From positions 62,001 through 126,000 of the forward strand of contig JAOULW010000003.1 of the NCBI GenBank assembly GCA_029881805.1: a DNA stretch of 64,000 nt, in the 5' to 3' direction. The notes beneath the pieces are model-generated. The model did not search any database. It saw nothing but the letters and a program-made list of their open reading frames with translations, and was not told the DNA's origin. Below are positions 1 through 64,000 of the stretch, one piece after another. The DNA is from Candidatus Bathyarchaeota archaeon (GTDB taxonomy: Archaea; Thermoproteota; Bathyarchaeia; Bathyarchaeales; Bathycorpusculaceae). Both the position numbers and the translations under genes were made by a program. How positions within the stretch are numbered: position 1 is the stretch's first letter; the number at the start of each line of letters is the position of its first letter.

Positions 1-141
1 AGACCGCAAGAAATGGTGGAAAAGTTAAGCCATAAAGGCATAATTGTCTCTGCTAGAGCTCATGGATTAAGAATTTCACCCCACTTTTACAATACCGAAG
101 GAGAAATTGACAAGCTAGCAGACGCAATCAAAAAGGGGTAA
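1..141 (+). CDS. Class V aminotransferase / cysteine desulfurase-like protein, C-terminal end (partial)
   Basis: The first 46 codons of the window are open and end at TAA 139-141; the start lies outside. The tail contains the pattern RISPHFYNTEGEID, typical of the C-terminus of PLP-dependent class V aminotransferases (cysteine desulfurase, selenocysteine lyase and relatives), where the Arg lies in the substrate pocket. The catalytic lysine is not in the window, so the substrate cannot be judged. The next gene begins 11 bases downstream on the same strand, so the two may be co-transcribed. Confidence 0.7.
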   Translation, partial: RPQEMVEKLSHKGIIVSARAHGLRISPHFYNTEGEIDKLADAIKKG

Positions 142-152
142 AGAATAACTGC

Positions 153-827
153 ATGACTATAGCGGTTTTATTCGATTTAGAAGACACATTAATCCAGACC
201 CCATGGTCAAATTGGCAGCACGTTCTAGAATTCAGACGCAAAACCAGGGAACAATTAATGGACCTTGGTATTCCGCACAGCGTGCTTGAAGGAATAGAAC
301 GCGCTACCATAATGCGTAACAAAGCCGTTGAACACATTGAGAAAAACTTTACCCGAGTAGAAGCAGAAAAATTTCATCAAGAACTCAGCAAGTTCTTTAG
401 CCAATATGAATTGGAATCAGCTAAAAAATCAAAGCTCCTTCCAGAAACAATACCTACTTTAGAGAAATTAAGAAAAATCGGAGCAAGAATTGGGCTTGTC
501 ACAAATACATCAAGTAAAGCAGTGGAAATCGCTTTTCAACTTCATGGTTTGGAGAAATATTTTGACATTGTTGTGACTAGAGAGAAAGTGAAAAAACTGA
601 AGCCTGACCCAGAAGGCGTCTTGTTGGCTGCAAAAACGCTTGGTGTTAAACGTTTCTGTATGGTTGGCGATTTAGTCTTTGATGTGTTAGCCGCTAGAAA
701 CGCTAATGGAGTATCAATCTTTGTTAAAGGAAGTTTTCAGGAAAAAATAGATCCTCCAGCGGATTATATCGTTCGATCTCTGAGCGAGATTCCAGCAATT
801 GTTAAAAGAGAGATGGAGAAATCTTGA
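153..827 (+). CDS. HAD-superfamily hydrolase (phosphatase-like)
   Basis: This 224-residue protein has the haloacid dehalogenase layout. Motif I is FDLEDTL near residues 7-13, motif II is LVTNTS in the middle, the motif III lysine lies in KLKPDP, and motif IV is GDLVFD. The segment between motifs I and II is long enough for a helical C1 cap, as in phosphoglycolate phosphatase-like members. In motif I the usual second aspartate (DxD), the general acid in phosphatases, is Glu here. The substrate is unknown. The stop codon overlaps the ATG of the following acetyltransferase (TGATG), which suggests translational coupling. Confidence 0.85.
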   Translation: MTIAVLFDLEDTLIQTPWSNWQHVLEFRRKTREQLMDLGIPHSVLEGIERATIMRNKAVEHIEKNFTRVEAEKFHQELSKFFSQYELESAKKSKLLPETIPTLEKLRKIGARIGLVTNTSSKAVEIAFQLHGLEKYFDIVVTREKVKKLKPDPEGVLLAAKTLGVKRFCMVGDLVFDVLAARNANGVSIFVKGSFQEKIDPPADYIVRSLSEIPAIVKREMEKS

Positions 828-1618
828 TGGTCGTAGTTGAGAAGGTTGATGAAAGCAATAGGCAGCACGTTATTGATTCCCTTAAGTCAGATGTTGTTAG
901 GCACGTTTTCGCGTTCCACGACATTCAATACGATCCTCAACACACGACTACTTATGTAGCTTTTGAAAATGGAAAATTGACTGGGTATATCCTCATCTAC
1001 ACTGCTCTGGAGTTTCCAAGCGTAATTTTAGAAAGTGAAAAAGACGCAACAGGAAAACTGATTGAACATGCACCGGAAAATCGGTTCATTATGCATGCTC
1101 CACCAGAACTTTTGCCAATCATAAAGAGAAGATTTCCTGATGCCAAGTATTATGCTGAAAATTGGATGCTAGTCAAAAAAGGACAAGCAAGATTTTTCAA
1201 ATCAGACGCTGTTCGCAGATTGCGCACCAAAGATGATGCTATCAGGCTTGCAGGTCTCCCCTCGTCGCGTGAAGACCGTTCAAGAAGCGGTATAAAGAAA
1301 TATTTGGATTTGATCGGCAGGATGATAATGTATGGCGTTTTTATCGATGAGGAACTAGTTGCTTATGCCGGTTCTTTTCTGCAGCTTCCACAGATTTGGA
1401 TGATAGGTAGAGTGTATACACATCAAGACCACAGGAACAAAGGATATGCAACTTCAGCAACCTCAGCGGTGACAGAAGAGGCTCTGAACAATTCGGAATC
1501 CGCAGCCCTATTTGTAAGATCAGACAACTACTCGGCTATTAGGGTTTATGAGAAGATTGGCTATGAGAAAATAGGCGAAAAACTTTGGGTAGACATGGGG
1601 ACAGGAGTAAAACCCTAA
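827..1618 (+). CDS. GNAT-family N-acetyltransferase
   Basis: The C-terminal third carries the GCN5-related acetyltransferase fold. The acetyl-CoA pyrophosphate loop is seen in HRNKGYATS, followed by VRSDNYSAIRVYEKIGY, the typical beta5-alpha4 segment of FR47-like GNATs. The N-terminal half is a divergent repeat of the fold or a substrate domain. I chose ATG 827, which overlaps the upstream TGA by one base; a TTG at 824 is also in frame and adds one residue. The acceptor substrate cannot be inferred. It is probably in an operon with the HAD hydrolase and converges on valS with a 3-base gap. Confidence 0.85.
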   Translation: MVVVEKVDESNRQHVIDSLKSDVVRHVFAFHDIQYDPQHTTTYVAFENGKLTGYILIYTALEFPSVILESEKDATGKLIEHAPENRFIMHAPPELLPIIKRRFPDAKYYAENWMLVKKGQARFFKSDAVRRLRTKDDAIRLAGLPSSREDRSRSGIKKYLDLIGRMIMYGVFIDEELVAYAGSFLQLPQIWMIGRVYTHQDHRNKGYATSATSAVTEEALNNSESAALFVRSDNYSAIRVYEKIGYEKIGEKLWVDMGTGVKP

Positions 1619-1621
1619 AAG

Positions 1622-4078
1622 CTAATATTTGCTGACAAAACTTATCTCTGAAAATTCTTGGATTTGTCTGCCCCTTCCTTTCTCCGATAATATTTCGAGC
1701 TCTAAGATTTTGCAGGTTCCTGCAACGTCGTCCTTGCTTTCATTGATTATTTGCGTGAATTCGCTGTTTGCGGCATAGATTTTCACCTTTTTTATTGGCG
1801 TATTTAGGGGTTTTCTATTCTCAGACTTCTCTCGTCTAATCTCGGTTATCAAAGCCATAATCAAGTCGCCCTTCTTCTCAGCGTCTTCATCAATTTTTCG
1901 CATATCAGGCTCAGGCCAAGAAGCCAATTGTAAACTTCTGTGACCTATAGTGTCAGCGTACATTGTTTGATATATTTCCTCAGCAATGTGGGGCGATATT
2001 GGGGCCAGCATTTGGATTATACGGTACAGGACATGGTAGAGTGTGAATTGAACGGCCTTTCGCTTCTCTTCGCCGTAGATTTCTGGCTTGTAAAGTCTGT
2101 CCTTCACTGCTTCGATGTACTGGTCGCAGAATACGCGCCACGTGAAATTGCGTGTTTCATCCAGAGCTATATTGAATTCGCATTCCTCAAAGGCTTCCGT
2201 AACTTGTCGCGTTAATTTCTCAGCTTTGCTCAAAAGCCATTTGTCTACAAGCTGAAGTTCGCATTCCTCGCTTATCTTGTAATCTTTTAGCTGACTACTC
2301 ACGAACCTTGCGGCATTCCACAGTTTAGTCAAGAAACGTCGTCCATACTCCACATCTGGCCAACGAAAGGGAATATCTGAACCGATTGCCCCGCCGCTTG
2401 CAGCCCATTGCCGAGAAGCGTCTGTGCCATACTTTTCTAACACTTCTGGTGCCGCAACATAGTTTTTGAGGGATTTGCTCATCTTTCTGCCATCTGAGCC
2501 TAGAACCATGCCATTGATAAGGCAGCTCTTGTATGGGGTCTCGTCGAACAGGGCAAGATGTCTAACCATCAAGTAGTAAGCCCATGTTCGTATGATATCA
2601 ATACCTGAAGGATGCAAGTCCGCTGGAAACAGCCTTCTCCAGTCTTCTCGATCTGGCCAACCGGCATGCACCGCGCAAGATATAGAAGAGTCCATCCAAG
2701 TGTCGAAAACATCCAGCTCGGGAATAAACTCACGACTACCACATTTTGGACACCTATCAATTCTTGGCTTTTCGAGTTTTGGGTCTATTGGAACCCATTC
2801 CTTTTTCGCTAGAATCACCTCGCTGCAGTCCTTGCAGTACCATACAGGTATGGGCGTTCCGAACACGCGTTGACGGCTTATCACCCAATCCCAGTCCAAG
2901 GAGCGAGCCCAATCTACCAAGCGGATTTTCATGTAACTAGGGTACCAAATCACCTTGTTAGCGGTTTCTTCTACCTTGTCGGTTAGAATGCGGGTTCTCA
3001 TGAACCATTGCTTACGTTCAAGAATCTCAACCGGCGCGTCACATCTATCGCATAAACCTATCTCTTGCCGGATTTTTTCGGTTTTTTCAAACAAACCTGC
3101 GGCCTTAAGGTCCTTGACTATGGCTTCTCTAGCCTCATCTATTGTTAATCCCGCATATTTGTCTCCATTCTCGTTTATTTTTCCATTCTCGGTCAGAATC
3201 GTGATTACTGGAAGCTTGTGCTTAATCACGGTCTTTACGTCTTCTTTGTCTCCATAAGTGCATATCATCACTACGCCTGTGCCAAACGACGGATCAACAT
3301 TCTCATCCGGAATTATCTCGACCTCGCGGTCCACGATCGGAACAATTATCTTTTTTCCTACGTGTTTCTTGAATCTTTCATCAAAAGGGTTTACCGCCAC
3401 AGCAACGCACGCGGGTACAAACTCGGGGCGTGTTGTGGCAATCAGTAAATGTTCAGTGTGGATTTCCAACGGAAACTTGATGTAGTGGAGTGCGCCCTCT
3501 TTCTCTTCATAATTGACTTCAGCGTCTGCGATTGCTGTTTCGCAACGAGGACACCAATTTACGGGATGCGTGCCTTGATACATGAAGCCCTTATTGTGTA
3601 GGAGTATGAAACTCAATTGGGTGCGTCTCCAATAATCAGGGTCCATTGTGCGATATTCTGTTGCCCAATCAACGCTACAGCCTAAGCGTATCACGCCTTC
3701 CTTCATCATTGCAATGTACTTCTTAACCAGCTCCTCGCACAATTTTCGGAATTTGTCAGGAGGTGCCTCTCTCTTCCTAACGTTGTTTTCTCTTTCCACC
3801 TGCACTTCTATACTCAAGCCGTGACAGTCCCATCCTTGGGGGAAATAAACATTATAGCCTCTCATGCGCTTGTAGCGAGCCACTATGTCAAAGTATGTCC
3901 AGTTTAACACATTGCCCATATGAAACTCACCGGAAGGATATGGCGGAGGAGTATCGATACTGAAAATTGGGCGCGTCTTGTCTTCCCAGTCAAAGCGGTA
4001 GATGCTCATCTCTCCCCATTTCTTCTGCCACATCTTCTCAATCTCAATGATGTCAAATTCTTTGGGCAAAGACTTCAT
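1622..4078 (-). CDS. valS: Valyl-tRNA synthetase
   Basis: This 818-residue class I aminoacyl-tRNA synthetase charges tRNA-Val. The HIGH-type signature is HMGN at residues 53-56 after PPPYPSGEF, and the KMSKS loop is near residue 530. Paired cysteines in CPRCE and CDRCD in the first half suggest zinc-binding knuckles in the editing/insert region. The HMGN context and length fit archaeal ValS, which is shorter than bacterial ValS and lacks its long C-terminal coiled coil. The ATG at 4078 is followed by a normal N-terminal helix (KEFDIIEIEKMWQ). It is transcribed divergently from the thiamine operon. Confidence 0.97.
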   Translation of the reverse strand: MKSLPKEFDIIEIEKMWQKKWGEMSIYRFDWEDKTRPIFSIDTPPPYPSGEFHMGNVLNWTYFDIVARYKRMRGYNVYFPQGWDCHGLSIEVQVERENNVRKREAPPDKFRKLCEELVKKYIAMMKEGVIRLGCSVDWATEYRTMDPDYWRRTQLSFILLHNKGFMYQGTHPVNWCPRCETAIADAEVNYEEKEGALHYIKFPLEIHTEHLLIATTRPEFVPACVAVAVNPFDERFKKHVGKKIIVPIVDREVEIIPDENVDPSFGTGVVMICTYGDKEDVKTVIKHKLPVITILTENGKINENGDKYAGLTIDEAREAIVKDLKAAGLFEKTEKIRQEIGLCDRCDAPVEILERKQWFMRTRILTDKVEETANKVIWYPSYMKIRLVDWARSLDWDWVISRQRVFGTPIPVWYCKDCSEVILAKKEWVPIDPKLEKPRIDRCPKCGSREFIPELDVFDTWMDSSISCAVHAGWPDREDWRRLFPADLHPSGIDIIRTWAYYLMVRHLALFDETPYKSCLINGMVLGSDGRKMSKSLKNYVAAPEVLEKYGTDASRQWAASGGAIGSDIPFRWPDVEYGRRFLTKLWNAARFVSSQLKDYKISEECELQLVDKWLLSKAEKLTRQVTEAFEECEFNIALDETRNFTWRVFCDQYIEAVKDRLYKPEIYGEEKRKAVQFTLYHVLYRIIQMLAPISPHIAEEIYQTMYADTIGHRSLQLASWPEPDMRKIDEDAEKKGDLIMALITEIRREKSENRKPLNTPIKKVKIYAANSEFTQIINESKDDVAGTCKILELEILSEKGRGRQIQEFSEISFVSKY

Positions 4079-4111
4079 ACTGCAACATCCTAATTCAGCT
4101 TTGACTCTAGG

Positions 4112-4124
4112 AAAAATAAATATA
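4112..4124 (+). promoter_or_regulatory. AT-rich TATA-box candidate for the thiamine operon
   Basis: An A/T-only run (AAAAATAAATATA) lies 20-40 bases before the TPP aptamer and is the best TATA candidate in the valS-cytX intergenic region. With an archaeal spacing of about 25 bases, transcription would begin between about 4140 and 4148. The exact start decides whether the hairpin at 4141-4159 is part of the RNA. Confidence 0.45.
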
Positions 4125-4149
4125 CGACTAAATAAATTATCCCCTACAA

Positions 4150-4248
4150 GGTTTAGGGGAGCTGGGAAACGTGACCTGGCTGAGAGGACGACTGAAAGCG
4201 TCGTCGACCCTCAGAACCTGATCCAGGTAATGCTGGCGGAGGGAAAAA
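4150..4248 (+). promoter_or_regulatory. TPP (thiamin pyrophosphate) riboswitch
   Basis: The segment has the conserved parts of a TPP aptamer in order. GGGG at 4156-4159 pairs with CCC at 4208-4210 as P2. AGCTGGG and CCTGGCT flank an 8-nt loop as P3 and are followed by the pyrimidine-binding CTGAGAGG. A variable P3a stem GACGAC/GTCGTC follows. The pyrophosphate-binding arm ACCTGATCCAGG then TAATGCTGGCGGAGGG closes it. P1 is weak (TTT with AAA). It sits directly upstream of three thiamine genes. No U-run terminator is visible before cytX, and the last aptamer bases form a Shine-Dalgarno-like GGAGGG, so control of translation is more likely than termination (inference). Confidence 0.95.
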
Positions 4249-4249
4249 T

Positions 4250-4330
4250 ATGAAAATAGACGGAAACAGTTCTCCAACTGAAAAATCTAGTTTTCTAAAT
4301 AATATTTTGGAGGAGCATTTGAATGGTTAA
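4250..4330 (+). CDS. Short leader ORF (26 aa) between the riboswitch and cytX
   Basis: ATG 4250 opens a 26-codon frame (MKIDGNSSPTEKSS...) that ends at TAA 4328-4330, overlapping the cytX start (4323) by 8 bases. GGAGGG at 4238-4243, part of the TPP aptamer, lies 6 bases before this ATG at ideal ribosome-binding distance. If translated, the frame would couple ligand binding to cytX through termination-reinitiation. No peptide homologue is recognised and the frame could be fortuitous. cytX also has its own GGAGGAG at 4309-4315. Confidence 0.4.
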   Translation: MKIDGNSSPTEKSSFLNNILEEHLNG

Positions 4331-5582
4331 GCTACCACCCGAATGGGGAACAGAACCAGTACCAGCCGACAAGAGAATTCTAAGATCTGTGGATTATTTT
4401 TTCCTATGGTCTAGTCTAGCAGTAGGTTTGCTTGTGCTTCAAGCTGGTGGTCTGCTTGTTCCGGGTCTATCTGCCTCTGAATCAATAGCCATTGCGATAT
4501 TAGGTTCACTCATAGGCTCTCTTATGCTCGGATTGGCTGGAGGTTTAGGAAGCAAGTATGGTATACCGACAATGGTTAGCCTGAGAGGAGTTTTAGGGTT
4601 AAGAGGATCCTATATTCCAACAATACTCAACGTGGTTCAACTAATCGGCTGGGCTTCGTTTGAAATACTAATAATGGCCAATTCAGCCTTGCTTATTGCT
4701 GGTCCATTTCTAGGCTCGTACACTTTATACTTTTGGATTCTGATTTTTGCACTCTTTTGTATGCTCTTATGCATAGGCGGTCCCTTAATAGTCATAAGAC
4801 AATGGCTCGAAAAATTTGCGATATGGTTAACATACGGCACCGCCATCTTTATCACCTATATAGTTCTTTCCAATTTCCCACAAATCCTTTCGCAACCAGG
4901 AGATGGCTCCTTGCCACTGACGTTAGCATTAGACCTCGTTATAGCAATGCCAATCTCATGGTGGCCTTTAATATCAGACTACAATAGATTTTCAAAAGGC
5001 GAGAAAGGAGCATTTCTAGGAACAGCCACTGGTTATACTTTTGCAAACTCGTGGTTTTACGCCTTAGGTGCATTAATTGTTCTGGCTTACACTAATCAAG
5101 CAGTAATATCGGCCATAGTTTCTATCACCTTCGGAGGTTTAGCTTTAGCCATACTTTTGGTTGATGAAACCGACAATGGATTTGCCGACATTTATTCTGG
5201 GGCCGTGTCAATGCAGAATATTATACCTAAAGTCAAACAGTGGAAGCTTATCGCAATAATTACTGTGATAAGCATATTCCTAGCTGCGTCAATACCTCAA
5301 GACTGGCAATTCACGTATGAGAGTTTCCTACTCTACATAGGAGGAGTTTTTGTGCCTCTCCTAGGCGTGCTTGCAATTGATTTCTATGTAATCAAGAAAA
5401 AACAATATACTAAAGAAGAGTTCTACTCCTCAGCAAAGAGCCTAAGAATTAAACCATTGTTTGCTTGGTTTATCGGAATCTTGACATATTTCGCATTTTA
5501 TAGTTACACGAATCTGGGCTCAAGTATACCGTCCTTCATAGTTTCAGCACTTGTTCTTTACACGCTTGAGAAGGTTATCTGA
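4323..5582 (+). CDS. cytX: NCS1-family permease, probable hydroxymethylpyrimidine (HMP) transporter CytX
   Basis: This 419-residue protein has about 12 hydrophobic segments and the nucleobase:cation symporter-1 pattern. The N-terminal PPEWG and the segment GGLGSKYGIPTMVSLRG are characteristic of the cytosine permease/CytX branch. CytX proteins are assigned to uptake of the thiamine pyrimidine. The position behind a TPP riboswitch and in front of the HMP-phosphate kinase domain supports that substrate over cytosine. GGAGGAG at 4309-4315 precedes ATG 4323 by 7 bases. The stop is one base before the thiDN start. Confidence 0.9.
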   Translation: MVKLPPEWGTEPVPADKRILRSVDYFFLWSSLAVGLLVLQAGGLLVPGLSASESIAIAILGSLIGSLMLGLAGGLGSKYGIPTMVSLRGVLGLRGSYIPTILNVVQLIGWASFEILIMANSALLIAGPFLGSYTLYFWILIFALFCMLLCIGGPLIVIRQWLEKFAIWLTYGTAIFITYIVLSNFPQILSQPGDGSLPLTLALDLVIAMPISWWPLISDYNRFSKGEKGAFLGTATGYTFANSWFYALGALIVLAYTNQAVISAIVSITFGGLALAILLVDETDNGFADIYSGAVSMQNIIPKVKQWKLIAIITVISIFLAASIPQDWQFTYESFLLYIGGVFVPLLGVLAIDFYVIKKKQYTKEEFYSSAKSLRIKPLFAWFIGILTYFAFYSYTNLGSSIPSFIVSALVLYTLEKVI

Positions 5583-5583
5583 A

Positions 5584-6951
5584 ATGGTCAAACAGAAAAG
5601 CAGAATTCCAGTGGCTATTTCAATTGCCGGAAGCGATTCTGGAGGAGGCGCAGGAATTCAAGCAGACCTCAAAACTTTTGCAGTGTTAGGCGTTCATGGA
5701 ACGACGGCAATAACCGCAGTCACAGCACAGAATACCATGGCCGTTGTTTCTGTCGAAGATTTGAAGCCTGAAATGATTCGAACCCAAATAAGAGTAGTGG
5801 CGGAAGACCTAGGAATTGATGCGGGAAAAACAGGAATGCTCCACACGAGGGAAATAATCAAAACTGTTGCGGAAGAGGTCTCAAAGTATAGGTTTCCTTT
5901 AGTTGTTGACCCAGTTATGGTTGCTAAATCCGGTTCGCCATTGCTGATTCCCGAAGCCGTGGATGCTTTGAAGAGCTATCTTCTGCCAAAGACTACCGTT
6001 GTAACACCGAACAGATTTGAAGCTGAAAAACTGGCAGATGCGAAAATTGAAGAACTCAAAGACGTGGAGAACGTGGCTAAAAAAATTTCGATGATGGGAC
6101 CTAAAGCCATCGTTATCAAAGGTGGACACTTGGAAGGCAAAGAAGCAATTGACATCTTGTATCATGAAGGCAGAATCAAGACATTTAAAGCTCAAAGAAT
6201 CGACTCTAGAACAACGCACGGGACTGGCTGCAGCTTCTCAGCGGCCATAGCGGCTGAGCTTGCCAAGAAGACACCAATACCGGTCGCTGTTGAAAAGGCC
6301 AAGGAAATTGTTACATTGGGCATAAAATTTGGATTGACTATTGGAAATGGTTATGGGCCTGTTAATCCTTTGGCTCATCTCTATCGTGAATCCTCACGTT
6401 ATAGTGTTTTGATGAATGTAGAAAATGCCAAGAAGTACATCGAAGCATCACCTGAGGCCGTGGTGCTCGTTCCAGAAGTCGGCATGAACATTGCTATGGC
6501 AATTCCGTATGCAGAAAACATTAAAGATATAGCAGCGATAGAGGGCAGAATCGTTAAAACTCTTGAAGGAGCGAAAGCTGTAGGTAACGCAAAATTTGGA
6601 TGCTCCTCCCACTTGGCCAAATACATTCTTGAAATCCGCAATCACGACGAAAGGAAGGTGGCGGCAATAAACTTCAAATTTTCCGAGAAAATTCTGAAAA
6701 TTCTGGAGAAGCGGGGTATGATTATTTCCTTCTATGATAGAAGAGAAGAGCCTGAAAAAACAAAAAAAGTTGAAGGAATGACCATTCCTTGGGGTGTAAA
6801 AGAGGCCATAAGAAGAATCAAAAAAGCCCCAGACGCCATTTACCATAGAGGAGACGTAGGCAAAGAGTCCATGATAGTCCTTTTCGGTGAACAAGCGTTT
6901 GAACTAGCTAATCTCGTCACAAAAGTTGCAAGTGAAGTTGAAAAGGAATGA
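5584..6951 (+). CDS. thiDN: Bifunctional HMP/HMP-phosphate kinase and ThiN-type thiamine-phosphate synthase
   Basis: The 455-residue product is a two-domain fusion. Residues 1 to about 260 are ThiD, a ribokinase-fold kinase, with AGSDSGGGAGIQADLKTF near the N-terminus and the anion-hole motif THGTGCSFSAA. It phosphorylates HMP and HMP-P. Residues from about 275 to the end are a ThiN domain (VPEVGMNIAMAIPYA, GNAKFGCSSHLAKY, HRGDVGKESMIV), the archaeal replacement for ThiE that joins HMP-PP to thiazole phosphate. ATG 5584 follows the cytX stop by one base; the open frame extends 11 codons further up inside cytX. Expression should follow the TPP riboswitch. Confidence 0.95.
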   Translation: MVKQKSRIPVAISIAGSDSGGGAGIQADLKTFAVLGVHGTTAITAVTAQNTMAVVSVEDLKPEMIRTQIRVVAEDLGIDAGKTGMLHTREIIKTVAEEVSKYRFPLVVDPVMVAKSGSPLLIPEAVDALKSYLLPKTTVVTPNRFEAEKLADAKIEELKDVENVAKKISMMGPKAIVIKGGHLEGKEAIDILYHEGRIKTFKAQRIDSRTTHGTGCSFSAAIAAELAKKTPIPVAVEKAKEIVTLGIKFGLTIGNGYGPVNPLAHLYRESSRYSVLMNVENAKKYIEASPEAVVLVPEVGMNIAMAIPYAENIKDIAAIEGRIVKTLEGAKAVGNAKFGCSSHLAKYILEIRNHDERKVAAINFKFSEKILKILEKRGMIISFYDRREEPEKTKKVEGMTIPWGVKEAIRRIKKAPDAIYHRGDVGKESMIVLFGEQAFELANLVTKVASEVEKE

Positions 6952-7532
6952 AGATGGAGACGACTTATGTTAAGAAGTTAGCTTTGCTCGCCATATTTTC
7001 AGCTCTTGGAGTAGCTATATCGCCTTTCACTTGGTTTGTAGCCTTCGGAACTAAAGCTTATCCAGCGCAACATATGATAAATGCGATTTTGGGAGTACTC
7101 CTAGGTCCACTGTGGACGACGATTGCAGCTATTTTCATTGGGATAATACGGAATATTTTGGGCACAGGAACGGTATATGCTTTTCCAGGAGGAATCTTTG
7201 GCGGACTAGTTGTCGGTTTAGTATATTGGGTTTTCAAACGTTTAAAACTAAGTGAAAAAATAAGATTGGCGGCTGCTCTTTGCGAACCTATAGGTACTCT
7301 TCTAATTGGCGCTCCTCTGGCCATCTTTTTGGTAGCTCCTTGGATGGGTCCTCAAGGCTATTCGGCGACCCTTTTAGATTTAACAGCAATTGAAGGTCCC
7401 CTCTTCGGCTACCTAATCTTTGTAACTTGGTGGGCTTTAAGCTGCGTTCCGGGAACTGTTTTAGGGTTCACTGTGCTAGTAGTTCTAAAAAGAATTGGGA
7501 TAAGCAGGGAAACACTGTTTGGGGAAAAATAA
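6948..7532 (+). CDS. thiW: ECF transporter S component, ThiW family (thiazole uptake)
   Basis: The 194-residue membrane protein has about six hydrophobic segments. It contains TKAYPAQHMINAILGVLLGP and RNILGTGTVYAFPGGIFGG, patterns I associate with ThiW, the substrate-binding subunit of an energy-coupling factor transporter for hydroxyethylthiazole. The start overlaps the thiDN stop (ATGA); a second ATG lies at 6954. No EcfA or EcfT gene is in the window, so the ATPase and T subunits must be encoded elsewhere. Together CytX, ThiDN and ThiW would let the cell build thiamine phosphate from imported pyrimidine and thiazole, although a ThiM-type kinase is not seen. Confidence 0.88.
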   Translation: MKMETTYVKKLALLAIFSALGVAISPFTWFVAFGTKAYPAQHMINAILGVLLGPLWTTIAAIFIGIIRNILGTGTVYAFPGGIFGGLVVGLVYWVFKRLKLSEKIRLAAALCEPIGTLLIGAPLAIFLVAPWMGPQGYSATLLDLTAIEGPLFGYLIFVTWWALSCVPGTVLGFTVLVVLKRIGISRETLFGEK

Positions 7533-8094
7533 GCAGAAAATCAAACTGAAAGGCAAGGATGTTCTTGGAAAAAAAGTGCTAATATTAGGTGAGAGCGGTT
7601 CAGGAAAGACCAAGTTGGCTGCGAAATTACTTTGGGAGTTGATGAAGCTTATAGACCACGAGCGAATAACGGTCATTGATCTGGCTCCTCAAAGAACCCG
7701 TGACGTTGGCGGAAAATTGGCCGATTATTCGGATTCAATTAAGAGAGTGAAGTATCTTTATCCAGAAAAGGTTTACACGCCTAGAATAGCTGGAACCTCG
7801 CCCGAAGAAGTGCTACAGTATGCGACATTGAATAGGAAAATCATGGAACCACTCTTTAACAACTTTGCAAAGAACCCAACTGAAGCCATCATCATAAATG
7901 ATATCACATTGTACCTTCATAGGGGCGAATTGAAAACTGTTATGAAATGTGTAAGACTGGCTAAGACATTTCTAGCTACTGCATACTACGGATCAAAACT
8001 TGCCAGTGATCTAGGAACAGGGATAAGCGCAAGGGAAAGGCAAATGACAAATGAATTGGCAACTTCTATGGATCTGGTTATTAAGATTGATTAG
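7519..8094 (+). CDS. P-loop NTPase of unknown function, last gene of the thiamine operon
   Basis: The 191-residue protein has a Walker A GESGSGKTK near residue 25 and a hydrophobic Walker B-like strand ending in ND (AIIINDITLYL) in the second half. It does not look like an ABC ATPase: there is no LSGGQ signature. It also does not resemble a known thiamine kinase. The only plausible start is TTG 7519, which overlaps thiW by 14 bases, so it is probably co-transcribed and under the riboswitch. It converges with fdhD by a 4-base overlap. Function unknown. Confidence 0.75.
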   Translation: MGKNKQKIKLKGKDVLGKKVLILGESGSGKTKLAAKLLWELMKLIDHERITVIDLAPQRTRDVGGKLADYSDSIKRVKYLYPEKVYTPRIAGTSPEEVLQYATLNRKIMEPLFNNFAKNPTEAIIINDITLYLHRGELKTVMKCVRLAKTFLATAYYGSKLASDLGTGISARERQMTNELATSMDLVIKID

Positions 8095-8882
8095 TTTAGG
8101 AGAACTCTTTCAGGAAAGTTGTAGATGTTCATGCGTTTTCCTCGCACAAATCCGATTAAAGTCAAGTCTATATCCTTGGCAATCGCAATGCCAGAATCTA
8201 TTGCCGCAGCCAAAGAAGCCACAATAGGCAGACCCATCCTCGCTGCCTTCGCGACTATGTCGCCAGTCAACCTTCCACTCAAAGCAAGAAAGCATTTGCC
8301 AAGATCGGTTTTGTTTAAGGCGCACATGCCGATTACCTTATCAACGGCATTATGGCGTCCAACGTCTTCGGCAAATGCCACAAGAGTCCCATCGCTCCTG
8401 TAGATTGCAGCTGCATGAACCCCGCCAGTCTTTCTGAAGGTTTCTGCAATGAAATTTAGGTGGTTGACGCATTCCAGAACGCCTTCAGCTTTGACTTTCA
8501 AGTTCGATTTAATTTTGGGAAGCTTTAGGGAAGGTTGATAGGGGGATGGGCTACCACATGCTGATAGGATTATTCTCGAAAAATTTTTGGAAAGTCTTAG
8601 CCTCTTTTCTAGGTCAATATTGGGTTTTAGCTTGACGTGACAGACGCTTTTGTCTTTGATGGTTATCTTTTCAATCTCTTCGATTGATTTTATAATACCT
8701 GCAGAAAGCGCATGCCCAATGGCTAGTTCTTTCAGATTTTTTGGTGAACAGAGAATGGTTGCGTAATGGTTTCTATCTATTAGTATGTGAAGTGGTTTTT
8801 CTTCTGCTACATAATCCGTCTTTTGTTGAGTCTTTTTGCTTGAAACGTCAACTTTTACGACTTCTACTTCTAACATGTGCAC
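8091..8882 (-). CDS. fdhD: FdhD-like sulfurtransferase (molybdenum/tungsten cofactor sulfuration)
   Basis: The 263-residue protein matches FdhD, which passes sulfur from a cysteine desulfurase to the bis-MGD cofactor of formate dehydrogenases and related enzymes. Recognisable blocks are GGVHAAAIY, AFAEDVGRHNAVDKVIG, SGRLTGDIV and MGLPIVASLAAAIDSGI. The catalytic loop reads SACGSPSP with one cysteine, where E. coli FdhD has a CxxC pair. FwdB, encoded 9 kb away, is a molybdopterin enzyme and a plausible client. Starts at 8882 (ATG) or 8876 (ATG) are both possible. Confidence 0.9.
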   Translation of the reverse strand: MHMLEVEVVKVDVSSKKTQQKTDYVAEEKPLHILIDRNHYATILCSPKNLKELAIGHALSAGIIKSIEEIEKITIKDKSVCHVKLKPNIDLEKRLRLSKNFSRIILSACGSPSPYQPSLKLPKIKSNLKVKAEGVLECVNHLNFIAETFRKTGGVHAAAIYRSDGTLVAFAEDVGRHNAVDKVIGMCALNKTDLGKCFLALSGRLTGDIVAKAARMGLPIVASLAAAIDSGIAIAKDIDLTLIGFVRGKRMNIYNFPERVLLN

Positions 8883-8894
8883 CTACTCCATTAA

Positions 8895-9773
8895 TCACTT
8901 CTTCACCTCTAACAAGACGAAATCCACAATTTCGTCAGCAATGTTGACTTTCGTTACTGATTGTAAGCCTCTCCAGCCTGGTTGACTGTTTACCTCAACA
9001 ACTAGTGGACCCTTAGGGCTTTCTAGGATGTCGACGCCAGCAATTTTGCATTCGATTAATTTAGCTGATTTGACAGCTAAATCTTCAAGTGTTTTTTCAA
9101 GTTCTATGGGTTCGGGGCGTGCTCCTTGACTGTAGTTGGTTTTCCAGCTGGTTGCGATACGCCGCATTGCAGCAACAACACGGTCGCCAATGATGAACGC
9201 TCGAATGTCAGAAAAGCCATGGGGAACAAATTCTTGGATATATATAATCCCGTGATAAAACGTTATAGAGCGGAAGATCGTATGAGCAACTTCTGGATCC
9301 GTGACGCGTGTTGCGCCTATTCCTCTGGAGCCAAACAGAGGTTTGACAACAACATCTCCTTCAAACTCGTTAAAAGCTTTAAGCGCCTCATTGACGCTTT
9401 CAGTTACCGCTGTACGTGGTACAGACACGTCATTATCTTCCAATATTGCCAGAATGTCATATTTGTCGACACAGTGCTCAATCGCCTCTGGGGGATTTAT
9501 GATGTATAAGCCTAGCCGTTGAAGCCTGTAGAGCATGTCCATCCTGAAAACTATCTCTTCTAAAGAACCTCGTCCAATTGGACGGATTACTAAAGCATCT
9601 AAATCTTCCAAAACACCAACGTCACCGATGTTTAAGAGGGGTTTGTATCCCACACGAGCAACCACCTGGGGGAAGCTGAAGCATATGTAGAATATGTTGT
9701 GTCTTGTCAAAGATTCTTGAAGCTGGGTTGAAGTCCAAGAGTTTCTGTTTCGTGTTATAATTCCAGTTTTCAA
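8895..9773 (-). CDS. RimK-family alpha-L-glutamate ligase (MptN/CofF-like)
   Basis: This 292-residue ATP-grasp protein has the RimK layout: an N-terminal pre-ATP-grasp domain, VVKPLFGSRGIG as the ATP-binding loop, IYIQEFVP, DIRAFIIGDRVVAAMRR, and the metal-binding end VVEVNSQPGWRGLQ. In methanogens the closest relatives add glutamate to tetrahydromethanopterin (MptN) or cap coenzyme F420 (CofF). Both would make sense beside the C1 genes here, but the sequence alone does not separate them from other RimK-type ligases. It lies 12 bases upstream of fdhD on the same strand, a probable operon. Confidence 0.85.
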   Translation of the reverse strand: MKTGIITRNRNSWTSTQLQESLTRHNIFYICFSFPQVVARVGYKPLLNIGDVGVLEDLDALVIRPIGRGSLEEIVFRMDMLYRLQRLGLYIINPPEAIEHCVDKYDILAILEDNDVSVPRTAVTESVNEALKAFNEFEGDVVVKPLFGSRGIGATRVTDPEVAHTIFRSITFYHGIIYIQEFVPHGFSDIRAFIIGDRVVAAMRRIATSWKTNYSQGARPEPIELEKTLEDLAVKSAKLIECKIAGVDILESPKGPLVVEVNSQPGWRGLQSVTKVNIADEIVDFVLLEVKK

Positions 9774-9934
9774 AAAGGAACCTTCCGAGGTTTTGAATCT
9801 GTGAAAGATGCTGGTGAATTAGGTTCTTAAAGTTTCTGTGCAGAAAACAAAAACGATTTCTATCGTGGCTCCTTTCTCACCCTAAGTCCGTTTGTTTGTA
9901 CCAATCACTTAAAATTAGCAACCGGGCATATTCT

Positions 9935-9949
9935 AAACTCGTCGAGTTT
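9935..9949 (+). promoter_or_regulatory. Short perfect stem-loop upstream of the rRNA methyltransferase
   Basis: AAACTC and GAGTTT form a perfect 6-bp stem around GTC, about 50 bases before the TTG start at 10001. A TATA-like CTTAAAAT lies at 9908-9916, so the stem-loop would be close to the 5' end of the transcript or just at the start site. It could be an operator or a leader hairpin, or be chance. Confidence 0.3.
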
Positions 9950-10000
9950 GCGATTCAGGGTTTGAGGTTGTGCCGCTAAGCTATTCAGAGAGGCATCGCA

Positions 10001-10825
10001 TTGAAAGGTGACGAATCAGACAAGAAAAAGCAGCTTGACCAGGTGGTCAATGCCGTCTTAAAAAGCCCAAAATACAGGAATGTTTGCGATGACCTAATCA
10101 AAAATATTGGTGCCCAAGAGCTTTCAAAACAAAAAAACATCAAAGCAGCCATAAAATCTACGAAGAACAAGTTGCATCAGATAGCCGGTGCCTATTTCCC
10201 AAAGAAGCCAGACTATTGCTTATGGTTGAATAAACTAAGAGCAGCAAAGAAATCGAGGAGTGAGGAGTTATTTCGCAAAGTTTGCGCAGATATAATGCTT
10301 TACCACTATTCAACTAGAGAACGGCTGAATATTTTAGACGAGTTTTACGCGAGAATTTTTTCGCTTCTTCCCGCTATTAATTCCATAGTGGACGTCGCTT
10401 GCGGATTCCATCCGCTTTCGATCCCTTGGATGCACCTACCTCAAAGGGTTAGATACTATGCTTATGATGTTTACAAGGATATGATACGCTTTCTAAACGA
10501 GTTTATGGCTCTCAATGAAGTCCAAGGATGTGCTGAGGTTATGGACGTGGTACAAAAGACACCAGAGATTAGTACCGAATTGGCTTTTGTTCTTAATACC
10601 ATACCGTGTTTTGAGCAAATTGAGAAATCAGCCGGATTGAAGGTTCTGGAATCTATCAACTCGAATTTTCTTGTTGTTTCTTTTCCAGCTCATACGCTTG
10701 GAGGAAGAGAGAAGGACATGCGGAGGCATTATGAGGCTAGATTTGGCGAGTTGACGGAGAAAAAAAACTGGATTATCCAACGACTAGAATTTAAAACGGA
10801 GCTAGTTTTTCTAATTACAAAATAG
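10001..10825 (+). CDS. Homologue of 16S rRNA (m7G1405) methyltransferases (ArmA/Rmt/FmrO family)
   Basis: The 274-residue protein follows the FmrO/Arm/Rmt family over its full length. The N-terminal helical region has SPKYRNVCDDLIK, AQEL and KLHQIAGAYF. It is followed by STRERLNILDEFY and the SAM-binding loop VDVACGFHPL near residue 130. The C-terminal block VVSFPAHTLGGREK...M...HY...F is diagnostic of the family, as is ELVFLIT at the end. Known members methylate N7 of G1405 in the 30S A site and confer high aminoglycoside resistance. TTG 10001 is preceded by GAGAGG at suitable distance. It stands alone, with no resistance or mobile genes beside it. Confidence 0.88.
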   Translation: MKGDESDKKKQLDQVVNAVLKSPKYRNVCDDLIKNIGAQELSKQKNIKAAIKSTKNKLHQIAGAYFPKKPDYCLWLNKLRAAKKSRSEELFRKVCADIMLYHYSTRERLNILDEFYARIFSLLPAINSIVDVACGFHPLSIPWMHLPQRVRYYAYDVYKDMIRFLNEFMALNEVQGCAEVMDVVQKTPEISTELAFVLNTIPCFEQIEKSAGLKVLESINSNFLVVSFPAHTLGGREKDMRRHYEARFGELTEKKNWIIQRLEFKTELVFLITK

Positions 10826-10836
10826 ATTCAGCTCTT

Positions 10837-11766
10837 TTAAAATCTATGAATATATGGGATTAGTTGTTCTGCCTTCTCGAATTTTTCGGAAAGGTCCACA
10901 TCCAAATAGGCACCATGAAGATTGAAATACGGCGGTCCTTTCCGAGAAAATAAGGTTAGAACCTTTCCTCCATGATCGATTTTGAAGCCCTCTTCGCAGG
11001 GCTCATGCCCTCTTATCAAGATTTTGACATTAAATCTTCTTAGCGCATTGTTTGTTGCGTTTTCACCATATAGTTTTCCTGCGCCTCTTGGAGACGCACA
11101 TGTATCTCCGATAATTTCATTTGGATCGCTCCAGAGCATATCCTCAAGAAGCCGTTGTTTTGGATGTTTAGTGTGGGCGTACGCCAAATCCCCTATAGTT
11201 TTGGCTTGTGGGGGTAAGCCTCCGTGAACCATTAGGTAACGTTCTTCAACCAGCACTCCAAGATAAAGGAGCGAAAAAAATGTGCGAATTTTACCATACG
11301 CTTCCGTCCATTTTTCGCCGAATTTGGCTTGAAACTCGATTGGCAAGTCGTGTGGAGAAGCTAAAAGGTCTTCTGGTCCCTCATGGTTTCCTCGCATCAA
11401 GATGATTTGTTCTGGAAAAAGCAGTTTCAACTTAAAAATTGTGTAATAAACTTCTACTGAGAGTTCGCCGCGGTCACCATAGTCCCCGAGGAAAATTAGA
11501 ATCGCTTCGCCTTCTTGGTTCATTTTTTGCAGAAAATTGCTTTCTTTTAGAATTTGGATTAGACTTTCTAGGTCTCCGTGCAAATCGCCAACTATTAGTG
11601 CCTTGCCTAAGGGCTTTAGTTTGACAAGTCTTCCGAATATGTCTAAACTTCCAATTTTTCCATTTTCTTCAGAAAGCAGTTGTGTAGTCGATTCAAGAAT
11701 TCGGACAAAGCCTTCATGATTAGTTTCCAAGGCTTCTTTGACAATTTGCGAAAGGTCGGCCTGCAA
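10837..11766 (-). CDS. PPP-family serine/threonine protein phosphatase
   Basis: The three metal-binding signatures of PPP phosphatases are present: GDLHGD at about residue 60, GDYGDRG at about 95 and RGNHEGP at about 125. VHGGLPP and RGHEP follow. The enzyme should remove phosphate from phospho-Ser/Thr (or Tyr) proteins with two metal ions. I chose TTG 11766 because GAGGAG lies 7 bases before it; the frame is open to another TTG at 11781. It directly follows the coiled-coil gene on the same strand, and its ribosome-binding site overlaps that gene's end, so the two are likely co-expressed. Confidence 0.9.
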   Translation of the reverse strand: MQADLSQIVKEALETNHEGFVRILESTTQLLSEENGKIGSLDIFGRLVKLKPLGKALIVGDLHGDLESLIQILKESNFLQKMNQEGEAILIFLGDYGDRGELSVEVYYTIFKLKLLFPEQIILMRGNHEGPEDLLASPHDLPIEFQAKFGEKWTEAYGKIRTFFSLLYLGVLVEERYLMVHGGLPPQAKTIGDLAYAHTKHPKQRLLEDMLWSDPNEIIGDTCASPRGAGKLYGENATNNALRRFNVKILIRGHEPCEEGFKIDHGGKVLTLFSRKGPPYFNLHGAYLDVDLSEKFEKAEQLIPYIHRF

Positions 11767-11781
11767 TAAGCTACTCCTCAA

Positions 11782-13023
11782 CTATTCGATTTGAAGCCTC
11801 TTGCCCGTAAAATCGAAAGCGTTCTTCTCTATCAGCTTTTTATGATCCTGAATCTTTTCCATTGTCTCCCTATAGGATCGGTCTACAACATTTTCCTCTG
11901 CTTCGACTATTTCTTTTCTTCTTTCCAAATCTTCGAGTTGTTTCTTCAGGTCTGACAAGTCGCTTTTTGCCTCTACCACTTCCTCTGATGTTGAAAGTCT
12001 CTTTCTCTGCACCGTGACGCTGGCACATTTCTGATAGAGACTTATCAAGGAATTTTTATGTAATATATCTTCAATGGCTTGTTCCGCTTTTCTCTTCTTA
12101 TCACGTTTCAATTTCAGCTTTCCTTCAGACATCGCAATGCTCATTTTCCGGAGAATCTGCTTTAATATGGGACATTCCACTTCTTCCGTGGCAAAAGCAT
12201 CAAAAGGGTTCTCAATGTAGCGATCGAGTTTTCTCGATTCTTCTTGTGTCAAACCGCCTTTATGGAAAGTCAACCTCTGAAACTTTATAAGGGGTTTTTT
12301 GAGGTGCCGTAAGTTATGCTTGACTTCTCTTCTTAGCTTTTCCATTTCCAAACCGATTTGATTTAACTGGCTCATTTCTCCCTTGCTTTTTAAATAAACC
12401 ATTTTTTGTTGTGTTTCGGCTATTTCCTTTTCAATGGAAGCCTTCTCATTTTCAGCGTTTTTCTTTTGCCCGTCAATGTTTAACAGCTGTTCTTCAAGGG
12501 TCCTGAGTTCGTCTACATAGTGAAAAGTATCTTCCAAGGTTTTAGTTTTGATATATTCCTTAGAGACAAAATCAATCAGTTCCTTAAGAAGTTCCTTGGT
12601 CTTCTCAAAAACTATTAGAAATTTTCTTCTATCAAGAATGAAGAACGGAGAAATCCTTGGAAACCAATTTCTGATGTCCACCTCGGTCACTAATAACGCC
12701 TTTTGAGTTTCTTGAGAGAAATCGCTTACGCTATCATAAGAAACTAGTTCTGGAATCTTGAGTTGCTGCATCCTCTCCAGAAATAAGCGTGCAAGTTTGT
12801 TTAGAGCTTTGGCTCTCCCATGAGTCTTCATGTTTCTTTTCTCAATCTCTTTTCCGCTGTTATCAAGAAGCATTCTGCTTGAATCTGCAAGGTTGTCTAG
12901 CGTCTTACGCATTTCATCAAGTAATTTTTGAGCCTTTGCATGAACTGGATTAAAAATTGAACTCGTTTCGCTTTCGAGCCAAGTTCTGATGTTTTTGGAA
13001 GAGAATTCTGCAACTTCAGACAA
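11782..13023 (-). CDS. Coiled-coil protein of unknown function, paired with the PPP phosphatase
   Basis: The 413-residue product is hydrophilic and rich in Lys, Glu and Leu. Long heptad-like helices run from about residue 170 to 250 (EEQLLNIDGQKKNAENEK and onwards) and from about 330 to 400 (DLKKQLEDLERRKEIVE). There is no signal peptide and no membrane segment. I do not recognise a catalytic motif. The start is a TTG at 13023. The tight link to the phosphatase suggests a scaffold, substrate or regulator for it. A similar but longer coiled-coil protein is encoded at 53550-55172, with no clear sequence match by eye. Confidence 0.75.
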   Translation of the reverse strand: MSEVAEFSSKNIRTWLESETSSIFNPVHAKAQKLLDEMRKTLDNLADSSRMLLDNSGKEIEKRNMKTHGRAKALNKLARLFLERMQQLKIPELVSYDSVSDFSQETQKALLVTEVDIRNWFPRISPFFILDRRKFLIVFEKTKELLKELIDFVSKEYIKTKTLEDTFHYVDELRTLEEQLLNIDGQKKNAENEKASIEKEIAETQQKMVYLKSKGEMSQLNQIGLEMEKLRREVKHNLRHLKKPLIKFQRLTFHKGGLTQEESRKLDRYIENPFDAFATEEVECPILKQILRKMSIAMSEGKLKLKRDKKRKAEQAIEDILHKNSLISLYQKCASVTVQRKRLSTSEEVVEAKSDLSDLKKQLEDLERRKEIVEAEENVVDRSYRETMEKIQDHKKLIEKNAFDFTGKRLQIE

Positions 13024-13192
13024 TGGGTTTCCCGATAGAAAATATGCAGAGGCTATATTTATTTCTCGTTTTTTGAAATAAAATTTGACTAAAAGATGAT
13101 GAGTCGAAGGTTATGTTAGAGTATCATTTGGTTATAATGGATGTTACACTCTTTTTTGGGTAGCTACTCTTAAATAATAAATTGAGGCTAAC

Positions 13193-13819
13193 TTGACATA
13201 CGATTCCGAGATGGAAAACATGAACACAAAACAAACCGCGTTCGTGGCTATCATGAGTGCCATGGGACTACTTCTATCAGCAATCTCCGTTAATGTTGCA
13301 CCTTTTTTAACTGTAGTCGGCAGCCCAAACGGAGCCGCTTTAGACCTTTCTCACATTGCGACTTTTATAGCGGCTATTTTCGGAGGACCCTACGTAGGCG
13401 GGCTTGTGGGATTCTTAAGTGGGATATACGCCGGTTACTACTTTGGTTTTGTAATGGGCACACTTGGATTACTCTCGCTCATAGGAATCCCATCTGGGAA
13501 AGCCTTGACTGGTTTGATGGCAGGCTTTCTCTACAAGAAACTGAAAATAAACAACAGATCGAAGTCTTCAACCCTCACAGTTCCAATAATACTTGTATCA
13601 TATATTCCAGAATGCATCTTCACCATTTTCTATTTTCTATACATAGTTCTGTACTTCTATGGAGAGGCAATGAGTTTCATGATACCTCTTGTTATTCCAA
13701 AAGCATGGATAGAAATAACGATAATGAGCCTCCTCATGGGCGCACTTGTTGGAAATACAGGTTTCAAAGAATTTATCCTTAGATCGTTTTACGCCCGAAA
13801 AATTAAGAAATCAATCTGA
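13193..13819 (+). CDS. ECF transporter S component, substrate unknown
   Basis: The 208-residue protein has about six hydrophobic segments and the small-residue-rich first helix common in ECF S components (AFVAIMSAMGLLLSAISV), followed by LDLSHIATFIAAIFGGPYVGG. S components bind one vitamin or metal and work with shared EcfA/EcfT subunits, which are not encoded in this window. No riboswitch is visible upstream to hint at the substrate. TTG 13193 has GAGG 6 bases before it; ATG 13211 is the alternative. Confidence 0.75.
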   Translation: MTYDSEMENMNTKQTAFVAIMSAMGLLLSAISVNVAPFLTVVGSPNGAALDLSHIATFIAAIFGGPYVGGLVGFLSGIYAGYYFGFVMGTLGLLSLIGIPSGKALTGLMAGFLYKKLKINNRSKSSTLTVPIILVSYIPECIFTIFYFLYIVLYFYGEAMSFMIPLVIPKAWIEITIMSLLMGALVGNTGFKEFILRSFYARKIKKSI

Positions 13820-13888
13820 CCAATAGCAACGTAATTTATTTCAGAGAAACTATTATCCTTATTTCATAGTTGGCGGGTAACACTACTC

Positions 13889-14398
13889 ATGATAAAACCA
13901 ATTCTCCAACTAGGCAACGAGACACTTAGAAAGGAATCGTTGGCTGCTAAAGACTTTCATGATAAGAATCTAGAAAAGACTATAGAGGATTTACACCACA
14001 CACTCAACGAGGCTCGAAGAAAGTTTGGTTATGGTCGCGGAATTGCAGCTCCACAGATAGGAGTGCTAAAAAGAATCATCTTCGTTGACACACAAGACCT
14101 GAGGTCGGTGATGATAAACCCACAAATAGTTTGGACTTCTGATGACAAATTAGAGGTTTGGGACAGTTGCTTCAGTTTTAACGTAGCATTTTTTGTCCTA
14201 GTTGATAGACATCGCAGCGTAAAAGTAGAATATTACGATGAACATGGAAAGAAACATCTGATAGGTGCAGAGGATAAATTGTCTGAACTTTTGCAACATG
14301 AAATAGACCATCTTGACGGCGTTCTCGCCATAGACAGAATTAAATATCCAAAAAAGATTATGATGCGTTGTGAGTGGGAGAAACAGTTTAAGGGTTAA
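13889..14398 (+). CDS. def: Peptide deformylase homologue
   Basis: The 169-residue protein carries the deformylase motifs in order: GRGIAAPQIG (motif I, about residues 49-58), DSCFS in place of EGCLS (motif II, metal-ligand Cys94 kept), and QHEIDHLDG (motif III, His137, Glu138, His141). All three metal ligands and the catalytic Glu are present, so it may be active. Bacterial deformylase removes the formyl group from nascent N-formyl-methionine. Archaea start with unformylated Met, so the natural substrate here is uncertain. It converges with mch by an 11-base overlap. Confidence 0.88.
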   Translation: MIKPILQLGNETLRKESLAAKDFHDKNLEKTIEDLHHTLNEARRKFGYGRGIAAPQIGVLKRIIFVDTQDLRSVMINPQIVWTSDDKLEVWDSCFSFNVAFFVLVDRHRSVKVEYYDEHGKKHLIGAEDKLSELLQHEIDHLDGVLAIDRIKYPKKIMMRCEWEKQFKG

Positions 14399-15371
14399 TT
14401 GGTTTGAAGCCGAATGATTCTGCTAGTGCCTTGGTGTTGATTTCTCCTCTTTCAAAGATGCGACCGGTTTTGATGTTATTGATTATTACAATGGCTGGTG
14501 CGAAAAGGTTTGAGTCTATTTTGTAGAAGTCGTAGTTTACTCTTTTGAATATTTCTATGAACGGTTTTCCATAATCCTTTGAAGCACTAGAAGGAGCCTT
14601 GTTCACTATTGTTTCGAGTTTTTCTTCGTCCTCATGCTCAATAATGTAATAGGATACTCCGCCAAAGAGAATCGCGTCGTTTGTCCGTGCCATTGCATTT
14701 ACAAATTTTGGGTGAATAGGCGGAATTGGAGCGTGTCCCCAAGCATGCAAAATTGTTTTCGGATCCAATCCAAGCATGTTGAGCTTGTGAATTCCAGTCT
14801 CAACAATTCTCCCAGAAACTTGGGTTGCGCCTGCTATGCTTGCTGTAGGTGTTAAAACTATTGCCAAGTTTTCAGCTGAAACATGGCAGTCCTTTGTCAA
14901 ACGTTCTACTAGTTTCTCTGGTGGACGTTTATCAGTTTCCAAAACCACAATAGCCTTGTCAAAGTTGTCTTTGTAATCTATTTTCTCGTAGATTTCTTTA
15001 GGTTTTAAAGCCAAAGCTCTTGCTGGTCCAGAACCTATCGCAAAATAGTCTCCTTCTTTTATTTGCCAGCCTGCAAACTGTGAACCAAGCGTCGCGATTA
15101 CTGGATAATCCGAGTAGACAAATATTGATGGAAGGTCTATATCTCCATACCTTCTTCTGGTTATTTCTGCCTTTGCGCATCCGCCCATGCAAATTTCGGT
15201 TACAATTCTTCCAGCATGAAAACCGCCTTTAGCCTTTATCCCGGCGTCGACAATTGTTGTTCCAGCATCTGTTTTTTCTATTTCTACTCCACAATAATCT
15301 GGGTTTTCGCATAGTTTCTCCAAGAGTTTCCACGCTAGACGGTTTACGCTTAGCGCCATTTTCATGACCAT
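14388..15371 (-). CDS. mch: Methenyltetrahydromethanopterin cyclohydrolase
   Basis: Mch interconverts N5-formyl- and N5,N10-methenyl-tetrahydromethanopterin in the cytosol. The 327-residue length is normal. Family blocks include VDAGIKAKGGFHAGRIVTEICMGG, ASIAGATQVSGRIVETG, HAWGHAPIPP and NDAILFGG. It is the last gene of the fwdDBAC-mch transcription unit, 21 bases after fwdC, with AGGAG ahead of three close ATG codons (15371, 15365 and 15359). Its presence supports a tetrahydromethanopterin-based C1 pathway rather than one based on tetrahydrofolate. Confidence 0.96.
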   Translation of the reverse strand: MVMKMALSVNRLAWKLLEKLCENPDYCGVEIEKTDAGTTIVDAGIKAKGGFHAGRIVTEICMGGCAKAEITRRRYGDIDLPSIFVYSDYPVIATLGSQFAGWQIKEGDYFAIGSGPARALALKPKEIYEKIDYKDNFDKAIVVLETDKRPPEKLVERLTKDCHVSAENLAIVLTPTASIAGATQVSGRIVETGIHKLNMLGLDPKTILHAWGHAPIPPIHPKFVNAMARTNDAILFGGVSYYIIEHEDEEKLETIVNKAPSSASKDYGKPFIEIFKRVNYDFYKIDSNLFAPAIVIINNIKTGRIFERGEINTKALAESFGFKPINP

Positions 15372-15392
15372 TTTCTCCTTTTCGCTCCTTTT

Positions 15393-16217
15393 TTATAGAA
15401 GTCTTTCATAAATTCGTAGATGGGGATTTTTCTCTTTAGCAACATAGAGTCTGCCTTTTCCACTTTCAGTAAGATCTCCTAAGAAAAGGTAGAATGGTGA
15501 CTCCACAACTTCGTCTTCTTCAATCTTTGCCTTTTTTCTGACGCCCTCTATAGAAAAGGTGGGCAGAACAGACTCCAGAAGTCCCCCAACGATTATTGTG
15601 CCTTCAGTCATGCATGCTCCGGCTCTTCCCCCGCAATCATTTTGAACATATATAATTCCTTTACGCATCCGAAAACCTGCAAATTGTCCAGCACTTCCAT
15701 AAATTTTGATCATACCGTTTTGTATGTGAGCACCGGTTTCGCTCCCAACATTTCCATGAATAATTATCTTGCCGCCACGCATGCCCTCGCTACTTCCGCG
15801 GTATGGTGCACCTAAATAGTCACTGGCATTTCCATGAATTTCTATTACTCCGCCTTTCATCATTGAGCCAGCCCAGCCGCCAGCGTCGCCATGAACTGTT
15901 ATCTTGCCGCCTTTCATTTCTTCACCCAAATGCATGCCGACATTTCCCTGAATCATGATCTCTCCGTTTTGCATACATGCTCCTATTTTCCGAACCTTGC
16001 TCATGTCGCCATAAATTGTTATTGCGGTTTTTTCTGGCTGACTCGCCGTTTGGTTTTCTTCAACCTTAAAAAGTTCGCCAAGCTTTTTCTGCGAGTTCCC
16101 TTCCCATATCTTCAATTGCTCTATTTTTTCACATGTTTCATTTTGGAAAACATCAGGGTTTATACATTCAGCGATCAAGGGAAGGTCGAATTCTTTTTTT
16201 GGATATAGATGTATCAT
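15393..16217 (-). CDS. fwdC: Formylmethanofuran dehydrogenase subunit C
   Basis: The 274-residue protein is a right-handed beta-helix built from G-x-x-x-G-x-x-x-x-x-G type repeats (for example MQNGEIMIQGNVGMHLG, MKGGKITVHGDAGGWAG, MRGGKIIIHGNVGSETG). This is the FwdC/GltB C-terminal domain type. In the complex it scaffolds FwdA and FwdB. ATG 16217 overlaps the fwdA stop by one base (TAATG). The first 75 residues before the repeats are also typical of FwdC. Confidence 0.95.
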   Translation of the reverse strand: MIHLYPKKEFDLPLIAECINPDVFQNETCEKIEQLKIWEGNSQKKLGELFKVEENQTASQPEKTAITIYGDMSKVRKIGACMQNGEIMIQGNVGMHLGEEMKGGKITVHGDAGGWAGSMMKGGVIEIHGNASDYLGAPYRGSSEGMRGGKIIIHGNVGSETGAHIQNGMIKIYGSAGQFAGFRMRKGIIYVQNDCGGRAGACMTEGTIIVGGLLESVLPTFSIEGVRKKAKIEEDEVVESPFYLFLGDLTESGKGRLYVAKEKNPHLRIYERLL

Positions 16218-17908
16218 TATACATCAGCCTTCACAGTTATTGGACGCGAGACTTCAAGATAATGTTCTGTCACTGGATAATTCTCGTACTCAACGGTCCA
16301 GTATTCCTTGAATTTTCTCTTCATCTCCTCAGTAATCTTGATCGGCTCGAGAGTTTGCACGTCAAGCCACATGGTCGCGCCTCCGACATGCTTCAAGATT
16401 TCACCGTCGTTGACAACTATTTTTCCGTCTTTAATAGTGTTCGCGGCTTGTTTGAACGCTCTTCTCACTGATTTGTACTTTCTAGAAGGATCAGTTGTTT
16501 CTGGATTGACATTGTATATGGCTATATCCGCATCTGCCCCTATGCCTAAATGCCCCTTGTCCTTAAGTCCTAAGGCTTTCGCCTGTCCAGCCCTAGTCAT
16601 AATCGCTATCTCGCAAAAGCCCAATTCGCGATCTATTGACGGAAGAAGACTTCTGCTTCTTGCACGTGGGTTAACTTTTTTTAGAGTAGCTCCTCTGGCT
16701 TTTCTACTCATTAGCCAAGCAATGATTTTCGGATAGGCAATAAATGGTCCACCGTTCGGATGGTCTGTTGTCATAAAAATTTTCCACGGATCTCTGATTA
16801 GTAGGGCTAACTCTAAGCCTATTGACCACTGAACTGCGTGGACGTAGCTTTTCCTGCGGTAATGGAAGGGCACGATTCCTCCGCTTGTTTCGGTTTCCAC
16901 GTCGTGATTGACCCACTTGTTTCCGCTCAGCTCATAAAGCGCAAATTGGAAAGGACCGTCAGCCGTCATTGTTGTCGTGTCAGCAAATATTACTTGACCC
17001 ATGTCCATAGTTGCATGCGAATGACCATTAACGTAATTTGCGATGTCCTCAGAGCCTGACTCTAAAGTTCTCCAGTCATCGCCCTTGAAAGCACAGAATT
17101 GACAATGTGTTATGTGGATTGCGGGTTTGTTTTCCAAGGCTAGGTCCTCAACACATTTCATTGTTTCCACGGCAGTAACGTAGTTCCCAGGCTTTCCAAG
17201 ATTGTTTGTATGCACGTGGATTGTGTGAGGCAGATTCAGCAGTTTGTTAACTTTACATAATCCACGGATAATTTCGCGGGGAGTTATGCAGAAATACGGA
17301 ACCTGATCGTCCAAGCCTCTGACATTGTGTCCAAATCCCCAAGTCTCCAATCCGCCTGGGTTAACCAGTTTTATGGCATATCCTTTAGTCGAGGTTATCA
17401 TCCAAGCAACATATCTCGCACATTCTTCAATTCTGCCTTCCCTCAGATACTCAAGCACAAACCACCAGTCGCCAAGAAGCGGATAGCTAGCCTTATCGAT
17501 TATAGGTATGTCGTTGAACTCCTCATGCGTGTGCTTAGCTTCTAAAGGGGCCATTGCAGGGTCCATCACGGTGGTGTAACCCATTCTCGCGTAACGATAA
17601 CCCGTTGTAAAAGTGGATGGAACTGAGTAGCCTACTCCAGACCTTGTTATTGGTGTTTTAGGCTCAAAATCTTTAAAGTGATCCTCTGGTCTCAGAAGCC
17701 TACCGCTGTTTACTTTTGAACCAGCTATGTGAGAGTGAATATCCACCCCCCCAGGCATGACAAGCATGCCAGAAGCGTCAATCTTCTTGGCTTTGCGCTC
17801 GTTGACCTTCTCAACGATTTTTCCATCTTTGACTGCAATGTCCATTTTTTCGCCGTCGATTCCGTTGAGGGGATCGTAGACAAATCCATTTTTTACCAGA
17901 AGCTCCAT
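16217..17908 (-). CDS. fwdA: Formylmethanofuran dehydrogenase subunit A (amidohydrolase)
   Basis: FwdA is the metal-dependent amidohydrolase half of the complex and condenses formate with methanofuran. The sequence shows the metal-binding PGGVDIHSHIAG near residue 55, the lysine expected to be carboxylated in GYAIKLVNPGG, HVHTNN, HITHCQFC, and the catalytic aspartate in TTDHPNGGPF. At 563 residues it is full length. ATG 17908 lies just past the fwdB stop, with GGAGG about 9 bases ahead. Confidence 0.97.
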   Translation of the reverse strand: MELLVKNGFVYDPLNGIDGEKMDIAVKDGKIVEKVNERKAKKIDASGMLVMPGGVDIHSHIAGSKVNSGRLLRPEDHFKDFEPKTPITRSGVGYSVPSTFTTGYRYARMGYTTVMDPAMAPLEAKHTHEEFNDIPIIDKASYPLLGDWWFVLEYLREGRIEECARYVAWMITSTKGYAIKLVNPGGLETWGFGHNVRGLDDQVPYFCITPREIIRGLCKVNKLLNLPHTIHVHTNNLGKPGNYVTAVETMKCVEDLALENKPAIHITHCQFCAFKGDDWRTLESGSEDIANYVNGHSHATMDMGQVIFADTTTMTADGPFQFALYELSGNKWVNHDVETETSGGIVPFHYRRKSYVHAVQWSIGLELALLIRDPWKIFMTTDHPNGGPFIAYPKIIAWLMSRKARGATLKKVNPRARSRSLLPSIDRELGFCEIAIMTRAGQAKALGLKDKGHLGIGADADIAIYNVNPETTDPSRKYKSVRRAFKQAANTIKDGKIVVNDGEILKHVGGATMWLDVQTLEPIKITEEMKRKFKEYWTVEYENYPVTEHYLEVSRPITVKADV

Positions 17909-17909
17909 C

Positions 17910-19376
17910 CTATTGTGCCTCCGCCGCTACTTGTTTTTTCCTCTTAATCTTTCTAACTTCGGAGAGAATCCTTCTCAAGATCTCCTCGTCAGGTAGTACA
18001 CCGCGAGGTGGCTCAGCCACTCTTTTTAAAGGAAGCGGTACATGGTCCATGCGATAGGCGGTTCCGCTGGCTTCTATGCCAACAAACGCAGAAGGTAAAA
18101 CGACATCAGCCATGTGGGCTGTGGCGTTCATGTGAGGATCTACAACCACAAGTGGATTCTCAACTAAGTGTTCAGCTGCCTTCCTAGGAAAGTTCGCAAC
18201 AGGATCAGAGGCAACAATTAGAGCCGCATCCGACTCCTTCCGCATTAGAACATCCACGACAGAAGTTTCTCCAGGATTGTAACGTGGATAACCCAAGGAA
18301 AAGTCAACAGCATAGGGATATCCTGTCTGCCATGTAGAAACTGTGTTTGCGCCCGCAACGTTGAAGTGACCACGCATAGGCATTATTATGAATTTTGTTC
18401 GCGTGTTCAAATCACGAACTAATGAAAGCGCTGCGTCTATATTCCTAAGTTTGCCTCTGCTCATCGTTAACCCAACTCCAAAGAAAAGAGCTCCAAAATT
18501 GCATCCAACCATTGCATCTGAAACCTCTTCCAAGTATTCCACAGGAACCCCAGCAACCTTGTCAACATCAAGCTCCTGATCACGAATCAGAGCTCTAAAA
18601 GCCTGAAGAAGCTCGTAGTCCTTGTTCGGCTCGACTTGGATGAAATAATCAGCCATCTCGGCAGATTTAGTCCTTCTGACGTCGATAACTATTAGTTTTC
18701 GACCTTCTCTAGAGATCGTTGGACAAACCCTTCCTTCAAGATAGGAGGATGGAACAGTAGGCTTTTTCTTCAGGAATAATCGTCGAAGGACGCTTTCAAT
18801 TTTCTTTCTGCCTATGGAGGCTTTGATTTTGGCCACATATCCCCTCCACTCACTTCTTTCAAATCGTCCTTCCGAAAAGGTTGTGTATCTTTCGATGTGC
18901 CGGGGGTGGGCGCTCCAAGGGTCACTTCCCCAGTAGATAACAAGGTCCGCTCTGTGTCTAATCTGTCCAAGAGTGCATGAAGAAATGCCTATTTCCTGAA
19001 CGCTCAAAAGTGACGGCCCATGACAGACGACCGCTGTGTTGTCAATTACGCCTCCAACCTCTTCCGCCAGTTCAAGACCTACCCTCGTAGCTTCGCAGCT
19101 CGTTGAACTCCAACCGTACAATATCGGATAGTTTGCTTCGGCTAGAATTTCAGCAGTCTTTCTCACCGCTTCTTTAAGTGTGGCTTTGACGAGCTTTCCA
19201 TCTTTTCTTATTAAGGGCTTCCGAATTCTGTGCTTGCCATTGTAGTTCAGAAATTTTGACTCGCACATGGCACAGCCGTTTTTGACCTTAACTATTTCTT
19301 TATCCTCAATTGTCAATTCTATGTCGTCGCATAGGCTACCACAGACAGGACACGTTACAGCTTTAACAACAGGCAT
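17910..19376 (-). CDS. fwdB: Formylmethanofuran dehydrogenase subunit B (molybdopterin, W/Mo)
   Basis: FwdB reduces CO2 to formate at a tungsten or molybdenum bis-MGD centre. N-terminal cysteines CPVCGSLC and CAMC bind a [4Fe-4S] cluster. VVCHGPSLL carries the likely metal-ligand cysteine; counted from ATG 19376 it is residue 118, the number I recall for the Methanothermobacter enzyme. I chose ATG 19376 because AAGGAG precedes it by 5 bases and it sits one base after the fwdD stop; a TTG at 19391 would overlap fwdD. Cys rather than Sec is encoded. Confidence 0.96.
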   Translation of the reverse strand: MPVVKAVTCPVCGSLCDDIELTIEDKEIVKVKNGCAMCESKFLNYNGKHRIRKPLIRKDGKLVKATLKEAVRKTAEILAEANYPILYGWSSTSCEATRVGLELAEEVGGVIDNTAVVCHGPSLLSVQEIGISSCTLGQIRHRADLVIYWGSDPWSAHPRHIERYTTFSEGRFERSEWRGYVAKIKASIGRKKIESVLRRLFLKKKPTVPSSYLEGRVCPTISREGRKLIVIDVRRTKSAEMADYFIQVEPNKDYELLQAFRALIRDQELDVDKVAGVPVEYLEEVSDAMVGCNFGALFFGVGLTMSRGKLRNIDAALSLVRDLNTRTKFIIMPMRGHFNVAGANTVSTWQTGYPYAVDFSLGYPRYNPGETSVVDVLMRKESDAALIVASDPVANFPRKAAEHLVENPLVVVDPHMNATAHMADVVLPSAFVGIEASGTAYRMDHVPLPLKRVAEPPRGVLPDEEILRRILSEVRKIKRKKQVAAEAQ

Positions 19377-19377
19377 A

Positions 19378-19788
19378 CTACTCCTTCCCAAACTGTTCTT
19401 TAAGAAGCTCCTTCATGTTTAGTAGAGGCTTATCCAGAGCAGGCTCAACTTCTGCCGGAATTCCCTTAAAAGAAGGCATTCCAATGCTGTGAGTTTCGGG
19501 ATCAACCAGAACGTTCGCCCATGGACCATAAGGAATATAGATTATTTTTGGATGCGGAGTCCTTAGGGATTTTAGAGCTTTGACCACCACCGACCCATAA
19601 TTCGTTGAGACCAAAATGTTGGCTTTCTCCTTAACTCCTAGCCTTCTCAGGTCTTCAGGATCCATGTAGCAAACTGAGACGCTCTCCATATACTCCATTG
19701 AGGCTTTCCCGCGCTCTTTTCCCACGCCCTGTTCAATTGTTCTCCCAGTGAGTAACGTTACCTGCAATTTTGCATTCTCGTTCATCAA
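19378..19788 (-). CDS. fwdD: Formylmethanofuran dehydrogenase subunit D
   Basis: The 136-residue protein is the molybdopterin-dinucleotide-binding domain that in some organisms is fused to FwdB. It shows LLTGRTIEQG at the N-terminus and YIPYGPWANVLVDPETHSIGMP in the C-terminal half, both typical of FwdD. It is the first gene of the fwdDBAC-mch unit. No FwdF or FwdG polyferredoxin gene is in this operon; a candidate lies at 46105-47037. Confidence 0.94.
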   Translation of the reverse strand: MMNENAKLQVTLLTGRTIEQGVGKERGKASMEYMESVSVCYMDPEDLRRLGVKEKANILVSTNYGSVVVKALKSLRTPHPKIIYIPYGPWANVLVDPETHSIGMPSFKGIPAEVEPALDKPLLNMKELLKEQFGKE

Positions 19789-19887
19789 CCAACCAGCTCA
19801 TTAGTTCAAGATTATTCTCAACTTTGACAGTTATCTTAAAGACAACTCAAATTTAACTTAATCTATTTTCTCCTTGGATCAGAAATG

Positions 19888-19896
19888 TTTTTAAGT
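19888..19896 (+). promoter_or_regulatory. TATA-box candidate for the ABC exporter operon
   Basis: TTTTTAAGT lies 47 bases before the TTG start at 19943, in the divergent region between fwdD and the ABC genes. The transcript would begin near 19920 and include GAGGG at 19932-19936 as ribosome-binding site. Confidence 0.4.
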
Positions 19897-19942
19897 AAAG
19901 GCTGTAGTCGCTTGAATGTTTTGGAACGAGTGAGGGCGACAT

Positions 19943-20890
19943 TTGACGAGTGAAAAAATGATTATTGAAGTTGAAGGCTTAATGAAACATTATGGCGAAG
20001 TAAAAGCTCTTGATGACGTTTCGTTCAGTGTTAAGGAAGGGGAGATTTTCGGACTGTTAGGCCCTAACGGCGCTGGAAAAACAACGCTGATGGAAATACT
20101 TTGCGGCTTAAGAAGATTTGATGAAGGCAAGGTCAATGTTTTTGGGCTTGATTTAGTTAAGGATCCCTACAAAATTCGAAGTTTAATCGGATTTTGCCCT
20201 CAAGAAACATTGCTTTATGACTTGCTAAGCGTGCGCGAAAATTTTGCCTTCGCTGCTTCGCTTTACTCGCTTAGTTCCAGAAAGTTTAAGGAGAGAGTCG
20301 AATTTTCCTCCAAATTTCTGGGCGTTGAAGAATTTCTGAACAGAAGGGTTCAGCAACTTTCAGGTGGAATGAAAAGACGTGCAAACCTTGCAGCGTCGGT
20401 CATTCACGACCCACCAATCGTGATTTTGGATGAACCGACCGTTGGTTTTGACCCTAACATCAAAAGAGAATTCTGGGAACTAATGAAAGCCTTAAAAGAC
20501 CACGGAAAAACCCTGCTTTTATCAACGCACGACATGTATGAAGCAGATGAAATCTGCGATAGAGTTGCAATAATGGATGAAGGAAAGATTGTTGCGCTTG
20601 ATAAACCGCTTATTTTGAAAAAGACTATAGGCGGAGAAGCCTCTATTCGAGTGAGAGTGAAGGATGACCAAGTAGAAAAAGCATTGAAGCTTATTGACAA
20701 ATACAACCACATAGCTAAAGACAATGAAGTTCAAGTCTTTGTTGCCAATCCGTGGGAAACAATGCCAGAAATCTCGAAGAAGTTAATATCGCAAAGAATT
20801 TTAACTGAGAAAGTTGAAGTTGTTGAGCCAACATTGGAGGATGTCTTCATAAAATTGACTGGAAGGAGACTCACGGAGGAATACAAATGA
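19943..20890 (+). CDS. ABC transporter ATP-binding protein (DrrA-type exporter)
   Basis: The 315-residue ATPase has Walker A GPNGAGKTT near residue 40, the signature LSGGMKRR near 138, Walker B IVILDEPTVGFDP, and the H-loop STHD. The C-terminal 80 residues after the nucleotide-binding domain match the DrrA/CcmA-type extension of multidrug and antibiotic ABC-2 exporters. TTG 19943 has GAGGG 6 bases ahead; ATG 19958 is the alternative. It overlaps the permease start (ATGA). Confidence 0.93.
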   Translation: MTSEKMIIEVEGLMKHYGEVKALDDVSFSVKEGEIFGLLGPNGAGKTTLMEILCGLRRFDEGKVNVFGLDLVKDPYKIRSLIGFCPQETLLYDLLSVRENFAFAASLYSLSSRKFKERVEFSSKFLGVEEFLNRRVQQLSGGMKRRANLAASVIHDPPIVILDEPTVGFDPNIKREFWELMKALKDHGKTLLLSTHDMYEADEICDRVAIMDEGKIVALDKPLILKKTIGGEASIRVRVKDDQVEKALKLIDKYNHIAKDNEVQVFVANPWETMPEISKKLISQRILTEKVEVVEPTLEDVFIKLTGRRLTEEYK

Positions 20891-22011
20891 ACCCTATAGT
20901 AGGAATAGCCGTAAAAGACGTCAAGACCTTTTTCAGAGAAAAGGGAACAATCTTTTGGACTATAGCTTTTCCAGTGCTCATAATGTTGCTGTTCACTGCA
21001 ATCTTTGGTAGAGACATACCATTCAATGCAAACATTGGAATAGTCAATGAAGACGGTCAGACACCGATAACTGACGCCGTAATTTCAGGACTTAACAGCA
21101 CTGGAGTGTTCACACTTAGGAATTTCACAGACAGAAATGAGGCGTTAAGAGAATTAAATGCAACCAATGTGCGGGCTGTTGTAACAATCCCTCAGAACTT
21201 CAGTTTTGATCTGATGTTTACTAACCACAGCAAGATATCGCTGGTCGTGGATGGAACCAATCCAGATGTAGCTCGACTGGTCGAAGATGGCATTAAAAAC
21301 TTCTTCACAGAATATTACAAAATGCTCTATAACCAAACTTATAATATGACCTATTATGAACCGATAACAGTGAATGCAGAAACATCCTTTGTTGGACAGA
21401 GAATAGGCTACAAAGAGAACATTGTCCCAGGCATGTTGTGCTATCCGCTCTTGTTTTCAAGCATGGTTGTCTCTACTGGAGCAATCGTTTACGAGAGAGA
21501 AAAAGGAACATTAAAGAAGATTAGGGCTTCACCTATTCGCCCGATAAACATGCTTTTCGGCAAGACTCTGGCTGCTTTGTTTCAAACAGCCATCTCGATT
21601 CTTGTCATGACAGTCTTGGCTGTGACTTTGCTTACTCCAAGATTGAACTGGAATGTGTCGTTGCTGGCTCCGATAATGTTTCTAGGCTCAATGAACGGAA
21701 TAGCCTTAGGTTTAATAATATCCTGTATTGGCAGAGCCCCGCAGGAAGCATCAAACGCAGCCACAACAATAGGCATAGTACTTCAGTTTTTTATAGGAAT
21801 GTACTTTCCAATTGAATATCTTCCAATATACCTTCAACAAATTGGCCGCGTCATACCAATGACATATGCGGCTCAGGCAATAAGGGACGTAATGGTCCGA
21901 AACGCTGCTCTGAATGAAATCGTTATGCCAATGATAACCTTAACCGCCTCAGCAACCATTCTATATGCGGTTGGGGTTCTCCTTTACAAAAGATGGGTTG
22001 AAAAGGAATAG
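20887..22011 (+). CDS. ABC-2 type permease (DrrB/YhhJ-like)
   Basis: The 374-residue protein has one N-terminal membrane helix, an extracytoplasmic domain of about 150 residues with several N-x-S/T sites, then five hydrophobic segments. This is the ABC-2 membrane topology of YhfH/YhhJ-type exporters. The conserved block YEREKGTLKKIRASPIRP precedes the membrane core. It forms a transporter with the preceding ATPase. The substrate is unknown. Confidence 0.9.
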   Translation: MNPIVGIAVKDVKTFFREKGTIFWTIAFPVLIMLLFTAIFGRDIPFNANIGIVNEDGQTPITDAVISGLNSTGVFTLRNFTDRNEALRELNATNVRAVVTIPQNFSFDLMFTNHSKISLVVDGTNPDVARLVEDGIKNFFTEYYKMLYNQTYNMTYYEPITVNAETSFVGQRIGYKENIVPGMLCYPLLFSSMVVSTGAIVYEREKGTLKKIRASPIRPINMLFGKTLAALFQTAISILVMTVLAVTLLTPRLNWNVSLLAPIMFLGSMNGIALGLIISCIGRAPQEASNAATTIGIVLQFFIGMYFPIEYLPIYLQQIGRVIPMTYAAQAIRDVMVRNAALNEIVMPMITLTASATILYAVGVLLYKRWVEKE

Positions 22012-22023
22012 AACATCCTTAAA

Positions 22024-23010
22024 TTAGGGTCTGTATCCGCTCAGAATGCCCAAAGCCAACGCAGCTGCAATTATGTCGGCGGTTGTCCCCGGGTTCAGAA
22101 GACTGCCTGATTCTCTAAGCGTCAAGTCAAAATCATGCATCCTTTCCTTTCCAATCAGAGTTTTGAGCCCTCCAAGTCTCAAAACTTCTTCAGCCATAGA
22201 AGAAACTTCTTGGGCTTTTCCGCTACCAACCTTTCTGGCGATGAACGTGTCTGGATACTCAGCTAGGACTTTCAAAAACGTATGGATTATGGCCGCGTTT
22301 AAGTCTTTGTCGCTCTTGATTTGCTCCATCAAGTATGGATAGGCAAAATCAAAAGTTATTGGATAATTGTTGACCCATTCAGAGCAAACACCGTCATAAC
22401 TAGAAGCTATTTTGAAAACCTGATAAAGTGAAACATTTTCCTTAACTATTCTGTTCATTGAATCGGGATCGTTAACGTCAAGTTCTGGCGCCTTACCCAG
22501 TCCGCTGGGTGTGGCAATTTTTATTGCTTCATAAATTTTGACTGCATCTTCTGCTGTTGTTGACTCTACAACATGTCTGAGATTCCTTCTCAGCTCCGAA
22601 ATTTCAAAAATATGTTCCTCTTTGGCCGAAGTCATTCCTGCCGCAACTGCAATGGGCGAAAGCAAAATTATGGTGCCAAGTAATGTGTTACCGCCGTGCT
22701 GCCAAGCATTAACGTCCGTTGCACATTCCTTTATAATCTGTCCCAGTCCCACATTGCTGATGTGAATTTCTCCTCGAGAGAATGCCATTCCCTGCTTTGC
22801 CGCCGATTCAAAATAGGAAGCAGCAGCGACTGCAGAAGCAAGAAAATGCTCATGGCGCGTACCCTCAAAGCCAACAACCAAATTGACATTGCCAGGTTTA
22901 TCTGCACTCACTTCGAAGAGAATAGCTAACTCTAGGCATTGCGAAATATGTTTTGCTTTCTCATTTGATCGTTTTTGCAAAGACGTTCCCCTTACATATA
23001 TCATCAACAT
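22024..23010 (-). CDS. Triphosphoribosyl-dephospho-CoA synthase family protein (CitG/MdcB-like)
   Basis: The 328-residue protein matches the CitG/MdcB family: EVSADKPGNVN near the N-terminus, the block GGNTLLGTIILLSPIAVAAG, and the C-terminal end LRESGSLLNPGTTADIIAAALAL. In bacteria CitG makes the prosthetic-group precursor of citrate lyase. No citrate or malonate lyase gene is nearby, and archaeal members are often annotated without proven function, so a different triphosphoribosyl transfer is possible. The start is uncertain: ATG 23010, ATG 23004 and a GTG at 22995 are all in frame. Confidence 0.8.
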   Translation of the reverse strand: MLMIYVRGTSLQKRSNEKAKHISQCLELAILFEVSADKPGNVNLVVGFEGTRHEHFLASAVAAASYFESAAKQGMAFSRGEIHISNVGLGQIIKECATDVNAWQHGGNTLLGTIILLSPIAVAAGMTSAKEEHIFEISELRRNLRHVVESTTAEDAVKIYEAIKIATPSGLGKAPELDVNDPDSMNRIVKENVSLYQVFKIASSYDGVCSEWVNNYPITFDFAYPYLMEQIKSDKDLNAAIIHTFLKVLAEYPDTFIARKVGSGKAQEVSSMAEEVLRLGGLKTLIGKERMHDFDLTLRESGSLLNPGTTADIIAAALALGILSGYRP

Positions 23011-23046
23011 AGAAAGCTTTATTAGCGTTATGTAAAAAACTACATA
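22992..23046. promoter_or_regulatory. Cluster of TTACATA/TATGTA half-sites between citG-like and ECF genes
   Basis: TATGTA at 23029-23034 and TACATA at 23041-23046 form an inverted repeat around AAAAAC, and TTACATA at 22992-22998 repeats the half-site on the other side. They lie between two divergent genes, 30-50 bases before the ECF start. They could be a dimeric regulator site or simply AT-rich promoter sequence. Confidence 0.3.
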
Positions 23047-23075
23047 CGAATGAACTAAAATACAAGGGAAAAATT

Positions 23076-24026
23076 ATGGAATTTAGACTGTCCGCGCAAG
23101 ATGTAGCTTTTGTGGCAATTTTTGCAACTTTGTCAGCAGTTGTCATTGAATTTTTCCCCGGAATTCCCATAGTTGGAGTATCTGGCTCCAACATCAAATT
23201 TGATGCTGTATTGGCGCCAATTTATGGTTTAGTTATCGGACCATATCTTGGCTTTCTAGCCGCACTTATTGGAGGACTGGTTACTGCAGGAAGTCCCTTC
23301 ACTATTCTTACATCATTTTCCCCTGCAGTATCTGCATTAGTCGCTGGGTTGCTTACACAGAAAAATTCAAACAACAATGGAAATAAGACTAAAGGATGGA
23401 TGTTAGCCTCCTTAATCTTGGGTTTATTGATCTTAGGATGGTATCTGACAGGAGTAGGCCAACGAGCACCATTTTATCCCATTTTACATATCGCTGGATT
23501 TGCCTTAATACTCGCAACAAGAGAAAGGGCTGCAAATGCGTTTAAAGAAGGGAAAGTGGAAGGAAAAAAATGGCAAGTGAAATCACTTCCTCTCCTTGTG
23601 GGAATTATAATCCTAGTAGTGGCATACATGCTAACAAGATCATATTCAAGCGACGTATTGATTCTTCCTTACCTATCCTTACCAGCATTTCTAGTTGGTG
23701 GAATGGTAATTATTTACAGTTTATTTGGCATTGGAAAAAATACCTTTGTTCTAGCAGTTTCTTTAGCGAGTTACTGTGGAATAATAGCTGATCACATGCT
23801 CGGAAACTTGATTTTTATAAACGTTATTGATATTTTCATTTCGCTTTCAACAATTGAAGAATACTTCTTAGCGCCTCTTGGCTTACCAGATGTTCCTGCT
23901 CTCTTCATGTATATGATACCAGTTTCTACTATAGAGCGAATTTTGTTTACCATTGTTGCAACCATTTTGGGAGTTGGGCTGATTCTCGCCTTACGAAGAG
24001 CAAACCTATTAACTCGAAAATTGTAA
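23076..24026 (+). CDS. ECF transporter S component-like membrane protein, long form
   Basis: The first 110 residues look like an ECF S component (AFVAIFATLSAVVIEFFPGIP, GSNIKFDAVLAPIYGLVIGPYLG). The protein then continues with more hydrophobic segments to 316 residues, longer than the roughly 180-200 of a simple S component. The extra half may be a duplicated membrane unit. Substrate unknown; no EcfA/EcfT is nearby. It is followed 15 bases later by a nucleotidyltransferase gene on the same strand. Confidence 0.7.
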   Translation: MEFRLSAQDVAFVAIFATLSAVVIEFFPGIPIVGVSGSNIKFDAVLAPIYGLVIGPYLGFLAALIGGLVTAGSPFTILTSFSPAVSALVAGLLTQKNSNNNGNKTKGWMLASLILGLLILGWYLTGVGQRAPFYPILHIAGFALILATRERAANAFKEGKVEGKKWQVKSLPLLVGIIILVVAYMLTRSYSSDVLILPYLSLPAFLVGGMVIIYSLFGIGKNTFVLAVSLASYCGIIADHMLGNLIFINVIDIFISLSTIEEYFLAPLGLPDVPALFMYMIPVSTIERILFTIVATILGVGLILALRRANLLTRKL

Positions 24027-24041
24027 GAAAAAAGGTAAAAA

Positions 24042-25070
24042 ATGACATCCATGAAAACAAACCCCATTGAAGGGTACCTTCTTAAAGATTTGAACGGCAT
24101 AATATTTGATGTTAAGGGCTTAGTTCATCCTCCGGGTATGGTCATTGCTTTTCCACGTTTCATCCCAGACTCCCGCGGCATTCGTAGGGATGAAGGCGTC
24201 ACCTACAAGAAGGTTTATAGTATTTCTGAACGTTTCAAATTCCTTGAGCGGAACTTTTCAAAATACATAGTTTATGACCCCGTTTTTGATGAAAAACTTT
24301 GCGAAATTCCATTAACAAATGTGAAACACTATTACAGTCCTGTTAATCGCTTGAAGGAACTTCAACAAAGCAAGAAACTAGGTGTGTTGGAGAAAAAGGC
24401 GTTAAGACTTCTCGAGTTTCTCAGAAGTCACACTAATGTGCCTTCTGGCAAGCTGGGAATTTCAGGTTCTATTTTAGCTAGATTACACACATCAAGTTCT
24501 GATGTTGACCCAGTGATTTATGGCTCCGAAAACTGCCGGAGAGTCCATCTAGCTCTTCAAAGCATGTTGGAGAATGAGGACACTCCCTTCAAACCTTACG
24601 TTAGGGAGGATTTGAGAACTTTGTTCGATTTTCGTTCGAAAGACACTTTCATGGATTTCGAAGACTTCGCCACCGTCGAATCTAGAAAGGTCTTGCAAGG
24701 CAAGTTTATGGGAAGAGACTATTTCATCCGTTTTGTGAAAGACTGGAACGAAATAAACGAAAAGTATGGTGATGTCTGTTACAAGAACTGTGGCTATGCA
24801 AAAATTGAAGCCACAATTGCAGATGACTCGGAATCCTTTTTCACACCATGTACATACAAAATCGAAGAGGCAAGAGTTGTTGAAGGCACAAAAATTGAGC
24901 AAATACAAGAGATTGCATCTTTTCGCGGCAGATTCTGTGAACAAGCCAGAGCTGGAGAAGTTGTCATTGCCCAAGGAAAAATTGAACACGTGATTGACAA
25001 GAGGCAAAATCGAGACTATTTTAGGCTTTTACTCGGCAATAGACCAACAGATTATATGATACTGGCATAA
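24042..25070 (+). CDS. Predicted nucleotidyltransferase, paralogue 1
   Basis: The 342-residue protein has a Pol-beta-type nucleotidyltransferase core: GISGSILARLHTSSSDVDPVIYG supplies the GS helix and the DxD metal pair. It is flanked by an N-terminal domain beginning GIIFDVKGLVHPPGMVIAF and a C-terminal block KIEATIADDSESFFTPCTYKIE. It shares this whole architecture with the two minus-strand genes that follow. The target (tRNA, small molecule or protein) is unknown. No CCA-adding or kanamycin-nucleotidyltransferase signature beyond the core is visible. Confidence 0.8.
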   Translation: MTSMKTNPIEGYLLKDLNGIIFDVKGLVHPPGMVIAFPRFIPDSRGIRRDEGVTYKKVYSISERFKFLERNFSKYIVYDPVFDEKLCEIPLTNVKHYYSPVNRLKELQQSKKLGVLEKKALRLLEFLRSHTNVPSGKLGISGSILARLHTSSSDVDPVIYGSENCRRVHLALQSMLENEDTPFKPYVREDLRTLFDFRSKDTFMDFEDFATVESRKVLQGKFMGRDYFIRFVKDWNEINEKYGDVCYKNCGYAKIEATIADDSESFFTPCTYKIEEARVVEGTKIEQIQEIASFRGRFCEQARAGEVVIAQGKIEHVIDKRQNRDYFRLLLGNRPTDYMILA

Positions 25071-25073
25071 TGG

Positions 25074-26147
25074 TCAAGCAATTGCGACTTTCAAAACTTG
25101 GTTATAATATCTTGGGCAATATGTTAATGTTATTTGGTGAAAACTGCCTTCTGGGGTTTTGACTTCTTCCAAGTTTCCTTCAATATAGACCGTTTCGTCC
25201 CTATATGCTTGCATTCGAAACTCCTCCAAGTAAGAAATTAGCCACTTGGCCTCACCGGAACCGGTTTTTCTATCTAAAACTTTTAGGGGCTTAATGCCAT
25301 AGATAGATGGAATAAAAGGCGCATCATAATCCTCAGTTACTCGGGCAAACATTTTAACCCAGCCTTTCTGCGTGACCTTTGTTCCTGAAAAAACGGCTTT
25401 TCCTATTTCTCCCCATTCTTTCACGGGTTCAAACTCTGTTTTTATAATTCTCCCACTCTTTTCATCTTTGAAAAGTGCGTAGATCGTTTTTCTTCGTTGG
25501 TGCCATACAAACTCCTTTGGAGTATAATTCTCGAACCTCCAATTCTTTCCTTTTATTGAATTGTCGCTTTCGAACTCGTTCTTAAGCGAAGAAGATTTGT
25601 CTCCGTACAGTTCATGCACAGTCTCACGCATTTTAGCCACATTTTCTTTGCCGTAGATTATCAAATCTATGTCCGAAAACTGTGGATGATAAAACCCGTG
25701 AAGCAAGGAGCCGAAAACGCCAAAATTCTTCGCCGATAAGCCCGAGTGTCTAGTTGTAATTTTCAAGACGCTTTGCACAGCTTCAATAAGCTTGTCTTTT
25801 GGCTCTTTCTCAACTAGTTTCCTAAACTCTTCTTCTGGTTTTAGTACAAGTGCGATATCTGGAAGTTTGACGCCCACAACTTTCTTGCGAATTGAATGAT
25901 GAAAGGTCATGTATTGCGGAAAATTGTCTTTGACAAACTTCCAGCCCTCATCGTCATAAAACTTGTAGAAAACGCGATTCCCATCAGTTCTAAAGGCCCT
26001 AGGATTGTCAGATTTGAAAATCTTCGCAGATGCATATTCAGCATCGCAAATGTAGGCATTGGGCAAGTGCGAATAGCCAAAAACGCGTAAAATTAAGCCT
26101 TCTCTTGTTAGTATCGCGTCTCGGTCTCTAAGCCTTAAAGTGGCCAA
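25074..26147 (-). CDS. Predicted nucleotidyltransferase, paralogue 2
   Basis: The 357-residue protein repeats the layout of its neighbours: N-terminal [22 protein letters not shown], the core [25 protein letters not shown], and a C-terminal domain ending with [21 protein letters not shown]. The KxDxTxxDDSE block of paralogues 1 and 3 is replaced by a more divergent [16 protein letters not shown]. It begins inside the end of paralogue 3 (13-base overlap), so those two are an operon. It converges on paralogue 1 with a 3-base gap. Confidence 0.8.
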
Positions 26148-27166
26148 ATATACTCTTCCTCGCTAGTTCCGGTTCCAACAACAACTTGATGGAAGATTTC
26201 ACCTGTTTCAGTGTTTTCGACCTCCTCAAGCATTCCGGAAGCCTTAATCCTTCTTCCTTGTTTGGCAACGTTTCGGTAGCACCCAATCATCGACACTACA
26301 AGTCTTGGAATTTTCTCTCGAGAAAGAGCTGAAGAGAAATTGGCTGGCCTGTAATCTTCGATTTTGTATATTGCTGGTCGGAACATAGCTTCACTATCGT
26401 CTTTGACGGTGCAGTCAAATTTTAACGGAGTGAGCGGCGTAAACCTGTACATCCCATACTTCAAAGTGAGTTCTTCTTGTCTACGTATAGCGTTATACAT
26501 GAAAATCTTGCCCATATAGCGGCCTTTGAACCGTCTTGCAGCATCCAAACGGTTATTGAAAACATAGCTTAAGGTTCCGTCCTCAACAAGCTTCTCTATG
26601 GTTTTTTCTAGTTTACGAAAATTCTGCGAGCCATAAACGACAATGTCCATATCAGATTTCGACGTGTGCATGTTCAAAGCCACAGAGCCGTGAACCCCAA
26701 AATCTTCCATATCGATGCTCGATTCATGCGAAAGCATGGTAATAAATTTCAATATTGTGCGCTGCAAACTATCCTTACGTTTCAGTCGAATGAGACGAAT
26801 CAAACACTCTTTTGGAATGTATACTCTCTTGATGAAGTTTAATGGCGCGCTGATTATGTCCTTTCGCCTAAAATGGCAGAGATACACGTAATCTGGGAAG
26901 TTTTTTCGAAGAGTTTTTATGAAGATCTGATAGTTCTGCGCCGTGTAGAGTTTCTCAGCTCGGAAAAGTTTCAGTCTCCCATATTTCCAAGCCTTCTCCA
27001 AGAAATCAATTGGAAAAAGTGTTTTAAATTCTGAAGGAATATATTTCAGGAATGCGAAAACTCGGTTTGCCGGGTGCTCATATCCGAAAACGTTGAAGAT
27101 AAAGCCCTCTTTGGTCACTAAACTGTCGCCATCAGCAGGAATCCATTGTTTGAGAACCGTTTTCAA
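26135..27166 (-). CDS. Predicted nucleotidyltransferase, paralogue 3
   Basis: The 343-residue protein has N-terminal [24 protein letters not shown], the nucleotidyltransferase core [24 protein letters not shown], then [22 protein letters not shown] and a C-terminal [23 protein letters not shown]. The last part matches paralogue 2 and resembles a small beta-barrel. It is the first gene of a two-gene minus-strand unit and diverges from a winged-helix gene at 27255. Confidence 0.8.
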
Positions 27167-27254
27167 GCACCGCGATAAAGTGGATTAATATGCTAAAAAA
27201 CCTATTGCATTAAAGCCAAAAAACTAAAATAAAACTGAGATAGACCTTGTAAAC

Positions 27255-27734
27255 GTGAACCCCGTGAGCGAAAATTTACATCCCTATGTAGTATTTCTTC
27301 CACCTGAACAAAAGAGCAAAATATTAGGTGCAATCTTCGGGTCAAAGTCAGCCGTTGCCGTCTTAAGATTTTCGCTAAGCCAAGGCATTTCGAACAGGAT
27401 TTATCAAAAAGATCTCGTGAGAAAACTTGCTTATTCAAACAAGACAATAATTGCGAATCTAAAAGCATTAACGAAACTCGGGATATTGACGGAGGAAATG
27501 AAAAAAATCGAAAAAGAAAACCGCGCAATGTGGGTCAAGGCTTATCAGCTTACAGACATAGGTAAGTGGTTTGCCTTGTTGCTCGCTGAAGAAAGAGACT
27601 TATCTGAAAAGGAAAAAGCGGAAATATTTCAAAACCTTTTCAGAGCATACATAAAATGGGCGAAAAACCTTTCGGAAGAATTAAGCATAAGCAAAAAAAC
27701 GTTGGAGAGAGTCTTCACAGAAGAAATGCAATGA
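27255..27734 (+). CDS. Winged helix-turn-helix DNA-binding protein
   Basis: The 159-residue protein has an ArsR/MarR-like winged helix: an N-terminal helix, RIYQKDLVRKLAYSNKTIIANLKALTKLGIL as helix-turn-helix, then a charged wing ending AYQLTDIGKWF. A C-terminal helical segment follows and may dimerise. GTG 27255 is used; GTG 27264 is also possible. It lies 13 bases before mobB on the same strand and diverges from the nucleotidyltransferase pair, so it could regulate either. Confidence 0.78.
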   Translation: MNPVSENLHPYVVFLPPEQKSKILGAIFGSKSAVAVLRFSLSQGISNRIYQKDLVRKLAYSNKTIIANLKALTKLGILTEEMKKIEKENRAMWVKAYQLTDIGKWFALLLAEERDLSEKEKAEIFQNLFRAYIKWAKNLSEELSISKKTLERVFTEEMQ

Positions 27735-27747
27735 CAAGGTGAAATAG

Positions 27748-28281
27748 GTGAAAGCAACAGTCATCGCAATCGTTGGAAGCAAAAGCTCTGGAAAAACAAC
27801 AGCAATAGAAATCCTAACGAAAGAGTTAACCAAAAGAGGGTACAAAATTGCAACAGTGAAACATATACCGGAACCAAACTTCACAATAGACAAGGAAGGA
27901 AAGGACACTTGGAGATTCGCAAAATCCGGAGCCAAAACAATAATCAGCGTTGCGTCCAATGAAATAGCCACGATAGAAAAATCCACTGAAGCCAGCTTTT
28001 CGCTGAGAACAATCTTGAAAAAATGCAAAAGTAGCGACATAATTTTCCTCGAAGGATTCAGGAAACTGATAGGCAAGAAGATGACTGTACAGAAAATTGT
28101 TGTTGTGAAATCCGAAAAAGAAGCCTTAGAAGCTTTAAAGTCATTTAAACCCATCTTGGCCTTCACAGGACCTTATTCAACCGAGAACATGAACCTGAAA
28201 ATCCCATACATAGATATATTAAAAAACTCGGAAAAATTGGGGGATATGATAGAAAGATTTCTAGGAAGAAACGATTTATAA
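27748..28281 (+). CDS. mobB: Molybdopterin-guanine dinucleotide biosynthesis protein MobB
   Basis: MobB is a P-loop GTPase that assists formation of the MGD form of molybdopterin. The 177-residue protein has Walker A GSKSSGKTT near residue 10, VKHIPEPNFTIDKEGKDTWRF and SGAKTIISVA, all typical of MobB, and DIIFLEGFRK as the Walker B region. It starts with GTG 27748. FwdB in this window is a bis-MGD enzyme and a likely beneficiary. The partner MobA is not seen here. Confidence 0.92.
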   Translation: MKATVIAIVGSKSSGKTTAIEILTKELTKRGYKIATVKHIPEPNFTIDKEGKDTWRFAKSGAKTIISVASNEIATIEKSTEASFSLRTILKKCKSSDIIFLEGFRKLIGKKMTVQKIVVVKSEKEALEALKSFKPILAFTGPYSTENMNLKIPYIDILKNSEKLGDMIERFLGRNDL

Positions 28282-28402
28282 GTTATTTTTGGATTGTGGG
28301 GTTTGGAGATTTTGCTTGAGGGGGAGAAAGGAGCGCTTTCAAAAAAGATAATTATTCTCCAAACCTTTCCACCCAAAGTTGAGTTCTTTGCATTCCCTCC
28401 TC

Positions 28403-29566
28403 TTAAAGAGCCTTAAAGGCTTCAAACCATCTGTTATATAACGACAACATGTCAAGGGAAACGCTTGGTTTTCTCTCTTCCAGTGTTTGTCGAAAGTCGC
28501 CCATTCTTAGTGATCTGGGCTTGGCCAGCTTGTTTGTTGCTTGTCCAGATTCGAAGAATTCACCTATGAGCTTTAGATGTGCTGCCTGACAAACATCCCT
28601 TATGTCGCTTCCTGAAAATCCTTCTGATAATCTAGCTAATTCGTGCAAGTCGACATCTGGTGCAAGCCGCAGATTGCTTGTATATAGTTTAGACATCATC
28701 AAGCGCGTGTGGTGATCGGGAAGTGGAACTAAAATTCTCTTCTGAAATCTTCTAATAAAAGCCCAGTCCAAATCCCATGGTTTGTTTGTTGCTCCTATAA
28801 CGTAAACATGAATATTCTTGCCTTTATCCACAATACCATCCATTTCTTTCAAGAATTGATTGCGAACACGGACTTCTCCTCCAACCTCATTCGAATGTTT
28901 TCCCATGAGGGAGTCCAGCTCATCAATAAAAACTATTGACGGTTTTCCGTCATTTGCCGATTTTCTAGCTGAGCCGAAAAGTTTTGCAACATTCTGCTCA
29001 GCTTCACCAAGCCATTTAGACATTACTGAGGCTGCATCAATCGAAACAAAAGTTGCATCTATTTCTGTTGCGACTGCAGCCGCCAACAGTGTTTTTCCAC
29101 ACCCAGGCGGTCCGAACAAAAGAATACCTCTTGGCCATCCTAAAGGAAACAAGTCGGGTCTCTGAATAGGATAGACTATAGCTTCCTTTACTGCTCTTTT
29201 AGCCAGTTCAAGACCAACAACTTCCTCCCACTTTACACTTGGTTTTTCAGTAACTATCAGTTCCTCATAACTCGACTTTCCACCTTCAGTAGTCTTTGTA
29301 ACATCAGGGTTTCTGGTGTCACCCTGCATTTCGGCAGGAATCACTGCTCCTTGTAATGCTTTTATCCTTTCTTGATAGGCGATCGCTCTTTGTATGTAGA
29401 CCTTGTTTAGGCTGTATTCCGGATATAATTGGACAAGTTGAAGCAAAGTTTCAATAGCTTTCTGATACATCGTTATCGCCATGCCTTTTGCTCCCTGCTT
29501 GTCGAGTCGAACAGCTTCTAATGCATAGTTTGTTGCAGCCTTCTCAAGCTCTTGCGAAGCGCTCAT
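28403..29566 (-). CDS. cdvC: CdvC, Vps4-like AAA ATPase
   Basis: CdvC disassembles ESCRT-III polymers during archaeal cell division. The 387-residue protein has an N-terminal MIT domain (about residues 1-75), a linker, and one AAA module with Walker A GPPGCGKT (152-159), Walker B IVFIDELDSL (211-220) and ATNKPWDLDWAFIRRFQKRI as sensor region with arginine fingers. The C-terminal Vps4 helix is present. It lies 16 bases after the cdvB gene. The MIT domain should bind the proline-rich MIM motifs of the CdvB proteins upstream. Confidence 0.95.
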   Translation of the reverse strand: MSASQELEKAATNYALEAVRLDKQGAKGMAITMYQKAIETLLQLVQLYPEYSLNKVYIQRAIAYQERIKALQGAVIPAEMQGDTRNPDVTKTTEGGKSSYEELIVTEKPSVKWEEVVGLELAKRAVKEAIVYPIQRPDLFPLGWPRGILLFGPPGCGKTLLAAAVATEIDATFVSIDAASVMSKWLGEAEQNVAKLFGSARKSANDGKPSIVFIDELDSLMGKHSNEVGGEVRVRNQFLKEMDGIVDKGKNIHVYVIGATNKPWDLDWAFIRRFQKRILVPLPDHHTRLMMSKLYTSNLRLAPDVDLHELARLSEGFSGSDIRDVCQAAHLKLIGEFFESGQATNKLAKPRSLRMGDFRQTLEERKPSVSLDMLSLYNRWFEAFKAL

Positions 29567-29582
29567 TAGCCTTTACCTCTCT

Positions 29583-30479
29583 TCAACTCAATTTCGATTC
29601 AATTTTTATTTTTCCCTGTGCGCCCAGATTTCTAAGGGTTCTCTCAACTTCGTCATACGAAGTTTTCAAATCTATAGAGCAACGTGCTATGTCGATTTCT
29701 CCGTTACTCTTTTTGACATAATCAAGAAGCACATCTTCTAATGATGGTTTTTCAACCTTTAGAGAAATTTCTTGAATTTCGGATTTTTTATAAGAAAAGA
29801 GGGTTTGAGAAGAATCACCATCAGATCCCTCGATTGTCTCGCGACCAATTGCTTGTGAACAGTTGGCTGCTAAGGCAACCATTTCTTTCAGTGTAGTCTG
29901 CTCAGCTTCGGGAGTTTTTAGAGTAACAGGCGGTTCAGGAAGTTTTTCGGCAACTTTTTGTTCAAGGAAACTGGAAACTTCTTTTAGTATTTCTTCTCCT
30001 CCAGGCGTCTTTCTGTTTACTGGTATTATTGACTCATCTGCGGTTATCCTAGTTGAGTAGAGTGTCTCGCTTATTTCCTCGTTAACCTTGCTTAGCTCAG
30101 AGGAAACATCTGGCAGAAATTCGAACAATTCTTGCGAAACACCTTGAAGGAGTTTTAAGGCAGGTTTCAAATCGAAAACTATGTCGCTTAATTCTTTTAT
30201 CGTTTCAAGCCTAAGAATTACGCGTTCTATGGCTAATTCTACATGGTAAAGAAATTTTGTTATTTTTCGAACCTCTGCGATTTCGTTTGCACAGATTGCG
30301 GCTCTTTCTTTATTCTTATTCTTCAAGGCGCCTATGCATGTTTGAAAGAGAATTCTGTCTCTCTCTTTGAGTCTGAAGCCGGCCTGACCTATTCTGTTGC
30401 GCTGAATTTTTAGTCTTTGTATCGATTTGACAACTGTTTCACGAAGTGGTGGAGGGCTTCGATGAAGAAAGCCTTTGAT
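29583..30479 (-). CDS. cdvB: CdvB, ESCRT-III-like protein with C-terminal winged helix; apparent AUC start
   Basis: Translation in frame from codon ATC at 30479 gives about 298 residues. The N-terminus reads KKIKGFLHRSPPPLRE, then LKERDRILFQTCI and KERAAICANEIAEVRK, the core of CdvB/Snf7. The middle has a proline motif (KLPEPPVTLKTPE), a likely MIM for CdvC. The last 55 residues form a winged helix that in Sulfolobus CdvB binds CdvA. The frame has no ATG, GTG or TTG between the in-frame stop at 30498-30500 and TTG 30326, and starting there would delete the first ESCRT-III helix. GGAGG lies 7-8 bases before ATC 30479. Confidence 0.8.
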   Translation of the reverse strand: MKGFLHRSPPPLRETVVKSIQRLKIQRNRIGQAGFRLKERDRILFQTCIGALKNKNKERAAICANEIAEVRKITKFLYHVELAIERVILRLETIKELSDIVFDLKPALKLLQGVSQELFEFLPDVSSELSKVNEEISETLYSTRITADESIIPVNRKTPGGEEILKEVSSFLEQKVAEKLPEPPVTLKTPEAEQTTLKEMVALAANCSQAIGRETIEGSDGDSSQTLFSYKKSEIQEISLKVEKPSLEDVLLDYVKKSNGEIDIARCSIDLKTSYDEVERTLRNLGAQGKIKIESKLS

Positions 30480-30518
30480 TTTTTTTCCCTCCGCCCGTTA
30501 CTCCATTTTTGTTACAGG

Positions 30519-31274
30519 TTATATCCCAGATTTTCCAACTTCCTTCACATACACAACTACTGGTGGTTCCGGAAGTTCAGGACTTGGGGAAGCCGAAGCT
30601 GGCTCTTTTGAGGAATCTTCTGCCACTTCATTTTTCTCTTGTTCCGTCGTCTCTTGTTCTGTCGTATTGCGTTCTTCACCCAACAGAATGTTTGAAAGTT
30701 TGCTTTTGGTAAGTTCTAAATCGCCTCTTTCCGTGTTAACTCGTTTTAGATTCTCTTGTATTATTGTGAAGGCTTCTTCATATGATTGGCTGTCGACCTT
30801 TCCTATTTCGTGTTCGAGTTCCAGATGCACTAATGCATAGTTCAGCTCTCTTGTCTCCTTGGAACATCGGACAATTTCCTTATCTAACGCTTCCAAAAGA
30901 GTCTGCGCCTCGGTTTTCAATTGAGTCAATACTCCATCAAAATTGTTGTGTAGCTCTTCGTAAAGCTCCTGCGATATCTTTCTCTTTTCGACTAAGTCTT
31001 TAAGGGCTTGATCTTTGCGCCAAATTACTGGTATTTGGTCGCAGAAAGCGTTTGCCCCTGATTTTATTGTATGGATGAGTGTTACGTCGGCACCATCGAA
31101 TTTCAGGCGTTCTGTGGAGAGCTTTAGGAATTTGCCGTCGCCTTGTTCGATAAAAGCAGCATCAAATTTTCCATTGGGATTTACAGCAAAAGATGCTATC
31201 TTACCTATTGTGCGTCCGTATTCGTCTTTGATTGGTTTTCCAATTGAAAGAAAAAAGTTGGGGTTTTGTGACAT
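30519..31274 (-). CDS. cdvA: CdvA-like cell division protein
   Basis: CdvA is the membrane- and DNA-associated scaffold that recruits CdvB at mid-cell. The 251-residue protein starts with a PRC-barrel-like domain (IGKPIKDEYGRTIGKIASFAVNPNGK), continues with a coiled coil from about residue 90 to 200, and ends after an acidic Ser/Pro linker with PPVVVYVKEVGKSGI. That short tail corresponds in position to the Sulfolobus peptide that binds the CdvB winged helix. It lies between the two ESCRT-III genes. Start is ATG 31274. Confidence 0.88.
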   Translation of the reverse strand: MSQNPNFFLSIGKPIKDEYGRTIGKIASFAVNPNGKFDAAFIEQGDGKFLKLSTERLKFDGADVTLIHTIKSGANAFCDQIPVIWRKDQALKDLVEKRKISQELYEELHNNFDGVLTQLKTEAQTLLEALDKEIVRCSKETRELNYALVHLELEHEIGKVDSQSYEEAFTIIQENLKRVNTERGDLELTKSKLSNILLGEERNTTEQETTEQEKNEVAEDSSKEPASASPSPELPEPPVVVYVKEVGKSGI

Positions 31275-31289
31275 TTTTCCTCCCTACCT

Positions 31290-31958
31290 CTATGAAGTCT
31301 CAGTTGGTGCTTTTTCTCCTACTGAGGTTGGGACTCCTGAAATTCCTGGTGGTAGTTCTGGGAACTTTTCTTTGATCTTTTGTTCTGCAACTGTTGCTGC
31401 TTCGGTGAGAATTTTCTGTGCGTCTTCATTTACTGCGTCAAAGTTTAGCGTCATTCCCGAGCCTTGTCCAGCTTCGATCATTATACCGCTTAATAGATTG
31501 CCTATTTCTCCTAGCTCATTTTCTGCTTCAGGGAAAACGCTTACAAGTCCAGCTCTCACTGTTCTTAGTACGCCAACAGCTGGTCCTAAGGTGGATACTA
31601 CATCCCCAAGTTCGGATACAGTCCGTAATCGTAATACAATTTGCTCAAGTGCGAGTCTTGCGTTAATAATTAGTCTTTCCATCTTGCGTATTTCTGCTAG
31701 TTCATTGGCGAAAACATTTGCCCGCGCCGTATCATGCTTGGTGTACGCGTCAACTATTCTTGCGAATATTGTTTTGTCTCTTTGGCTGAATCTTTCCGTT
31801 GCTTGATCTAATTTCTGAACCTGCAATTCTATGCGTCTAACGGCGAAGTCTAGTCGTGGTCTCAGTGGACCTGGTGGTCTAACAGCTTCCTTTATGCGTT
31901 CCGTGAATGGCTGCTCTTCTCTTCTAGTTTCCCATTTTTTCGCGAACCTTTCTGACAA
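31290..31958 (-). CDS. Second ESCRT-III/CdvB-type protein, without winged helix
   Basis: This paralogue shares PFTERIKEAVRPPGPLRPRL, KLDQATERFSQRDKTIF and ANVFANELAEIRKMERL with cdvB and has the same helical core. It stops after a proline-rich tail (KFPELPPGISGVP), a likely MIM motif for CdvC, and lacks the C-terminal winged helix. It therefore resembles the CdvB1/B2 class. I chose TTG 31958 (MSERFAKK) because GGAGG lies about 6 bases ahead; an ATG at 31988 would add ten residues across that ribosome-binding site. It is the first gene of the cdv operon. Confidence 0.88.
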   Translation of the reverse strand: MSERFAKKWETRREEQPFTERIKEAVRPPGPLRPRLDFAVRRIELQVQKLDQATERFSQRDKTIFARIVDAYTKHDTARANVFANELAEIRKMERLIINARLALEQIVLRLRTVSELGDVVSTLGPAVGVLRTVRAGLVSVFPEAENELGEIGNLLSGIMIEAGQGSGMTLNFDAVNEDAQKILTEAATVAEQKIKEKFPELPPGISGVPTSVGEKAPTETS

Positions 31959-31996
31959 ATTGATACCTCCAAAAAACAAAAGTTGCATAGAATAAT

Positions 31997-32025
31997 CTTA
32001 TACATTGTTAATATGTTGAAAACAT
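31997..32025 (-). promoter_or_regulatory. Promoter and palindrome upstream of the cdv operon
   Basis: Read on the minus strand, AATGTATAAG (32006-31997) is a good TATA box about 40 bases before the first cdv start codon. Just upstream of it ATGTT-GAA-AACAT (32013-32025) is a perfect 5-bp palindrome in operator position. Farther up, two TATATA blocks flank CGTAGAGC. A cell-cycle regulator could bind here; this is inference from position only. Confidence 0.45.
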
Positions 32026-32186
32026 GTATGTATATACGTAGAGCTATATACACTAAAAAAAGGGGTTTTAGCCTTTAATTTTCCAATTAAAAGATAATGT
32101 TGCTGGTTTTGGGATAATAGACAAAAAAGTGTAAGTTAGACTAAAAAGAGGCTTAGAATTCAAATGCTAAGCAAAAGGTGATTGAA

Positions 32187-32405
32187 ATGGGTGAAAGATT
32201 AAAAGTCTTCGCGCTAGTAGCGATCTTGGGATTCTTTGCGGGAATCATAGCTCAGATTACAGCCGACTATATAATTCCAGCGATTATGGCTATACTTCCA
32301 CAGCTTGTTCAAATAAAGTTTCTAGTTTCAGGATTTGCCGGAGCCTGCCTAACACTTGTCCTAGTAAGCGCTTGGGCCTATATCACTGGTTCATCAGAAA
32401 GATAA
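32187..32405 (+). CDS. Small two-helix membrane protein divergent from the cdv operon
   Basis: The 72-residue product has two hydrophobic helices (LKVFALVAILGFFAGIIAQI and VSGFAGACLTLVLVSAWAYI) and a short polar tail. ATG 32187 is preceded by AGGTGA at 5 bases; GTG 32178 is also in frame. I do not recognise the family. Because it shares the intergenic region with the cdv genes, a role at the membrane during division is possible but unproven. Confidence 0.6.
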   Translation: MGERLKVFALVAILGFFAGIIAQITADYIIPAIMAILPQLVQIKFLVSGFAGACLTLVLVSAWAYITGSSER

Positions 32406-32688
32406 CAAGGCTTTCTCCTCTTTCTTTATTGACGAAATCCTAGCTTTGATGTTCCAAGACTTTTGACACGTATTTTTTGGACTCAGGAGCGGAAAAAGAC
32501 GTCATCCGCATATGCGTACTCGTACCTCGATTTCTTCATTGTCCACAGAATACTAGGGCCAAAATAAAATTTCAGCTTTTTGGTACGATTCAAGTTTTAT
32601 GTTAATCCAGCTGAGTATGCTGTTGACTGGAACTTTTTCCCGCAAAATATTTTAGCTCTAGGAATCAACGAGTACATTAGCGGCAAAA
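32406..32688. other. Intergenic stretch, possible decayed coding sequence
   Basis: No intact gene is seen. On the plus strand one frame stays open for about 48 codons after a TAA near 32570 (FYVNPAEYAVDWNFF and onwards) and another segment before it reads AYSYLDFFIVHRILG in the same frame. This looks more like protein than random sequence but has no start and no recognised family. It may be a gene remnant. Confidence 0.3.
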
Positions 32689-32922
32689 GTGAGATACATG
32701 ACGCTGTTTACTATTGACCTGGCTAAGATCAAAGGAAGAGGAGAATTCAAGTGCCCAAGATGTGGCATCAAAATATCTCCTAATGATGAAACAGAAAAGG
32801 CTTATACTGTTTTGGAACCAGTGATGCAGGGTGATTTGCTGGAGAGAATCCTTTTGCAATGTAATAAATGTGGAAGTCAGATTTGCCTAATTGGATTTCG
32901 TGTGCAAAATGAAATGAAGTGA
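32689..32922 (+). CDS. Small zinc-ribbon protein
   Basis: The 77-residue protein contains two CxxC knuckles, CPRCG near residue 22 and CNKCG near residue 58, separated by about 32 residues, as in a zinc ribbon. It has no membrane segment. GTG 32689 and ATG 32698 are both possible starts. It could be a nucleic-acid-binding or adaptor protein; its function is not recognisable. Confidence 0.7.
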   Translation: MRYMTLFTIDLAKIKGRGEFKCPRCGIKISPNDETEKAYTVLEPVMQGDLLERILLQCNKCGSQICLIGFRVQNEMK

Positions 32923-33054
32923 CCGTAAAATTTGGTTTGCATGCTCAAATAGCGCATGTCTTTTGTTCGTGAAGAATCTATACATCTATTTAGGTGAAAA
33001 ACGTATTTTCAGCTAACAAGCTTGAATCGAGATTGGTAAAGGGTACGGATGAAA

Positions 33055-33849
33055 ATGTGTGGTGTCTTCGGTTTTGCATTAACAGAGTCAATACCTATGA
33101 CTAAAGTTTTGAAAGTCCTTGAAAAACTGGAAGTTCACCAATATCCGCACGAGCTTAAGCCGGTTGGTGGTTACGGTGCAGGCTTAGCTGTTCTTAAAGA
33201 TGATGGAACTATTGTACTTGAAAAGGTTGGAAGAATTGATGAATTCCCTGCAAGATGCTTGTCTGAGATTGTCAAAGTTAGAGAAGCAGCTGTCTTGGTT
33301 GGGCACGTACGGATGCCAAGTCCTCAATTCATGGATACCGCTCGGTTTAAGGGAACCGCTCAACCCTATGTCACAAAATGCTATAAAGGTTTAACAGTGG
33401 TTTCAATTCACAACGGTAGTGTGACGAATTATGAGGAAATTAGAAAGAAGCTAGGTGTGACACATGTTTTGGAATCAGAAGAAGTTGAGTTTATCGATTC
33501 AGAAGCTATTCCTCACATTTTTGAGGACTTATTAGAAGAAAAGCAAGATTTTGATGAGGCGCTGTATTCGCTTTTCTGTACTTTGCAAGGCTCAAGTGCT
33601 ATTTCCCTGTTACAGGTCAACAATGGGAGCGCCTTCTTGCATTTTATTCATAAGGGAAAAACTAGAGGTTTGACAATTTGGACTAACGAGCAGAATGAAC
33701 TTATTTTTTGCAGTAGAAAAGAGCCATTAATCGGAGAGTTTAGTGACATCTTTAGTAGGGGCAAGTTTAAAGAGAGAATCTCAATTGCATACCGTGAAGA
33801 TGTAGGACTTAAACTTTCTTATCCATTGGCTTTGAGAGTAAAAGGATAA
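33055..33849 (+). CDS. Class II glutamine amidotransferase domain protein
   Basis: The protein starts MCGVFGFA, the N-terminal-nucleophile glutaminase motif in which Cys2 becomes the catalytic residue after Met removal. VGHVRMPSPQ and SIHNGSVTNYEEIR supply the conserved Arg and Asn/Gly of the glutamine pocket. I chose ATG 33055 for this reason; ATG 33049 would add Met-Lys before the nucleophile and require processing. Only the glutaminase domain is present, with no synthase domain, so the ammonia acceptor must be a separate protein. It lies 23 bases upstream of the helicase start. Confidence 0.85.
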   Translation: MCGVFGFALTESIPMTKVLKVLEKLEVHQYPHELKPVGGYGAGLAVLKDDGTIVLEKVGRIDEFPARCLSEIVKVREAAVLVGHVRMPSPQFMDTARFKGTAQPYVTKCYKGLTVVSIHNGSVTNYEEIRKKLGVTHVLESEEVEFIDSEAIPHIFEDLLEEKQDFDEALYSLFCTLQGSSAISLLQVNNGSAFLHFIHKGKTRGLTIWTNEQNELIFCSRKEPLIGEFSDIFSRGKFKERISIAYREDVGLKLSYPLALRVKG

Positions 33850-33872
33850 AACTTACGTCAACAGTATAGTTT

Positions 33873-36800
33873 TTGGCGTGCACAGTGAATAAAACTTCAG
33901 CTTCCAGCGCATTCAGTTCTCTTGCCAAGCCTGTACGCGAAGCCTTAGAGGAGCTTGGATTTTCAAAGGCTACGTTACCTCAAGTAATGGCTATTCCGCC
34001 CATTTTAAGCGGCGAAAATGTGCTGTTAGTTGCGCCAACTGGAAGCGGGAAAACAGAAGCTGTTCTTCTGCCAATATTTTCCATTTTCATTCAGCAAAGG
34101 AAAGAAAAGGGCATATCAATACTCTACATTACGCCATTGAGGGCTTTGAATCGTGACTTGCTTAAGAGACTAACGTTCTGGTCCAATCGCCTAGGCGTCG
34201 CGATTGAAGTCAGACATGGCGATACTGAGCTGAAAATTCGCAGAAAACAAGCCATTTCGCCGCCTCATATGCTTGTGACTACGCCGGAGACTCTTCAGGC
34301 AATTCTTCCAGGTTCGCGTATGAGAAGCCACCTAGCTCGTGTTCAATGGGTTGTGATTGACGAGGTTCACGAACTAGCGTCAAGCAAGCGTGGAGTTCAG
34401 CTTGCAATAGCATTGGAGCGGCTTCGTGAAGTTACTGAAAAGGATTTTCAGCGGATAGGTTTGTCTGCTACTGTTGGTAATCCAGACGAAGTGGCGCATT
34501 TTGTTGCAGGAACAAGTAGAGGCATTAGCGTTGTTCAGGCCTCGCTTTCTAAGGGGTACAAGTATCATGTAGAAAATCCAGCTCCAATCGACGCGGATTA
34601 CGAGCTTGCAGGAAAACTTGCAACAGCGCCGGAGGCCGCAGCAAGAATAAGACGGTTGATAGAGCTTGTTGACACGCATAAATCTACTCTAGTTTTCGTG
34701 AACAGCAGAACAATCGCAGAAATGCTCGGACACAAGTTTAACCAGCTAGGAAGAAGTGACATAGCAGTTCACCATGGATCTTTATCCAGGGAAGAACGCG
34801 TTCAAATCGAGGATGAATTCAAAGCGGGAGTTTTGAAGGCAATAATCTGCACAAGCACCTTGGAGCTCGGCATTGACATAGGCAACGTGGACCTAGTAAT
34901 CCAATACCTTTCGCCAAGACAGGTCGGCAGCCTAATCCAGAGAGTTGGGCGAAGTGGACACCGCTTGGACATGCTTTCTGAAGGCGTCATTGTCTCGGCT
35001 TACCCAGACGACACACTCGAGTCAATTGCAGCTGTACGAAACGCCTACGAAAATAGGATTGAACCCGTTCTGATTCACGAGGAAGCCTTAGACGTCTTGG
35101 CCCACCAGATCGTAGGAATTCTAATCGACAAGGGAAATGTTGGCTTAGAAGAGGTTCTAGTTGTTGTTCGAAGATCCTATCCTTATCGGCGTCTCAGGAA
35201 GAGAATATTTTTGGACCTGATAGACTTTTTAGCCAGTCTCGGCGAATTAAGGGTTGATGCAGAAGGAAAAGTTTTGAGGAAGGCGCGTAGGACCAGAGTT
35301 TATTACTATGAGAATTTGTCAATGATTCCGGACGAGAGGCGTTATCCTATAATAAATGTGCTTTCGGACAGAAAAATAGGCACTTTGGGCGACGAGTTCA
35401 TGGCTCTAAGGGCTCGTGTGGGCTTAAATTTCATAGTTAGAGGAAGAGTTTGGCGCATAGTCCAAATAGAAGAGGAATCCGGCACGGTCTACGTTGTGCC
35501 TTCTGAAGACCCATTTGCGGCAATTCCCGGGTGGGACGGAGAAATGCTTCCCGTGCCATTTAACCTAGCTCAGGAAACTGGCAAGCTACGTGAAGAAATC
35601 GGAAAAATGTTAAAAGAAACAGGAAAAGTTGAGGCTACGGTGGAGGCGCTTGCCTACAAGTTTGCCACGAATAGAACTGCTCTGGTTGAGGCTGCACGTG
35701 AAGTTGAGGAGCATTTAAAGCAAAATGCGCCTCTGCCAACGCATAATCGCATTCTTATTGAAGCCTTTAACAAATATTTAGTAGTTCACGTGTGTTTTGG
35801 GGAAACAGTAAACCGCACTTTGGGCGGCATTTTTGACGCTACGCTTTCTGATAAGGAAATCATAAGCGGCTGGTGGAACGATGGATACCGAATTCTAATC
35901 GAAACTTCGCGAAATCTAACACAGCAAGAAGTTGAGAAAATGCCTAATGCCCTCTTTAGTCTGACTGACGAGAAGGTAGATGAAGCTTTCAGCAATTATT
36001 TAGATTCTAGGTTTCCATTTTCCTACAAGATGAAGTTTGTAGCTGAACGTTTTGGAGCGTTACCTCGCGGAAAAACCATGGGCCCGGAAAGACAGAGTCA
36101 ATTGTCTGGCCAGTTTAGGGGAACCCCAATTTATGATGAGACACTGCGAGAAGCGATGTTGGAGAAGGTGGATGTCGCAAAGGTTAAGGAAATTATGCAC
36201 AATATTAGAAAAGGAAAAGTGAATGTTAGCACGCTACACCGCTCTGAAAAACCGACGCCATTAGCGTATCACATTCTTGCAAAATATTCTGACATTTCAG
36301 AGTTGATGGCACCAGAACGCGTTTTGCTAAATAACATAGACAAGATGAAAAAAGCAATAGAAGCTAGAAGAGCGACACTGCTATGCATGTCATGCGGCGA
36401 ATGGACAGCCGAAATGAAGATTAAGAGTTTGCCAGAACAGCCCGAATGCGAGAAATGCAGATCAAAGCTTCTGGCGCTTCTATACCCAAGCCAAGGAGTA
36501 AGATGTTTACAGGAAAATTTGAAGAAAAGACGCGAAGGCAAAGAATTGATGGAAGAAGAGCTTAAGGATCTAACCCATGCGAGACGCACAGCCGATCTGA
36601 TATTAAGTTATGGCAAAAAAGCGGTAATAGCATTAGAAACGAGAGGCGTCGGACCAGAAACAGCCTTCAGAATCCTTGGGAAAATGCATCCAAAAGAAGA
36701 CGAGTTTTACATAGATCTTCTAAAGGCAAAGATTCAATATCTGCGAACAAGAGAATACTGGGAAAAGAAAGACACCTTCAAAGGTCTTGTTTTCAGATAA
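33873..36800 (+). CDS. Lhr-like DEAD/DEAH-box helicase
   Basis: The 975-residue SF2 helicase has motif I APTGSGKTE near residue 55, Ia TPLRALN, motif II DEVH, motif III SATVG, motif IV-V HHGSLSREER and STLELGIDIG, and motif VI QRVGRSGHR. The region after the helicase core matches the Lhr family (winged helix and DUF-type domain with GDEFMALRARVGLNFIVRGRVW). Four cysteines near the C-terminus (CMSC and CEKC) may bind zinc and are followed by a helix-hairpin-helix-like end. Archaeal Lhr proteins unwind DNA and RNA-DNA hybrids in repair. TTG 33873 or GTG 33885 may be the start. Confidence 0.92.
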   Translation: MACTVNKTSASSAFSSLAKPVREALEELGFSKATLPQVMAIPPILSGENVLLVAPTGSGKTEAVLLPIFSIFIQQRKEKGISILYITPLRALNRDLLKRLTFWSNRLGVAIEVRHGDTELKIRRKQAISPPHMLVTTPETLQAILPGSRMRSHLARVQWVVIDEVHELASSKRGVQLAIALERLREVTEKDFQRIGLSATVGNPDEVAHFVAGTSRGISVVQASLSKGYKYHVENPAPIDADYELAGKLATAPEAAARIRRLIELVDTHKSTLVFVNSRTIAEMLGHKFNQLGRSDIAVHHGSLSREERVQIEDEFKAGVLKAIICTSTLELGIDIGNVDLVIQYLSPRQVGSLIQRVGRSGHRLDMLSEGVIVSAYPDDTLESIAAVRNAYENRIEPVLIHEEALDVLAHQIVGILIDKGNVGLEEVLVVVRRSYPYRRLRKRIFLDLIDFLASLGELRVDAEGKVLRKARRTRVYYYENLSMIPDERRYPIINVLSDRKIGTLGDEFMALRARVGLNFIVRGRVWRIVQIEEESGTVYVVPSEDPFAAIPGWDGEMLPVPFNLAQETGKLREEIGKMLKETGKVEATVEALAYKFATNRTALVEAAREVEEHLKQNAPLPTHNRILIEAFNKYLVVHVCFGETVNRTLGGIFDATLSDKEIISGWWNDGYRILIETSRNLTQQEVEKMPNALFSLTDEKVDEAFSNYLDSRFPFSYKMKFVAERFGALPRGKTMGPERQSQLSGQFRGTPIYDETLREAMLEKVDVAKVKEIMHNIRKGKVNVSTLHRSEKPTPLAYHILAKYSDISELMAPERVLLNNIDKMKKAIEARRATLLCMSCGEWTAEMKIKSLPEQPECEKCRSKLLALLYPSQGVRCLQENLKKRREGKELMEEELKDLTHARRTADLILSYGKKAVIALETRGVGPETAFRILGKMHPKEDEFYIDLLKAKIQYLRTREYWEKKDTFKGLVFR

Positions 36801-36948
36801 CCCGATGCTTTAAAACCTAATGCACACGCTTTGATTCGTTGTGCCTGCTTGGACAGTCAAAACCTGACTCTTAGTGCACGAAGATTAACAACGACCATAA
36901 TAATGTAATGGCAAACCGACAATTATGCGGAGCAGTCGCGTGCCATGT

Positions 36949-37887
36949 TCATTCTGTTACTTGAGCACGTCTGAAGAAGTACCAAGAGGTTGCAACAAAG
37001 ACGATGAAGTAGATTAGTGCTACAGCAATTGACGTCAAGATTATAGTAGACAAGGGCTCTGAGTTGAGCGCGATCCATTGCACCTGCTCCGGAGTGGTTC
37101 CTCCTATGTCTATCTTGTAGTAGGTGACCTCCCACGAAGGGTGAAGAATGTAGTTTATAAGATTTGGGCCTATGCTGTCCGTGCCTGTTGTAACCGTGAA
37201 GCCCAATTGGGGAGGCCCACCAACAGATCCAGTGTTACCAGAGCCAGGAATGTATGTAAGAATCCATCCTTGACCTGCAAGCGCACCAATTATTGAACCA
37301 ATTATGGCTGTTCCCAGCCAGATGCCTAAGGCTCCAAGAGCAGCGATTAAAGAACTCCTAGAGACCGTTCCCAGGAGTAGAACAATCGCTATCCATATCA
37401 AAGTGCTGAAAAGAGCTCCGAGAAGAGAGAGCGGGACAAGATGCAGGTTATTTTGAGGCCCATACACGACATAACCACCTATGGTCATGTAAACCATCAG
37501 AAAACAGTACGTTGCCAAAAGAGTCAGGAATGCTGCGAACAGCTTGCCAAAGAACACGGTGGTCCTTGAAATAGGCTTAGCTAGCAAAGGAACTATTGTC
37601 CCACTCTCAAACTCTCCTGAAATGGTATTCATCGTAGTTACTATCGCAAACAAGAAAAATCCAAAACCGCCCAAGCCTACATTAGCGTTAATCACGAAAT
37701 CCGGATTCGGCTCCACGGGATCGCCGGTGATAGCGCTTGCAATGTGACCTCCTGCCAACGATAAGGTCGCGAGAGCAAACGCAACAACAAGTATCCCGAG
37801 GAACTTCTTCTTTCGGATGTTCCACAGTATCTCATATCTGACTACAGCAAGAAACTTCCCTGTCCAACCCAAACGGTTCTGAGTCAT
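36949..37887 (-). CDS. ABC-2 type permease
   Basis: The 312-residue protein has six hydrophobic segments and the ABC-2 block GEFESGTIVPLLAKPISRTTVFFGK between the first two. A loop of about 80 residues rich in Gly, Pro and Thr (GSGNTGSVGGPPQLG) separates the last two and is probably extracellular. Its ATG overlaps the ATPase stop (ATGA), so the two form one exporter. Substrate unknown. Confidence 0.88.
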   Translation of the reverse strand: MTQNRLGWTGKFLAVVRYEILWNIRKKKFLGILVVAFALATLSLAGGHIASAITGDPVEPNPDFVINANVGLGGFGFFLFAIVTTMNTISGEFESGTIVPLLAKPISRTTVFFGKLFAAFLTLLATYCFLMVYMTIGGYVVYGPQNNLHLVPLSLLGALFSTLIWIAIVLLLGTVSRSSLIAALGALGIWLGTAIIGSIIGALAGQGWILTYIPGSGNTGSVGGPPQLGFTVTTGTDSIGPNLINYILHPSWEVTYYKIDIGGTTPEQVQWIALNSEPLSTIILTSIAVALIYFIVFVATSWYFFRRAQVTE

Positions 37888-38837
37888 TTAGTAACCTCCT
37901 TCGTGCGCTTATGTTTGGCAAGAAGATCCATAAATATGTCCTCTAGGCTCTCTCCTTTCAAGTTCATGGATATGACGATGCCTCCTCCTGCTGTAATCGC
38001 TTGAGACACTTCAGATCTGATGTCGTCACGAGTTTCCACCTCGACTGAAAGCCTTTTTCCTTCTTCGATAACACTTGTCACGTAGGGTAATTCTTTCACT
38101 TTTTCTATAACAGCTTTTGAGAGCTTGTCAACCTCAGCCTCTACTGTCAAAGGTCCCCTGGCCTTGGCGGATACTTGCTTAAGCGTGCCCGAAGTGACCA
38201 CAACTCCTTTGTTAATTATCGTGACATGGGTGCAAACCTGTTGAACTTCGTGGAGAAGGTGCGACGAGAGAAAGATGGTGACGCCTTCCTTTGCCATCTC
38301 CTTCATTATCTCTCGGACCTCAACCATTCCTCCAGGGTCCAGACCAAGACTTGGCTCATCTAGGATCACCAATTTAGGTTCACCTATCAACGCCTGAGCC
38401 AGTCCTAAGCGCTGTTGCATACCCTTGCTGTACTCGCCAATGAGATCGTTCTCTCGCTCCCTCAAATCAACCATGTCAAGAAGTTTAGGTATCTGTATAC
38501 CCCGCTCTTCTGCGGTCATGCCTTGCATTCTTCCATATATGTCGAGAAGCTCCCTCCCCTTCAGATGCTTAGGCAACTTCGGAAGCTCAGGCATGTAGCC
38601 TATTCTCGACCTTACGTCTGGTTTGTCCCAACCGATTTCTTGACCTAGAACACTCACCGATCCACCATCGGGTTTTAACAACCCAACCAGTACCTTGATT
38701 GTCGTGGTTTTTCCAGCGCCGTTGGGTCCTAAGAAGCCGTGAATAGTGTTTGCTTCGACTTTGAGGTCCAGCTTGTCTACAGCGACTAAAGACCCGTATT
38801 TCTTCGTGAGACCTGTGGTTTCAATGATAAACTCCAA
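37884..38837 (-). CDS. ABC transporter ATP-binding protein (NatA/CcmA-like)
   Basis: The 317-residue ATPase has Walker A GPNGAGKTT, the signature YSKGMQQRLG, Walker B LVILDEPSLGLDP and SSHLLHEVQQ as H-loop. The C-terminal 90 residues are the usual extension of ABC-2 exporter ATPases. It pairs with the overlapping permease downstream. Confidence 0.93.
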   Translation of the reverse strand: MEFIIETTGLTKKYGSLVAVDKLDLKVEANTIHGFLGPNGAGKTTTIKVLVGLLKPDGGSVSVLGQEIGWDKPDVRSRIGYMPELPKLPKHLKGRELLDIYGRMQGMTAEERGIQIPKLLDMVDLRERENDLIGEYSKGMQQRLGLAQALIGEPKLVILDEPSLGLDPGGMVEVREIMKEMAKEGVTIFLSSHLLHEVQQVCTHVTIINKGVVVTSGTLKQVSAKARGPLTVEAEVDKLSKAVIEKVKELPYVTSVIEEGKRLSVEVETRDDIRSEVSQAITAGGGIVISMNLKGESLEDIFMDLLAKHKRTKEVTK

Positions 38838-39142
38838 GGAATGTCCTCCATGCCTTTACAGTATACTAGTAACACTATTTTAATTGTTTATCCTCAATCT
38901 GCCGCGCGCTACTAACTACGCTTGCATCTTTAATGTTTTGAGGCACAGAAGAAGGCACAGCCAAATTATGCACTTTCAAGAGACTATCAATTAAGCCGTC
39001 TGCAGAATTTATGCAGGAATCGACCTCATCATTTAATTCATCAGCTACTTCTTCATTGAAATTTTGAGAAATTATTTCCCTAGGGGCTAGTTCAAAATTT
39101 TTGCCATTTGAATCTCTTTTGGACAGCGAGAAAGCGTGCTTC
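38838..39142. other. Region between ABC operon and Nudix gene with an open frame lacking a start
   Basis: On the minus strand the frame from 39153 down to TAG 38875 is open for 92 codons (for example NFNEEVADELNDEVDSC and SLLKVHNLAVPSSVP) but contains no ATG or GTG near its beginning and overlaps the Nudix 3' end by 11 bases in another frame. It may be a small gene with an unusual start, a frameshifted tail, or chance. No homologue is recognised. Confidence 0.25.
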
Positions 39143-39559
39143 TCACTGTCGCGTTAGTATCTTGTTCAGTCTTCTCAGGGCTTCTTTATTCTCTTTCCAG
39201 TACAGCAATTGCAGAGCCTCTTGGAAACTGCACCATCTGTACTCACTATGTTCTTCTCCGTCAAGCACTGTATGCTCTGAAGGAGAGACTTCTACGCCAT
39301 AGACGTATTCCTGACTTGGATAAGGGTCTGAAAATTCGAAGTGGTGAAGACGGTCTATTACCCTGATGTAACTCCTCACTCCTGTTTCTTCATATATCTC
39401 TCGGTACAACGCTTCTGTTCGAACTTCTCCTTCTTCTAAGCCACCTGTAACAGGCTGCCAAAATCCATTTCTCTCAGGAGTCCTTTTCAGCAATAGATAT
39501 TCTATTTTGTTGTAATTTCTTCGAAAGATTATGGCTTCAACTTGTATTGGCAACCGCAT
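39143..39559 (-). CDS. Nudix hydrolase
   Basis: The 138-residue protein has a complete Nudix box, GGLEEGEVRTEALYREIYEETGV, in which the REIYEETG part binds the catalytic metals. Nudix enzymes cleave nucleoside diphosphates linked to another moiety. The length and the FQEALQLLYW end resemble dihydroneopterin triphosphate or dATP pyrophosphatases, but the exact substrate is not deducible. It starts with ATG 39559. Confidence 0.9.
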   Translation of the reverse strand: MRLPIQVEAIIFRRNYNKIEYLLLKRTPERNGFWQPVTGGLEEGEVRTEALYREIYEETGVRSYIRVIDRLHHFEFSDPYPSQEYVYGVEVSPSEHTVLDGEEHSEYRWCSFQEALQLLYWKENKEALRRLNKILTRQ

Positions 39560-39691
39560 GGAGTGAGAGATTGCAGCTCAAACTAATATCTGTTTTCAGG
39601 ATTGCGTATGTCTCGGGTTGGTTGGGTTAAAATTTAATCCCAAATCCGACTAAAAGCGCGCGTTAGTCTTACTAATTCCAATATTCTTCTT

Positions 39692-40429
39692 CTATGCACT
39701 TCCGTATTTTTCGAACAAGAGTATTCCAATGATTACAACTGAAATACTAACTATTGAAATCACTCCCAAGTCTAGGAAAATGTTTGTATTCATCCAATCT
39801 CCCTCGAAAATCGTTTTTAGAGCATCAAGTAAGTAGTAGCTCGGGATGAATTTTGCGATTTGCTGAGTTGTACTGGTTATTGGTATAAAGGTTCCAAAAA
39901 ACATCTGAGGAAGAATGAACACGAATGAGATGCCTGTGGCAGCTTCCGGGGTTTTGGATACTGTGGCTGTGATAAGCCCTAAACCAACTGAACTTAGTGA
40001 AAATATCGCAGTTACAGGCAACGCTAAAAATATTCCTTGAATACCACTATCCGGTCTGAATCCTAATAGAAAAGCCAACGTAAAAACAACGATCACCTGC
40101 AAAAAGGATATTAGCATATGTGTTATGATTTGACTTCCCATGAATTCGCCCGAGGTCATCGGTGTTGTATTTAATCGTTTTAGTAGTCCCTCTTGTCTTT
40201 CGGTAGAAAAAGACTGGGCGATGGTCATAATTACAAAAATAACAGCGTAAACAATCAAGCCTGGGACCACCGAGTTTATGCTCATTCCTAATTCTGGATC
40301 TGCAAAAGCAAATATGAACACTATTGTAAGAACCGCAGGGAATAATAGGTTCAAAAATAGATCCGCTGGTTGTCGAATAAACTTTTTCAGTTCCATTTTT
40401 ATTAGAGCCACTAAACTTTGAAGTGCCAT
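39692..40429 (-). CDS. ABC-2 type permease (short DrrB-like)
   Basis: The 245-residue protein has six hydrophobic segments and the ABC-2 motif FSTERQEGLLKRLNTTPMTSGEF. It lacks a large outer domain, so it is of the compact DrrB/NodJ type. It begins one base after the stop of the ATPase gene and forms a transporter with it. Substrate unknown. Confidence 0.9.
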   Translation of the reverse strand: MALQSLVALIKMELKKFIRQPADLFLNLLFPAVLTIVFIFAFADPELGMSINSVVPGLIVYAVIFVIMTIAQSFSTERQEGLLKRLNTTPMTSGEFMGSQIITHMLISFLQVIVVFTLAFLLGFRPDSGIQGIFLALPVTAIFSLSSVGLGLITATVSKTPEAATGISFVFILPQMFFGTFIPITSTTQQIAKFIPSYYLLDALKTIFEGDWMNTNIFLDLGVISIVSISVVIIGILLFEKYGSA

Positions 40430-40430
40430 T

Positions 40431-41369
40431 TTATATTCCCTCCAAAATTCTTCGACCGGTTATTTTCAAGAAGACTTGCTCCAAATTCTTGGTTTCGTAT
40501 TTTTCCATCAACTCTTGGGGGGTTCCCAGTTCTATGAGTTTTCCATAATCAATAATTCCTACTCTATCACTAAGCGCTTCCGCTTCTTCGATGTAGTGAG
40601 TTGTTAGGACAATTGTTTTGTTTTGATCTTTGAGAGACCCGATAAATTCCCACGTTTTACGGCGGGCTCGAGGATCCATTCCAACTGTTGGTTCGTCAAG
40701 GAAAGCAATCTTCGGATCACTAATCAAAGCGATTATAAGATTTAATTTCCGAAGCATTCCACCGCTGTAACCTTTTGCCATCCTTTTGCTTGCCTCTGCT
40801 AACCCTAAAAGTTCCAGAAATGTATCCGTTCGTTCTTCTAGCTCCTTCTTGGGTATTCCATGTAGATTTCCAAAGAGTTCTATGTTTTCACGTGCATTCA
40901 GAAATTTAAAAACTGCAGCTTCTTGAGGACACACACCAATTACCGTTTTAATCTCTTCCAGATTCTTCGTTACATCGAAACCTGCAATAATGGCAGTCCC
41001 TTTTGTAGGTTTAAGTATCCCGCTAAGGATGTTGATTGTTGTAGTTTTTCCAGCACCATTTGGTCCCAGAAGACTGAAAAGTTCACCTTGCTTAATTTCA
41101 AGATTCAAACTATCAACAGCGGTAACATCCTCAAATTGTTTAACGAGATCCTTTACGATAATTGCAGAAACATCCCTGGATTCTATCCTTTTCTCCAAAG
41201 GTTTTGTCCCAAAGTTCCGGATATCTTGCGTGGACACATTTAGAGCAAGGAGTTCCACAATAAGTGTCCTAGACCAGTTCCTGGGAATATTGATTTTCTT
41301 GAACTTGGCTATTTCATAAAGTTCCTTCACATCTAGCTGTTTGAGCACGCTCCTAATATCTGAAGACAA
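40431..41369 (-). CDS. ABC transporter ATP-binding protein with extra N-terminal SAP-like segment
   Basis: The ATPase core begins at about residue 68 and shows Walker A GPNGAGKTT, signature YSGGMLRKLN, Walker B IAFLDEPTVGMDP and TTHYIEEAE. Residues 1-65 are not part of a normal ABC ATPase. They contain VKELYEIAKFKKINIPRNWS then LIVELLAL, which resembles a SAP/HeH-type helix-extended-helix fold. The protein is shorter at the C-terminus than the other two exporter ATPases in this window. Start ATG 41369. Confidence 0.9.
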   Translation of the reverse strand: MSSDIRSVLKQLDVKELYEIAKFKKINIPRNWSRTLIVELLALNVSTQDIRNFGTKPLEKRIESRDVSAIIVKDLVKQFEDVTAVDSLNLEIKQGELFSLLGPNGAGKTTTINILSGILKPTKGTAIIAGFDVTKNLEEIKTVIGVCPQEAAVFKFLNARENIELFGNLHGIPKKELEERTDTFLELLGLAEASKRMAKGYSGGMLRKLNLIIALISDPKIAFLDEPTVGMDPRARRKTWEFIGSLKDQNKTIVLTTHYIEEAEALSDRVGIIDYGKLIELGTPQELMEKYETKNLEQVFLKITGRRILEGI

Positions 41370-41489
41370 GCGAATCCCATTCTATTTTATTTTGAATTCT
41401 TCTTCATATAAAAGTAATTAATATTTCAGTTTGGGTTTGGGGGTTAAAATTTAATAGTAGAATGCTTTGAGACAAGTTTCTTAACTGGT

Positions 41490-42761
41490 GTGGACATGTG
41501 CGCAGAAGACAGTCGACAATCTGGGTTCAAACCGTCTTTGAGCTTGTTTGATGCTACGGCCATTAGTGTTGGTGCAATAATAGGTGCTGGCATATTCATC
41601 GTCACTGGCATTGCGGCTGGTTTTGCAGGCTCAGCCCTTATAATTTCCATGTTCATAGCCGCTGTAATCGCCCTATTCACGGCATTAAGCTTAGCTGAAT
41701 TGACAGCGTGGCAACCGCGCGAAGGAAGCATATACGAATATACGTACCAGCTAATCTCGCCGTTTGCAGGCTTCCTAGTCGGTTGGATGTGGATTTTGTC
41801 AAATACTTTTACGGGTGCCGCAGTTTCGCTGGGATTCGCCTACTATTTAACAGCATTGTTTCCAATTTTACCAGCCAACTGGATTGCAGCAATATTGTGC
41901 ATTGCCTTTACAGCCCTAAATTTTTTTGGCGTTCGCCAATCAGCTCTCCTAAACAACATTCTAGTTGCAGCAAAACTGCTCATACTTGCATTCTTTGCCA
42001 TTTACGGCGTATGGCACATAAACACGGCAAATTTCGCTTCTTTTGCTCCTTTTGAAACCGGGGTATTTTATGGCGCATTCTACATTTTCTTCGCATATGG
42101 TGGTTTCGCAAGAGTAGCCGTAATCGCTGAAGAAATTAAAGATCCGAAACATAACGTACCGAGGGCCATAATACTCTCGTTGGCAATATCCACAATAGTG
42201 TACATACTTGTAGGCATTGTGGCTGTCGGACTTGTCGGGGCACAGCAACTTGCGCAATCGAACTCGCCGCTAAAAGATGCTATAAGCCAAACTGGAACTG
42301 GCGCTGCAGTCTACATAGTCTCTCTTGGCGGACTACTAGCAACAGCAAGCGTCCTGCTTACGTCCATCCTAGGGGTTTCACGTATGGCTTACGCGATGGC
42401 GAGAAGGAAAGACCTACCACAAGCCCTGGGCGCACTGCACAAAAAATACTATACGCCATACAACTCTCTGTGGATTATAGGCGTTCTGATGACCCTACTT
42501 GTCCTTTTCATAGATCTAACAAGAGTCGTAGCCATAAGCACCTTTGCTCTACTCTTTTACTACACACTCGCCAACGTTTCAGCTTTGCGAATGAAAACAG
42601 AAAACCGCAAATACCCCAGAGTAGTGCCCGCAATCGGAGCCGCAACTTGCTTGGCACTTTTGATTTTTGCATTGTTTGCTTCGTTGCAATCTTGGATAAT
42701 CGGCGTTGCAAGCTTATTAATTGGCGCAGTTTACTACCTTGGCAAACAAAAATTCAAGTAA
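41490..42761 (+). CDS. APC-family amino acid permease
   Basis: The 423-residue protein has about 12 hydrophobic segments. AISVGAIIGAGIFIVTG is the conserved first-helix substrate loop of APC transporters, and FFAYGGFARVAVIAEEIKDPKHNVPRAI is the typical helix 6 region. It probably imports or exchanges amino acids; the specific substrate is unknown. GTG 41490 and ATG 41496 are alternative starts. TauE/SafE follows 13 bases downstream. Confidence 0.92.
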   Translation: MDMCAEDSRQSGFKPSLSLFDATAISVGAIIGAGIFIVTGIAAGFAGSALIISMFIAAVIALFTALSLAELTAWQPREGSIYEYTYQLISPFAGFLVGWMWILSNTFTGAAVSLGFAYYLTALFPILPANWIAAILCIAFTALNFFGVRQSALLNNILVAAKLLILAFFAIYGVWHINTANFASFAPFETGVFYGAFYIFFAYGGFARVAVIAEEIKDPKHNVPRAIILSLAISTIVYILVGIVAVGLVGAQQLAQSNSPLKDAISQTGTGAAVYIVSLGGLLATASVLLTSILGVSRMAYAMARRKDLPQALGALHKKYYTPYNSLWIIGVLMTLLVLFIDLTRVVAISTFALLFYYTLANVSALRMKTENRKYPRVVPAIGAATCLALLIFALFASLQSWIIGVASLLIGAVYYLGKQKFK

Positions 42762-42774
42762 GCAGTGATAAAGC

Positions 42775-43554
42775 ATGGATCTGTGGCTACTCATAGTATT
42801 CGGTTTCTTCATAGGCATAATCGCCTCCATGGCAGGAGTCGGCGGCGGCATATTCATCGTCCCACTCCTCACATTATTCTATGGTTTCATAGTCAAGAGC
42901 GCAACTGCAACCAGCCTTACTACAATAATCTTTACCGCTGTAGCCTCAGCAATCAATTATGCAAGACAAAAAAGAATCTACTACAAAACAGGACTAATTC
43001 TAGTTATTACAACAGCTCCAGGAGCATACGTAGGCGCATGGCTAGCAACAATAACGGAAGAGCGCACACTTGGCCTAGTATTCGGCGGCTTTCTTGTCCT
43101 TGTCGCTGCACGTATGATAATTGACGTCCTCAGGACAAAAACCCAAAGTAAGAACACTGCCACAACGACAGATTCTGAGCTAATCAAATCAAGAAAAACA
43201 ATCATTATTGGTATAGGGCTGAGCTTCTTTGGCGGCGTTGCCTCAGGCCTTCTGGGAATCGGCGGAGGAACGTTAATTGTGCCAATAATGGCCGTTGCAC
43301 TGGGAATGCCGATCCATTATGCGACAGCCACATCGATGTTTACTATGATCTTCACATCGATATCAGGCGTCGCAAGATACTATCAGTCAGAGCTCATAGA
43401 CTTCCCCGTTGCACTGATTCTCGCAGTGGGAACAATCTTCGGTGCCCAGGTAGGTGCCCACACGTCCAAGAAGGTTTCCGGCAAGAACCTCAGCCTAATT
43501 TTCAGCATCATACTGACATTTGCCGGCATAAATATGGTAATAAAACATTGGTGA
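42775..43554 (+). CDS. TauE/SafE-family membrane transporter
   Basis: The 259-residue protein has two homologous halves, each starting with the family loop (ASMAGVGGGIFIVPLL and ASGLLGIGGGTLIVPIM), and about eight hydrophobic helices. Members export sulfite, sulfoacetate or other small organic anions. No sulfur-metabolism gene is adjacent. It is probably co-transcribed with the APC permease. Confidence 0.92.
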   Translation: MDLWLLIVFGFFIGIIASMAGVGGGIFIVPLLTLFYGFIVKSATATSLTTIIFTAVASAINYARQKRIYYKTGLILVITTAPGAYVGAWLATITEERTLGLVFGGFLVLVAARMIIDVLRTKTQSKNTATTTDSELIKSRKTIIIGIGLSFFGGVASGLLGIGGGTLIVPIMAVALGMPIHYATATSMFTMIFTSISGVARYYQSELIDFPVALILAVGTIFGAQVGAHTSKKVSGKNLSLIFSIILTFAGINMVIKHW

Positions 43555-43646
43555 CGCAGGCGTTATAAAACGCTCAAAAGCAATAGGTCTACCCAGCGCT
43601 GAACATCGGCGAGAGATATTTCGTTTAGTGGCAAATACAAGATTGA

Positions 43647-46112
43647 CTATTTCTGTTGCTTTCTCTTTAACATATTCTCCAATACGGGCTTCAGTTTCGC
43701 GTTTTCTGCAATAATCTTGTCCTTGCCCAGCGTGTGCAGTTGCTCTGTCATTTCTCTGATTAGCTCGGCGAATCTTACTCCTTCAGCAGCAGAAACGTAC
43801 TCCACTCGGAAACGTTCCGCGCTCAATCCTAGCTTCTGCAGCATCGGCGCCAAAGCATCCATTCTAGCTTTCATTTTCCAGTTGCCACTAATGTAGTGGC
43901 AGTCGTAGGGCAGGTGGCATGCGCCAACGAGAACCATGCCAGCTCCAAGTCTGAGCGCCTCGAGGATGAAGTCGCGGTCAACCCGTCCTGAGCACATTAC
44001 TCTTATTGGACGTATTATCGGTGGATATTCGAATCTGCTCGTTCCTGCCAAGTCTGCGCCTGCATAGCTACACCAGTTGCACAGAAAAGCCAGAATCTTG
44101 CCTTCTGGGTTTGTTTCTAGAGCTGCTCTTATTTGAGCGACTATCTGCGCGTCTGTGAAGTGCATCTGCGTTATAGCGTCTGCAGGGCATTCAGCAACGC
44201 ATGTTCCGCATCCATGGCACATGGCAGTAATTACTTCGGCTGCTTTCTTCTCCTCAACTTTAATAGAACCATATGGGCATCGTTCCGCACAAATGCCACA
44301 TTTAGCGGTAACATTCCTGCATTTGGTAGGATCTATGACGGAAACGATTGGCTCAATCTTCCACTTCGGTTTCGAAAGAACAGTTGCCGCTCTCGACGCT
44401 GCACCACTACCCTGCGAAACGCTGTAAGGTATATCTTTCAGTCCTTGACATGCACCTGCCAAAAATATTCCGTCAGTAGGCGTGTCTATAGGCTTCAGCT
44501 TCGGATGACTTTCCATGAAAAAGCCGTCTGCACCTCGTGTGAGGTTTAGTACGCGCGCCATTTCATCGGTCCCTTTTTTGGGTATGGCTGCGGTCGCCAA
44601 AACAACCATTTCAGATTCGATTTCTATGGGTTGGCCGAGTGTCATGTCTTCAGCATGTATGACCAAATTGTTTGTTTCTGGAACCTCCAAGATACGGCTT
44701 ACTCTTCCGCGGATGAAGTTTACGCCAAGTTCCCTTGCTCGGTCATAAAATTCCTCATACCCCTTGAAGGGACTTCGCATGTCCATGTAGAAAACGTAGA
44801 CTTCAACATCTTGCTTATACTTCTCTTTAAGTTGGACAACATGCTTTAAAGTGTACATGCAACAGAAGTTTGAACAATAGGGGTATTTGTTTACGTCACG
44901 CGAGCCAACACATTGGATGAAGGCCACTGTGTGTGGCTTATGTCCATCAGAAGCCCGAATGACTTTTCCGCCTGTAGGACCAGCAGCAAGTATGAGCCTT
45001 TCAAATTCCAACGACGTAATCACGTTTGCGTATTTTCCATATCCATAAAGGGGATCATCATAGGGCAGGTATACGTCAAAGCCTGTGGAAACGATTATTG
45101 CGCCTACCTCAATCTCGATCTCTTCTGGCTGCTGTTCAAAGTTTATTGCTTGCCTTGCCCCACAGGCGTCCACGCACTTGTAGCATTCGATGCAATAATC
45201 CTTGTTTATTGTGTAAACGAGTGGGACCGACTGATCGAACGGTACGGATATAGACTTTCTAACACCGAGATTCATGTCCCACTCATTCGGATACTCGATG
45301 GGGCAAGCATCTTTGCATTCGCCACAGCCAGTACAATTTTCAGCAATTATATAACGTGGGTTTTTGCGAATTTTCACCTTGAAGTTACCTATGAAGCCGC
45401 TAACGCTCAGCAGGTCAGCATTAGATATTATCTCAATGTTGGAATGCCGTCCTACATCAACCATTTTTGGGCCTTCAATACATATGGAACAGTCAAGAGT
45501 GGGAAATGTTTTGTCCAGCTGCGCCATGTGGCCGCCTATGCTTTCGCTTTTCTCGAGCAAGTATACTTTGAAGCCCATCTCAGCCAGATCCAGAGCGGCG
45601 TTCATTCCAGCTATGCCGCCGCCAACGACCAACGCCTTGTTAGTTACTGGAACCTCTATTGTCTGAAGCGGTCGCAGTAACCGTGATTTTGCAACGGCCA
45701 TTTTTATCAGTTCTTTGGCCTTTTCCGTGGCTTCTTCTGGCGAGTTCGGATGACACCATGAAGAGAATTCGCGTATGTTTGCCATTTCGAAAAGGAATGG
45801 ATTCAAATCAACATCAGAGACCGTTCTTCTGAACGTAGGTTCATGCATACGCGGAGAACAGGCTGCTACGACAACACGGTTAAGCTTATGCTCCTTTATT
45901 GCTTTTCTAATTTCTTCCTGACCAGGGTCTGCGCACGTGTAGCGGTTGTCTTTCACGTAAACAACATTTGGCAGAGTGCGTGCATATTCGACAAGCTCTT
46001 TTATGTCTAATACACCTGCTATGTTTAAGCCGCAGTGGCATATGAAAACTCCTATTCGTGGCTCTTCGGTTTCAGCTTGTTTCTTGATTTCATTTTCGGC
46101 CATGTTATGCAC
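43647..46112 (-). CDS. hdrA: HdrA-MvhD fusion: heterodisulfide reductase subunit A with C-terminal MvhD domain
   Basis: HdrA carries the FAD that bifurcates electrons between ferredoxin and a disulfide or other acceptor. The sequence shows the N-terminal CHCGLNI region, the FAD loop GGGIAGMNAALDLAE at about 164, FPTLDCSICIEGP, ferredoxin motifs CTGCGECKDACP, CIECYKCVDAC, CGICAERCP and CHGCGTCVAECP. The last 130 residues (LAFLCNWCSYAGADLAG, CSGRVDRDFILEALRLGAGMVLVGACH) are an MvhD/FlpD domain that normally links HdrA to a hydrogenase or formate dehydrogenase. No hdrB or hdrC is in the window. It overlaps the polyferredoxin gene by 8 bases; ATG 46103 is an alternative start. Confidence 0.95.
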   Translation of the reverse strand: MHNMAENEIKKQAETEEPRIGVFICHCGLNIAGVLDIKELVEYARTLPNVVYVKDNRYTCADPGQEEIRKAIKEHKLNRVVVAACSPRMHEPTFRRTVSDVDLNPFLFEMANIREFSSWCHPNSPEEATEKAKELIKMAVAKSRLLRPLQTIEVPVTNKALVVGGGIAGMNAALDLAEMGFKVYLLEKSESIGGHMAQLDKTFPTLDCSICIEGPKMVDVGRHSNIEIISNADLLSVSGFIGNFKVKIRKNPRYIIAENCTGCGECKDACPIEYPNEWDMNLGVRKSISVPFDQSVPLVYTINKDYCIECYKCVDACGARQAINFEQQPEEIEIEVGAIIVSTGFDVYLPYDDPLYGYGKYANVITSLEFERLILAAGPTGGKVIRASDGHKPHTVAFIQCVGSRDVNKYPYCSNFCCMYTLKHVVQLKEKYKQDVEVYVFYMDMRSPFKGYEEFYDRARELGVNFIRGRVSRILEVPETNNLVIHAEDMTLGQPIEIESEMVVLATAAIPKKGTDEMARVLNLTRGADGFFMESHPKLKPIDTPTDGIFLAGACQGLKDIPYSVSQGSGAASRAATVLSKPKWKIEPIVSVIDPTKCRNVTAKCGICAERCPYGSIKVEEKKAAEVITAMCHGCGTCVAECPADAITQMHFTDAQIVAQIRAALETNPEGKILAFLCNWCSYAGADLAGTSRFEYPPIIRPIRVMCSGRVDRDFILEALRLGAGMVLVGACHLPYDCHYISGNWKMKARMDALAPMLQKLGLSAERFRVEYVSAAEGVRFAELIREMTEQLHTLGKDKIIAENAKLKPVLENMLKRKQQK

Positions 46113-47037
46113 TCTTCCATCCTAATCTTTTTTCCACGGAATCTCGGGCTCTAAGGGAACCTTTAGCCTTCAACTCCTTGGTAATCTCGACAGGTGAAGC
46201 TAATCTTTCTAGGGCTTTGTTCCACGCACCAGATCGAACAGCTGTGTGACTTGTCTTGGTTCTTTTAAGCTCTAAAGCTTCCTCAACTGGGCAAACAACC
46301 TTGCAAGCTCCACAATAAACGCAGAACAACTCGTTAACACGAACTTTTTTATCTTCATCAGAAAGGTAGAGCGCTCCAGTTATTGGACAAACATCCAAGC
46401 AATCTGTACAGCCTTCCGGACATTTGTCTGGATGAATCACAATTTTTCCATAGAAGAATTTTCGCACACGCATAACGCCTTCGGGACATTTGAATTCGCA
46501 GATTCTGCAACATGGGCAACGTTCTTTATCGACATCAACTTTGACTTGAAGCTTTTTTCTTTTCCTCTTAGTAGGGGAGCCCACGTTTTCAACAACTTTT
46601 CCATCGGCCGTCAGCCTTGAAATCTTGATCAAATCTAATGGGCATGCCTCTTCACATTCAACACAATCCGCTGGACATTTGCTTGCATCCACTTGGATGT
46701 CTCTAATCAATTGGGGGAAGCTTTCCTTTTCAACAACCGAAAGAGCATGCTCACCATTCAATGTTACCTTAATCGCTCCATAAGGGCATAACACATCGCA
46801 TATTCCGCAGAAATTACACTTTTGCAGGTCAGCATCAACCTTAGCTTTCCTAGCTTTCTCTCCTTGGACCTTGGACTGTTTTTCGATCTTAATGGCTTCT
46901 TTTGGACAAGCCAGAACGCAGATTTGACAGCCTACACATAAGTTTTTGTCGATGGTTAGCTTGTAGTTTTTCACGTGCAAAATCCATTCTAAAGTTAGTG
47001 TTTCTGCGGTGTCCGTTTTCATCGTTTTTAGCGGCAT
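46105..47037 (-). CDS. Polyferredoxin with six [4Fe-4S] motifs (FwdF-like)
   Basis: The 310-residue protein contains six cysteine motifs ending in CP: CVGCQICVLACP, CNFCGICDVLCP, CPADCVECEEACP, CPCCRICEFKCP, CPEGCTDCLDVCP and CVYCGACKVVCP. The spacing pairs them as three two-cluster ferredoxin domains. Such proteins wire Fwd to its electron donor; methanogen FwdF has more clusters. Its operon with HdrA-MvhD suggests it accepts low-potential electrons from HdrA. Since fwdDBAC lacks an F or G gene, this protein is a good candidate for that role (inference). Confidence 0.9.
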   Translation of the reverse strand: MPLKTMKTDTAETLTLEWILHVKNYKLTIDKNLCVGCQICVLACPKEAIKIEKQSKVQGEKARKAKVDADLQKCNFCGICDVLCPYGAIKVTLNGEHALSVVEKESFPQLIRDIQVDASKCPADCVECEEACPLDLIKISRLTADGKVVENVGSPTKRKRKKLQVKVDVDKERCPCCRICEFKCPEGVMRVRKFFYGKIVIHPDKCPEGCTDCLDVCPITGALYLSDEDKKVRVNELFCVYCGACKVVCPVEEALELKRTKTSHTAVRSGAWNKALERLASPVEITKELKAKGSLRARDSVEKRLGWKSA

Positions 47038-47108
47038 TCACTAACCCACCGAGTCAAATCGTGAAATGTGAAAGTACATAGGAATTATAGCTGTAACTCT
47101 TTACCTTC

Positions 47109-47117
47109 ATATATAGT
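47109..47117 (-). promoter_or_regulatory. TATA-box candidate for the polyferredoxin-hdrA operon
   Basis: On the minus strand AAACTATATATGAAGG centres on CTATATATG at 47117-47109, about 75 bases before the polyferredoxin start. Transcription would begin near 47085, giving a leader of roughly 50 bases. Confidence 0.45.
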
Positions 47118-47140
47118 TTAGTTTTTAATCATGGGAAATT

Positions 47141-47698
47141 TTAAGGAGGTTTAGAGCAAACTGCGACGTGACATTTCAGATTCTCGCCTTTTATTTCAAT
47201 TACGTTTAAACTAAGCTTACGCAAAAAATCCTCAAAAACTTCAAACGGAAATTTCTTCTTCAAACCAGTAATGACCATAACGCCTGTCTTCTTTGCGACA
47301 CGTTTAACCTCATCTACGGTTTTTTCAGGATTAGGCATGTTCTGAATTATTGTCATAGCAAAAACATAGTTGAAAACACAATCCTCGAAGGGCATGTTAT
47401 CAGCATCAGCCAATATTAGATGTGTATTTGCAAATCTCTCTGAACGTTTCTTTGCTTGAAGCAGAATTTTTCGCGATGTGTCCAATCCAATAAGCTCTTC
47501 TGTTTTTTCTGCCACATAATCAAACAGCAAACCTGTTCCGCACCCAACGTCTAGCATTGAGCCATATTTTTCTACGTCTAAACTTTCTAAAGCGGCCTCA
47601 ATTTTCGCATTTTGCTCCTCAGCATACTGCATATCGTAAATGTGCGCGGTCAAGTTGTACCTCCGCATTGTTCTACTTTTCTTGGTCCATTCCTTCAT
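47141..47698 (-). CDS. Class I SAM-dependent methyltransferase
   Basis: The 185-residue protein has the Rossmann SAM loop LDVGCGTGLLFDYV, the acidic residue after strand 2 (IGLDTS), ADADNMPFEDCVF and YVFAMTIIQNMPNP. It resembles UbiE/Coq5-type small methyltransferases of the methyltransferase-11 group. The substrate is unknown. It precedes no gene in operon distance. Confidence 0.87.
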   Translation of the reverse strand: MKEWTKKSRTMRRYNLTAHIYDMQYAEEQNAKIEAALESLDVEKYGSMLDVGCGTGLLFDYVAEKTEELIGLDTSRKILLQAKKRSERFANTHLILADADNMPFEDCVFNYVFAMTIIQNMPNPEKTVDEVKRVAKKTGVMVITGLKKKFPFEVFEDFLRKLSLNVIEIKGENLKCHVAVCSKPP

Positions 47699-47758
47699 AA
47701 GAATCCTTCAGAAATCTTATGTATGCATGAAACCTTCTAAAATTATTGGCGAAACACA

Positions 47759-48550
47759 GTGTCGAGTCCAAATTCTCTGACAATGTTAGTGCGTCCGACT
47801 GAGGCTGAAGCAGAAAAAACGGCCAAAGATGCAATTTTTCAGCGCAAAACACTGTTAATTATTGGAAACTGCTGGGTTCACTATCTCGGCAGAGCTAGGT
47901 CGAAGCTTGAGCCAGGTGAACGCATCGTAATAATAAAGGCAGACGGTTCTCTTCTCGTTCATCGTCCAGTCGGTTATGAACCAGTTAATTGGCAACCCCC
48001 CGGTTGCATCTTTCACGTTCAAACCAAAGACGACGTTTTTGAAGTTCGTGCGGTAAGGCAGAAGCCGCGTGAATCCGTTAAGGTGTTTTTCGATAAAATC
48101 TACATTATATCTGCACTAAGTCTAACAGACTCTGGGCAGTTCACTCTTTACGCAAGCGAAGAAGACATGCACAAAGCAATTCTTCTAAAACCGTCACTTT
48201 TGGAGGAAGATTTTAAACCCATAAGCTATGAGAAGAAGGTGGAACCTGGTTTTGTGGATGTTTATGGCGTGGATAAGAAGGGCAAGCTCGTTGTTGTAGA
48301 GGTCAAGCGCAAAACAGCAGGTAAGGAAGCAGCACTTCAGCTCGCAAAATATATTGATGCAATAAAAGCTAAGGCAGATCGTGAAATACGCGGGATTCTA
48401 GCCGCACCTAACATCGCAAAGGATGTTCAACGGTTGCTGGCAACCCTCGGATTGGAGTTTAAAAGCTTAGACCCCAGAAAATGTGCAGAGGTTTTGAAAA
48501 AGACCAAAACAAGAAAGCTAGAGGCATTTTTCGAGGATGAAACCAATTAA
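47759..48550 (+). CDS. nucS: Endonuclease NucS
   Basis: NucS (EndoMS) cuts branched or mismatched DNA and interacts with the sliding clamp in archaea. The 263-residue length is normal. The N-terminal domain shows IGNCWVHYLGRARSKLEPG and DGSLLVHRP. The C-terminal RecB-like nuclease shows GFVDVYGVD, VVVEVKRKTAG and QLAKYIDA, containing the D-(E)x(K) active site. The start is GTG 47759, or ATG 47783. Confidence 0.95.
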   Translation: MSSPNSLTMLVRPTEAEAEKTAKDAIFQRKTLLIIGNCWVHYLGRARSKLEPGERIVIIKADGSLLVHRPVGYEPVNWQPPGCIFHVQTKDDVFEVRAVRQKPRESVKVFFDKIYIISALSLTDSGQFTLYASEEDMHKAILLKPSLLEEDFKPISYEKKVEPGFVDVYGVDKKGKLVVVEVKRKTAGKEAALQLAKYIDAIKAKADREIRGILAAPNIAKDVQRLLATLGLEFKSLDPRKCAEVLKKTKTRKLEAFFEDETN

Positions 48551-48552
48551 CG

Positions 48553-48699
48553 ATTCGTAGAATTAGTCAGTTCGCTTTTGACAGTTTGCTCCGTTCCACA
48601 GCAACATTTGTGGAAACAGACGGCTTGAGAATTGTGATAGATCCGAGAGTTGCCTTGGCACCTATGCGCTACGATTTGGAGCCACGTTTCTTGGAGTGA
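48553..48699 (+). pseudogene. N-terminal fragment of a metallo-beta-lactamase-fold (UPF0282-type) protein
   Basis: From 48553 the frame reads FAFDSLLRSTATFVETDGLR then IVIDPRVALAPMRYDLEP and stops at TGA 48699. This closely follows the conserved N-terminus of archaeal UPF0282 MBL-fold proteins, where I expect SLGVRSMATFVET and ILIDPGVSLAPRRYGLPP. No start codon is present at its beginning and the remaining 250 or so residues, including the HxHxDH metal site, are absent. It is therefore a truncated remnant directly behind nucS. Confidence 0.7.
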
Positions 48700-48832
48700 C
48701 GAGGGTTCGATGAAGCAGGGAGAGGGTGGATTTAATGGTAAAAGCGGATACAAAAAGAATAGTCATCGTCTAATTTGTTTAAGAAAATGTTAAATCGATG
48801 CGTTGCATTTGGCTTGAAAGAAGGTAATACAT

Positions 48833-49366
48833 ATGAATGTTTGGAAAGACATTCCAGCAGGTGAAAACCCTCCAGAACTGCTCAACATGGTCATCGAAGT
48901 CATAAGTGGTTCAAGAGACAAATACGAGTACTATTCAAATTGGGAAGCGTTCATTTTGGATAGAATAATACCATCGTCTGTGGTTTTCCCTGTTGAGTAC
49001 GGTTTTGTCCCGCAGACTTGGTTTGACGATGGAGATCCACTCGATATAATGGTGTTAAGTTATGAACCACTTGAAGTCGGATGCGTAGTTAAGGTTAGGG
49101 TTATAGGTGCGTTAATAATTGAGGATGAGAGGGGAGAAGACCCCAAGATACTTTCTGTTCTCGTGAACGATGCCAGATTTCAAGGATACACTGATATTGC
49201 TGATGTTCACCCGCACCAATTGAGGGAGATCCAAGAATTTTTTGAAACCTATAAGCGGTTAGAACCGCATAAATGGGTCAAATTTAAGGAATGGAAAAAC
49301 GCTGACGACGCAAAGAGAATCGTAAACTATGCAATCAAACGTTTTGAAGAACACATTGCAAAATAG
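48833..49366 (+). CDS. ppa: Inorganic pyrophosphatase (family I)
   Basis: The 177-residue cytosolic enzyme hydrolyses pyrophosphate to phosphate. Family I features are visible: IEVISGSRDKYEY, VVFPVEYGFVPQTWFDDGDPLDIMVL (metal-binding Asp cluster) and KILSVLVNDARF. The ATG is preceded by AAGG about 7 bases upstream. No operon partner is evident. Confidence 0.96.
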   Translation: MNVWKDIPAGENPPELLNMVIEVISGSRDKYEYYSNWEAFILDRIIPSSVVFPVEYGFVPQTWFDDGDPLDIMVLSYEPLEVGCVVKVRVIGALIIEDERGEDPKILSVLVNDARFQGYTDIADVHPHQLREIQEFFETYKRLEPHKWVKFKEWKNADDAKRIVNYAIKRFEEHIAK

Positions 49367-50008
49367 CTGACTGACAGATGGATTATCTTCTTAAGCCAAA
49401 AATCTCACTTTTTGTGAAGAAGTTATTTTTTGGTTCCTAGAATTCTCTCCTCATTAAAGGGGATCGGTTAAATCTGTTTTCTTTCCCATTTTTTTCACGA
49501 CAAACACAGTCACACAAGCAGCCAGGCTTAGATTTTGGAGATATTTCTTTTCTTCGTGTCTTTTAGCCTTCCTTTTTTTCGGCTGCTCCCAAGTGCATGG
49601 GAGGTGGAGAGGCAGATTCCTTGCAACCTACGATATCAAGCGCCAAGCTAACCAGATGAAGGTGTCTATCCTGTATTGTTGTCAATCATGCTGAGTTGGT
49701 TTAAAATTGTTGTTTGTTTGTACTTGTACTGAAAAAAATTGGCACAAGTACAAATGAGCAGTGATTTTTAGATGTCGCGTTGAACGTCTAAGCAGGAGAA
49801 GGAGCTTCTTGAGCTTTTCCAAAGGGACTTTAGCCCTAGGTGCGAAGTACAGAGGCGAACGCATATAGACATTTCAAGACCCGCGTTTGCTTGAATTGGA
49901 AAATCAATTCGGTCCCTTCACGAGTTTTCTTCTGAATTTTTTGAATGTAACTTTTTCGACAACTTTAAATATTAATCGGAGAGAGGCACTAATAGTGATG
50001 ATGCAGTT
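49367..50008. other. 642-base noncoding region with a strong inverted repeat
   Basis: No gene is supported here. A perfect 11-bp inverted repeat lies at 49717-49754. A shorter hairpin GAATTG-GAAAAT-CAATTC lies near 49893-49910. A minus-strand frame (49682-49864) contains KVPLEKLKKLLLLLRRSTRH but has no recognised family. TTTAAATATT at about 49966 may be the TATA box of the next gene. Confidence 0.5.
49717..49754. repeat. Perfect 11-bp inverted repeat (stem-loop)
   Basis: TTTGTACTTGT at 49717-49727 is exactly complementary to ACAAGTACAAA at 49744-49754, with a 16-base loop containing an A-run. It lies 350 bases from the nearest upstream stop codon, so it is not an ordinary terminator of ppa. 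It could be part of a small RNA or the end of a decayed mobile element. Confidence 0.6.
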
Positions 50009-50611
50009 TTGGTTTGGTATTCTAAGCTTTGGGTTAAAATCAGCCTCGTAGTAATAGCAGTGGGACTAGTCGTAGGCGGAACCTACGCGTACTACTGGTT
50101 CTCTCAGCCTCCAGCAGGCCCCAAAGCGTTGATCACGTCAGACCCATTGGAGTTTTCGGTGGAACTCGACAAATCCGACTATCAATACGGCGAAAACATC
50201 ACGGTGAAGTTCCGCCTTGAAAACTTCGGAAATGAAACAGTAACGTTAATGATAATCAACCCAATCGGTTGGCCCGATGACTACAGAGAAACCGTTTACT
50301 CCAACGCTAATTTTACCAGTGGTTTCGGAGCTGAACTCTTTTGCGGTTTTAGCATTGCAGACATTAACGGGACACAAATTTACAAGTACACCGAAGGTAT
50401 TCTACCTTACATCACTTATTTCAACATTGATCCTGGCGGCTGGATTGAGCACACACTCATCATTGACTACTACTCGATTGAGTGGGCAGGTATGGGCAAT
50501 TCGTATCTGCTTCCGCGAGGCACATACCAGATAAGGGGAATCATGAGATATTCGCTTAGCGGTCAATCCTATGGCTTGGAAACGCCATCAATAACCTTCA
50601 CGATCAGATAG
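50009..50611 (+). CDS. Membrane-anchored extracellular protein with Ig-like fold
   Basis: The 200-residue product has an N-terminal signal anchor (ISLVVIAVGLVVGGTYAYYWF) and an outside domain rich in beta strands and N-x-S/T sites (ENITVKFRLENFGNETVTL). FSVELDKSDYQYGENITVKF is the typical first strand pair of archaeal and BsuPI-like Ig domains. The start is TTG 50009; no better in-frame start is seen. Role unknown, probably cell-surface. Confidence 0.75.
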   Translation: MVWYSKLWVKISLVVIAVGLVVGGTYAYYWFSQPPAGPKALITSDPLEFSVELDKSDYQYGENITVKFRLENFGNETVTLMIINPIGWPDDYRETVYSNANFTSGFGAELFCGFSIADINGTQIYKYTEGILPYITYFNIDPGGWIEHTLIIDYYSIEWAGMGNSYLLPRGTYQIRGIMRYSLSGQSYGLETPSITFTIR

Positions 50612-50742
50612 CCTACTGGAGAAAAAATGATGGTAGCGCCCCGCATCCTTAGAAGCAGTCCGACTGGACGGACATTCTTGCTAGTGAACGTTTGTTGCCA
50701 GTAGAATTATGACGTGAATCCTGTTCTGGAACATAGAAATAA

Positions 50743-51813
50743 ATGTCTCGAAGCCTCAAGATTTCAACATGGAAGATGTGCAACTTGAAAGTCCTTGACC
50801 AGTCACACGAATCGCATATTGCTGTTGCGTGTTTCCTAACCATCCTAGCGTTTGTCTTCACCGTAGCTTTGACCTTTGCCACAATAGAGATACCTAGGAT
50901 AATGTCTATAGCGCTGGTCAGATACATCCCTGACATCCACCCGGTAATTGAACCTGAGGCTGTAGAGGCTTTCATGAAAACTGCGAGACCAATAGGCTAT
51001 GCCTGCCTTGCAATAGTAGTAGCGTTGATAATTGTTGGCTTTGTAACAAAAAGAAAGAGCCTTTCGTCCTTGGGGGTTGTATTCTTCTTCTTGCCAACCT
51101 TCGGGTACTTCGCGGCTTCCATGTTCTTTCTCGCTGGTCTGGGCATATTAAGAATCATGTGGATACCTTTCTGGGAACAGTCTATAAATCTCGTCAACCT
51201 AGGAGACGTTGCCTACGTGCCCTACATGATTCCAACATATCTGTTCGCTCTGGCGGGCCTGGACATTAGAACGCCCTTTACAATTGCAGTTACGGGGTTA
51301 GGCTTCTTCATATTCCTGCTAGGCGCGGTCGCGTGGTTCTGTGGAAAGACAGAGAAAAGGGAGACAGTCACGTTCTGGATATACAAGTATTCGAGACACC
51401 CTCAGTACCTCGGCTACATCATCTGGAGTTACGGAGTCATGTTGCAAGCATCTCTGACCCCATTCCCTTGGGGAGGCTCAAATCCAGGAGCAGGGCTGCC
51501 ATGGGTAATCTCATCGCTTATCGTGATTTGCATGGCGTTAGACGAGGAAATCAACATGAGCAAAAGAGACAGGGATACATATCTGAAGTACAAAGAAAGC
51601 GTCCCATTCATGTTTCCTGTCCCTAAGTTTGTAACCTCGCTGGTGACAGCTCCGATCAGGATGATGTTTGGAAAGAGTCAACCAGAAAACAGAAAGGAAA
51701 TTATAGGCACTTTCGTAATATATTCCATAATATTTGTCTTGTTATCGTTGCCTTTTGTTCTCTTGAACTGGCCTCCAGGTGAGTCATGGGGATGGTGGCC
51801 ATATGATGTGTAG
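50743..51813 (+). CDS. Isoprenylcysteine/phospholipid methyltransferase-like membrane protein
   Basis: The 356-residue protein has about nine hydrophobic segments. Its C-terminal half holds the ICMT/PEMT signature: YKYSRHPQYLGYIIWSYG as the SAM-binding region, and DEEINMSKRDRDTYLKYKESVPFMFP as the conserved EE-x-Y-x-x-Y end. These enzymes methylate small acceptors at the membrane. The N-terminal half is an extra membrane domain not found in simple ICMT proteins. Substrate unknown. Confidence 0.82.
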   Translation: MSRSLKISTWKMCNLKVLDQSHESHIAVACFLTILAFVFTVALTFATIEIPRIMSIALVRYIPDIHPVIEPEAVEAFMKTARPIGYACLAIVVALIIVGFVTKRKSLSSLGVVFFFLPTFGYFAASMFFLAGLGILRIMWIPFWEQSINLVNLGDVAYVPYMIPTYLFALAGLDIRTPFTIAVTGLGFFIFLLGAVAWFCGKTEKRETVTFWIYKYSRHPQYLGYIIWSYGVMLQASLTPFPWGGSNPGAGLPWVISSLIVICMALDEEINMSKRDRDTYLKYKESVPFMFPVPKFVTSLVTAPIRMMFGKSQPENRKEIIGTFVIYSIIFVLLSLPFVLLNWPPGESWGWWPYDV

Positions 51814-51901
51814 CCGTTCTATACCTCCTGAAGTCCCAGCTAAAGCTCTATGATGAGTACTGGTATGGACCTTATTGGTGCGAGTTATTCTCAAGCATAT
51901 G

Positions 51902-52675
51902 CTAGTCTACACGTTTAAGTCTGGAAGCCAAGCCCACTGCGATTATGGCTATTACGGTTATGATGGCACTTACTTCTGCAATCGTGATTATGTCTGGATT
52001 TTCGCTTTGATTAGCTATTATTCCTGCGAGGGCCCACGTGATAACTAGGCCATATGCAATGTCTCTTCTTGTAGCTAATAGTGCAAGTGTGACTATCAAC
52101 GCTATCGCGATGACCAGCACGGCCCAAGTCGCTTCGCTAATGCCGAAGCCGTCCCAATTCATAGAAACCAAAGCAGTCGCGACGTTTGCGATGGAAGCTA
52201 TCGTAATCCACCCTAAGTAGACGCTGAAAGGCAAATGCACACACAACTTCTCTCTAAGGGACGCTTTAGATTTGCCAATCTGCAAACGAAGATAAATCGC
52301 AATTAACGATGCCAACAATGCAAACATCAATGCTACAGATACAGTGATGTAGTCGTACTGCCAAAGGAACAACCACACAATATTAAAGACGCTACTAAGC
52401 GAGAACAGGTAGCCGATCTGGCCATGAAACGCATCCTTTCGGTGCTGAGGCAAAAGCTGAAACACAACAAAAACAAGTAGAAGCACATAAATCACACCCC
52501 AAATCGAAAAGGTGAAACCAGCCGGCGTGATCAACGTCGGATACAAACCAGAAACGTCAGCCGTCGTCCTTCCGTTCAGCAAAGTAGTAGTAGCTAACCC
52601 GTTAACAATAACTACTGCAAGAAAAGCAACGACATTTACAACCTGTAGAACTATGCTGCTTTTTATTTGTGACAT
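51902..52675 (-). CDS. TspO/MBR-like tryptophan-rich sensory protein
   Basis: The 257-residue protein has about eight hydrophobic segments and the blocks ITPAGFTFSIWGVIYVLL and LPFSVYLGWITIASIANVA found in the eukaryote-like and archaeal branch of TspO-related proteins. It is longer than classical five-helix TspO. Binding of tetrapyrroles or other ligands is known for classical members but not shown here. Start ATG 52675. Confidence 0.8.
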   Translation of the reverse strand: MSQIKSSIVLQVVNVVAFLAVVIVNGLATTTLLNGRTTADVSGLYPTLITPAGFTFSIWGVIYVLLLVFVVFQLLPQHRKDAFHGQIGYLFSLSSVFNIVWLFLWQYDYITVSVALMFALLASLIAIYLRLQIGKSKASLREKLCVHLPFSVYLGWITIASIANVATALVSMNWDGFGISEATWAVLVIAIALIVTLALLATRRDIAYGLVITWALAGIIANQSENPDIITIAEVSAIITVIAIIAVGLASRLKRVD

Positions 52676-52901
52676 AGCACAGCGTTATGCCAGAGCAAGT
52701 ATATAAGTCATTGAACGCGCAAGCATTTTATAAACTCGTCAGAACCAAATGACCCAACTGGGCATACATTGTTCTATGATGAAAACGTATTGCTAGCATC
52801 CGCAAATAATCTTTTGCGATGGATAGCTAATGGCAAAAAATGAGGAAGGTCGTGATTTTTTGTGGCCTATTCTCAAGACTTTTGTCATGCGCGGTGATTC
52901 A

Positions 52902-53291
52902 TTACCATAATAGCCCAGTCAATATTCCTAGGCCGATTAGCAACATAGCCAGAATTGCAAATACTATCGCAGCGACAATGACAGCTATAATGGCAATGAC
53001 GAATGCTGTTCCCCATCCTGTGTCGAAGAAATGTTTTATCAATCCCAGCCAGATCAGCAGTTGGATGATGAAAGCGATGACGCTAGCTATGAATCCCGAA
53101 AATATGGAGCCGAAGGCAAAGTTAAAGAGCCCGCCGACTACCTGTCCAAGAAGCATAATCCATAAAGCGTCAGTAAACCTTGCTTTCTCTCGTCCGACGA
53201 GAGCTTTTCCCACAAACCAAAGAATCGGTGCTAGTATAATGGTGCCTATTATGATGTTGAGAATCTGTAGAAGCAACAAGTCCATATTCAT
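52902..53291 (-). CDS. Small integral membrane protein, unknown function
   Basis: The 129-residue protein consists almost entirely of four hydrophobic helices, the last of them (FVIAIIAVIVAAIVFAILAM) very regular. A short conserved-looking loop GREKARFTDALWIMLLGQVVGG follows helix 1. The overlapping plus-strand open frame is Lys/Pro/Ser-rich and is its shadow. Start ATG 53291. Function unknown. Confidence 0.7.
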   Translation of the reverse strand: MNMDLLLLQILNIIIGTIILAPILWFVGKALVGREKARFTDALWIMLLGQVVGGLFNFAFGSIFSGFIASVIAFIIQLLIWLGLIKHFFDTGWGTAFVIAIIAVIVAAIVFAILAMLLIGLGILTGLLW

Positions 53292-53549
53292 GCAAGACTC
53301 ACCTTTTTCTGCGGATTTATTCGTCCCATTATTTAAAACTAGTGGGTTGAGTCGTCGTTAACTGGTGGTCAAGATTTGGAATCTATGTTGAGCACTCTGC
53401 CTTCGAAGCACGGGTGACGATCTTTTTGCTCATCTGGCTTTTCATCTTGCTGGTAGAATTGACGTATTAAGCATCGCCTCCATCACGTTATAATGTTAAG
53501 GCGTAAGGTCGACGCGCACCGCCGCTTGTCATGGTCACTCAAAGTCATT

Positions 53550-55172
53550 CTAGACCAGTTTTTGATCGAAGACTTCGTATTCCTTTTCAGAAAGCCATCC
53601 TTCCTCTTTGACCCTTTCAAGCCCACTCTTGATTTTATTACGTTCAGTGGTTGATTTCAACATGTCAAACTTGTCTCCGACTTCACGTATCTCTTTTTCA
53701 AAAGCCGCATTCCCTTCAAGCAATATGGGAAACTTCTCCAGAAGTGAGGTTACGGCTTTAAAACGAGGAACAAGGAGCTGCTTGACTTTTGCCTTGCCTA
53801 ATGCTCCTTTGAACTTTGTCCTAAAACCTATACTATTCGCAACAGATGGTGCGAAAATCACGTACCGCTTTTTCTCCTCAGTACGATAACAAACTAGATA
53901 GAAAGGCATGTAGACTAAGGCTTGACCCTCATGCTTTTTTTGAACCCCTAATTTCTCAAAATTTGCAAGATCAGCCTCGCATGATCTTATCATCTTATCG
54001 ATTTGTTTAATTATTGTCGAAGTTAGATGCTCAGATTTATCAATTTCTTGCTGATGGAATTGAATTTCAGCATCACGAGATGCCTCAAGCTCGAGCAGAT
54101 CCTTCCTAGTTTCATTGACCTTAGCTTCCAATTCTGACCTTAGTCGAAAAGTTTCAAGCGATTTGCTTTCTTCTATTTCCTTTATTCGTTCTTCAATTTC
54201 CTCAGCCTTTACTTGAATATCGGAAAATTCTTTCTTGCTTTCATTCGCTCTTTCCTTCCAGTTTTTTTCTCCAACAGTGTCTTTGTCGGCTGCATGCATT
54301 TTCGCTTCGATGTTGCATCGTTCAATTTTTCCAAGTATTTGTTCTTTAGTTTTTTCAAGCTTTACTTTTTCTTTTTGCAACGTAAGAAGCTGTTTCTCAA
54401 AATTTCTCGTTAGCTCGGCTATTTTTTCTTCATACTCTTCGTTTATGCGATCAACTTTTGGCGTCATTATGTTTTCTTGCTTCTCAATTTCTGATGCGAC
54501 CTCTTCTCTGATCGTTCTTATTTTGCCACGGATTATTTTAACAAAGTTGTGGGTCGTTTTGTTGAGGAGTTTCATGGTTTCATAAAGAAAGTTAACATCT
54601 TCTTTAAGATCTGACTTTAGATTTTTGAACTCTTGCGTTATCGTTGAAATTGTCAGCTCATCTATTGTGGGTAACAAAGTCACTATTTTGGGCTGAGTTT
54701 CAACTTGCTTGGCTTCAGAAAGGTACAGGTTGAACTCTTTAAGAAAAATTGGTTCAGCAATAAGTGCATCTATTGCCATTGTTTTTTCTTGACCTGATGT
54801 TTGGAAATAGTTAGCATCACCGGAAAGAAAAGCTATGTAAGTTTCTAGTGCTTTGGAACCTCTGTTCGCTTTTTCCATGAAAATCTTAACGTCTGGAATT
54901 GCTTTGTAAACCATAGTGTGCATTGTTGTTTTTAGCCCGTCGAAGAGTAGACTCGCATTGTTGAATGGCGCAAGCCATAACGGATAGCAAAATTCAGCCA
55001 AGAAAAGCATTTTTTCTTCCGGTTTCTTGAGTATTAAACCACTGCTTTTTGCTCTTTCTAGTTCAGCAAAACAATAAATGACCGCTTTTTCCATTTCTTC
55101 TGTGAATGTTTCGGTGCGACTTTCGGACAGAGCTGAAAAGGGAAGAATCAATCTTGTAATTTTTTGAGACAA
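53550..55172 (-). CDS. Large coiled-coil protein, unknown function
   Basis: The 540-residue product has an N-terminal globular part (residues 1 to about 180), a long coiled coil from about 225 to 395 (EIEKQENIMTPKVDRINEEY onward, with repeated E-K heptads), and a C-terminal globular part with a beta-rich segment ALVYMPFYLVCYRTEEKKRY followed by a helical end. There is no signal peptide. Globule-coil-globule order with a small beta domain suggests a structural or adaptor protein. No family is recognised. Confidence 0.75.
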   Translation of the reverse strand: MSQKITRLILPFSALSESRTETFTEEMEKAVIYCFAELERAKSSGLILKKPEEKMLFLAEFCYPLWLAPFNNASLLFDGLKTTMHTMVYKAIPDVKIFMEKANRGSKALETYIAFLSGDANYFQTSGQEKTMAIDALIAEPIFLKEFNLYLSEAKQVETQPKIVTLLPTIDELTISTITQEFKNLKSDLKEDVNFLYETMKLLNKTTHNFVKIIRGKIRTIREEVASEIEKQENIMTPKVDRINEEYEEKIAELTRNFEKQLLTLQKEKVKLEKTKEQILGKIERCNIEAKMHAADKDTVGEKNWKERANESKKEFSDIQVKAEEIEERIKEIEESKSLETFRLRSELEAKVNETRKDLLELEASRDAEIQFHQQEIDKSEHLTSTIIKQIDKMIRSCEADLANFEKLGVQKKHEGQALVYMPFYLVCYRTEEKKRYVIFAPSVANSIGFRTKFKGALGKAKVKQLLVPRFKAVTSLLEKFPILLEGNAAFEKEIREVGDKFDMLKSTTERNKIKSGLERVKEEGWLSEKEYEVFDQKLV

Positions 55173-55642
55173 ACCGCCACCATTTTGAATGTAAGCGATG
55201 GGTCAGTTTAAATGCTTTATGAATGTTGCCAGAATTTTATGTCTGGCTTTCGTTTCTTGAGTTCAAATCAATGTATTGAAAATGTTTTCAAGCAAACAGA
55301 TCGCATCATTTCATGAAAATGAATATTAGAAAAATGGGGATATTTAGTCTAATGTGATTGCCAATTCACTTCTTTTTCTTTGTTTTCCCCTTTTTCTTCT
55401 TTTTCGCAGTCGGAGGCACGATTGCAACCTCAGACCTATAATTCTTTGCGATTTATATAAAAAATTTTCTATTGGCTTGCGATATTAATTTGTTTTTCAA
55501 AAATCTTTTTAAAAAAGGGTATTAGATAGTTTTAAGCGGTTTTTTGGAGATAAAGGCGTCGCTGAAGAAAATTTTGGCGCATAAGGATGAAACTAGGTCG
55601 AAGAATGAACTGTAGTGCCTTTTAATCCTTTTTTTACTGTTT
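55173..55642. other. 470-base AT-rich region without a supported gene
   Basis: Two short frames were seen: a Lys-rich minus-strand frame (NYRSEVAIVPPTAKKKKKGK, stop near 55348) whose first usable start is GTG 55419, and a 24-codon plus-strand frame ending near 55616. Neither has support beyond an open frame. Poly-T and poly-A runs are frequent. Confidence 0.4.
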
Positions 55643-56881
55643 TTATGTTTTTCGCTTAAGCAGTGGAACGCCCACAGTGGCTATTATTGCTGTGGCTAGG
55701 ATTATTATAACTGCAAGGTTAATGTAAAGTGGAGACAACGATTGAAAAATAGCGGCTACCTCCGGATATTTTACTGGATCAGTATATTGAAGGGGCAATG
55801 TTGCTAATACTGCGGCGGCTAAGCCTCTCGTCAACACTGCACTCATAATTGATCTTTCCTTTTCGAGTTCACCGCAACGGACGGTTGCGAATCTTACAGC
55901 GCCGAATCTGACTAGCAACAGCATGAGCGAAAGGATTGCGCTGGTTATCACGATTGTAACGCTGTCAATTAAAACGATCAGACCTATGTAGACAAAGAAG
56001 AATGTCCGTAGAAGGAATGCAACCTCAGACTCGAATTTTTTTAATCCAACATCAACAACCGTGTTCGGCGGTCTTTCCATTCTAAGCATTCGGTAGATTT
56101 CTTTCTCGTTACCTAACATAATGCCAAAGAGAAGAGAGCAGAGAGAGCCGCTTCCGCCTAAGGATTCAGAAAAGGAATAGGCCAAAAGTACAACGGCTAA
56201 AGTGAGCATGTAGGCATAAGATGCCTTTGCAATCTTCTTCAATGCACTTAGCCAGATGAATCCGAAGATTATGCCAAGAACCACCCCGGTGGAAAATCTG
56301 CTGGCTATGGACTGACTGATCGTTGCTAAATCGACAGCGGCACCTTTCAATAATATTTCGATGACCACCAATGAAAAGACTATGCATAGAATGTCGGTGA
56401 TTGCAGATTCTAGGCTTAGTATTGTTGAACATTTCTCGCTGACTTTTATCCTAGAAGCTAATGAAATCACCGCTATGCTGCTGCTGCCCCCAAGAATTGT
56501 GCCAAAAAGCACAGAGTATAGCAAAGGTACATCAGGAATAACAATGTACATCATGAAAAGAGTTGTCACGATAACATTCATTGAAAAGCCGACTATGGCA
56601 AGAACTGCGGCTCTAGGACTTTCAGAGAAAACACGGTAGATGTTCATAACCATTCCACCATCAAACAGTATGAAAACGAGGGCCAAAGCAGCAAGATATG
56701 GAGCTAGGTCCATTATTGAGCTGGCATCCACCAAACCAGTTGCGGGTCCAAGAATCATACCCAAAACTATAAGCAGGAGCATGTCTGGGAAACCTGTTCT
56801 TTCAAAGAGATAATTGCCCAAAAACCCTATTACAATTATGGAACCGCCCAGTATTAGTGCAAGTGTGACGGGATCTAGCAA
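55643..56881 (-). CDS. Cation/proton antiporter (CPA family)
   Basis: The 412-residue protein has about 12-13 hydrophobic helices. FILFDGGMVMN matches the FxLFxxGL-type helix of monovalent cation:proton antiporters, and ESAITDILCIV contains the acidic Asp of the ion-binding helix. LTRGLAAAVLATLP is the conserved C-terminal helix of the NhaP-like branch. It probably exchanges Na+ or K+ for protons. TTG 56881 is the start. It diverges from the hydrogenase operon and may act with it in ion-gradient control (inference). Confidence 0.9.
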   Translation of the reverse strand: MLDPVTLALILGGSIIVIGFLGNYLFERTGFPDMLLLIVLGMILGPATGLVDASSIMDLAPYLAALALVFILFDGGMVMNIYRVFSESPRAAVLAIVGFSMNVIVTTLFMMYIVIPDVPLLYSVLFGTILGGSSSIAVISLASRIKVSEKCSTILSLESAITDILCIVFSLVVIEILLKGAAVDLATISQSIASRFSTGVVLGIIFGFIWLSALKKIAKASYAYMLTLAVVLLAYSFSESLGGSGSLCSLLFGIMLGNEKEIYRMLRMERPPNTVVDVGLKKFESEVAFLLRTFFFVYIGLIVLIDSVTIVITSAILSLMLLLVRFGAVRFATVRCGELEKERSIMSAVLTRGLAAAVLATLPLQYTDPVKYPEVAAIFQSLSPLYINLAVIIILATAIIATVGVPLLKRKT

Positions 56882-57207
56882 TTTTTGACCCTTTTTTTAT
56901 CCTTAATCTGTTGTTCGGCTTAAAGAATTTTTGTTTTGCAGTAAGGAATAGGTCAGTTTCTGATATTTAAATACGGAGTTTTTCATGGGGAAACTCGCAA
57001 TCTAATGACGACCTTGCGAAAGCAATTCCAAATCGGTCATATCATAAGGTTTTGGCAGCAATCTTGATGTAATTTATAAGAGACGAAACATAATTATTTT
57101 GCAAATTTGATGTAAGAGAGTATAATAGTGTGGATTATTAACATCAAAAGTGTTGTGGAAAGTTTGACATCCATGTGGCTATGAACAACATCTTGAGGAG
57201 CACAAAT
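56882..57207. promoter_or_regulatory. Divergent control region between antiporter and hydrogenase
   Basis: No gene is seen. TTTATAAG at 57073-57080 is the best plus-strand TATA box, giving a leader of about 100 bases to the hydrogenase small subunit. TATTTAAATAC near 56964-56974 and TATAATAG at 57121-57128 are weaker alternatives. Confidence 0.4.
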
Positions 57208-57627
57208 ATGAAGATTGCAGCGAGAAGTCGAATCAAGTCGCCGTGGCTTTTTCACTTAAATACTGGATCTTGCGCTGGCTGCGACATTGAGATAGTGGCA
57301 ACCTTGACTCCCCGTTACGATGTGGAACGCCTAGGATGCATACTTGTCGGTTCTCCTCGTCATGCTGATGTTCTCCTAGTTACAGGACCAGTCACTCGCC
57401 AAATGCTTCCACGCTTTATTAGAGTTTATGAACAAGTACCGGAGCCAAAAGTAGTCGTCGCTGTAGGTGTCTGTGCAATTTCTGGAAGTCCTTTCGTAGG
57501 GAGTCAGATGATTGAAGGCCCTCCTGACAAAATTGTCCCAGTAGATGTTTACGTTGCAGGATGTCCACCTAGACCTGAAGCTATTGTCAATGGGATTGTG
57601 ACGGCTTTGAAAAAGAAGTTTGGGTGA
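57208..57627 (+). CDS. Group 4 [NiFe]-hydrogenase small subunit (EchC/MbhJ/NuoB-like)
   Basis: The 139-residue protein binds the proximal [4Fe-4S] cluster. It shows GSCAGCDIEIVA with Cys22 and Cys25, GVCAISGSPF and AGCPPRPE, the four ligands of the NuoB family. I chose ATG 57208 because GAGGAG lies 7 bases ahead; upstream GTG 57175 is also open. The large subunit follows immediately. Confidence 0.92.
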   Translation: MKIAARSRIKSPWLFHLNTGSCAGCDIEIVATLTPRYDVERLGCILVGSPRHADVLLVTGPVTRQMLPRFIRVYEQVPEPKVVVAVGVCAISGSPFVGSQMIEGPPDKIVPVDVYVAGCPPRPEAIVNGIVTALKKKFG

Positions 57628-57635
57628 GTGTACAG

Positions 57636-58853
57636 ATGACAGAGAAATTTGATGAGGTAAAGGAGGTAAAAGTGGATTATACTCGTTTACGTGTACCGCT
57701 AGGTCCAGTGCATCCGGCACTTAAAGAACCTATTTCTTTAACGGTTACCGTTCGAAGAGAGGAAATTCTTGACGTTGTAATAAGGTTAGGACATGTTCAT
57801 AGGGGAATAGAAGCATTAGCGGAGACTCGAAACTTAATTCAAACACTTTATTTGGTAGAACGGATTTGTGGAATTTGCTCTCACAGTCACACGACAGGCT
57901 TCGTACAAGCCCTTGAGGAAATTGGAGAAATAGAACTTTCAGACAGATCATTGCATCTTAGAAGTTTGATTTTTGAGTTGGAGCGCATGCAGAGCCATCT
58001 ATTTTTGATTGGAATAATGGCTTATGAAATTGGTTTCGACACGCTCTTTATGTTTACATGGTATGAAAGAGAGAAAATCCTTGATTTGTTTGAGGAAATC
58101 ACAGGCAATCGTATTCATCACTCCATGAATACGCTAGGGGGAGTGCGCTGGGATTTATCGCCAAGTTTTGTTGAGAAAGTGAATTGTTCCTTGAATAAAA
58201 TAGAAAAATCTGCTAAATATATTCAAGAAGTGTTTCAAGACAAGACCGTTGAAAAAAGACTGTGCGGAGTGGGAGTTCTTGATTATGATGAAGCTCGAGA
58301 GCTTTGTGTTGTGGGTCCTACAGCTCGTGGGTCAGGAGTGAAAGTGGACATTCGTAAAGCGTACCCATACGCTGCTTACAGCGAATTGAAGGACGACTTC
58401 TCCGTGGTTCTAAGAAACACCGCCGACGCACAGGCGAGGACGCAAGTTCGAATCTTAGAGTTGTTTGAGTCGATTAATTTAATCCGTGCAATTTTGGAGA
58501 AGTTACCGGACGGACCAATCTACAAGGAAAGCGTCATCAAATTGATGAAGAAAATTCCGGAAGGTGAAGCCACTTCATTGGTGGAGGCCCCTCGCGGAGA
58601 ACTTCTATACTTTGTAAGAACCAACGGAAAAGAAGGCTTGTGGCGACTAAATGTGCGGACGCCAACAATACCCAACGTATTGGGGCTAAAGCCCATGCTA
58701 ATAGGCAGCGAAATCGCAGATATACCAGTTACAGTTGCTTCCATCGACCCATGCATGGCATGCGCCAACCGAATAACTGTCGTCGATCAAGACAAGAGAG
58801 AAACAATCGTGACCGACCTGAAGAATCTGCGAAACCGAGGAAAAAAACAATGA
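57636..58853 (+). CDS. Group 4 [NiFe]-hydrogenase large subunit (EchE/MbhL/NuoD-like)
   Basis: The protein of about 405 residues keeps both nickel-binding cysteine pairs: ERICGICSHSHT (L1, near residue 80) and SIDPCMACANR (L2, near 370). A catalytic [NiFe] centre is therefore expected, unlike in NuoD or FpoD where these cysteines are lost. ATG 57636 has GGTGA 8 bases ahead; GTG 57624 overlaps the small subunit stop. It ends within the start of the membrane subunit (ATGA). Confidence 0.94.
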   Translation: MTEKFDEVKEVKVDYTRLRVPLGPVHPALKEPISLTVTVRREEILDVVIRLGHVHRGIEALAETRNLIQTLYLVERICGICSHSHTTGFVQALEEIGEIELSDRSLHLRSLIFELERMQSHLFLIGIMAYEIGFDTLFMFTWYEREKILDLFEEITGNRIHHSMNTLGGVRWDLSPSFVEKVNCSLNKIEKSAKYIQEVFQDKTVEKRLCGVGVLDYDEARELCVVGPTARGSGVKVDIRKAYPYAAYSELKDDFSVVLRNTADAQARTQVRILELFESINLIRAILEKLPDGPIYKESVIKLMKKIPEGEATSLVEAPRGELLYFVRTNGKEGLWRLNVRTPTIPNVLGLKPMLIGSEIADIPVTVASIDPCMACANRITVVDQDKRETIVTDLKNLRNRGKKQ

Positions 58854-59797
58854 ACACGGTGATAATACTCCTAATAACATTCCCACTGGTGTTTTTGCTA
58901 AGCCTACTCTTTGAAGGAATTGACAGAAAAGTTCATGCACGCATGCAAAAAAGAATAGGTCCTCCAATCATCCAGCCCTTTTACGATTTTGTAAAATTGT
59001 TTAATAAGGAAAGAATAATTCCAATGACTGCTTCCTCACGAATTTTCACGACTGTCCCCATAATAGCTGCTGCCGCTTCAATTCTGGGAGCATCTATACC
59101 TGTGGCTAGCTTGATCGCAGGATCAAACGTCGGAGGCGATTTAATAATAATCCTATATCTTTTGACCATTTCTCCTATAATGGTCATGATTGGCGGGTCC
59201 TCATCCGGTAACCCCTATGGGGCTGTTGGTTTTTCTCGAAAAATGACGATGTTAATTGCTTATGAAGTGCCCATGTTAATATGCATCCTATCTGTATCAG
59301 TCAATTATACGTCTCTAGCATACTATGACATTGTGCTTACTCAGGTCAAAATTGGGTCATTGCTGGCGCTAGCACGTCCAAGTATGGCAGCTGCCGCAGC
59401 CGCCTTTGTATTATGTATGCCTGCATACACAGAAACTGTACCGTTCGACATGTCTGAGGCCAAGACAGAAATTGTCCATGGCTCCTTGGTGGAGTATGGC
59501 GGACCCTACTTAGGTTTGGTCAAGCTGGCTAAGTCTGCTTCAAATTTTGCTTTGTCCTTTCTCGCGGTAAGTCTGTTTTTCTATACACCAGCTCTGCTTG
59601 AAAGATACTTTTCGCCTGAATTAGGGGGTGCTATGCTTTTATGTTTGGTAACAACTCTAATTTTCATGGTGTTTACAATGACTGTGCCCCGCACTATATT
59701 TGCCCGCTTGAAAATAGGACAAGCGTTCAAGTTCTATTGGCTTGTACCATTGACGTTATCCATAATATCTGTGGCGCTATCAATTTTAGGATTATAA
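58850..59797 (+). CDS. Membrane anchor subunit of the group 4 hydrogenase (EchB/MbhM/NuoH-like)
   Basis: The 315-residue protein has eight hydrophobic helices. Typical NuoH-family blocks are ERKVHAR-like DRKVHARMQKRIGPP near residue 25, QPFYDFVKLFNKE, and the charged loop ETVPFDMSEAKTEIVHGSLVEYGG, which couples to the catalytic arm. The ATG overlaps the large-subunit stop. The frame is open further upstream inside the large subunit, but that part is not coding. Confidence 0.94.
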   Translation: MNTVIILLITFPLVFLLSLLFEGIDRKVHARMQKRIGPPIIQPFYDFVKLFNKERIIPMTASSRIFTTVPIIAAAASILGASIPVASLIAGSNVGGDLIIILYLLTISPIMVMIGGSSSGNPYGAVGFSRKMTMLIAYEVPMLICILSVSVNYTSLAYYDIVLTQVKIGSLLALARPSMAAAAAAFVLCMPAYTETVPFDMSEAKTEIVHGSLVEYGGPYLGLVKLAKSASNFALSFLAVSLFFYTPALLERYFSPELGGAMLLCLVTTLIFMVFTMTVPRTIFARLKIGQAFKFYWLVPLTLSIISVALSILGL

Positions 59798-59811
59798 GGA
59801 GGATATCATGT

Positions 59812-60150
59812 ATGAAGTTAGGAAATATGCTCCGTGACGCGTTGAGGGCATTGCTCCATAAGCCAGTTACAGTTCGTTACCTGACAAGGGCCGGAGAAAT
59901 GGTGTCTGTTCCTGAGCGATACAGGGGAAAAATAGTTTATGACAAAGAGGCTTGCATAGGTTGCCTTCTATGCATAAGAACATGTCCTAGCGGCGTAATC
60001 ACCACTACTGAGGAAAAGAAGGTATCATTTAACATTTCGCGATGTGTGTTCTGCGCACAATGTGCAGAGATATGCCCGACAGACGCAATTAGACTAGGCT
60101 CAGATTTTGAGATAGTGACTAGTGAAAAGGAAGATCTGATTGTTCAATAA
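59812..60150 (+). CDS. Two-cluster ferredoxin subunit of the hydrogenase (EchF/MbhN/NuoI-like)
   Basis: The 112-residue protein has two [4Fe-4S] motifs, CIGCLLCIRTCP and CVFCAQCAEICP. It carries electrons between soluble ferredoxin and the small subunit. ATG 59812 follows AGGAGG by 9 bases and begins MKLGNMLRDALRALLHKPVT. The frame is open upstream within the membrane subunit gene, but that part is its shadow. Confidence 0.92.
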   Translation: MKLGNMLRDALRALLHKPVTVRYLTRAGEMVSVPERYRGKIVYDKEACIGCLLCIRTCPSGVITTTEEKKVSFNISRCVFCAQCAEICPTDAIRLGSDFEIVTSEKEDLIVQ

Positions 60151-60207
60151 GATTTATTAAAAAGAAGAGTGCTTCATTATTGAAATCAGTGGAGTAGACA
60201 GGGAAAT

Positions 60208-60684
60208 TTGTCATCAACACCGGACGAGATTGTTGTCTTGCTTCTAAAAAATGTTGTATATCGCCACTCGGAATTACGGTCGCTGGAAGAGTTCTTAGTT
60301 GAAAAGTACGGATTTAGCAAGATCGAAGAAAAAGAGTATGCAATCTCTGAATTAAGAAAGATTGTTCAGATAGAGCGAGAAGGAACCGTTTTGGGAGAAG
60401 AGGGAAGTGAAAAGAAACTTTCTTCTCTAAAGATCTATGAAGGAAGCCATTTGGATACTAAAATCAGAGTCTGCATTATGGGAGAAGTTGTTCAAAAAGA
60501 GGACGTAATTGTTGGGACAGGTGAAGAAGAGCGATATCCAGTCTACACTGCCGAATATCAAATGATCAAACTTGTGAGCGAAAGTGGTTACGCCATGCAG
60601 CAGCTAATTGAGCGGATAGCTGTAGACCTCGGGCTGGAAATAAGGTCACGTGAATGGGTTTTTCATAGGTCGAAAGAGGGTTAG
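60208..60684 (+). CDS. Unknown protein encoded with the hydrogenase genes
   Basis: The 158-residue soluble protein (for example LKNVVYRHSELRSLEEFLVEK and ISELRKIVQIEREGTV) has no cysteine-cluster motif and no membrane segment. It starts with TTG 60208, with AGGG close upstream. Its place after the ferredoxin subunit is where some group 4 hydrogenases encode an accessory or NuoC/EchD-like subunit, but no sequence match to those is seen. It converges on the antiporter-like genes with a 4-base overlap. Confidence 0.65.
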   Translation: MSSTPDEIVVLLLKNVVYRHSELRSLEEFLVEKYGFSKIEEKEYAISELRKIVQIEREGTVLGEEGSEKKLSSLKIYEGSHLDTKIRVCIMGEVVQKEDVIVGTGEEERYPVYTAEYQMIKLVSESGYAMQQLIERIAVDLGLEIRSREWVFHRSKEG

Positions 60685-62177
60685 GGCACACCGATCAGAC
60701 TTAGAAGAATATTTGGTTGTAGACCAAACAGAATGGCTACAGCGGCCAAGACTACCGTCGGGAGCCACATCGTTATGTGAACTTCCTTTGCTGTTTCTAG
60801 TTTCTCAGTTGTCTCTCCCATAAAGATTCTATGAAATGAACGAATTAGAAAGATGAAAGAAATCATAGATATGGAAACGAGCAACAGTAAAATCAAGACT
60901 GCCCCAGCAATACCTCCAAGAGGTAGCAGAAACTCGTAAGCCGCGTTGTAGAGAAGCAATTTTGCGTAAAAGCCGCCCAAAGGCGGAACACCAGTCAGTG
61001 AAAGTGCACAAATTACGTAACTTAACGCGGTTTTGTTCATTTTTCCTAATAAGCCACCCAGCAATTCAGTTTCTCCCGTTCCGCTAGTAAAAAACACTGA
61101 ACCCAGGCTTAGGATCATTCCCGTCTTCATTAATGCACTGTTCATCAAATAATACTGTCCCGCGACGAAACTGATTGATGATGTAAGCAAGCCTAGAGCA
61201 AAAATAGAATGCCCAAATTCATCTATGCTACAGTAGGCCAGCATCCGATAGAAATTCTTTTGCGGATACGCCAATAGGGCACCGGATAGCATAGAAATTA
61301 ACCCCAAGCCCACCATCAACGCAATAATAACGGGAGAAGGATATATCACATAAAATGGATAGACCAAGTTGTAGAGAGCAAGTATCAAAGCGATGGGTTC
61401 AGCACAGAAAAACCCGTTAATAGTTATAGTGGACCCCGGAAATACGTCGGGCAACCATCCGTGAAAGGGAACAAGCCCTATGTCTGCTCCGAGGCCAACA
61501 ATAAAACAAGCGACTGCCAACATAAGGAAATGTGGATTTTCAACTAAACGGGTTTGTATATCTGGGGTGTTCATTATGGCAAAAAGATCGGAATTGCCAG
61601 CTAAGATGAACACGATTAAGGTCCCCAGCAAAACAAATAGAGCACTTATTGCGGTGATTATCAAGTATTTGAAAGCTGCTTCGGTTGAAAGCTTGCTTGG
61701 ATTATGAGCAACTAGGACTACTGAAACACCGACTGTCAATTCTACGAAGAGGTAGATACCAAACAAGTCATGTGAAAGCAGGAGTCCTAACATGCAGCAG
61801 AGAAATAGAAGTAAGAAGAAATTGTACATAGTTGGCTTTAGTCGACCTTCTTTCTCAGCTTTTACGTTGTAGATCGAAGTCAGAAAGAATATCAAAGCAA
61901 CAGTTACAATACCAGCTATGTTTCTCAAATCAACATACAAAGAAAGTTGGGGAACCTCTAGAACGCGAATTTCGCTATCAAGGACGTACGGAACCATTGA
62001 CAGCGATGTAATCAAGGTTAAACCAGTGCCAGAAAGCAGTGCAATCTTTCCGATTTTTTTGAAGAAAGGCTCCAGAAACCAGAATGGGTGTAGAAGTATG
62101 TGTAAGATTCCCATGGAAAGCGGGATTATTAAGGAAAAAAGTGGAAGCAGAGAGTACACTAGTCTGCCCACCTCCAT
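60681..62177 (-). CDS. Proton-antiporter-like membrane subunit (MrpD/NuoN/HyfF-like)
   Basis: The 498-residue protein has about 14 hydrophobic helices. Key features of the antiporter-like family are the Glu in YLFVELTVGVSVVLVAH, the Lys in AAFKYLIITAISA, VPFHGWLPDVFPGS with the conserved His/Pro loop, and AYCSIDEFGH. It probably pumps protons or Na+ as part of the hydrogenase. It begins inside the end of the preceding gene (19-base overlap). Confidence 0.92.
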   Translation of the reverse strand: MEVGRLVYSLLPLFSLIIPLSMGILHILLHPFWFLEPFFKKIGKIALLSGTGLTLITSLSMVPYVLDSEIRVLEVPQLSLYVDLRNIAGIVTVALIFFLTSIYNVKAEKEGRLKPTMYNFFLLLFLCCMLGLLLSHDLFGIYLFVELTVGVSVVLVAHNPSKLSTEAAFKYLIITAISALFVLLGTLIVFILAGNSDLFAIMNTPDIQTRLVENPHFLMLAVACFIVGLGADIGLVPFHGWLPDVFPGSTITINGFFCAEPIALILALYNLVYPFYVIYPSPVIIALMVGLGLISMLSGALLAYPQKNFYRMLAYCSIDEFGHSIFALGLLTSSISFVAGQYYLMNSALMKTGMILSLGSVFFTSGTGETELLGGLLGKMNKTALSYVICALSLTGVPPLGGFYAKLLLYNAAYEFLLPLGGIAGAVLILLLLVSISMISFIFLIRSFHRIFMGETTEKLETAKEVHITMWLPTVVLAAVAILFGLQPNILLSLIGVP

Positions 62178-62803
62178 TTCCTAATTGACATCGTCCCATA
62201 GTCGCGGTAAGCCTCTATGATTATGAATATGCCAACCAAGTTTACAAAGACCATCAAAGCAAGCATGAAAGGAATTAATACTAATGGACTCTCCGCAAAT
62301 ATTGGATAAAAGGAGTTTTCAGCCATATTGAGCCCAACAAGGATGGCCAACGGGTCAGTTCGTGTAGCAGTAATTAATACTGAGAGCGAAAACATGATGG
62401 AAACAAATGGTAAAGATTCAATGTTAGCCGGAAGAAGAGATGAAGTGAAGATACATAGAACTATGTTTGAAACTATGATTGCGACGAGTATTATGCCGCC
62501 TCTTTTGACGCTGACGATTGGTTGACTATTCACATTTTCGGTTTTTATCATACCCCAATAGATTATTAAGGGAGACACTACAGCCGAGGAGAACCACTCT
62601 GCAAAAGTGGCGAAGAAATCGATCAATCCTTCAAACCCTAGACCCATTAGAAGATTGACAAGACAGAACATGAGCTCGACAAGGCCTATAACTGCTGCTT
62701 GAATGGCGAGCAAACGAATTAGCTGTCGTGTTGTTTTCACGAAGACCCCACATGTTGTAACAACTACAGATATTGTTAATGCGGCAAGTACAATTATTTC
62801 CAT
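62159..62803 (-). CDS. HyfE/NuoK-like membrane subunit
   Basis: The 214-residue protein has about seven hydrophobic helices. ILVGLNMAENSFYPIFA corresponds to the acidic NuoK-type helix as found in HyfE of formate hydrogenlyase-type complexes. It lies between the two large antiporter-like genes, the order seen in hyf and related group 4 operons. Start ATG 62803. Confidence 0.85.
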   Translation of the reverse strand: MEIIVLAALTISVVVTTCGVFVKTTRQLIRLLAIQAAVIGLVELMFCLVNLLMGLGFEGLIDFFATFAEWFSSAVVSPLIIYWGMIKTENVNSQPIVSVKRGGIILVAIIVSNIVLCIFTSSLLPANIESLPFVSIMFSLSVLITATRTDPLAILVGLNMAENSFYPIFAESPLVLIPFMLALMVFVNLVGIFIIIEAYRDYGTMSIRKWRWAD

Positions 62804-62806
62804 GTT

Positions 62807-64000
62807 TCATCCCGCCAAAACAGCGATTAACACGATAACCACTGCTCCAACTATGAAAGATAGAATAGCAGCGAAATAGCTTTGCCTTATGTCCAAGCGA
62901 AGTAGTTTATTACAGGCACTGAAGAACTTGGCTGACAGCGCATTATAGGCACGGTCAATGTTGGACTTATGACTAGCATTGTCAAACCGTAAATCATTCG
63001 TAAGTACATAGTAAAATTGATAACCGTGTGGACCATCCAGCAGGTTTGAGTCTTCTCCGCAGAGAAAAGGCTCAAACGTCTCTTCACTCGCCGATTCTCT
63101 GTAAACAGCTGCCACCCTTCTAGAATAAAGCGTCATGGAAATGAAGGTTACAGTGAGTATAACCATAGACAAGGCTAGGGCAAGAGTATTCCAGAAACCA
63201 AGTGTAGTTTCGATTGATCCCAATGGCATAACGACGTTAATTGGGAAACCTATTTGCCATACAGCTGGAATAATAAGAGAATCTAGTGGAATTGCAGGGA
63301 CCACGCCGAAAATTATCAGAGCCGCCGAAGCTAAAATCATCGGCGCAAGCATAGATATCGGAGGATCCTTAATTGGAAAGTTCAAAACAGATTTCGCTGA
63401 TTTCTGCATAAAAACTGAATGCAGTAGCCTTATTGCAATCGCAACGTTAAGCACGCCACCTATAAAGGCGATCATAGTGAGCAATGTTGCCTGACTGTCG
63501 ATCGTAGCATTGAAAATAAGGTATTTGCTTGCGAAGTCACTGAAAAAAGGCACACTCGATAAAGATAGGCTACCGATTAAGCAGCAGATTGCAGTTATCG
63601 GCATATGACGATAGAGACCGCCCATTTCATTAATGTCGTGTTTCCCAGTAGCGTAAATTACAGCACCAGCACAAAGAAAAAGCAAACCGCAATAAAGTGC
63701 GTGCGATATCATGTGGAATAGACTTGCCGTTACGCCCAAAGGAGTGGCTAGTCCTGCCGCTAGCACTATGTAGCCAAGCTGAGATATAGTGCTGTAAGCG
63801 ATTATTCGTTTGAAATCATTTTCGATTACTCCGTTTATCGCTCCAATAATGAGTGTTATGGCACCAATGAGAGAAATAACAAAGCTCCAAACACTAATGT
63901 TTCCAAAGAGTAGCGGCAAAGGCATCGCTGGAAGTGAGATTACATGACCATGAAATGCATCTAAGAAGAAGCGGATAATTATGTAAATGCCAGACTGAAA
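62807..64000 (-). CDS. Proton-antiporter-like membrane subunit (NuoL/MrpA/HyfB-like), N-terminus outside window
   Basis: The frame is open to the end of the window (SGIYIIIRFFLDAFHGHV precedes the internal Met at 63925), so at least 397 residues are present and the start is missing. NDFKRIIAYSTISQLGYIVLAAGL, FHMISHALYCGLLFLCAGAVIY with its conserved His, and VPFFSDFASKYLIF are diagnostic of the NuoL-type family. It is the first visible gene of the minus-strand membrane module of the hydrogenase. Confidence 0.93.
   Translation of the reverse strand, partial: FQSGIYIIIRFFLDAFHGHVISLPAMPLPLLFGNISVWSFVISLIGAITLIIGAINGVIENDFKRIIAYSTISQLGYIVLAAGLATPLGVTASLFHMISHALYCGLLFLCAGAVIYATGKHDINEMGGLYRHMPITAICCLIGSLSLSSVPFFSDFASKYLIFNATIDSQATLLTMIAFIGGVLNVAIAIRLLHSVFMQKSAKSVLNFPIKDPPISMLAPMILASAALIIFGVVPAIPLDSLIIPAVWQIGFPINVVMPLGSIETTLGFWNTLALALSMVILTVTFISMTLYSRRVAAVYRESASEETFEPFLCGEDSNLLDGPHGYQFYYVLTNDLRFDNASHKSNIDRAYNALSAKFFSACNKLLRLDIRQSYFAAILSFIVGAVVIVLIAVLAG

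What the first reader, a model, noticed from the sequence alone, without database searches (positions are those of the whole stretch)
10001..10825. Archaeal homologue of ArmA/Rmt-type aminoglycoside-resistance 16S rRNA methyltransferases
Blocks along the whole protein (SPKYRNVCDDL, KLHQIAGAYF, STRERL, VDVACGFHPL, VVSFPAHTLGGREK) follow the FmrO/Arm/Rmt family closely. Known members come from aminoglycoside-producing actinomycetes and resistant pathogens. Finding one as a solitary chromosomal gene in an archaeon, with no mobile element beside it, suggests either an old housekeeping role in modifying the 30S A site or a reservoir lineage of this resistance family. A short stem-loop lies about 50 bases upstream.
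Basis: partly seen in the sequence, partly recalled or inferred. Interest (0 to 1): 0.85.

Follow-up and report, generated by a model that had tools for sequence, protein, structure and literature searches.

The report
Bacterial-type ribosome methyltransferase acquired by archaeon
An archaeon carries a gene for a ribosome-modifying enzyme of the family that makes bacteria resistant to gentamicin-type antibiotics; its lineage took the gene from bacteria fairly recently, and its own ribosomes already look resistant to most of those drugs, so its job there is an open question.

Summary
Window 10001-10825 (+) encodes a full-length FmrO-family protein (Pfam E 8e-55; Sgm 3lcu E 5e-47; model TM-score 0.89 to Sgm) in an archaeon. 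The "old housekeeping gene" reading does not hold. Within the host's family (91 genomes) only two genomes have an intact copy, and a third keeps a 78-codon remnant at the same place. In 19 relatives the two flanking genes lie 68-122 bp apart with nothing between (empty site). The tree nests the archaeal pair in a Chloroflexota/Poribacteria clade, so it is a bacterial gene inserted in this lineage and already decaying in one species.

Classic gentamicin/kanamycin resistance is also an awkward reading. The host's 16S A site has G1408, which by itself blocks most 6'-amino aminoglycosides. Both archaeal proteins also replace a lysine found in all 49 bacterial homologues compared (K199) with Asn. 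The likeliest function is still N7 methylation of G1405 in 30S subunits, as an accessory trait.

The unexpected lead is in the bacterial relatives. The gene is coupled to a dedicated tRNA-guanine-transglycosylase paralogue: 68 of 68 Chloroflexota genomes with that paralogue also have FmrO, against 9 of 332 without it. I found no published description.

The parts
10001..10825 (+). FmrO-family (Arm/Rmt-type) putative 16S rRNA (guanine-1405-N7) methyltransferase, 274 aa, TTG start
   Evidence: structure model pLDDT 89.9, pTM 0.87, TM-score 0.89 to Sgm 3lcu
9935..9949 (.). perfect inverted repeat AAACTCG-T-CGAGTTT, 51 bp upstream of the start codon; possible operator, not conserved in the G006 orthologue
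9774..9841 (-). conserved leader/promoter region of the rimK-like gene (GTTCTTAAAGTTTCYGTG); left edge of the insertion lies just beyond it
   Evidence: similar sequence in the empty-site genomes L103, L106, L109 and in G006
8895..9773 (-). RimK-like ATP-grasp ligase, host gene flanking the insertion
   Evidence: Pfam RimK E 3e-33; co-oriented with the phosphatase and 68-122 bp from it in 19 relatives lacking the methyltransferase
10837..11781 (-). calcineurin-like (Ser/Thr-type) phosphoesterase, host gene flanking the insertion on the other side
   Evidence: Pfam Metallophos E 7e-25; homologue found in 55 of 91 family genomes

Best explanation
The gene is a horizontally acquired, stand-alone FmrO-family RNA methyltransferase. 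An ancestor of this archaeal lineage took it from a Chloroflexota/Poribacteria-type bacterium, and it landed between a phosphatase gene and a rimK-like gene, on the opposite strand. The protein binds SAM and most likely docks on the mature 30S subunit through its N-terminal helical domain, flips G1405 of helix 44 into its active site and methylates N7. It is an accessory trait: kept under purifying selection in two genera, lost in a sister species. Because the host ribosome carries G1408, which already blocks most 6'-amino aminoglycosides, the benefit is most likely protection against decoding-site inhibitors that G1408 does not stop (6'-hydroxyl 4,6-linked types, or unknown natural products), or tuning of decoding. 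Shown here: homology, fold, acquisition, patchiness, G1408. Inferred: enzymatic activity, G1405 as the target, the benefit.
For: Family and fold. Kept: S104, T105, E107, R108, D131, G135, D156, D182, P229, R236, M240, Y244, E267. Loop 234-237 is the only low-confidence segment, in the region where RmtC is reported to have a loop that orders on 30S binding (own knowledge of the RmtC-30S work, not re-read here). Acquisition: archaeal pair 100/100, sister to a Poribacteria protein 95/91, inside the Chloroflexota set 87/97; closest named hits Poribacteria 51%, Chloroflexota 44-46%, actinomycetes 32-37%. Empty site: phosphatase-rimK gap 68-122 bp in 19 relatives, against 1066 bp in the host, 1003 bp in G006 and 364 bp in G405. 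Accessory: 2 of 91 intact, remnant in G405. Selection: dN 0.22, dS 1.8; changes at codon positions 1/2/3 are 25/13/51%. Target present: G1405 intact in host 16S. In bacteria the homologues often sit beside RsmI, which modifies C1402 of the same helix.
Against: K199, Lys in 49 of 49 bacterial homologues compared and directly after strand beta-4 (the motif IV position), is Asn in both archaeal proteins and in the G405 remnant. The protein is below the curated cut-off of the m7G1405 equivalog model. No activity, expression or rRNA modification data exist. With G1408 the resistance advantage is uncertain.
Confidence: 0.6

Rival explanations
1. Changed-specificity enzyme: after transfer the protein lost or altered G1405 methylation (K199N at motif IV, N137H, G239D) and now modifies a different nucleotide of the archaeal 30S subunit or another RNA.
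For: Archaea-specific replacement of K199, universal in the bacterial set, shared by both genera and the remnant; a host A site that differs from the bacterial one at 1408 and 1409-1491; score below the equivalog cut-off.
Against: The rest of the catalytic and RNA-contact pattern and the fold are kept; purifying selection; several bacterial homologues also score near or below the cut-off.
Confidence: 0.2
2. Plain aminoglycoside-resistance gene: m7G1405 protects the archaeon from environmental 4,6-linked aminoglycosides, exactly as Sgm/ArmA/Rmt do in bacteria.
For: Closest solved structure is Sgm, a self-resistance enzyme; patchy, acquired, dispensable distribution typical of resistance genes.
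Against: Host and all 38 family genomes with the site have G1408; in a bacterial 1408G mutant the neomycin MIC rises from 0.8 to >720 uM and paromomycin from 1.6 to 51-102 uM (PMC3942853), so most classical drugs of this class should fail already. No producer cluster or mobile element nearby. The nearest bacterial relatives sit in a housekeeping-like operon with a TGT paralogue.
Confidence: 0.15
3. Old archaeal housekeeping modification enzyme.
For: A second, very divergent FmrO-like family does exist in some archaea (L006, L007, L008), and Nanoarchaeota are reported to share a homologue of Sgm (PMC3655853).
Against: This copy groups with bacteria, not with the divergent archaeal proteins; empty site in relatives; absent from nearly all of the phylum.
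Confidence: 0.03
4. Assembly or binning artefact: a bacterial contig piece joined to an archaeal genome.
For: Closest outside relatives are bacterial.
Against: Contig of 184 kb with archaeal neighbours; orthologue (69% identical) in the same syntenic place on a 1.46-Mb contig of another genome, and a remnant there in a third; gene GC 40% against 42% for the window.
Confidence: 0.02

Closest known systems
Sgm (Micromonospora 16S rRNA m7G1405 methyltransferase, PDB 3lcu/3lcv)
   Same: Full-length alignment, 32-34% identity, TM-score 0.89, nearly the same residue numbering, kept SAM-site residues
   Different: Sgm is a producer's self-resistance gene acting on A1408 ribosomes and has K199; the archaeal protein has N199, sits in a G1408 host and branches with Chloroflexota/Poribacteria
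ArmA / RmtB-RmtF acquired resistance methyltransferases
   Same: Same Pfam family; 25-29% identity in plasmid records
   Different: Separate branch; those genes are plasmid- or transposon-borne, this one is chromosomal between host genes
Chloroflexota/Poribacteria FmrO proteins linked to a TGT paralogue (e.g. Thermosporothrix hazakensis, L014)
   Same: Closest relatives, 44-51% identity over the whole length
   Different: They are in an operon with a dedicated TGT paralogue and keep K199; the archaeal gene is alone
Divergent archaeal FmrO-like proteins (L006, L007, L008; Nanoarchaeota reported in PMC3655853)
   Same: Share the S..ER and D..(C/S)G..P blocks, and the K of motif IV in two of three
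   Different: Barely alignable; lack the SFP..TLGGR..M..HY block, having SLVKR.(D/E)I..RE instead; a separate clade, 99/98. Whether the Nanoarchaeota protein belongs here was not tested

Membership tests
Pfam FmrO (PF07091) | Score over the curated gathering cut-off across the whole domain | tested here: met
   186 bits against 27, positions 2-254 of 255
16S rRNA m7G1405 methyltransferases (Arm/Rmt equivalog, NF000466) | Score over the curated equivalog cut-off | tested here: not met
   216 bits against 250; orthologue 235.6; Thermosporothrix 254.9 passes
16S rRNA m7G1405 methyltransferases (Arm/Rmt) | Fold: helical N-terminal domain plus Rossmann SAM domain as in Sgm/RmtC | tested here: met
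   TM-score 0.89 to Sgm, 0.72-0.78 to RmtB/RmtC/RmtF
16S rRNA m7G1405 methyltransferases (Arm/Rmt) | SAM-site residues (R108, D131, G135, D156, D182) | tested here: met
   All kept
16S rRNA m7G1405 methyltransferases (Arm/Rmt) | Lys199 after beta-4 (49 of 49 bacterial homologues compared) | tested here: not met
   Asn in the window protein, in G006 and in the G405 remnant
16S rRNA m7G1405 methyltransferases (Arm/Rmt) | Catalyses m7G at G1405 of 30S | not testable with these tools
   Needs biochemistry; only the presence of G1405 in host 16S was checked
Acquired aminoglycoside-resistance genes | Confers aminoglycoside resistance in its host | not testable with these tools
   Host A site G1408, U1409-A1491 makes the classical phenotype doubtful
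Acquired aminoglycoside-resistance genes | Linked to mobile elements or producer clusters | tested here: not met
   Neighbours are host genes; no transposase among those examined within about 9 kb on either side

The most novel reading that the evidence does not exclude
The environmental FmrO family is not primarily a resistance family. It is half of a two-enzyme guanine-modification module with a dedicated tRNA-guanine-transglycosylase paralogue (TGT2), acting on the decoding region or on tRNA (for instance N7 methylation marking or activating a guanine that TGT2 then exchanges, or the two acting on neighbouring positions). The resistance enzymes Sgm, ArmA and Rmt would be uncoupled offshoots, and the archaeal gene an independently uncoupled, re-tuned copy (K199N) working on G1408 ribosomes.
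Probability: 0.3. Interest if true: 0.8.

Novelty: new variant of a known kind. Interest (0 to 1): 0.55.

Why it matters
It shows a bacterial resistance-type ribosome methyltransferase crossing into archaea, with an empty site, a decayed copy and a bacterial sister group, in a lineage whose ribosomes should already resist most of the drugs concerned. That asks directly what m7G1405 enzymes do outside the clinic. The TGT2-FmrO pairing in Chloroflexota gives a testable answer to where the clinically important Arm/Rmt family came from and what its original role was.

Tried and rejected
Viral origin: scans of viral contigs found one unrelated methyltransferase fragment (L005) and nothing else; phage records match only an armA-like gene in two contigs labelled as an Acinetobacter phage. 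Upstream stem-loop as a conserved regulatory RNA: not conserved in G006, fold z -0.34, no Rfam hit. Defence-system membership: no PADLOC hit for the methyltransferase, a weak DpdA hit for TGT2. TGT partner in the archaeal host: only remote, archaeal-type TGT hits of about 30% identity in G000, G006 and G405. Clean vertical descent within the archaeal family: the flank tree neither supports nor rejects G000+G006+G405 as one clade (p-AU 0.26), so one gain with vertical descent and spread by recombination between genera both remain possible. Literature: the Sgm and RmtC mutagenesis and structure papers were not held; no held paper found on FmrO with TGT.

Full report
What is there. Window 10001-10825 (+) is an intact 274-codon ORF starting at TTG. 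It matches Pfam FmrO end to end (E 8e-55), the NCBIfam generic Rmt model (E 5e-64; 216 bits, below the curated cut-off of 250) and, among solved structures, Sgm (E 5e-47), RmtB, RmtF and RmtC. An AlphaFold2 model from an 8-sequence alignment is confident (pLDDT 89.9, pTM 0.87). Its best PDB matches are Sgm (TM-score 0.89, rmsd 1.7) and then the other Rmt enzymes, including the RmtC-30S complex.

Host. The genome (2.2 Mb, 39 contigs, 100% complete) gives an archaeal 16S rRNA, split over two contig ends. Around the gene are a tRNA synthetase, thiamine genes, FdhD, a RimK-like ligase, a phosphatase, MCH and a formylmethanofuran-dehydrogenase-like subunit (the last by eye), a normal archaeal neighbourhood. 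I could not name the organism. It belongs to a family of 91 held genomes in a large archaeal phylum; from the A-site type and the C1 genes I would guess Bathyarchaeia within Thermoproteota (inference, not tested).

Origin. In the host family only G000 (the window) and G006 (another genus) have an intact gene. The two proteins are 69% identical. In a sister species of G006, G405, the same place holds only the last 78 codons. In 19 other family genomes the phosphatase and the rimK-like gene lie next to each other, co-oriented, with 68-122 bp between them, and in those read the rimK leader (GTTCTTAAAGTTTCYGTG) is intact. In the host the gap is 1066 bp, in G006 1003 bp, in G405 364 bp. The gene was thus inserted between two host genes, on the opposite strand. 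In a 54-protein tree the archaeal pair (100/100) is sister to a Poribacteria protein (95/91) inside the Chloroflexota set (87/97), away from the actinomycete/Sgm clade and from the ArmA/Rmt group. The deeper branches carry long tips, so I rely only on the local placement. The flank tree neither supports nor rejects a clade of G000, G006 and G405 (p-AU 0.26), so one gain followed by descent, or later exchange between genera, both fit. Third codon positions changed most (51% against 25% and 13%; dN 0.22, dS about 1.8, near saturation), which means the protein is under purifying selection where it survives.

Residues. Compared with 49 bacterial homologues, the window protein keeps L58, H59, S104, E107, R108, D131, C134, G135, P138, D156, D182, P229, M240, Y244 and E267; R236 is invariant in the three-way alignment with Sgm and the G006 orthologue. 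It departs at K199, Lys in 49 of 49, which is Asn in both archaeal proteins and in the remnant. In the model it directly follows strand beta-4 (192-198), the usual motif IV position of Rossmann methyltransferases (the motif assignment is my inference). N137 is His and G239 is Asp in both archaeal proteins; D193 is Glu in the window protein. I recall mutational work on Sgm at several of these sites, but the papers were not held, so I make no claim about K199.

The host's A site. Host 16S reads CACACCGCCCGTCGTTCCACC: G1405 is present, but 1408 is G, not the bacterial A. All 38 family genomes with the site, including G006 and G405, have G1408. Among 30 relatives read on both strands of helix 44, 1409-1491 is U-A in 23 and C-G in 7; the host is U-A. 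In a bacterial test system 1408G raised the MIC of neomycin from 0.8 to >720 uM and of paromomycin from 1.6 to 51-102 uM, because a guanine there rejects the 6'-amino group and tolerates 6'-hydroxyl better (PMC3942853). The archaeon should therefore already be insensitive to most gentamicin/kanamycin-type drugs, and a textbook resistance role is doubtful. m7G1405 enzymes also cost fitness and fidelity in E. coli (PMC12406665), so retention under purifying selection implies some benefit.

Bacterial context. Of 400 Chloroflexota genomes, 77 have a homologue. In most loci with enough flank, a tRNA-guanine transglycosylase gene lies immediately upstream, often with RsmI, the C1402 methyltransferase. 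This TGT (TGT2) is a paralogue: each Chloroflexota genome checked also has a separate, canonical-looking TGT at 34-40% identity. TGT2 keeps the DSGGFQ, QGG, FD..PTR and most zinc-site residues but has GGWPL(D/N) where the canonical protein has GG(L/I)(S/A)VGE. Of the same 400 genomes, 68 have TGT2; all 68 also have FmrO, and none of the 323 genomes without FmrO does (Fisher p 2e-67, not corrected for shared ancestry). In 55 of 68 the two genes are within 300 bp, always co-oriented. The actinomycete and archaeal genes lack this partner. I found no paper on it, within a library that holds only open-licence articles.

Mechanism. Most likely: SAM-dependent N7 methylation of G1405 on assembled 30S subunits (family knowledge plus fold and residues), as an accessory trait. 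Shown: family, fold, acquisition, decay, G1408, K199N. Inferred: activity, target, benefit. Rivals are changed specificity (K199N), plain resistance, old housekeeping (largely refuted) and artefact (refuted).

Comparison. It works like Sgm/Rmt as far as sequence and fold show, and it belongs to Pfam FmrO. It should not be filed as a proven m7G1405 resistance enzyme: the equivalog cut-off and the lysine, universal in the bacterial set, were tested and not met. Archaeal FmrO homologues are not wholly new: Nanoarchaeota are reported to share a homologue of Sgm (PMC3655853), and a divergent archaeal family appears here too. What is new is a well-documented bacterial-type copy in a G1408 host, and the TGT2 link in its bacterial relatives.

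Noticed in passing
L012:2320-3402 (+) with L012:3403-4224; L014:4893-6011; L015; Chloroflexota genomes: A dedicated tRNA-guanine transglycosylase paralogue (TGT2, GGWPLD motif) co-occurs with and mostly abuts FmrO methyltransferase genes in Chloroflexota and Poribacteria; 68 of 68 TGT2 genomes have FmrO.
   Followed up: partly
L015:4009-4896 and 5986-6798; G527, G591, G623, G713, G734, G766, G778: Several Chloroflexota carry two divergent FmrO genes in tandem or around TGT2, as if the module used two methyltransferases.
   Followed up: no
L006:1255-2172 (G405), L007:1279-2208 (G359), L008:1381-2178 (G160): A second, very divergent FmrO-like family in archaea of the same phylum, with a different C-terminal motif (SLVKR.(D/E)I..RE); function unknown, possibly an older archaeal RNA methyltransferase.
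   Followed up: partly
G000:C12:57832-57852 and 37 other family genomes: The whole archaeal family, as far as the site was found, has a eukaryote-like G1408 in the 16S A site, with 1409-1491 as U-A or C-G.
   Followed up: yes
L017:6924-7577 (Streptoalloteichus tenebrarius); L015:3372-4067; L012:1635-2318: RsmI or RsmI-like genes (C1402 2'-O-methyltransferase; confirmed by family model for L012 and L015 only) lie next to FmrO genes in several phyla.
   Followed up: partly
L011:1489-1725 (G405): Decaying FmrO remnant: the last 78 codons remain at the syntenic site, the 5' part is deleted.
   Followed up: yes
G000:C31:68-945 and G000:C12:57727-58356: The host 16S gene is split across two contig ends at about model position 830-857; probably an assembly break, but an intron was not excluded.
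   Followed up: no

Follow-up and report, generated by a model that had tools for sequence, protein, structure and literature searches.

The gene examined in the window (the whole 64,000-nucleotide stretch of DNA, from an uncultured archaeon) encodes a genuine full-length member of the FmrO superfamily, with similarity far beyond chance. It is an orphan of a Tgt-Rmt gene pair, has an altered active site, and is still under purifying selection. On balance, the explanation that we favor is that of a SAM-dependent RNA methyltransferase of the FmrO/Rmt superfamily that was transferred from bacteria, inserted into an archaeal operon, retained and modified without a Tgt partner. Computation showed the family and fold, the insertion, the sparse distribution, the clustering with proteins of bacteria, the absence of the partner, the loss of Lys199 and the selective constraint. 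The donor would have been bacteria related to the present Chloroflexota and Poribacteria carriers, from which the gene may have reached the archaeal lineage, where it would have inserted between two genes of a conserved operon. Afterwards it would have been kept by purifying selection without the Tgt-family partner of its bacterial relatives. The enzyme may still methylate rRNA at the 30S A site or close to it (h44 around G1405); with its changed active site, it would tune the ribosome by this modification and would not act as an aminoglycoside-resistance determinant. The features of the locus are collected in Table 1.

Table 1. Features of the methyltransferase locus, in window positions.
Feature	Positions	Strand	Basis or remark
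RimK-like ATP-grasp gene (PF08443), flank of the interrupted operon	8895..9773	-
Insert region between the flanking operon genes	9774..10836		68-122 bp in 19/22 resolved relatives without the methyltransferase
7-bp inverted repeat AAACTCG-T-CGAGTTT	9935..9949		stem-loop of the original prediction; without evidence of function
Shine-Dalgarno-like GAGAGG, 7 nt before TTG	9988..9993	+	sequence, read by eye
FmrO/Rmt-family class I methyltransferase, 274 aa, TTG start	10001..10825	+	PF07091, NF000466, AlphaFold, dN/dS
STRERL block, residues 104-109, including E107 and R108	10310..10327	+	invariant in the bacterial set
SAM-binding motif I DVACGFHPL, residues 131-139	10391..10417	+
Codon AAT, Asn199, directly after beta4 (motif IV region)	10595..10597	+	replaces Lys invariant in 96 bacterial family members
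Glu267, kept	10799..10801	+	invariant in the bacterial set
Calcineurin-like phosphoesterase gene (PF00149), flank of the interrupted operon	10837..11781	-

Protein family, fold and active site

The original prediction had assigned the protein to the FmrO/Arm/Rmt-type family from blocks of sequence along its length. These blocks were present, and the assignment was confirmed by a profile search, in which the full-domain match to PF07091 (FmrO) scored 186.4 bits (gathering cut-off 27, E 8e-55) and covered profile positions 2-254 of 255. Sgm matched residues 11-274 with an E-value of 5e-47 and 34% identity from end to end. The AlphaFold model had a mean pLDDT of 91.6 and showed the N-terminal helical region and the class I methyltransferase fold of the family. 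Its best structural match was Sgm (3lcu, TM 0.90), and the TM values for RmtF and RmtB were 0.80 and 0.77. Sgm (structures 3lcu and 3lcv) and its relatives are the FmrO family of actinomycete aminoglycoside producers. The residues of the SAM-binding motif (D131, C134, G135, P138, D156 and D182) were all kept. No PF07091 match was found in 14 control genomes, nor was there a further one in the 2.2-Mb archaeal assembly that carries the gene. PADLOC, which covers anti-phage defence, gave no match for the protein.

The similarity to Sgm thus extends over the full length and includes the fold, the SAM motif, the STRERL block, R108 and E267. Unlike Sgm, the window protein has Asn at position 199, no producer cluster was seen at its locus, and its host is an archaeon with G1408. 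The plasmid-borne m7G1405 methyltransferases RmtB/C/D/E/F/G and ArmA belong to the same superfamily and share the fold, with 25-29% identity for those aligned; the window gene differs from them in being chromosomal and not mobile, in lacking Lys199, and in its score against NF000466. This score was 216.1 bits, under the curated equivalog cut-off of 250. The two archaeal relatives scored 235.6 (G281) and 209.9 (G1044), and a Thermosporothrix protein passed the cut-off with 254.9.

The window protein keeps 30 of the 34 positions at which at least 85% of the bacterial rows agree. Changed positions included G239, which is Asp here, and position 199, where each of the 96 bacterial relatives examined, Sgm, ArmA and RmtB/C/E/F among them, has Lys. 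The window and G281 proteins have Asn at this position and the G1044 protein has Leu; in a second, divergent archaeal PF07091 group the residues are Lys, Lys and Arg. Strand beta4 ends at residue 198 in the AlphaFold model, which places position 199 in the motif IV region. In class I methyltransferases, the target base is approached at the region right after beta4. From its conservation and its place after beta4, Lys199 is probably important for catalysis, and without it the enzyme could have a changed target or be inactive. The set of residues shared by the known m7G1405 enzymes examined, which includes Lys199, is therefore incomplete in the window protein, which departs from an m7G1405 equivalog in two respects, the NF000466 score and Lys199. 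The original prediction had named loss of the SAM- and G1405-contact residues as evidence against it; the SAM-motif residues were kept, and the active-site region lost one residue that is otherwise invariant. The archaeal orphan, which has naturally lost this lysine, offers a natural experiment on the role of the residue.

A methyltransferase whose substrate has shifted (to a different base, position or RNA), or a derivative that binds RNA without catalysis, would account for the replacement of this lysine in all three archaeal proteins, for the additional change of G239, and for the lack of a Tgt partner in two of these three lineages. We consider it rather unlikely, as neither the overall fold nor the N-terminal helical region has changed, and most conserved residues are kept.

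Insertion into an archaeal operon and bacterial relatives

The neighbors of the gene encode ThiW, a HerA-like ATPase fragment, FdhD, the RimK-like ATP-grasp protein, the calcineurin-like phosphoesterase, a coiled-coil-like protein without a Pfam match, an ECF-type component and a peptide deformylase. Among the neighbors examined there was no transposase, integrase or other mobile element, in line with the earlier description of a solitary chromosomal gene, and there were no resistance or antibiotic genes. The peptide deformylase family gene (PF01327, 137 bits, positions 13889-14398, plus strand) is a side observation in an archaeon.

The phosphoesterase and RimK-like genes were both located on one locus in 25 genomes. 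In relatives without the methyltransferase the operon order is coil-phosphoesterase-RimK-FdhD, and the spacing between the two genes, in 22 such genomes, was 68-122 bp in 19 and 236 bp in one; the remaining two had other sequence of 1.2-1.3 kb there. In the window genome, in G281 and, as a remnant, in G384, the methyltransferase lies in this gap on the opposite strand, tail to tail with the phosphoesterase gene. Where the methyltransferase is inserted, the RimK-like gene still has its conserved upstream sequence, GAAACTTTAAGAA. Since the gene lies between these two genes in few genomes and most have only 68-122 bp there, it is an insertion relative to most relatives. As a separate observation, the same gap (window positions 9774-10836; loci L052 and L062) holds other inserts in some genomes, which suggests a tolerated insertion site.

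The window and G281 copies share 69% identity, resembling the 62-79% of the flanking genes. Their dN is about 0.2 and their dS about 1.8 (YN00) or saturated, again similar to the flanking genes, and the GC content of the gene is 0.40 vs 0.42 for the window. Because the identity is like that of the flanks, dN is low at near-saturated dS, and the GC content fits the genome, the insertion is old and constrained; the gene is under purifying selection. Bacterial contamination of the assembly, which the bacterial type of the gene might suggest, is refuted by shared synteny and is extremely improbable: the contig is 184,663 bases long, the same insertion site is occupied in the independent genome G281 and by a remnant in G384, and the GC content fits the window. 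The archaeal host named in the original prediction is upheld.

A stem-loop about 50 bases upstream had also been pointed out. The inverted repeat exists, but it is unremarkable: folding of the RNA in this region gave a z-score of -0.41, similar repeats occurred at 0.64 per kb across the window, and none was present upstream of the G281 orthologue. It was dropped as a candidate element.

Genomic relatives were retrieved with a three-sequence alignment; a scan with the single protein gave no match. Of the 91 genomes in the window's family, only the window genome and G281 carried intact copies, and G384 retained an 83-codon C-terminal remnant at this insertion site. Across all 257 genomes of the class there were three intact close copies, the third being that of G1044, a member of another family. 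The closest bacterial proteins found came from Poribacteria (51% identity) and Chloroflexota (up to 49%), which together span 44-51%, followed by actinomycetes (32-37%). A PF07091 homologue was carried by 77 of 400 sampled Chloroflexota genomes, and a Nanoarchaeota homologue of a bacterial 16S rRNA methyltransferase, likened to Sgm by reference to the Sgm structure, has been reported (PMC3655853). That protein resembles ours as an archaeal occurrence of an Sgm-likened protein, the two being compared by description only. The earlier view that known members come from producers and resistant pathogens was therefore incomplete. A viral scan for relatives was empty, and two 'phage' matches were rejected, as they had the same 28.4% over residues 11-258 as the plasmid armA matches.

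In an unrooted tree of 102 rows, the three archaeal proteins formed a clade (support 100/99) that was joined to Poribacteria (L023) and Chloroflexota rows at 97/97, and the Sgm-type and plasmid-type proteins were placed elsewhere. The root of this tree is uncertain, and an AU test did not reject a clade of the three archaeal proteins with the second, long-branch archaeal group (p 0.29). In the flanking-gene tree the genera of the window and G281 genomes (g1 and g8) were not sisters, and their joint clade was not rejected (p 0.13). The gene was apparently acquired by the archaeon from bacteria; because the tree is unrooted and the AU test permissive, the inferred direction of transfer rests on the distribution and the insertion.

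The original prediction had offered an old housekeeping role in the archaeon, and an ancient, vertically inherited archaeal enzyme could draw on the second PF07091 group in a few archaea and on the AU result. However, that group is distinct and long-branched. The close group was found in only 3/257 class genomes, with one remnant besides; the gene interrupts an operon that is otherwise conserved, and it groups with bacterial relatives. We regard this possibility as very improbable. The second group itself (L006, 1237-2169; L007, 1261-2205; L008, 1384-2184, minus strand) is very divergent and possibly native to archaea.

The Tgt-family partner

In most Chloroflexota and Poribacteria relatives, a Tgt-family gene directly adjoins the methyltransferase gene, often with RsmI nearby, and in the archaeon G1044 (L148) the gene order is QueT-Tgt-Rmt. 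Such pairs were seen at L023, L025, L026, L148 (6434-8944) and most of the Chloroflexota loci L075-L146, sometimes with RsmI or QueT. The linked Tgt is a separate paralogue, as a canonical Tgt was also present in most carriers tested. Three of its blocks are changed (MPVGTxxxVK to PDATxxxVR, GGLSVGE to GGWPLD, and PTRxARNG to PTRDARHGRLY), and the aspartate of DSGGFQ and, mostly, the zinc cysteines are retained. The linked Tgt occurred in 68 of 400 Chloroflexota genomes and PF07091 was found in all 68 of them (Fisher p 2e-67, ignoring shared descent); 56 of the pairs were adjacent and 5 lay within 10 kb. Tgt and Rmt protein distances correlated with r 0.85 over 27 pairs, much of which could result from shared descent alone.

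The same Tgt type was found upstream of plasmid rmtB2, rmtD1 and rmtG, and a shortened copy upstream of rmtE2 (plasmid loci L179, L180, L181 and L183); at rmtG, RsmH also precedes Tgt. A 'tRNA ribosyltransferase' upstream of rmtG had been noted earlier (PMC3904158), and our literature search found no paper generalizing the Tgt-Rmt link. A metallophosphoesterase beside plasmid rmtB2 was rejected as a shared neighbor, having no meaningful similarity to the phosphoesterase of the window. Two divergent Rmt-family genes lie close together in several Chloroflexota (L026, 4087-6777; L132, L135-L138 and L141); at L026 they flank the Tgt gene, and the second Rmt type forms its own clade.

The Tgt with the GGWPLD-type loop was absent beside the window gene and from the window genome, G281 and G384, each of which has one Tgt, of archaeal type. 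The window gene is thus solitary, unlike rmtB2, rmtD1, rmtE2 and rmtG, and unlike its closest bacterial relatives, which keep Lys199 and mostly adjoin the Tgt paralogue.

To our knowledge, the original source and function of the pan-aminoglycoside-resistance Rmt/Arm genes are unsettled. The pairing of Rmt with a distinct Tgt, common to Chloroflexota chromosomes, four plasmid Rmt types and one archaeon, provides a testable ancestral context and suggests that a Tgt-Rmt operon for RNA modification was the source of some of the clinical Rmt genes, which would have escaped from it; the window gene points to the origin of the resistance family. Tentatively, and with somewhat less confidence than in the bacterial transfer, we propose that the Arm/Rmt family may primarily be one half of a two-enzyme RNA-modification system (a specialized Tgt base-exchange paralogue and Rmt) of Chloroflexota and some other prokaryotes. 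The clinical resistance genes would have been mobilized from it, and the archaeal branch, having lost the invariant lysine and, in two lineages, being without Tgt, would have been repurposed for a different rRNA modification.

Ribosomal target and resistance

The 16S rRNA of the host (L003) reads CGCCCGTCGTTCC, which corresponds to G1405, U1406, C1407 and G1408 in E. coli numbering. The target nucleotide G1405 is present in the context CGCCCGTCG, and AAGTCGTAACAAGG on the 3' side is kept as well. A guanine at position 1408 (A1408G) lowers the sensitivity to most 2-deoxystreptamine aminoglycosides. Since the host already has G1408, a resistance function would add little, and the gene is unlikely to serve in aminoglycoside resistance.

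The reading as a conventional m7G1405 methyltransferase that shields the archaeon from aminoglycosides would agree with the full-length similarity to Sgm and Rmt, with the retained SAM motif, R108 and E267, and with G1405 in the host. Nonetheless, it is unlikely given the Asn at position 199, the score under the NCBIfam equivalog cut-off, G1408, and neighbors devoid of resistance or antibiotic genes among those examined. The same host nucleotide, lost lysine and low score weaken the suggestion of a reservoir lineage for resistance. Because Lys199 and the partner gene of most bacterial relatives are both absent, the window gene is probably not a resistance gene, and such archaeal genes should not be annotated as resistance genes. 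For the transferred and modified methyltransferase that we favor, homology points to rRNA at the A site as the most likely substrate.

Follow-up and report, generated by a model that had tools for sequence, protein, structure and literature searches.

An AUC codon as the probable start of cdvB in a Candidatus Bathyarchaeota archaeon, with a candidate hairpin that holds its Shine-Dalgarno sequence

The cdvB gene on the minus strand of a 64,000-nucleotide stretch of Candidatus Bathyarchaeota DNA (the whole of which is called the window, and to which all coordinates refer) raises the question of where its translation begins. Homology to CdvB starts at an ATC codon (30479-30477), while the earliest ATG, GTG or TTG downstream is TTG 30326, 51 codons past it. 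After the in-frame TAA at 30500-30498 the frame reads CGG GCG GAG GGA AAA AAA ATC AAA GGC and continues to a terminal stop that ends at 29583; counted from the ATC, the coding sequence (29583..30479) comprises 298 aa plus the stop. A Shine-Dalgarno (SD) sequence, GGAGGG (30487..30492), lies ahead of the ATC, and its GGAGG at 30492-30488 is separated from the codon by 8 nt (30487-30480); across the whole 2.2-Mb genome there are just 4 matches to GGAGGGA-N6-ATH. A sequence-only reading had proposed that this ATC is the start codon, and its coordinates for the GGAGG, ATC, TAA and TTG were re-read and are right. It had also drawn attention to a two-codon frame, ATG GAG TAA, just upstream; the frame is indeed present (30506-30498, minus strand), but it is not conserved, being absent from the inspected loci of relatives, and is judged to be incidental.

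The gene belongs to an ESCRT-III division operon on the minus strand that holds a CdvB1/B2-like paralogue (31290..31958), cdvA (30519..31274), cdvB and vps4/cdvC (28403..29566), and shows the cdvA-cdvB-cdvC order. The product of cdvA matches Pfam CdvA (PF18822) over the cut-off, and its stop lies 39 nt upstream of the ATC; the AAA ATPase gene vps4/cdvC served as a control gene with a canonical start. CdvB has the ESCRT-III core and a C-terminal winged helix, its profile matching the solved CdvB/CdvB2 entries 9s9j and 9s97 and the ESCRT-III winged-helix entry 2xvc. The Pfam Snf7 score of the cdvB product is below the cut-off (25.3 against 27.3 bits), the cut-off of NCBIfam NF041008 is missed (114.7 against 370 bits), and the CdvB1/B2 NCBIfam model gave 123.6 bits against a cut-off of 350; the NCBIfam CdvB models look to have been built on closer relatives of Sulfolobus. 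The paralogue in the window has its probable start at TTG 31958-31956 behind GGAGGT (31970-31965), not at ATG 31988.

For comparison, CdvB was found by protein searches in 58 of 60 related genomes, and matches, with paralogues among them, were found in 219 of the 256 genomes of the class. It was also found in 80 kept loci of named genomes, and the cdvB alignment holds 96 distinct frames, identical frames having been merged. In the column of the window's ATC these Bathyarchaeia frames carry ATC (39), ATA (14), ATT (13), ATG (19) or another codon (11), so that AUC, AUA or AUU (AUH) stands there in 66 of the 96. By eye, the 11 others resolve into ATG one codon on in L021, L052, L080 and L111, GTG one codon back in L046 and L047, ATC one codon back in L041, TTG in L103 and L132 and GTT in L098, with L043 ambiguous. 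The SD spacing is held as well: a GGAGG is present in 58 AUH frames, and in 56 of them it stands 7-9 nt before AUH. Between the upstream stop and AUH there is no in-frame canonical start in 60 of the 66 AUH frames, and 55 also have no canonical codon through five codons past AUH. The proposed AUC start of cdvB is thus strongly supported, and judged on its sequence context the position evidently combines a non-NTG codon, an SD and no alternative start.

A CdvB tree was built without the first columns, and ten of its rows were reassigned by eye (L021, L052, L080, L111 and L104 to ATG, L041 to ATC, L046 and L047 to GTG, with L043 and L131 uncertain). Families f1, f2, f4, f6 and f7 all contain AUH frames, which argues for an AUH start conserved over evolutionary time. 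The tree requires 11 or more switches between AUH and NTG (12 if ATG and GTG/TTG are counted apart). Among ATC, ATA, ATT and ATG 26 changes are counted, compared with 18-41 in 29 four-fold columns, and within AUH 17, compared with 13-25 in 11 conserved Ile columns. The first two bases of the cdvB start are thus held while the third drifts at a silent-like rate, opposite to what NTG starts usually show. With these 26 silent-like changes and an ATG share of 24 out of 89, there is no sign of selection against AUG at the cdvB start, and the weakness of the start codon as a selected trait is not supported, since the third base is silent-like and ATG is not rare. The sequence-only reading had held that relatives with an ATG at this place and a shorter A-run would speak against an AUC start; a minority of relatives are of this kind, but on the tree they lie interspersed with AUH relatives and ATG arose repeatedly, and therefore ATG is a change of state and not a correction. 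The AUC/AUA/AUU start is best described, from this distribution, as a trait that cdvB has long kept in the window's order, with several losses to AUG. In families f3, f5, f8 and f9 of the same order cdvB has GTG or ATG, and in the other sampled classes of the phylum (L318-L325, L327-L329) ATG or TTG.

In other orders of the same class, cdvB was also seen without a canonical start near the SD in f12 (L300:2788 ATT and L331 ATC, in each of which a TAA separates the SD from the start), f14 (L333 ATC) and f15 (L336 ATT), and in f10 L334 has CTG where L299 has GTG.

The pattern is absent from the neighbouring genes. In the same loci the start is canonical in 90 of 90 vps4 genes and 78 of 80 cdvA genes, the two cdvA exceptions reading GGAGGTGAGAAT ACG and GGAGGTGAAACT ACG where relatives have GTG. 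For the ESCRT-III paralogue, stricter matching was applied, as first-pass calls of no start were mostly matches to cdvB itself; it then showed a TTG start in 67 of 77 and an SD in 72 of 77. Beyond the operon, about 0.79 Mb of the window's genome (G000) was scanned against nearly all of a relative (G006), giving 503 gene pairs. For 485 of them an aligned canonical start falls within the first half of the alignment, and 77 of the 485 carry a strong SD in both genomes. A conserved AUH with a strong SD was matched three times among the 503 pairs, cdvB being the one convincing case. The second match is an 85-codon frame without a third-position excess (12/16/16) and is probably not a protein, and the third falls on codon 2 of a short gene whose start is CTG in G000 and ATG in G006. 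A looser list of 52 late-start pairs, 7 of which were inspected, consists mostly of trimmed alignments and shadow frames.

Other near-cognate starts were noticed along the way. At L123:1729, and at the same place in L127, the ACG of cdvA directly follows GGAGGTGA, and the aligned codon is GTG in L313-L315. In the window's genome, candidate CTG starts after an SD stand at 4 of 287 mapped starts where G006 has ATG, GTG or TTG: L221:13889 (+), one on the minus strand of L208, L219:3622 (+) and L216:5327 (+), which by eye are RtcA-like, nitrilase-like, an S26e-like ribosomal protein and a 111-codon frame. There are two further, less clear cases, and the reverse comparison gave 0 of 277.

A second feature of the cdvB start lies in its surroundings, for which the consensus is GUAGCGGGCGGAGGGA...AUH...CCCUCCACCnCUACG. 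The SD can pair with CCCUCCACC some 30-odd nt downstream, which places the start codon in the loop. In the window the proposed 5' arm is GGGCGGAGGG (30487..30496, minus strand), which holds the SD, and the 3' arm is CCCTCCACC (30448..30456, minus strand), within Ser-Pro-Pro-Pro codons; across relatives the downstream arm corresponds to Ser/Asn-Pro-Pro-Pro codons. Codon choice is narrow here, as CCT serves as the first Pro codon in 64 of 69 frames versus 35% of Pro codons elsewhere in cdvB, and the codon before it ends in C in 52 of 65, where C makes up 22% at four-fold sites; the last base of the third Pro is free. In a synonymous test on 94 of the 96 frames the upstream arm was kept and the downstream codons were redrawn synonymously. 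The real SD pairing was stronger than the recoded mean in 83 of 94 genes, with a mean z of -1.04 (rank-test p values overstate this, because related sequences are not independent), and the same test gave mean z values of -0.16 for cdvA, +0.40 for vps4 and +0.43 for the paralogue. By this test the SD is paired beyond coding need, a tendency that the control genes do not share and that is only weakly present in the window (z -0.58 for the duplex, +0.35 for the fold). The pairing of the SD with codons that are fixed beyond what the protein needs appears to be new here.

Evidence for the folded structure as such is mixed. The window hairpin does not stand out from shuffles (z -0.38). The start-region set covered 90 of the 96 frames (6 were dropped), and alignment A2 holds 63 of these 90, the 27 left out being mostly ATG, GTG or TTG and f4 rows. 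RNAalifold on the MAFFT alignment returned a weak consensus of just 5 pairs at -1.45 kcal/mol; in the named structure 72.8% of cells are paired, versus 49-59% when it is slid. The covariation score of the stem was reached by 9 of 500 shuffles, and two-sided changes in stem pairs were not above shuffles (8 versus 7.2). In f4 (L040, L041) an AUC start is found without the hairpin arm, and in Rfam no family matched above chance, the single match being at chance level. On balance the hairpin is probable for the clade, though unproven, and weak in the window's genome, with the codon constraint in its favour and, against it, a weak window fold, a weak RNAalifold consensus, shuffle-level two-sided changes and the missing arm in f4. 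A trade-off between AUG and a stronger hairpin had been considered, as AUG genes have a mean z of -1.94 (n 23) versus -0.77 (n 65); it was dropped as shared ancestry, given 7 phylogenetically independent pairs with a median p of 1.

The reading that accounts for these features, and that is held to be probably correct, is that cdvB is translated from its AUC under the direction of the SD, a long-lived AUC/AUA/AUU state, with an SD-pairing arm downstream; the weak start and the arm together would keep CdvB low versus CdvA and Vps4, as a stoichiometry valve. A 30S subunit would be held by the strong SD and would start at AUN with initiator Met-tRNA, and the SD hairpin would lower output further. 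The weak start and the SD lock would then limit CdvB synthesis, with start-codon fidelity set by aIF1 and the opening of the hairpin as the likely control points. What the sequences show is where the start lies, that it is conserved, that the neighbouring genes lack the pattern and that the downstream codons are constrained; initiation itself, the low output, the part played by aIF1 and the regulation are inferred. Such a low, limited supply would suit a protein whose amount controls division in Sulfolobus, and the cdvB start may in this way tune a division gene, as the sequence-only reading had suggested.

The most serious competitor, which is considered unlikely but is far from negligible, is that a strong SD and the position make the third base unimportant, so that AUN drifts nearly neutrally and without regulatory meaning. 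The silent-like rate of change and the frequency of ATG fit such tolerance, as do the CTG starts with an SD in four other genes of the window's genome and the ACG at cdvA in L123 and L127. It does not account for the confinement of AUH to cdvB among the operon genes and the SD-led pairs scanned, nor for the tie of AUH, in most families, to the SD-pairing arm, both of which are in keeping with the stoichiometry valve.

A much less probable reading, given a very small chance, treats AUH as an ordinary Ile codon within a longer CdvB, whose translation would enter from an upstream frame such as cdvA by frameshift, hop or readthrough. The third base of AUH does behave as that of an Ile codon, and for 30 of the 66 AUH frames a canonical codon does occur in one or another of the frames that run open as far as AUH, but in the other 36, including the window, none of the three open frames has an ATG, GTG or TTG. 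Five frames (L010, L078, L087, L088 and L126) have an in-frame stop one codon ahead of AUH (e.g. ggagggc TAA AAT ATC AAA), which leaves AUH as their sole sensible start. The cdvB start codon follows the cdvA stop at 23-46 nt in 93 of 94 (the exception being -7), and the spacing takes every remainder modulo 3; therefore no common readthrough or shift joins the two genes. The retained 7-9 nt spacing of the SD and the ATG at the same place in 19 frames also speak for initiation at this codon.

A sequencing or assembly error in the window, named in the sequence-only reading as the main alternative on account of the eight A in a row that adjoin the ATC, is refuted and deserves almost no weight, because AUC, AUA and AUU recur at this place in dozens of independent, named assemblies of relatives, most of them without the A-run. 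A start at TTG 30326 with the preceding 51 codons untranslated, which is what a table-11 ORF finder returns, is just as improbable, as homology extends to AUH, the first downstream canonical codon of relatives lies anywhere from 1 to 121 codons past AUH, and mismatches between the ATC-to-TTG stretch and 16 relatives fall 168/196/369 on codon positions 1/2/3 (715 codon comparisons), a third-position excess that marks these codons as protein-coding.

The AUC start within its SD-pairing surroundings resembles several known systems in part. In Escherichia coli the AUU start of infC, likewise an AUH-type codon, lowers expression, and infC encodes a factor that discriminates against its own start. 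The comparison with infC made in the sequence-only reading fits as far as the start may work like that one, but infC-type autoregulation is unsupported because CdvB is not an initiation factor, and it was rejected for cdvB; the aIF1 gene is present and itself starts at an in-frame ATG. SD-sequestering mRNA hairpins likewise hold the SD in a stem, with the start codon in the loop; the candidate cdvB hairpin differs in that its downstream arm lies within the coding sequence, it is so far without a trigger and it has no Rfam match above chance. The closest worked-out parallel is sigR of Streptomyces, whose GTC start codon is described as repressed by IF3 (PMC5472188). In both, a single gene within an operon has a non-canonical start that is conserved, and a change to a canonical codon is reported to shift stoichiometry in sigR; sigR belongs to a bacterium and involves IF3 and GTC, while cdvB belongs to an archaeon and has AUH, an SD-pairing arm and aIF1 as the likely fidelity factor. 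Translational coupling to cdvA is not proposed, because termination-reinitiation requires overlaps or very short distances, according to PMC10666635, and cdvA ends a median of 36 nt before the start, in 92 of 94 farther from it than the 26-nt stretch containing the 5' arm. A weaker effect, in which translation of cdvA unfolds the cdvB hairpin, may exist.

In Sulfolobus the amount of CdvB is reported to be a control point of division (PMC12909875), and the likeness to the present case lies in that role; control there is by degradation, while control of synthesis is proposed for cdvB here. The N-terminus of Sulfolobales CdvB carries amphipathic regions studied for membrane binding, according to PMC12818579, and start-calling with ATG, GTG and TTG only trims the N-terminus of CdvB (by 51 codons in the window). 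In the open-access literature no published report of a non-AUG cdvB start was found, subscription papers being largely outside the search.

A division gene that has retained an AUH start throughout most of an order would be a candidate for archaeal non-canonical initiation, and with its natural mRNA one could test what aIF1 does for start-codon fidelity. As a tentative generalization, for which the chances are put somewhat below even, archaea may have gene-specific non-AUG initiation as a form of translational control, exemplified by the AUN of cdvB in the loop of an SD-locking hairpin in most families of an order, and near-cognate AUH, CUG and ACG starts may be admitted wherever a strong SD holds the mRNA. 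If this is true, the start-codon rule in these archaea would differ from the NTG rule that is used to annotate archaeal genomes.
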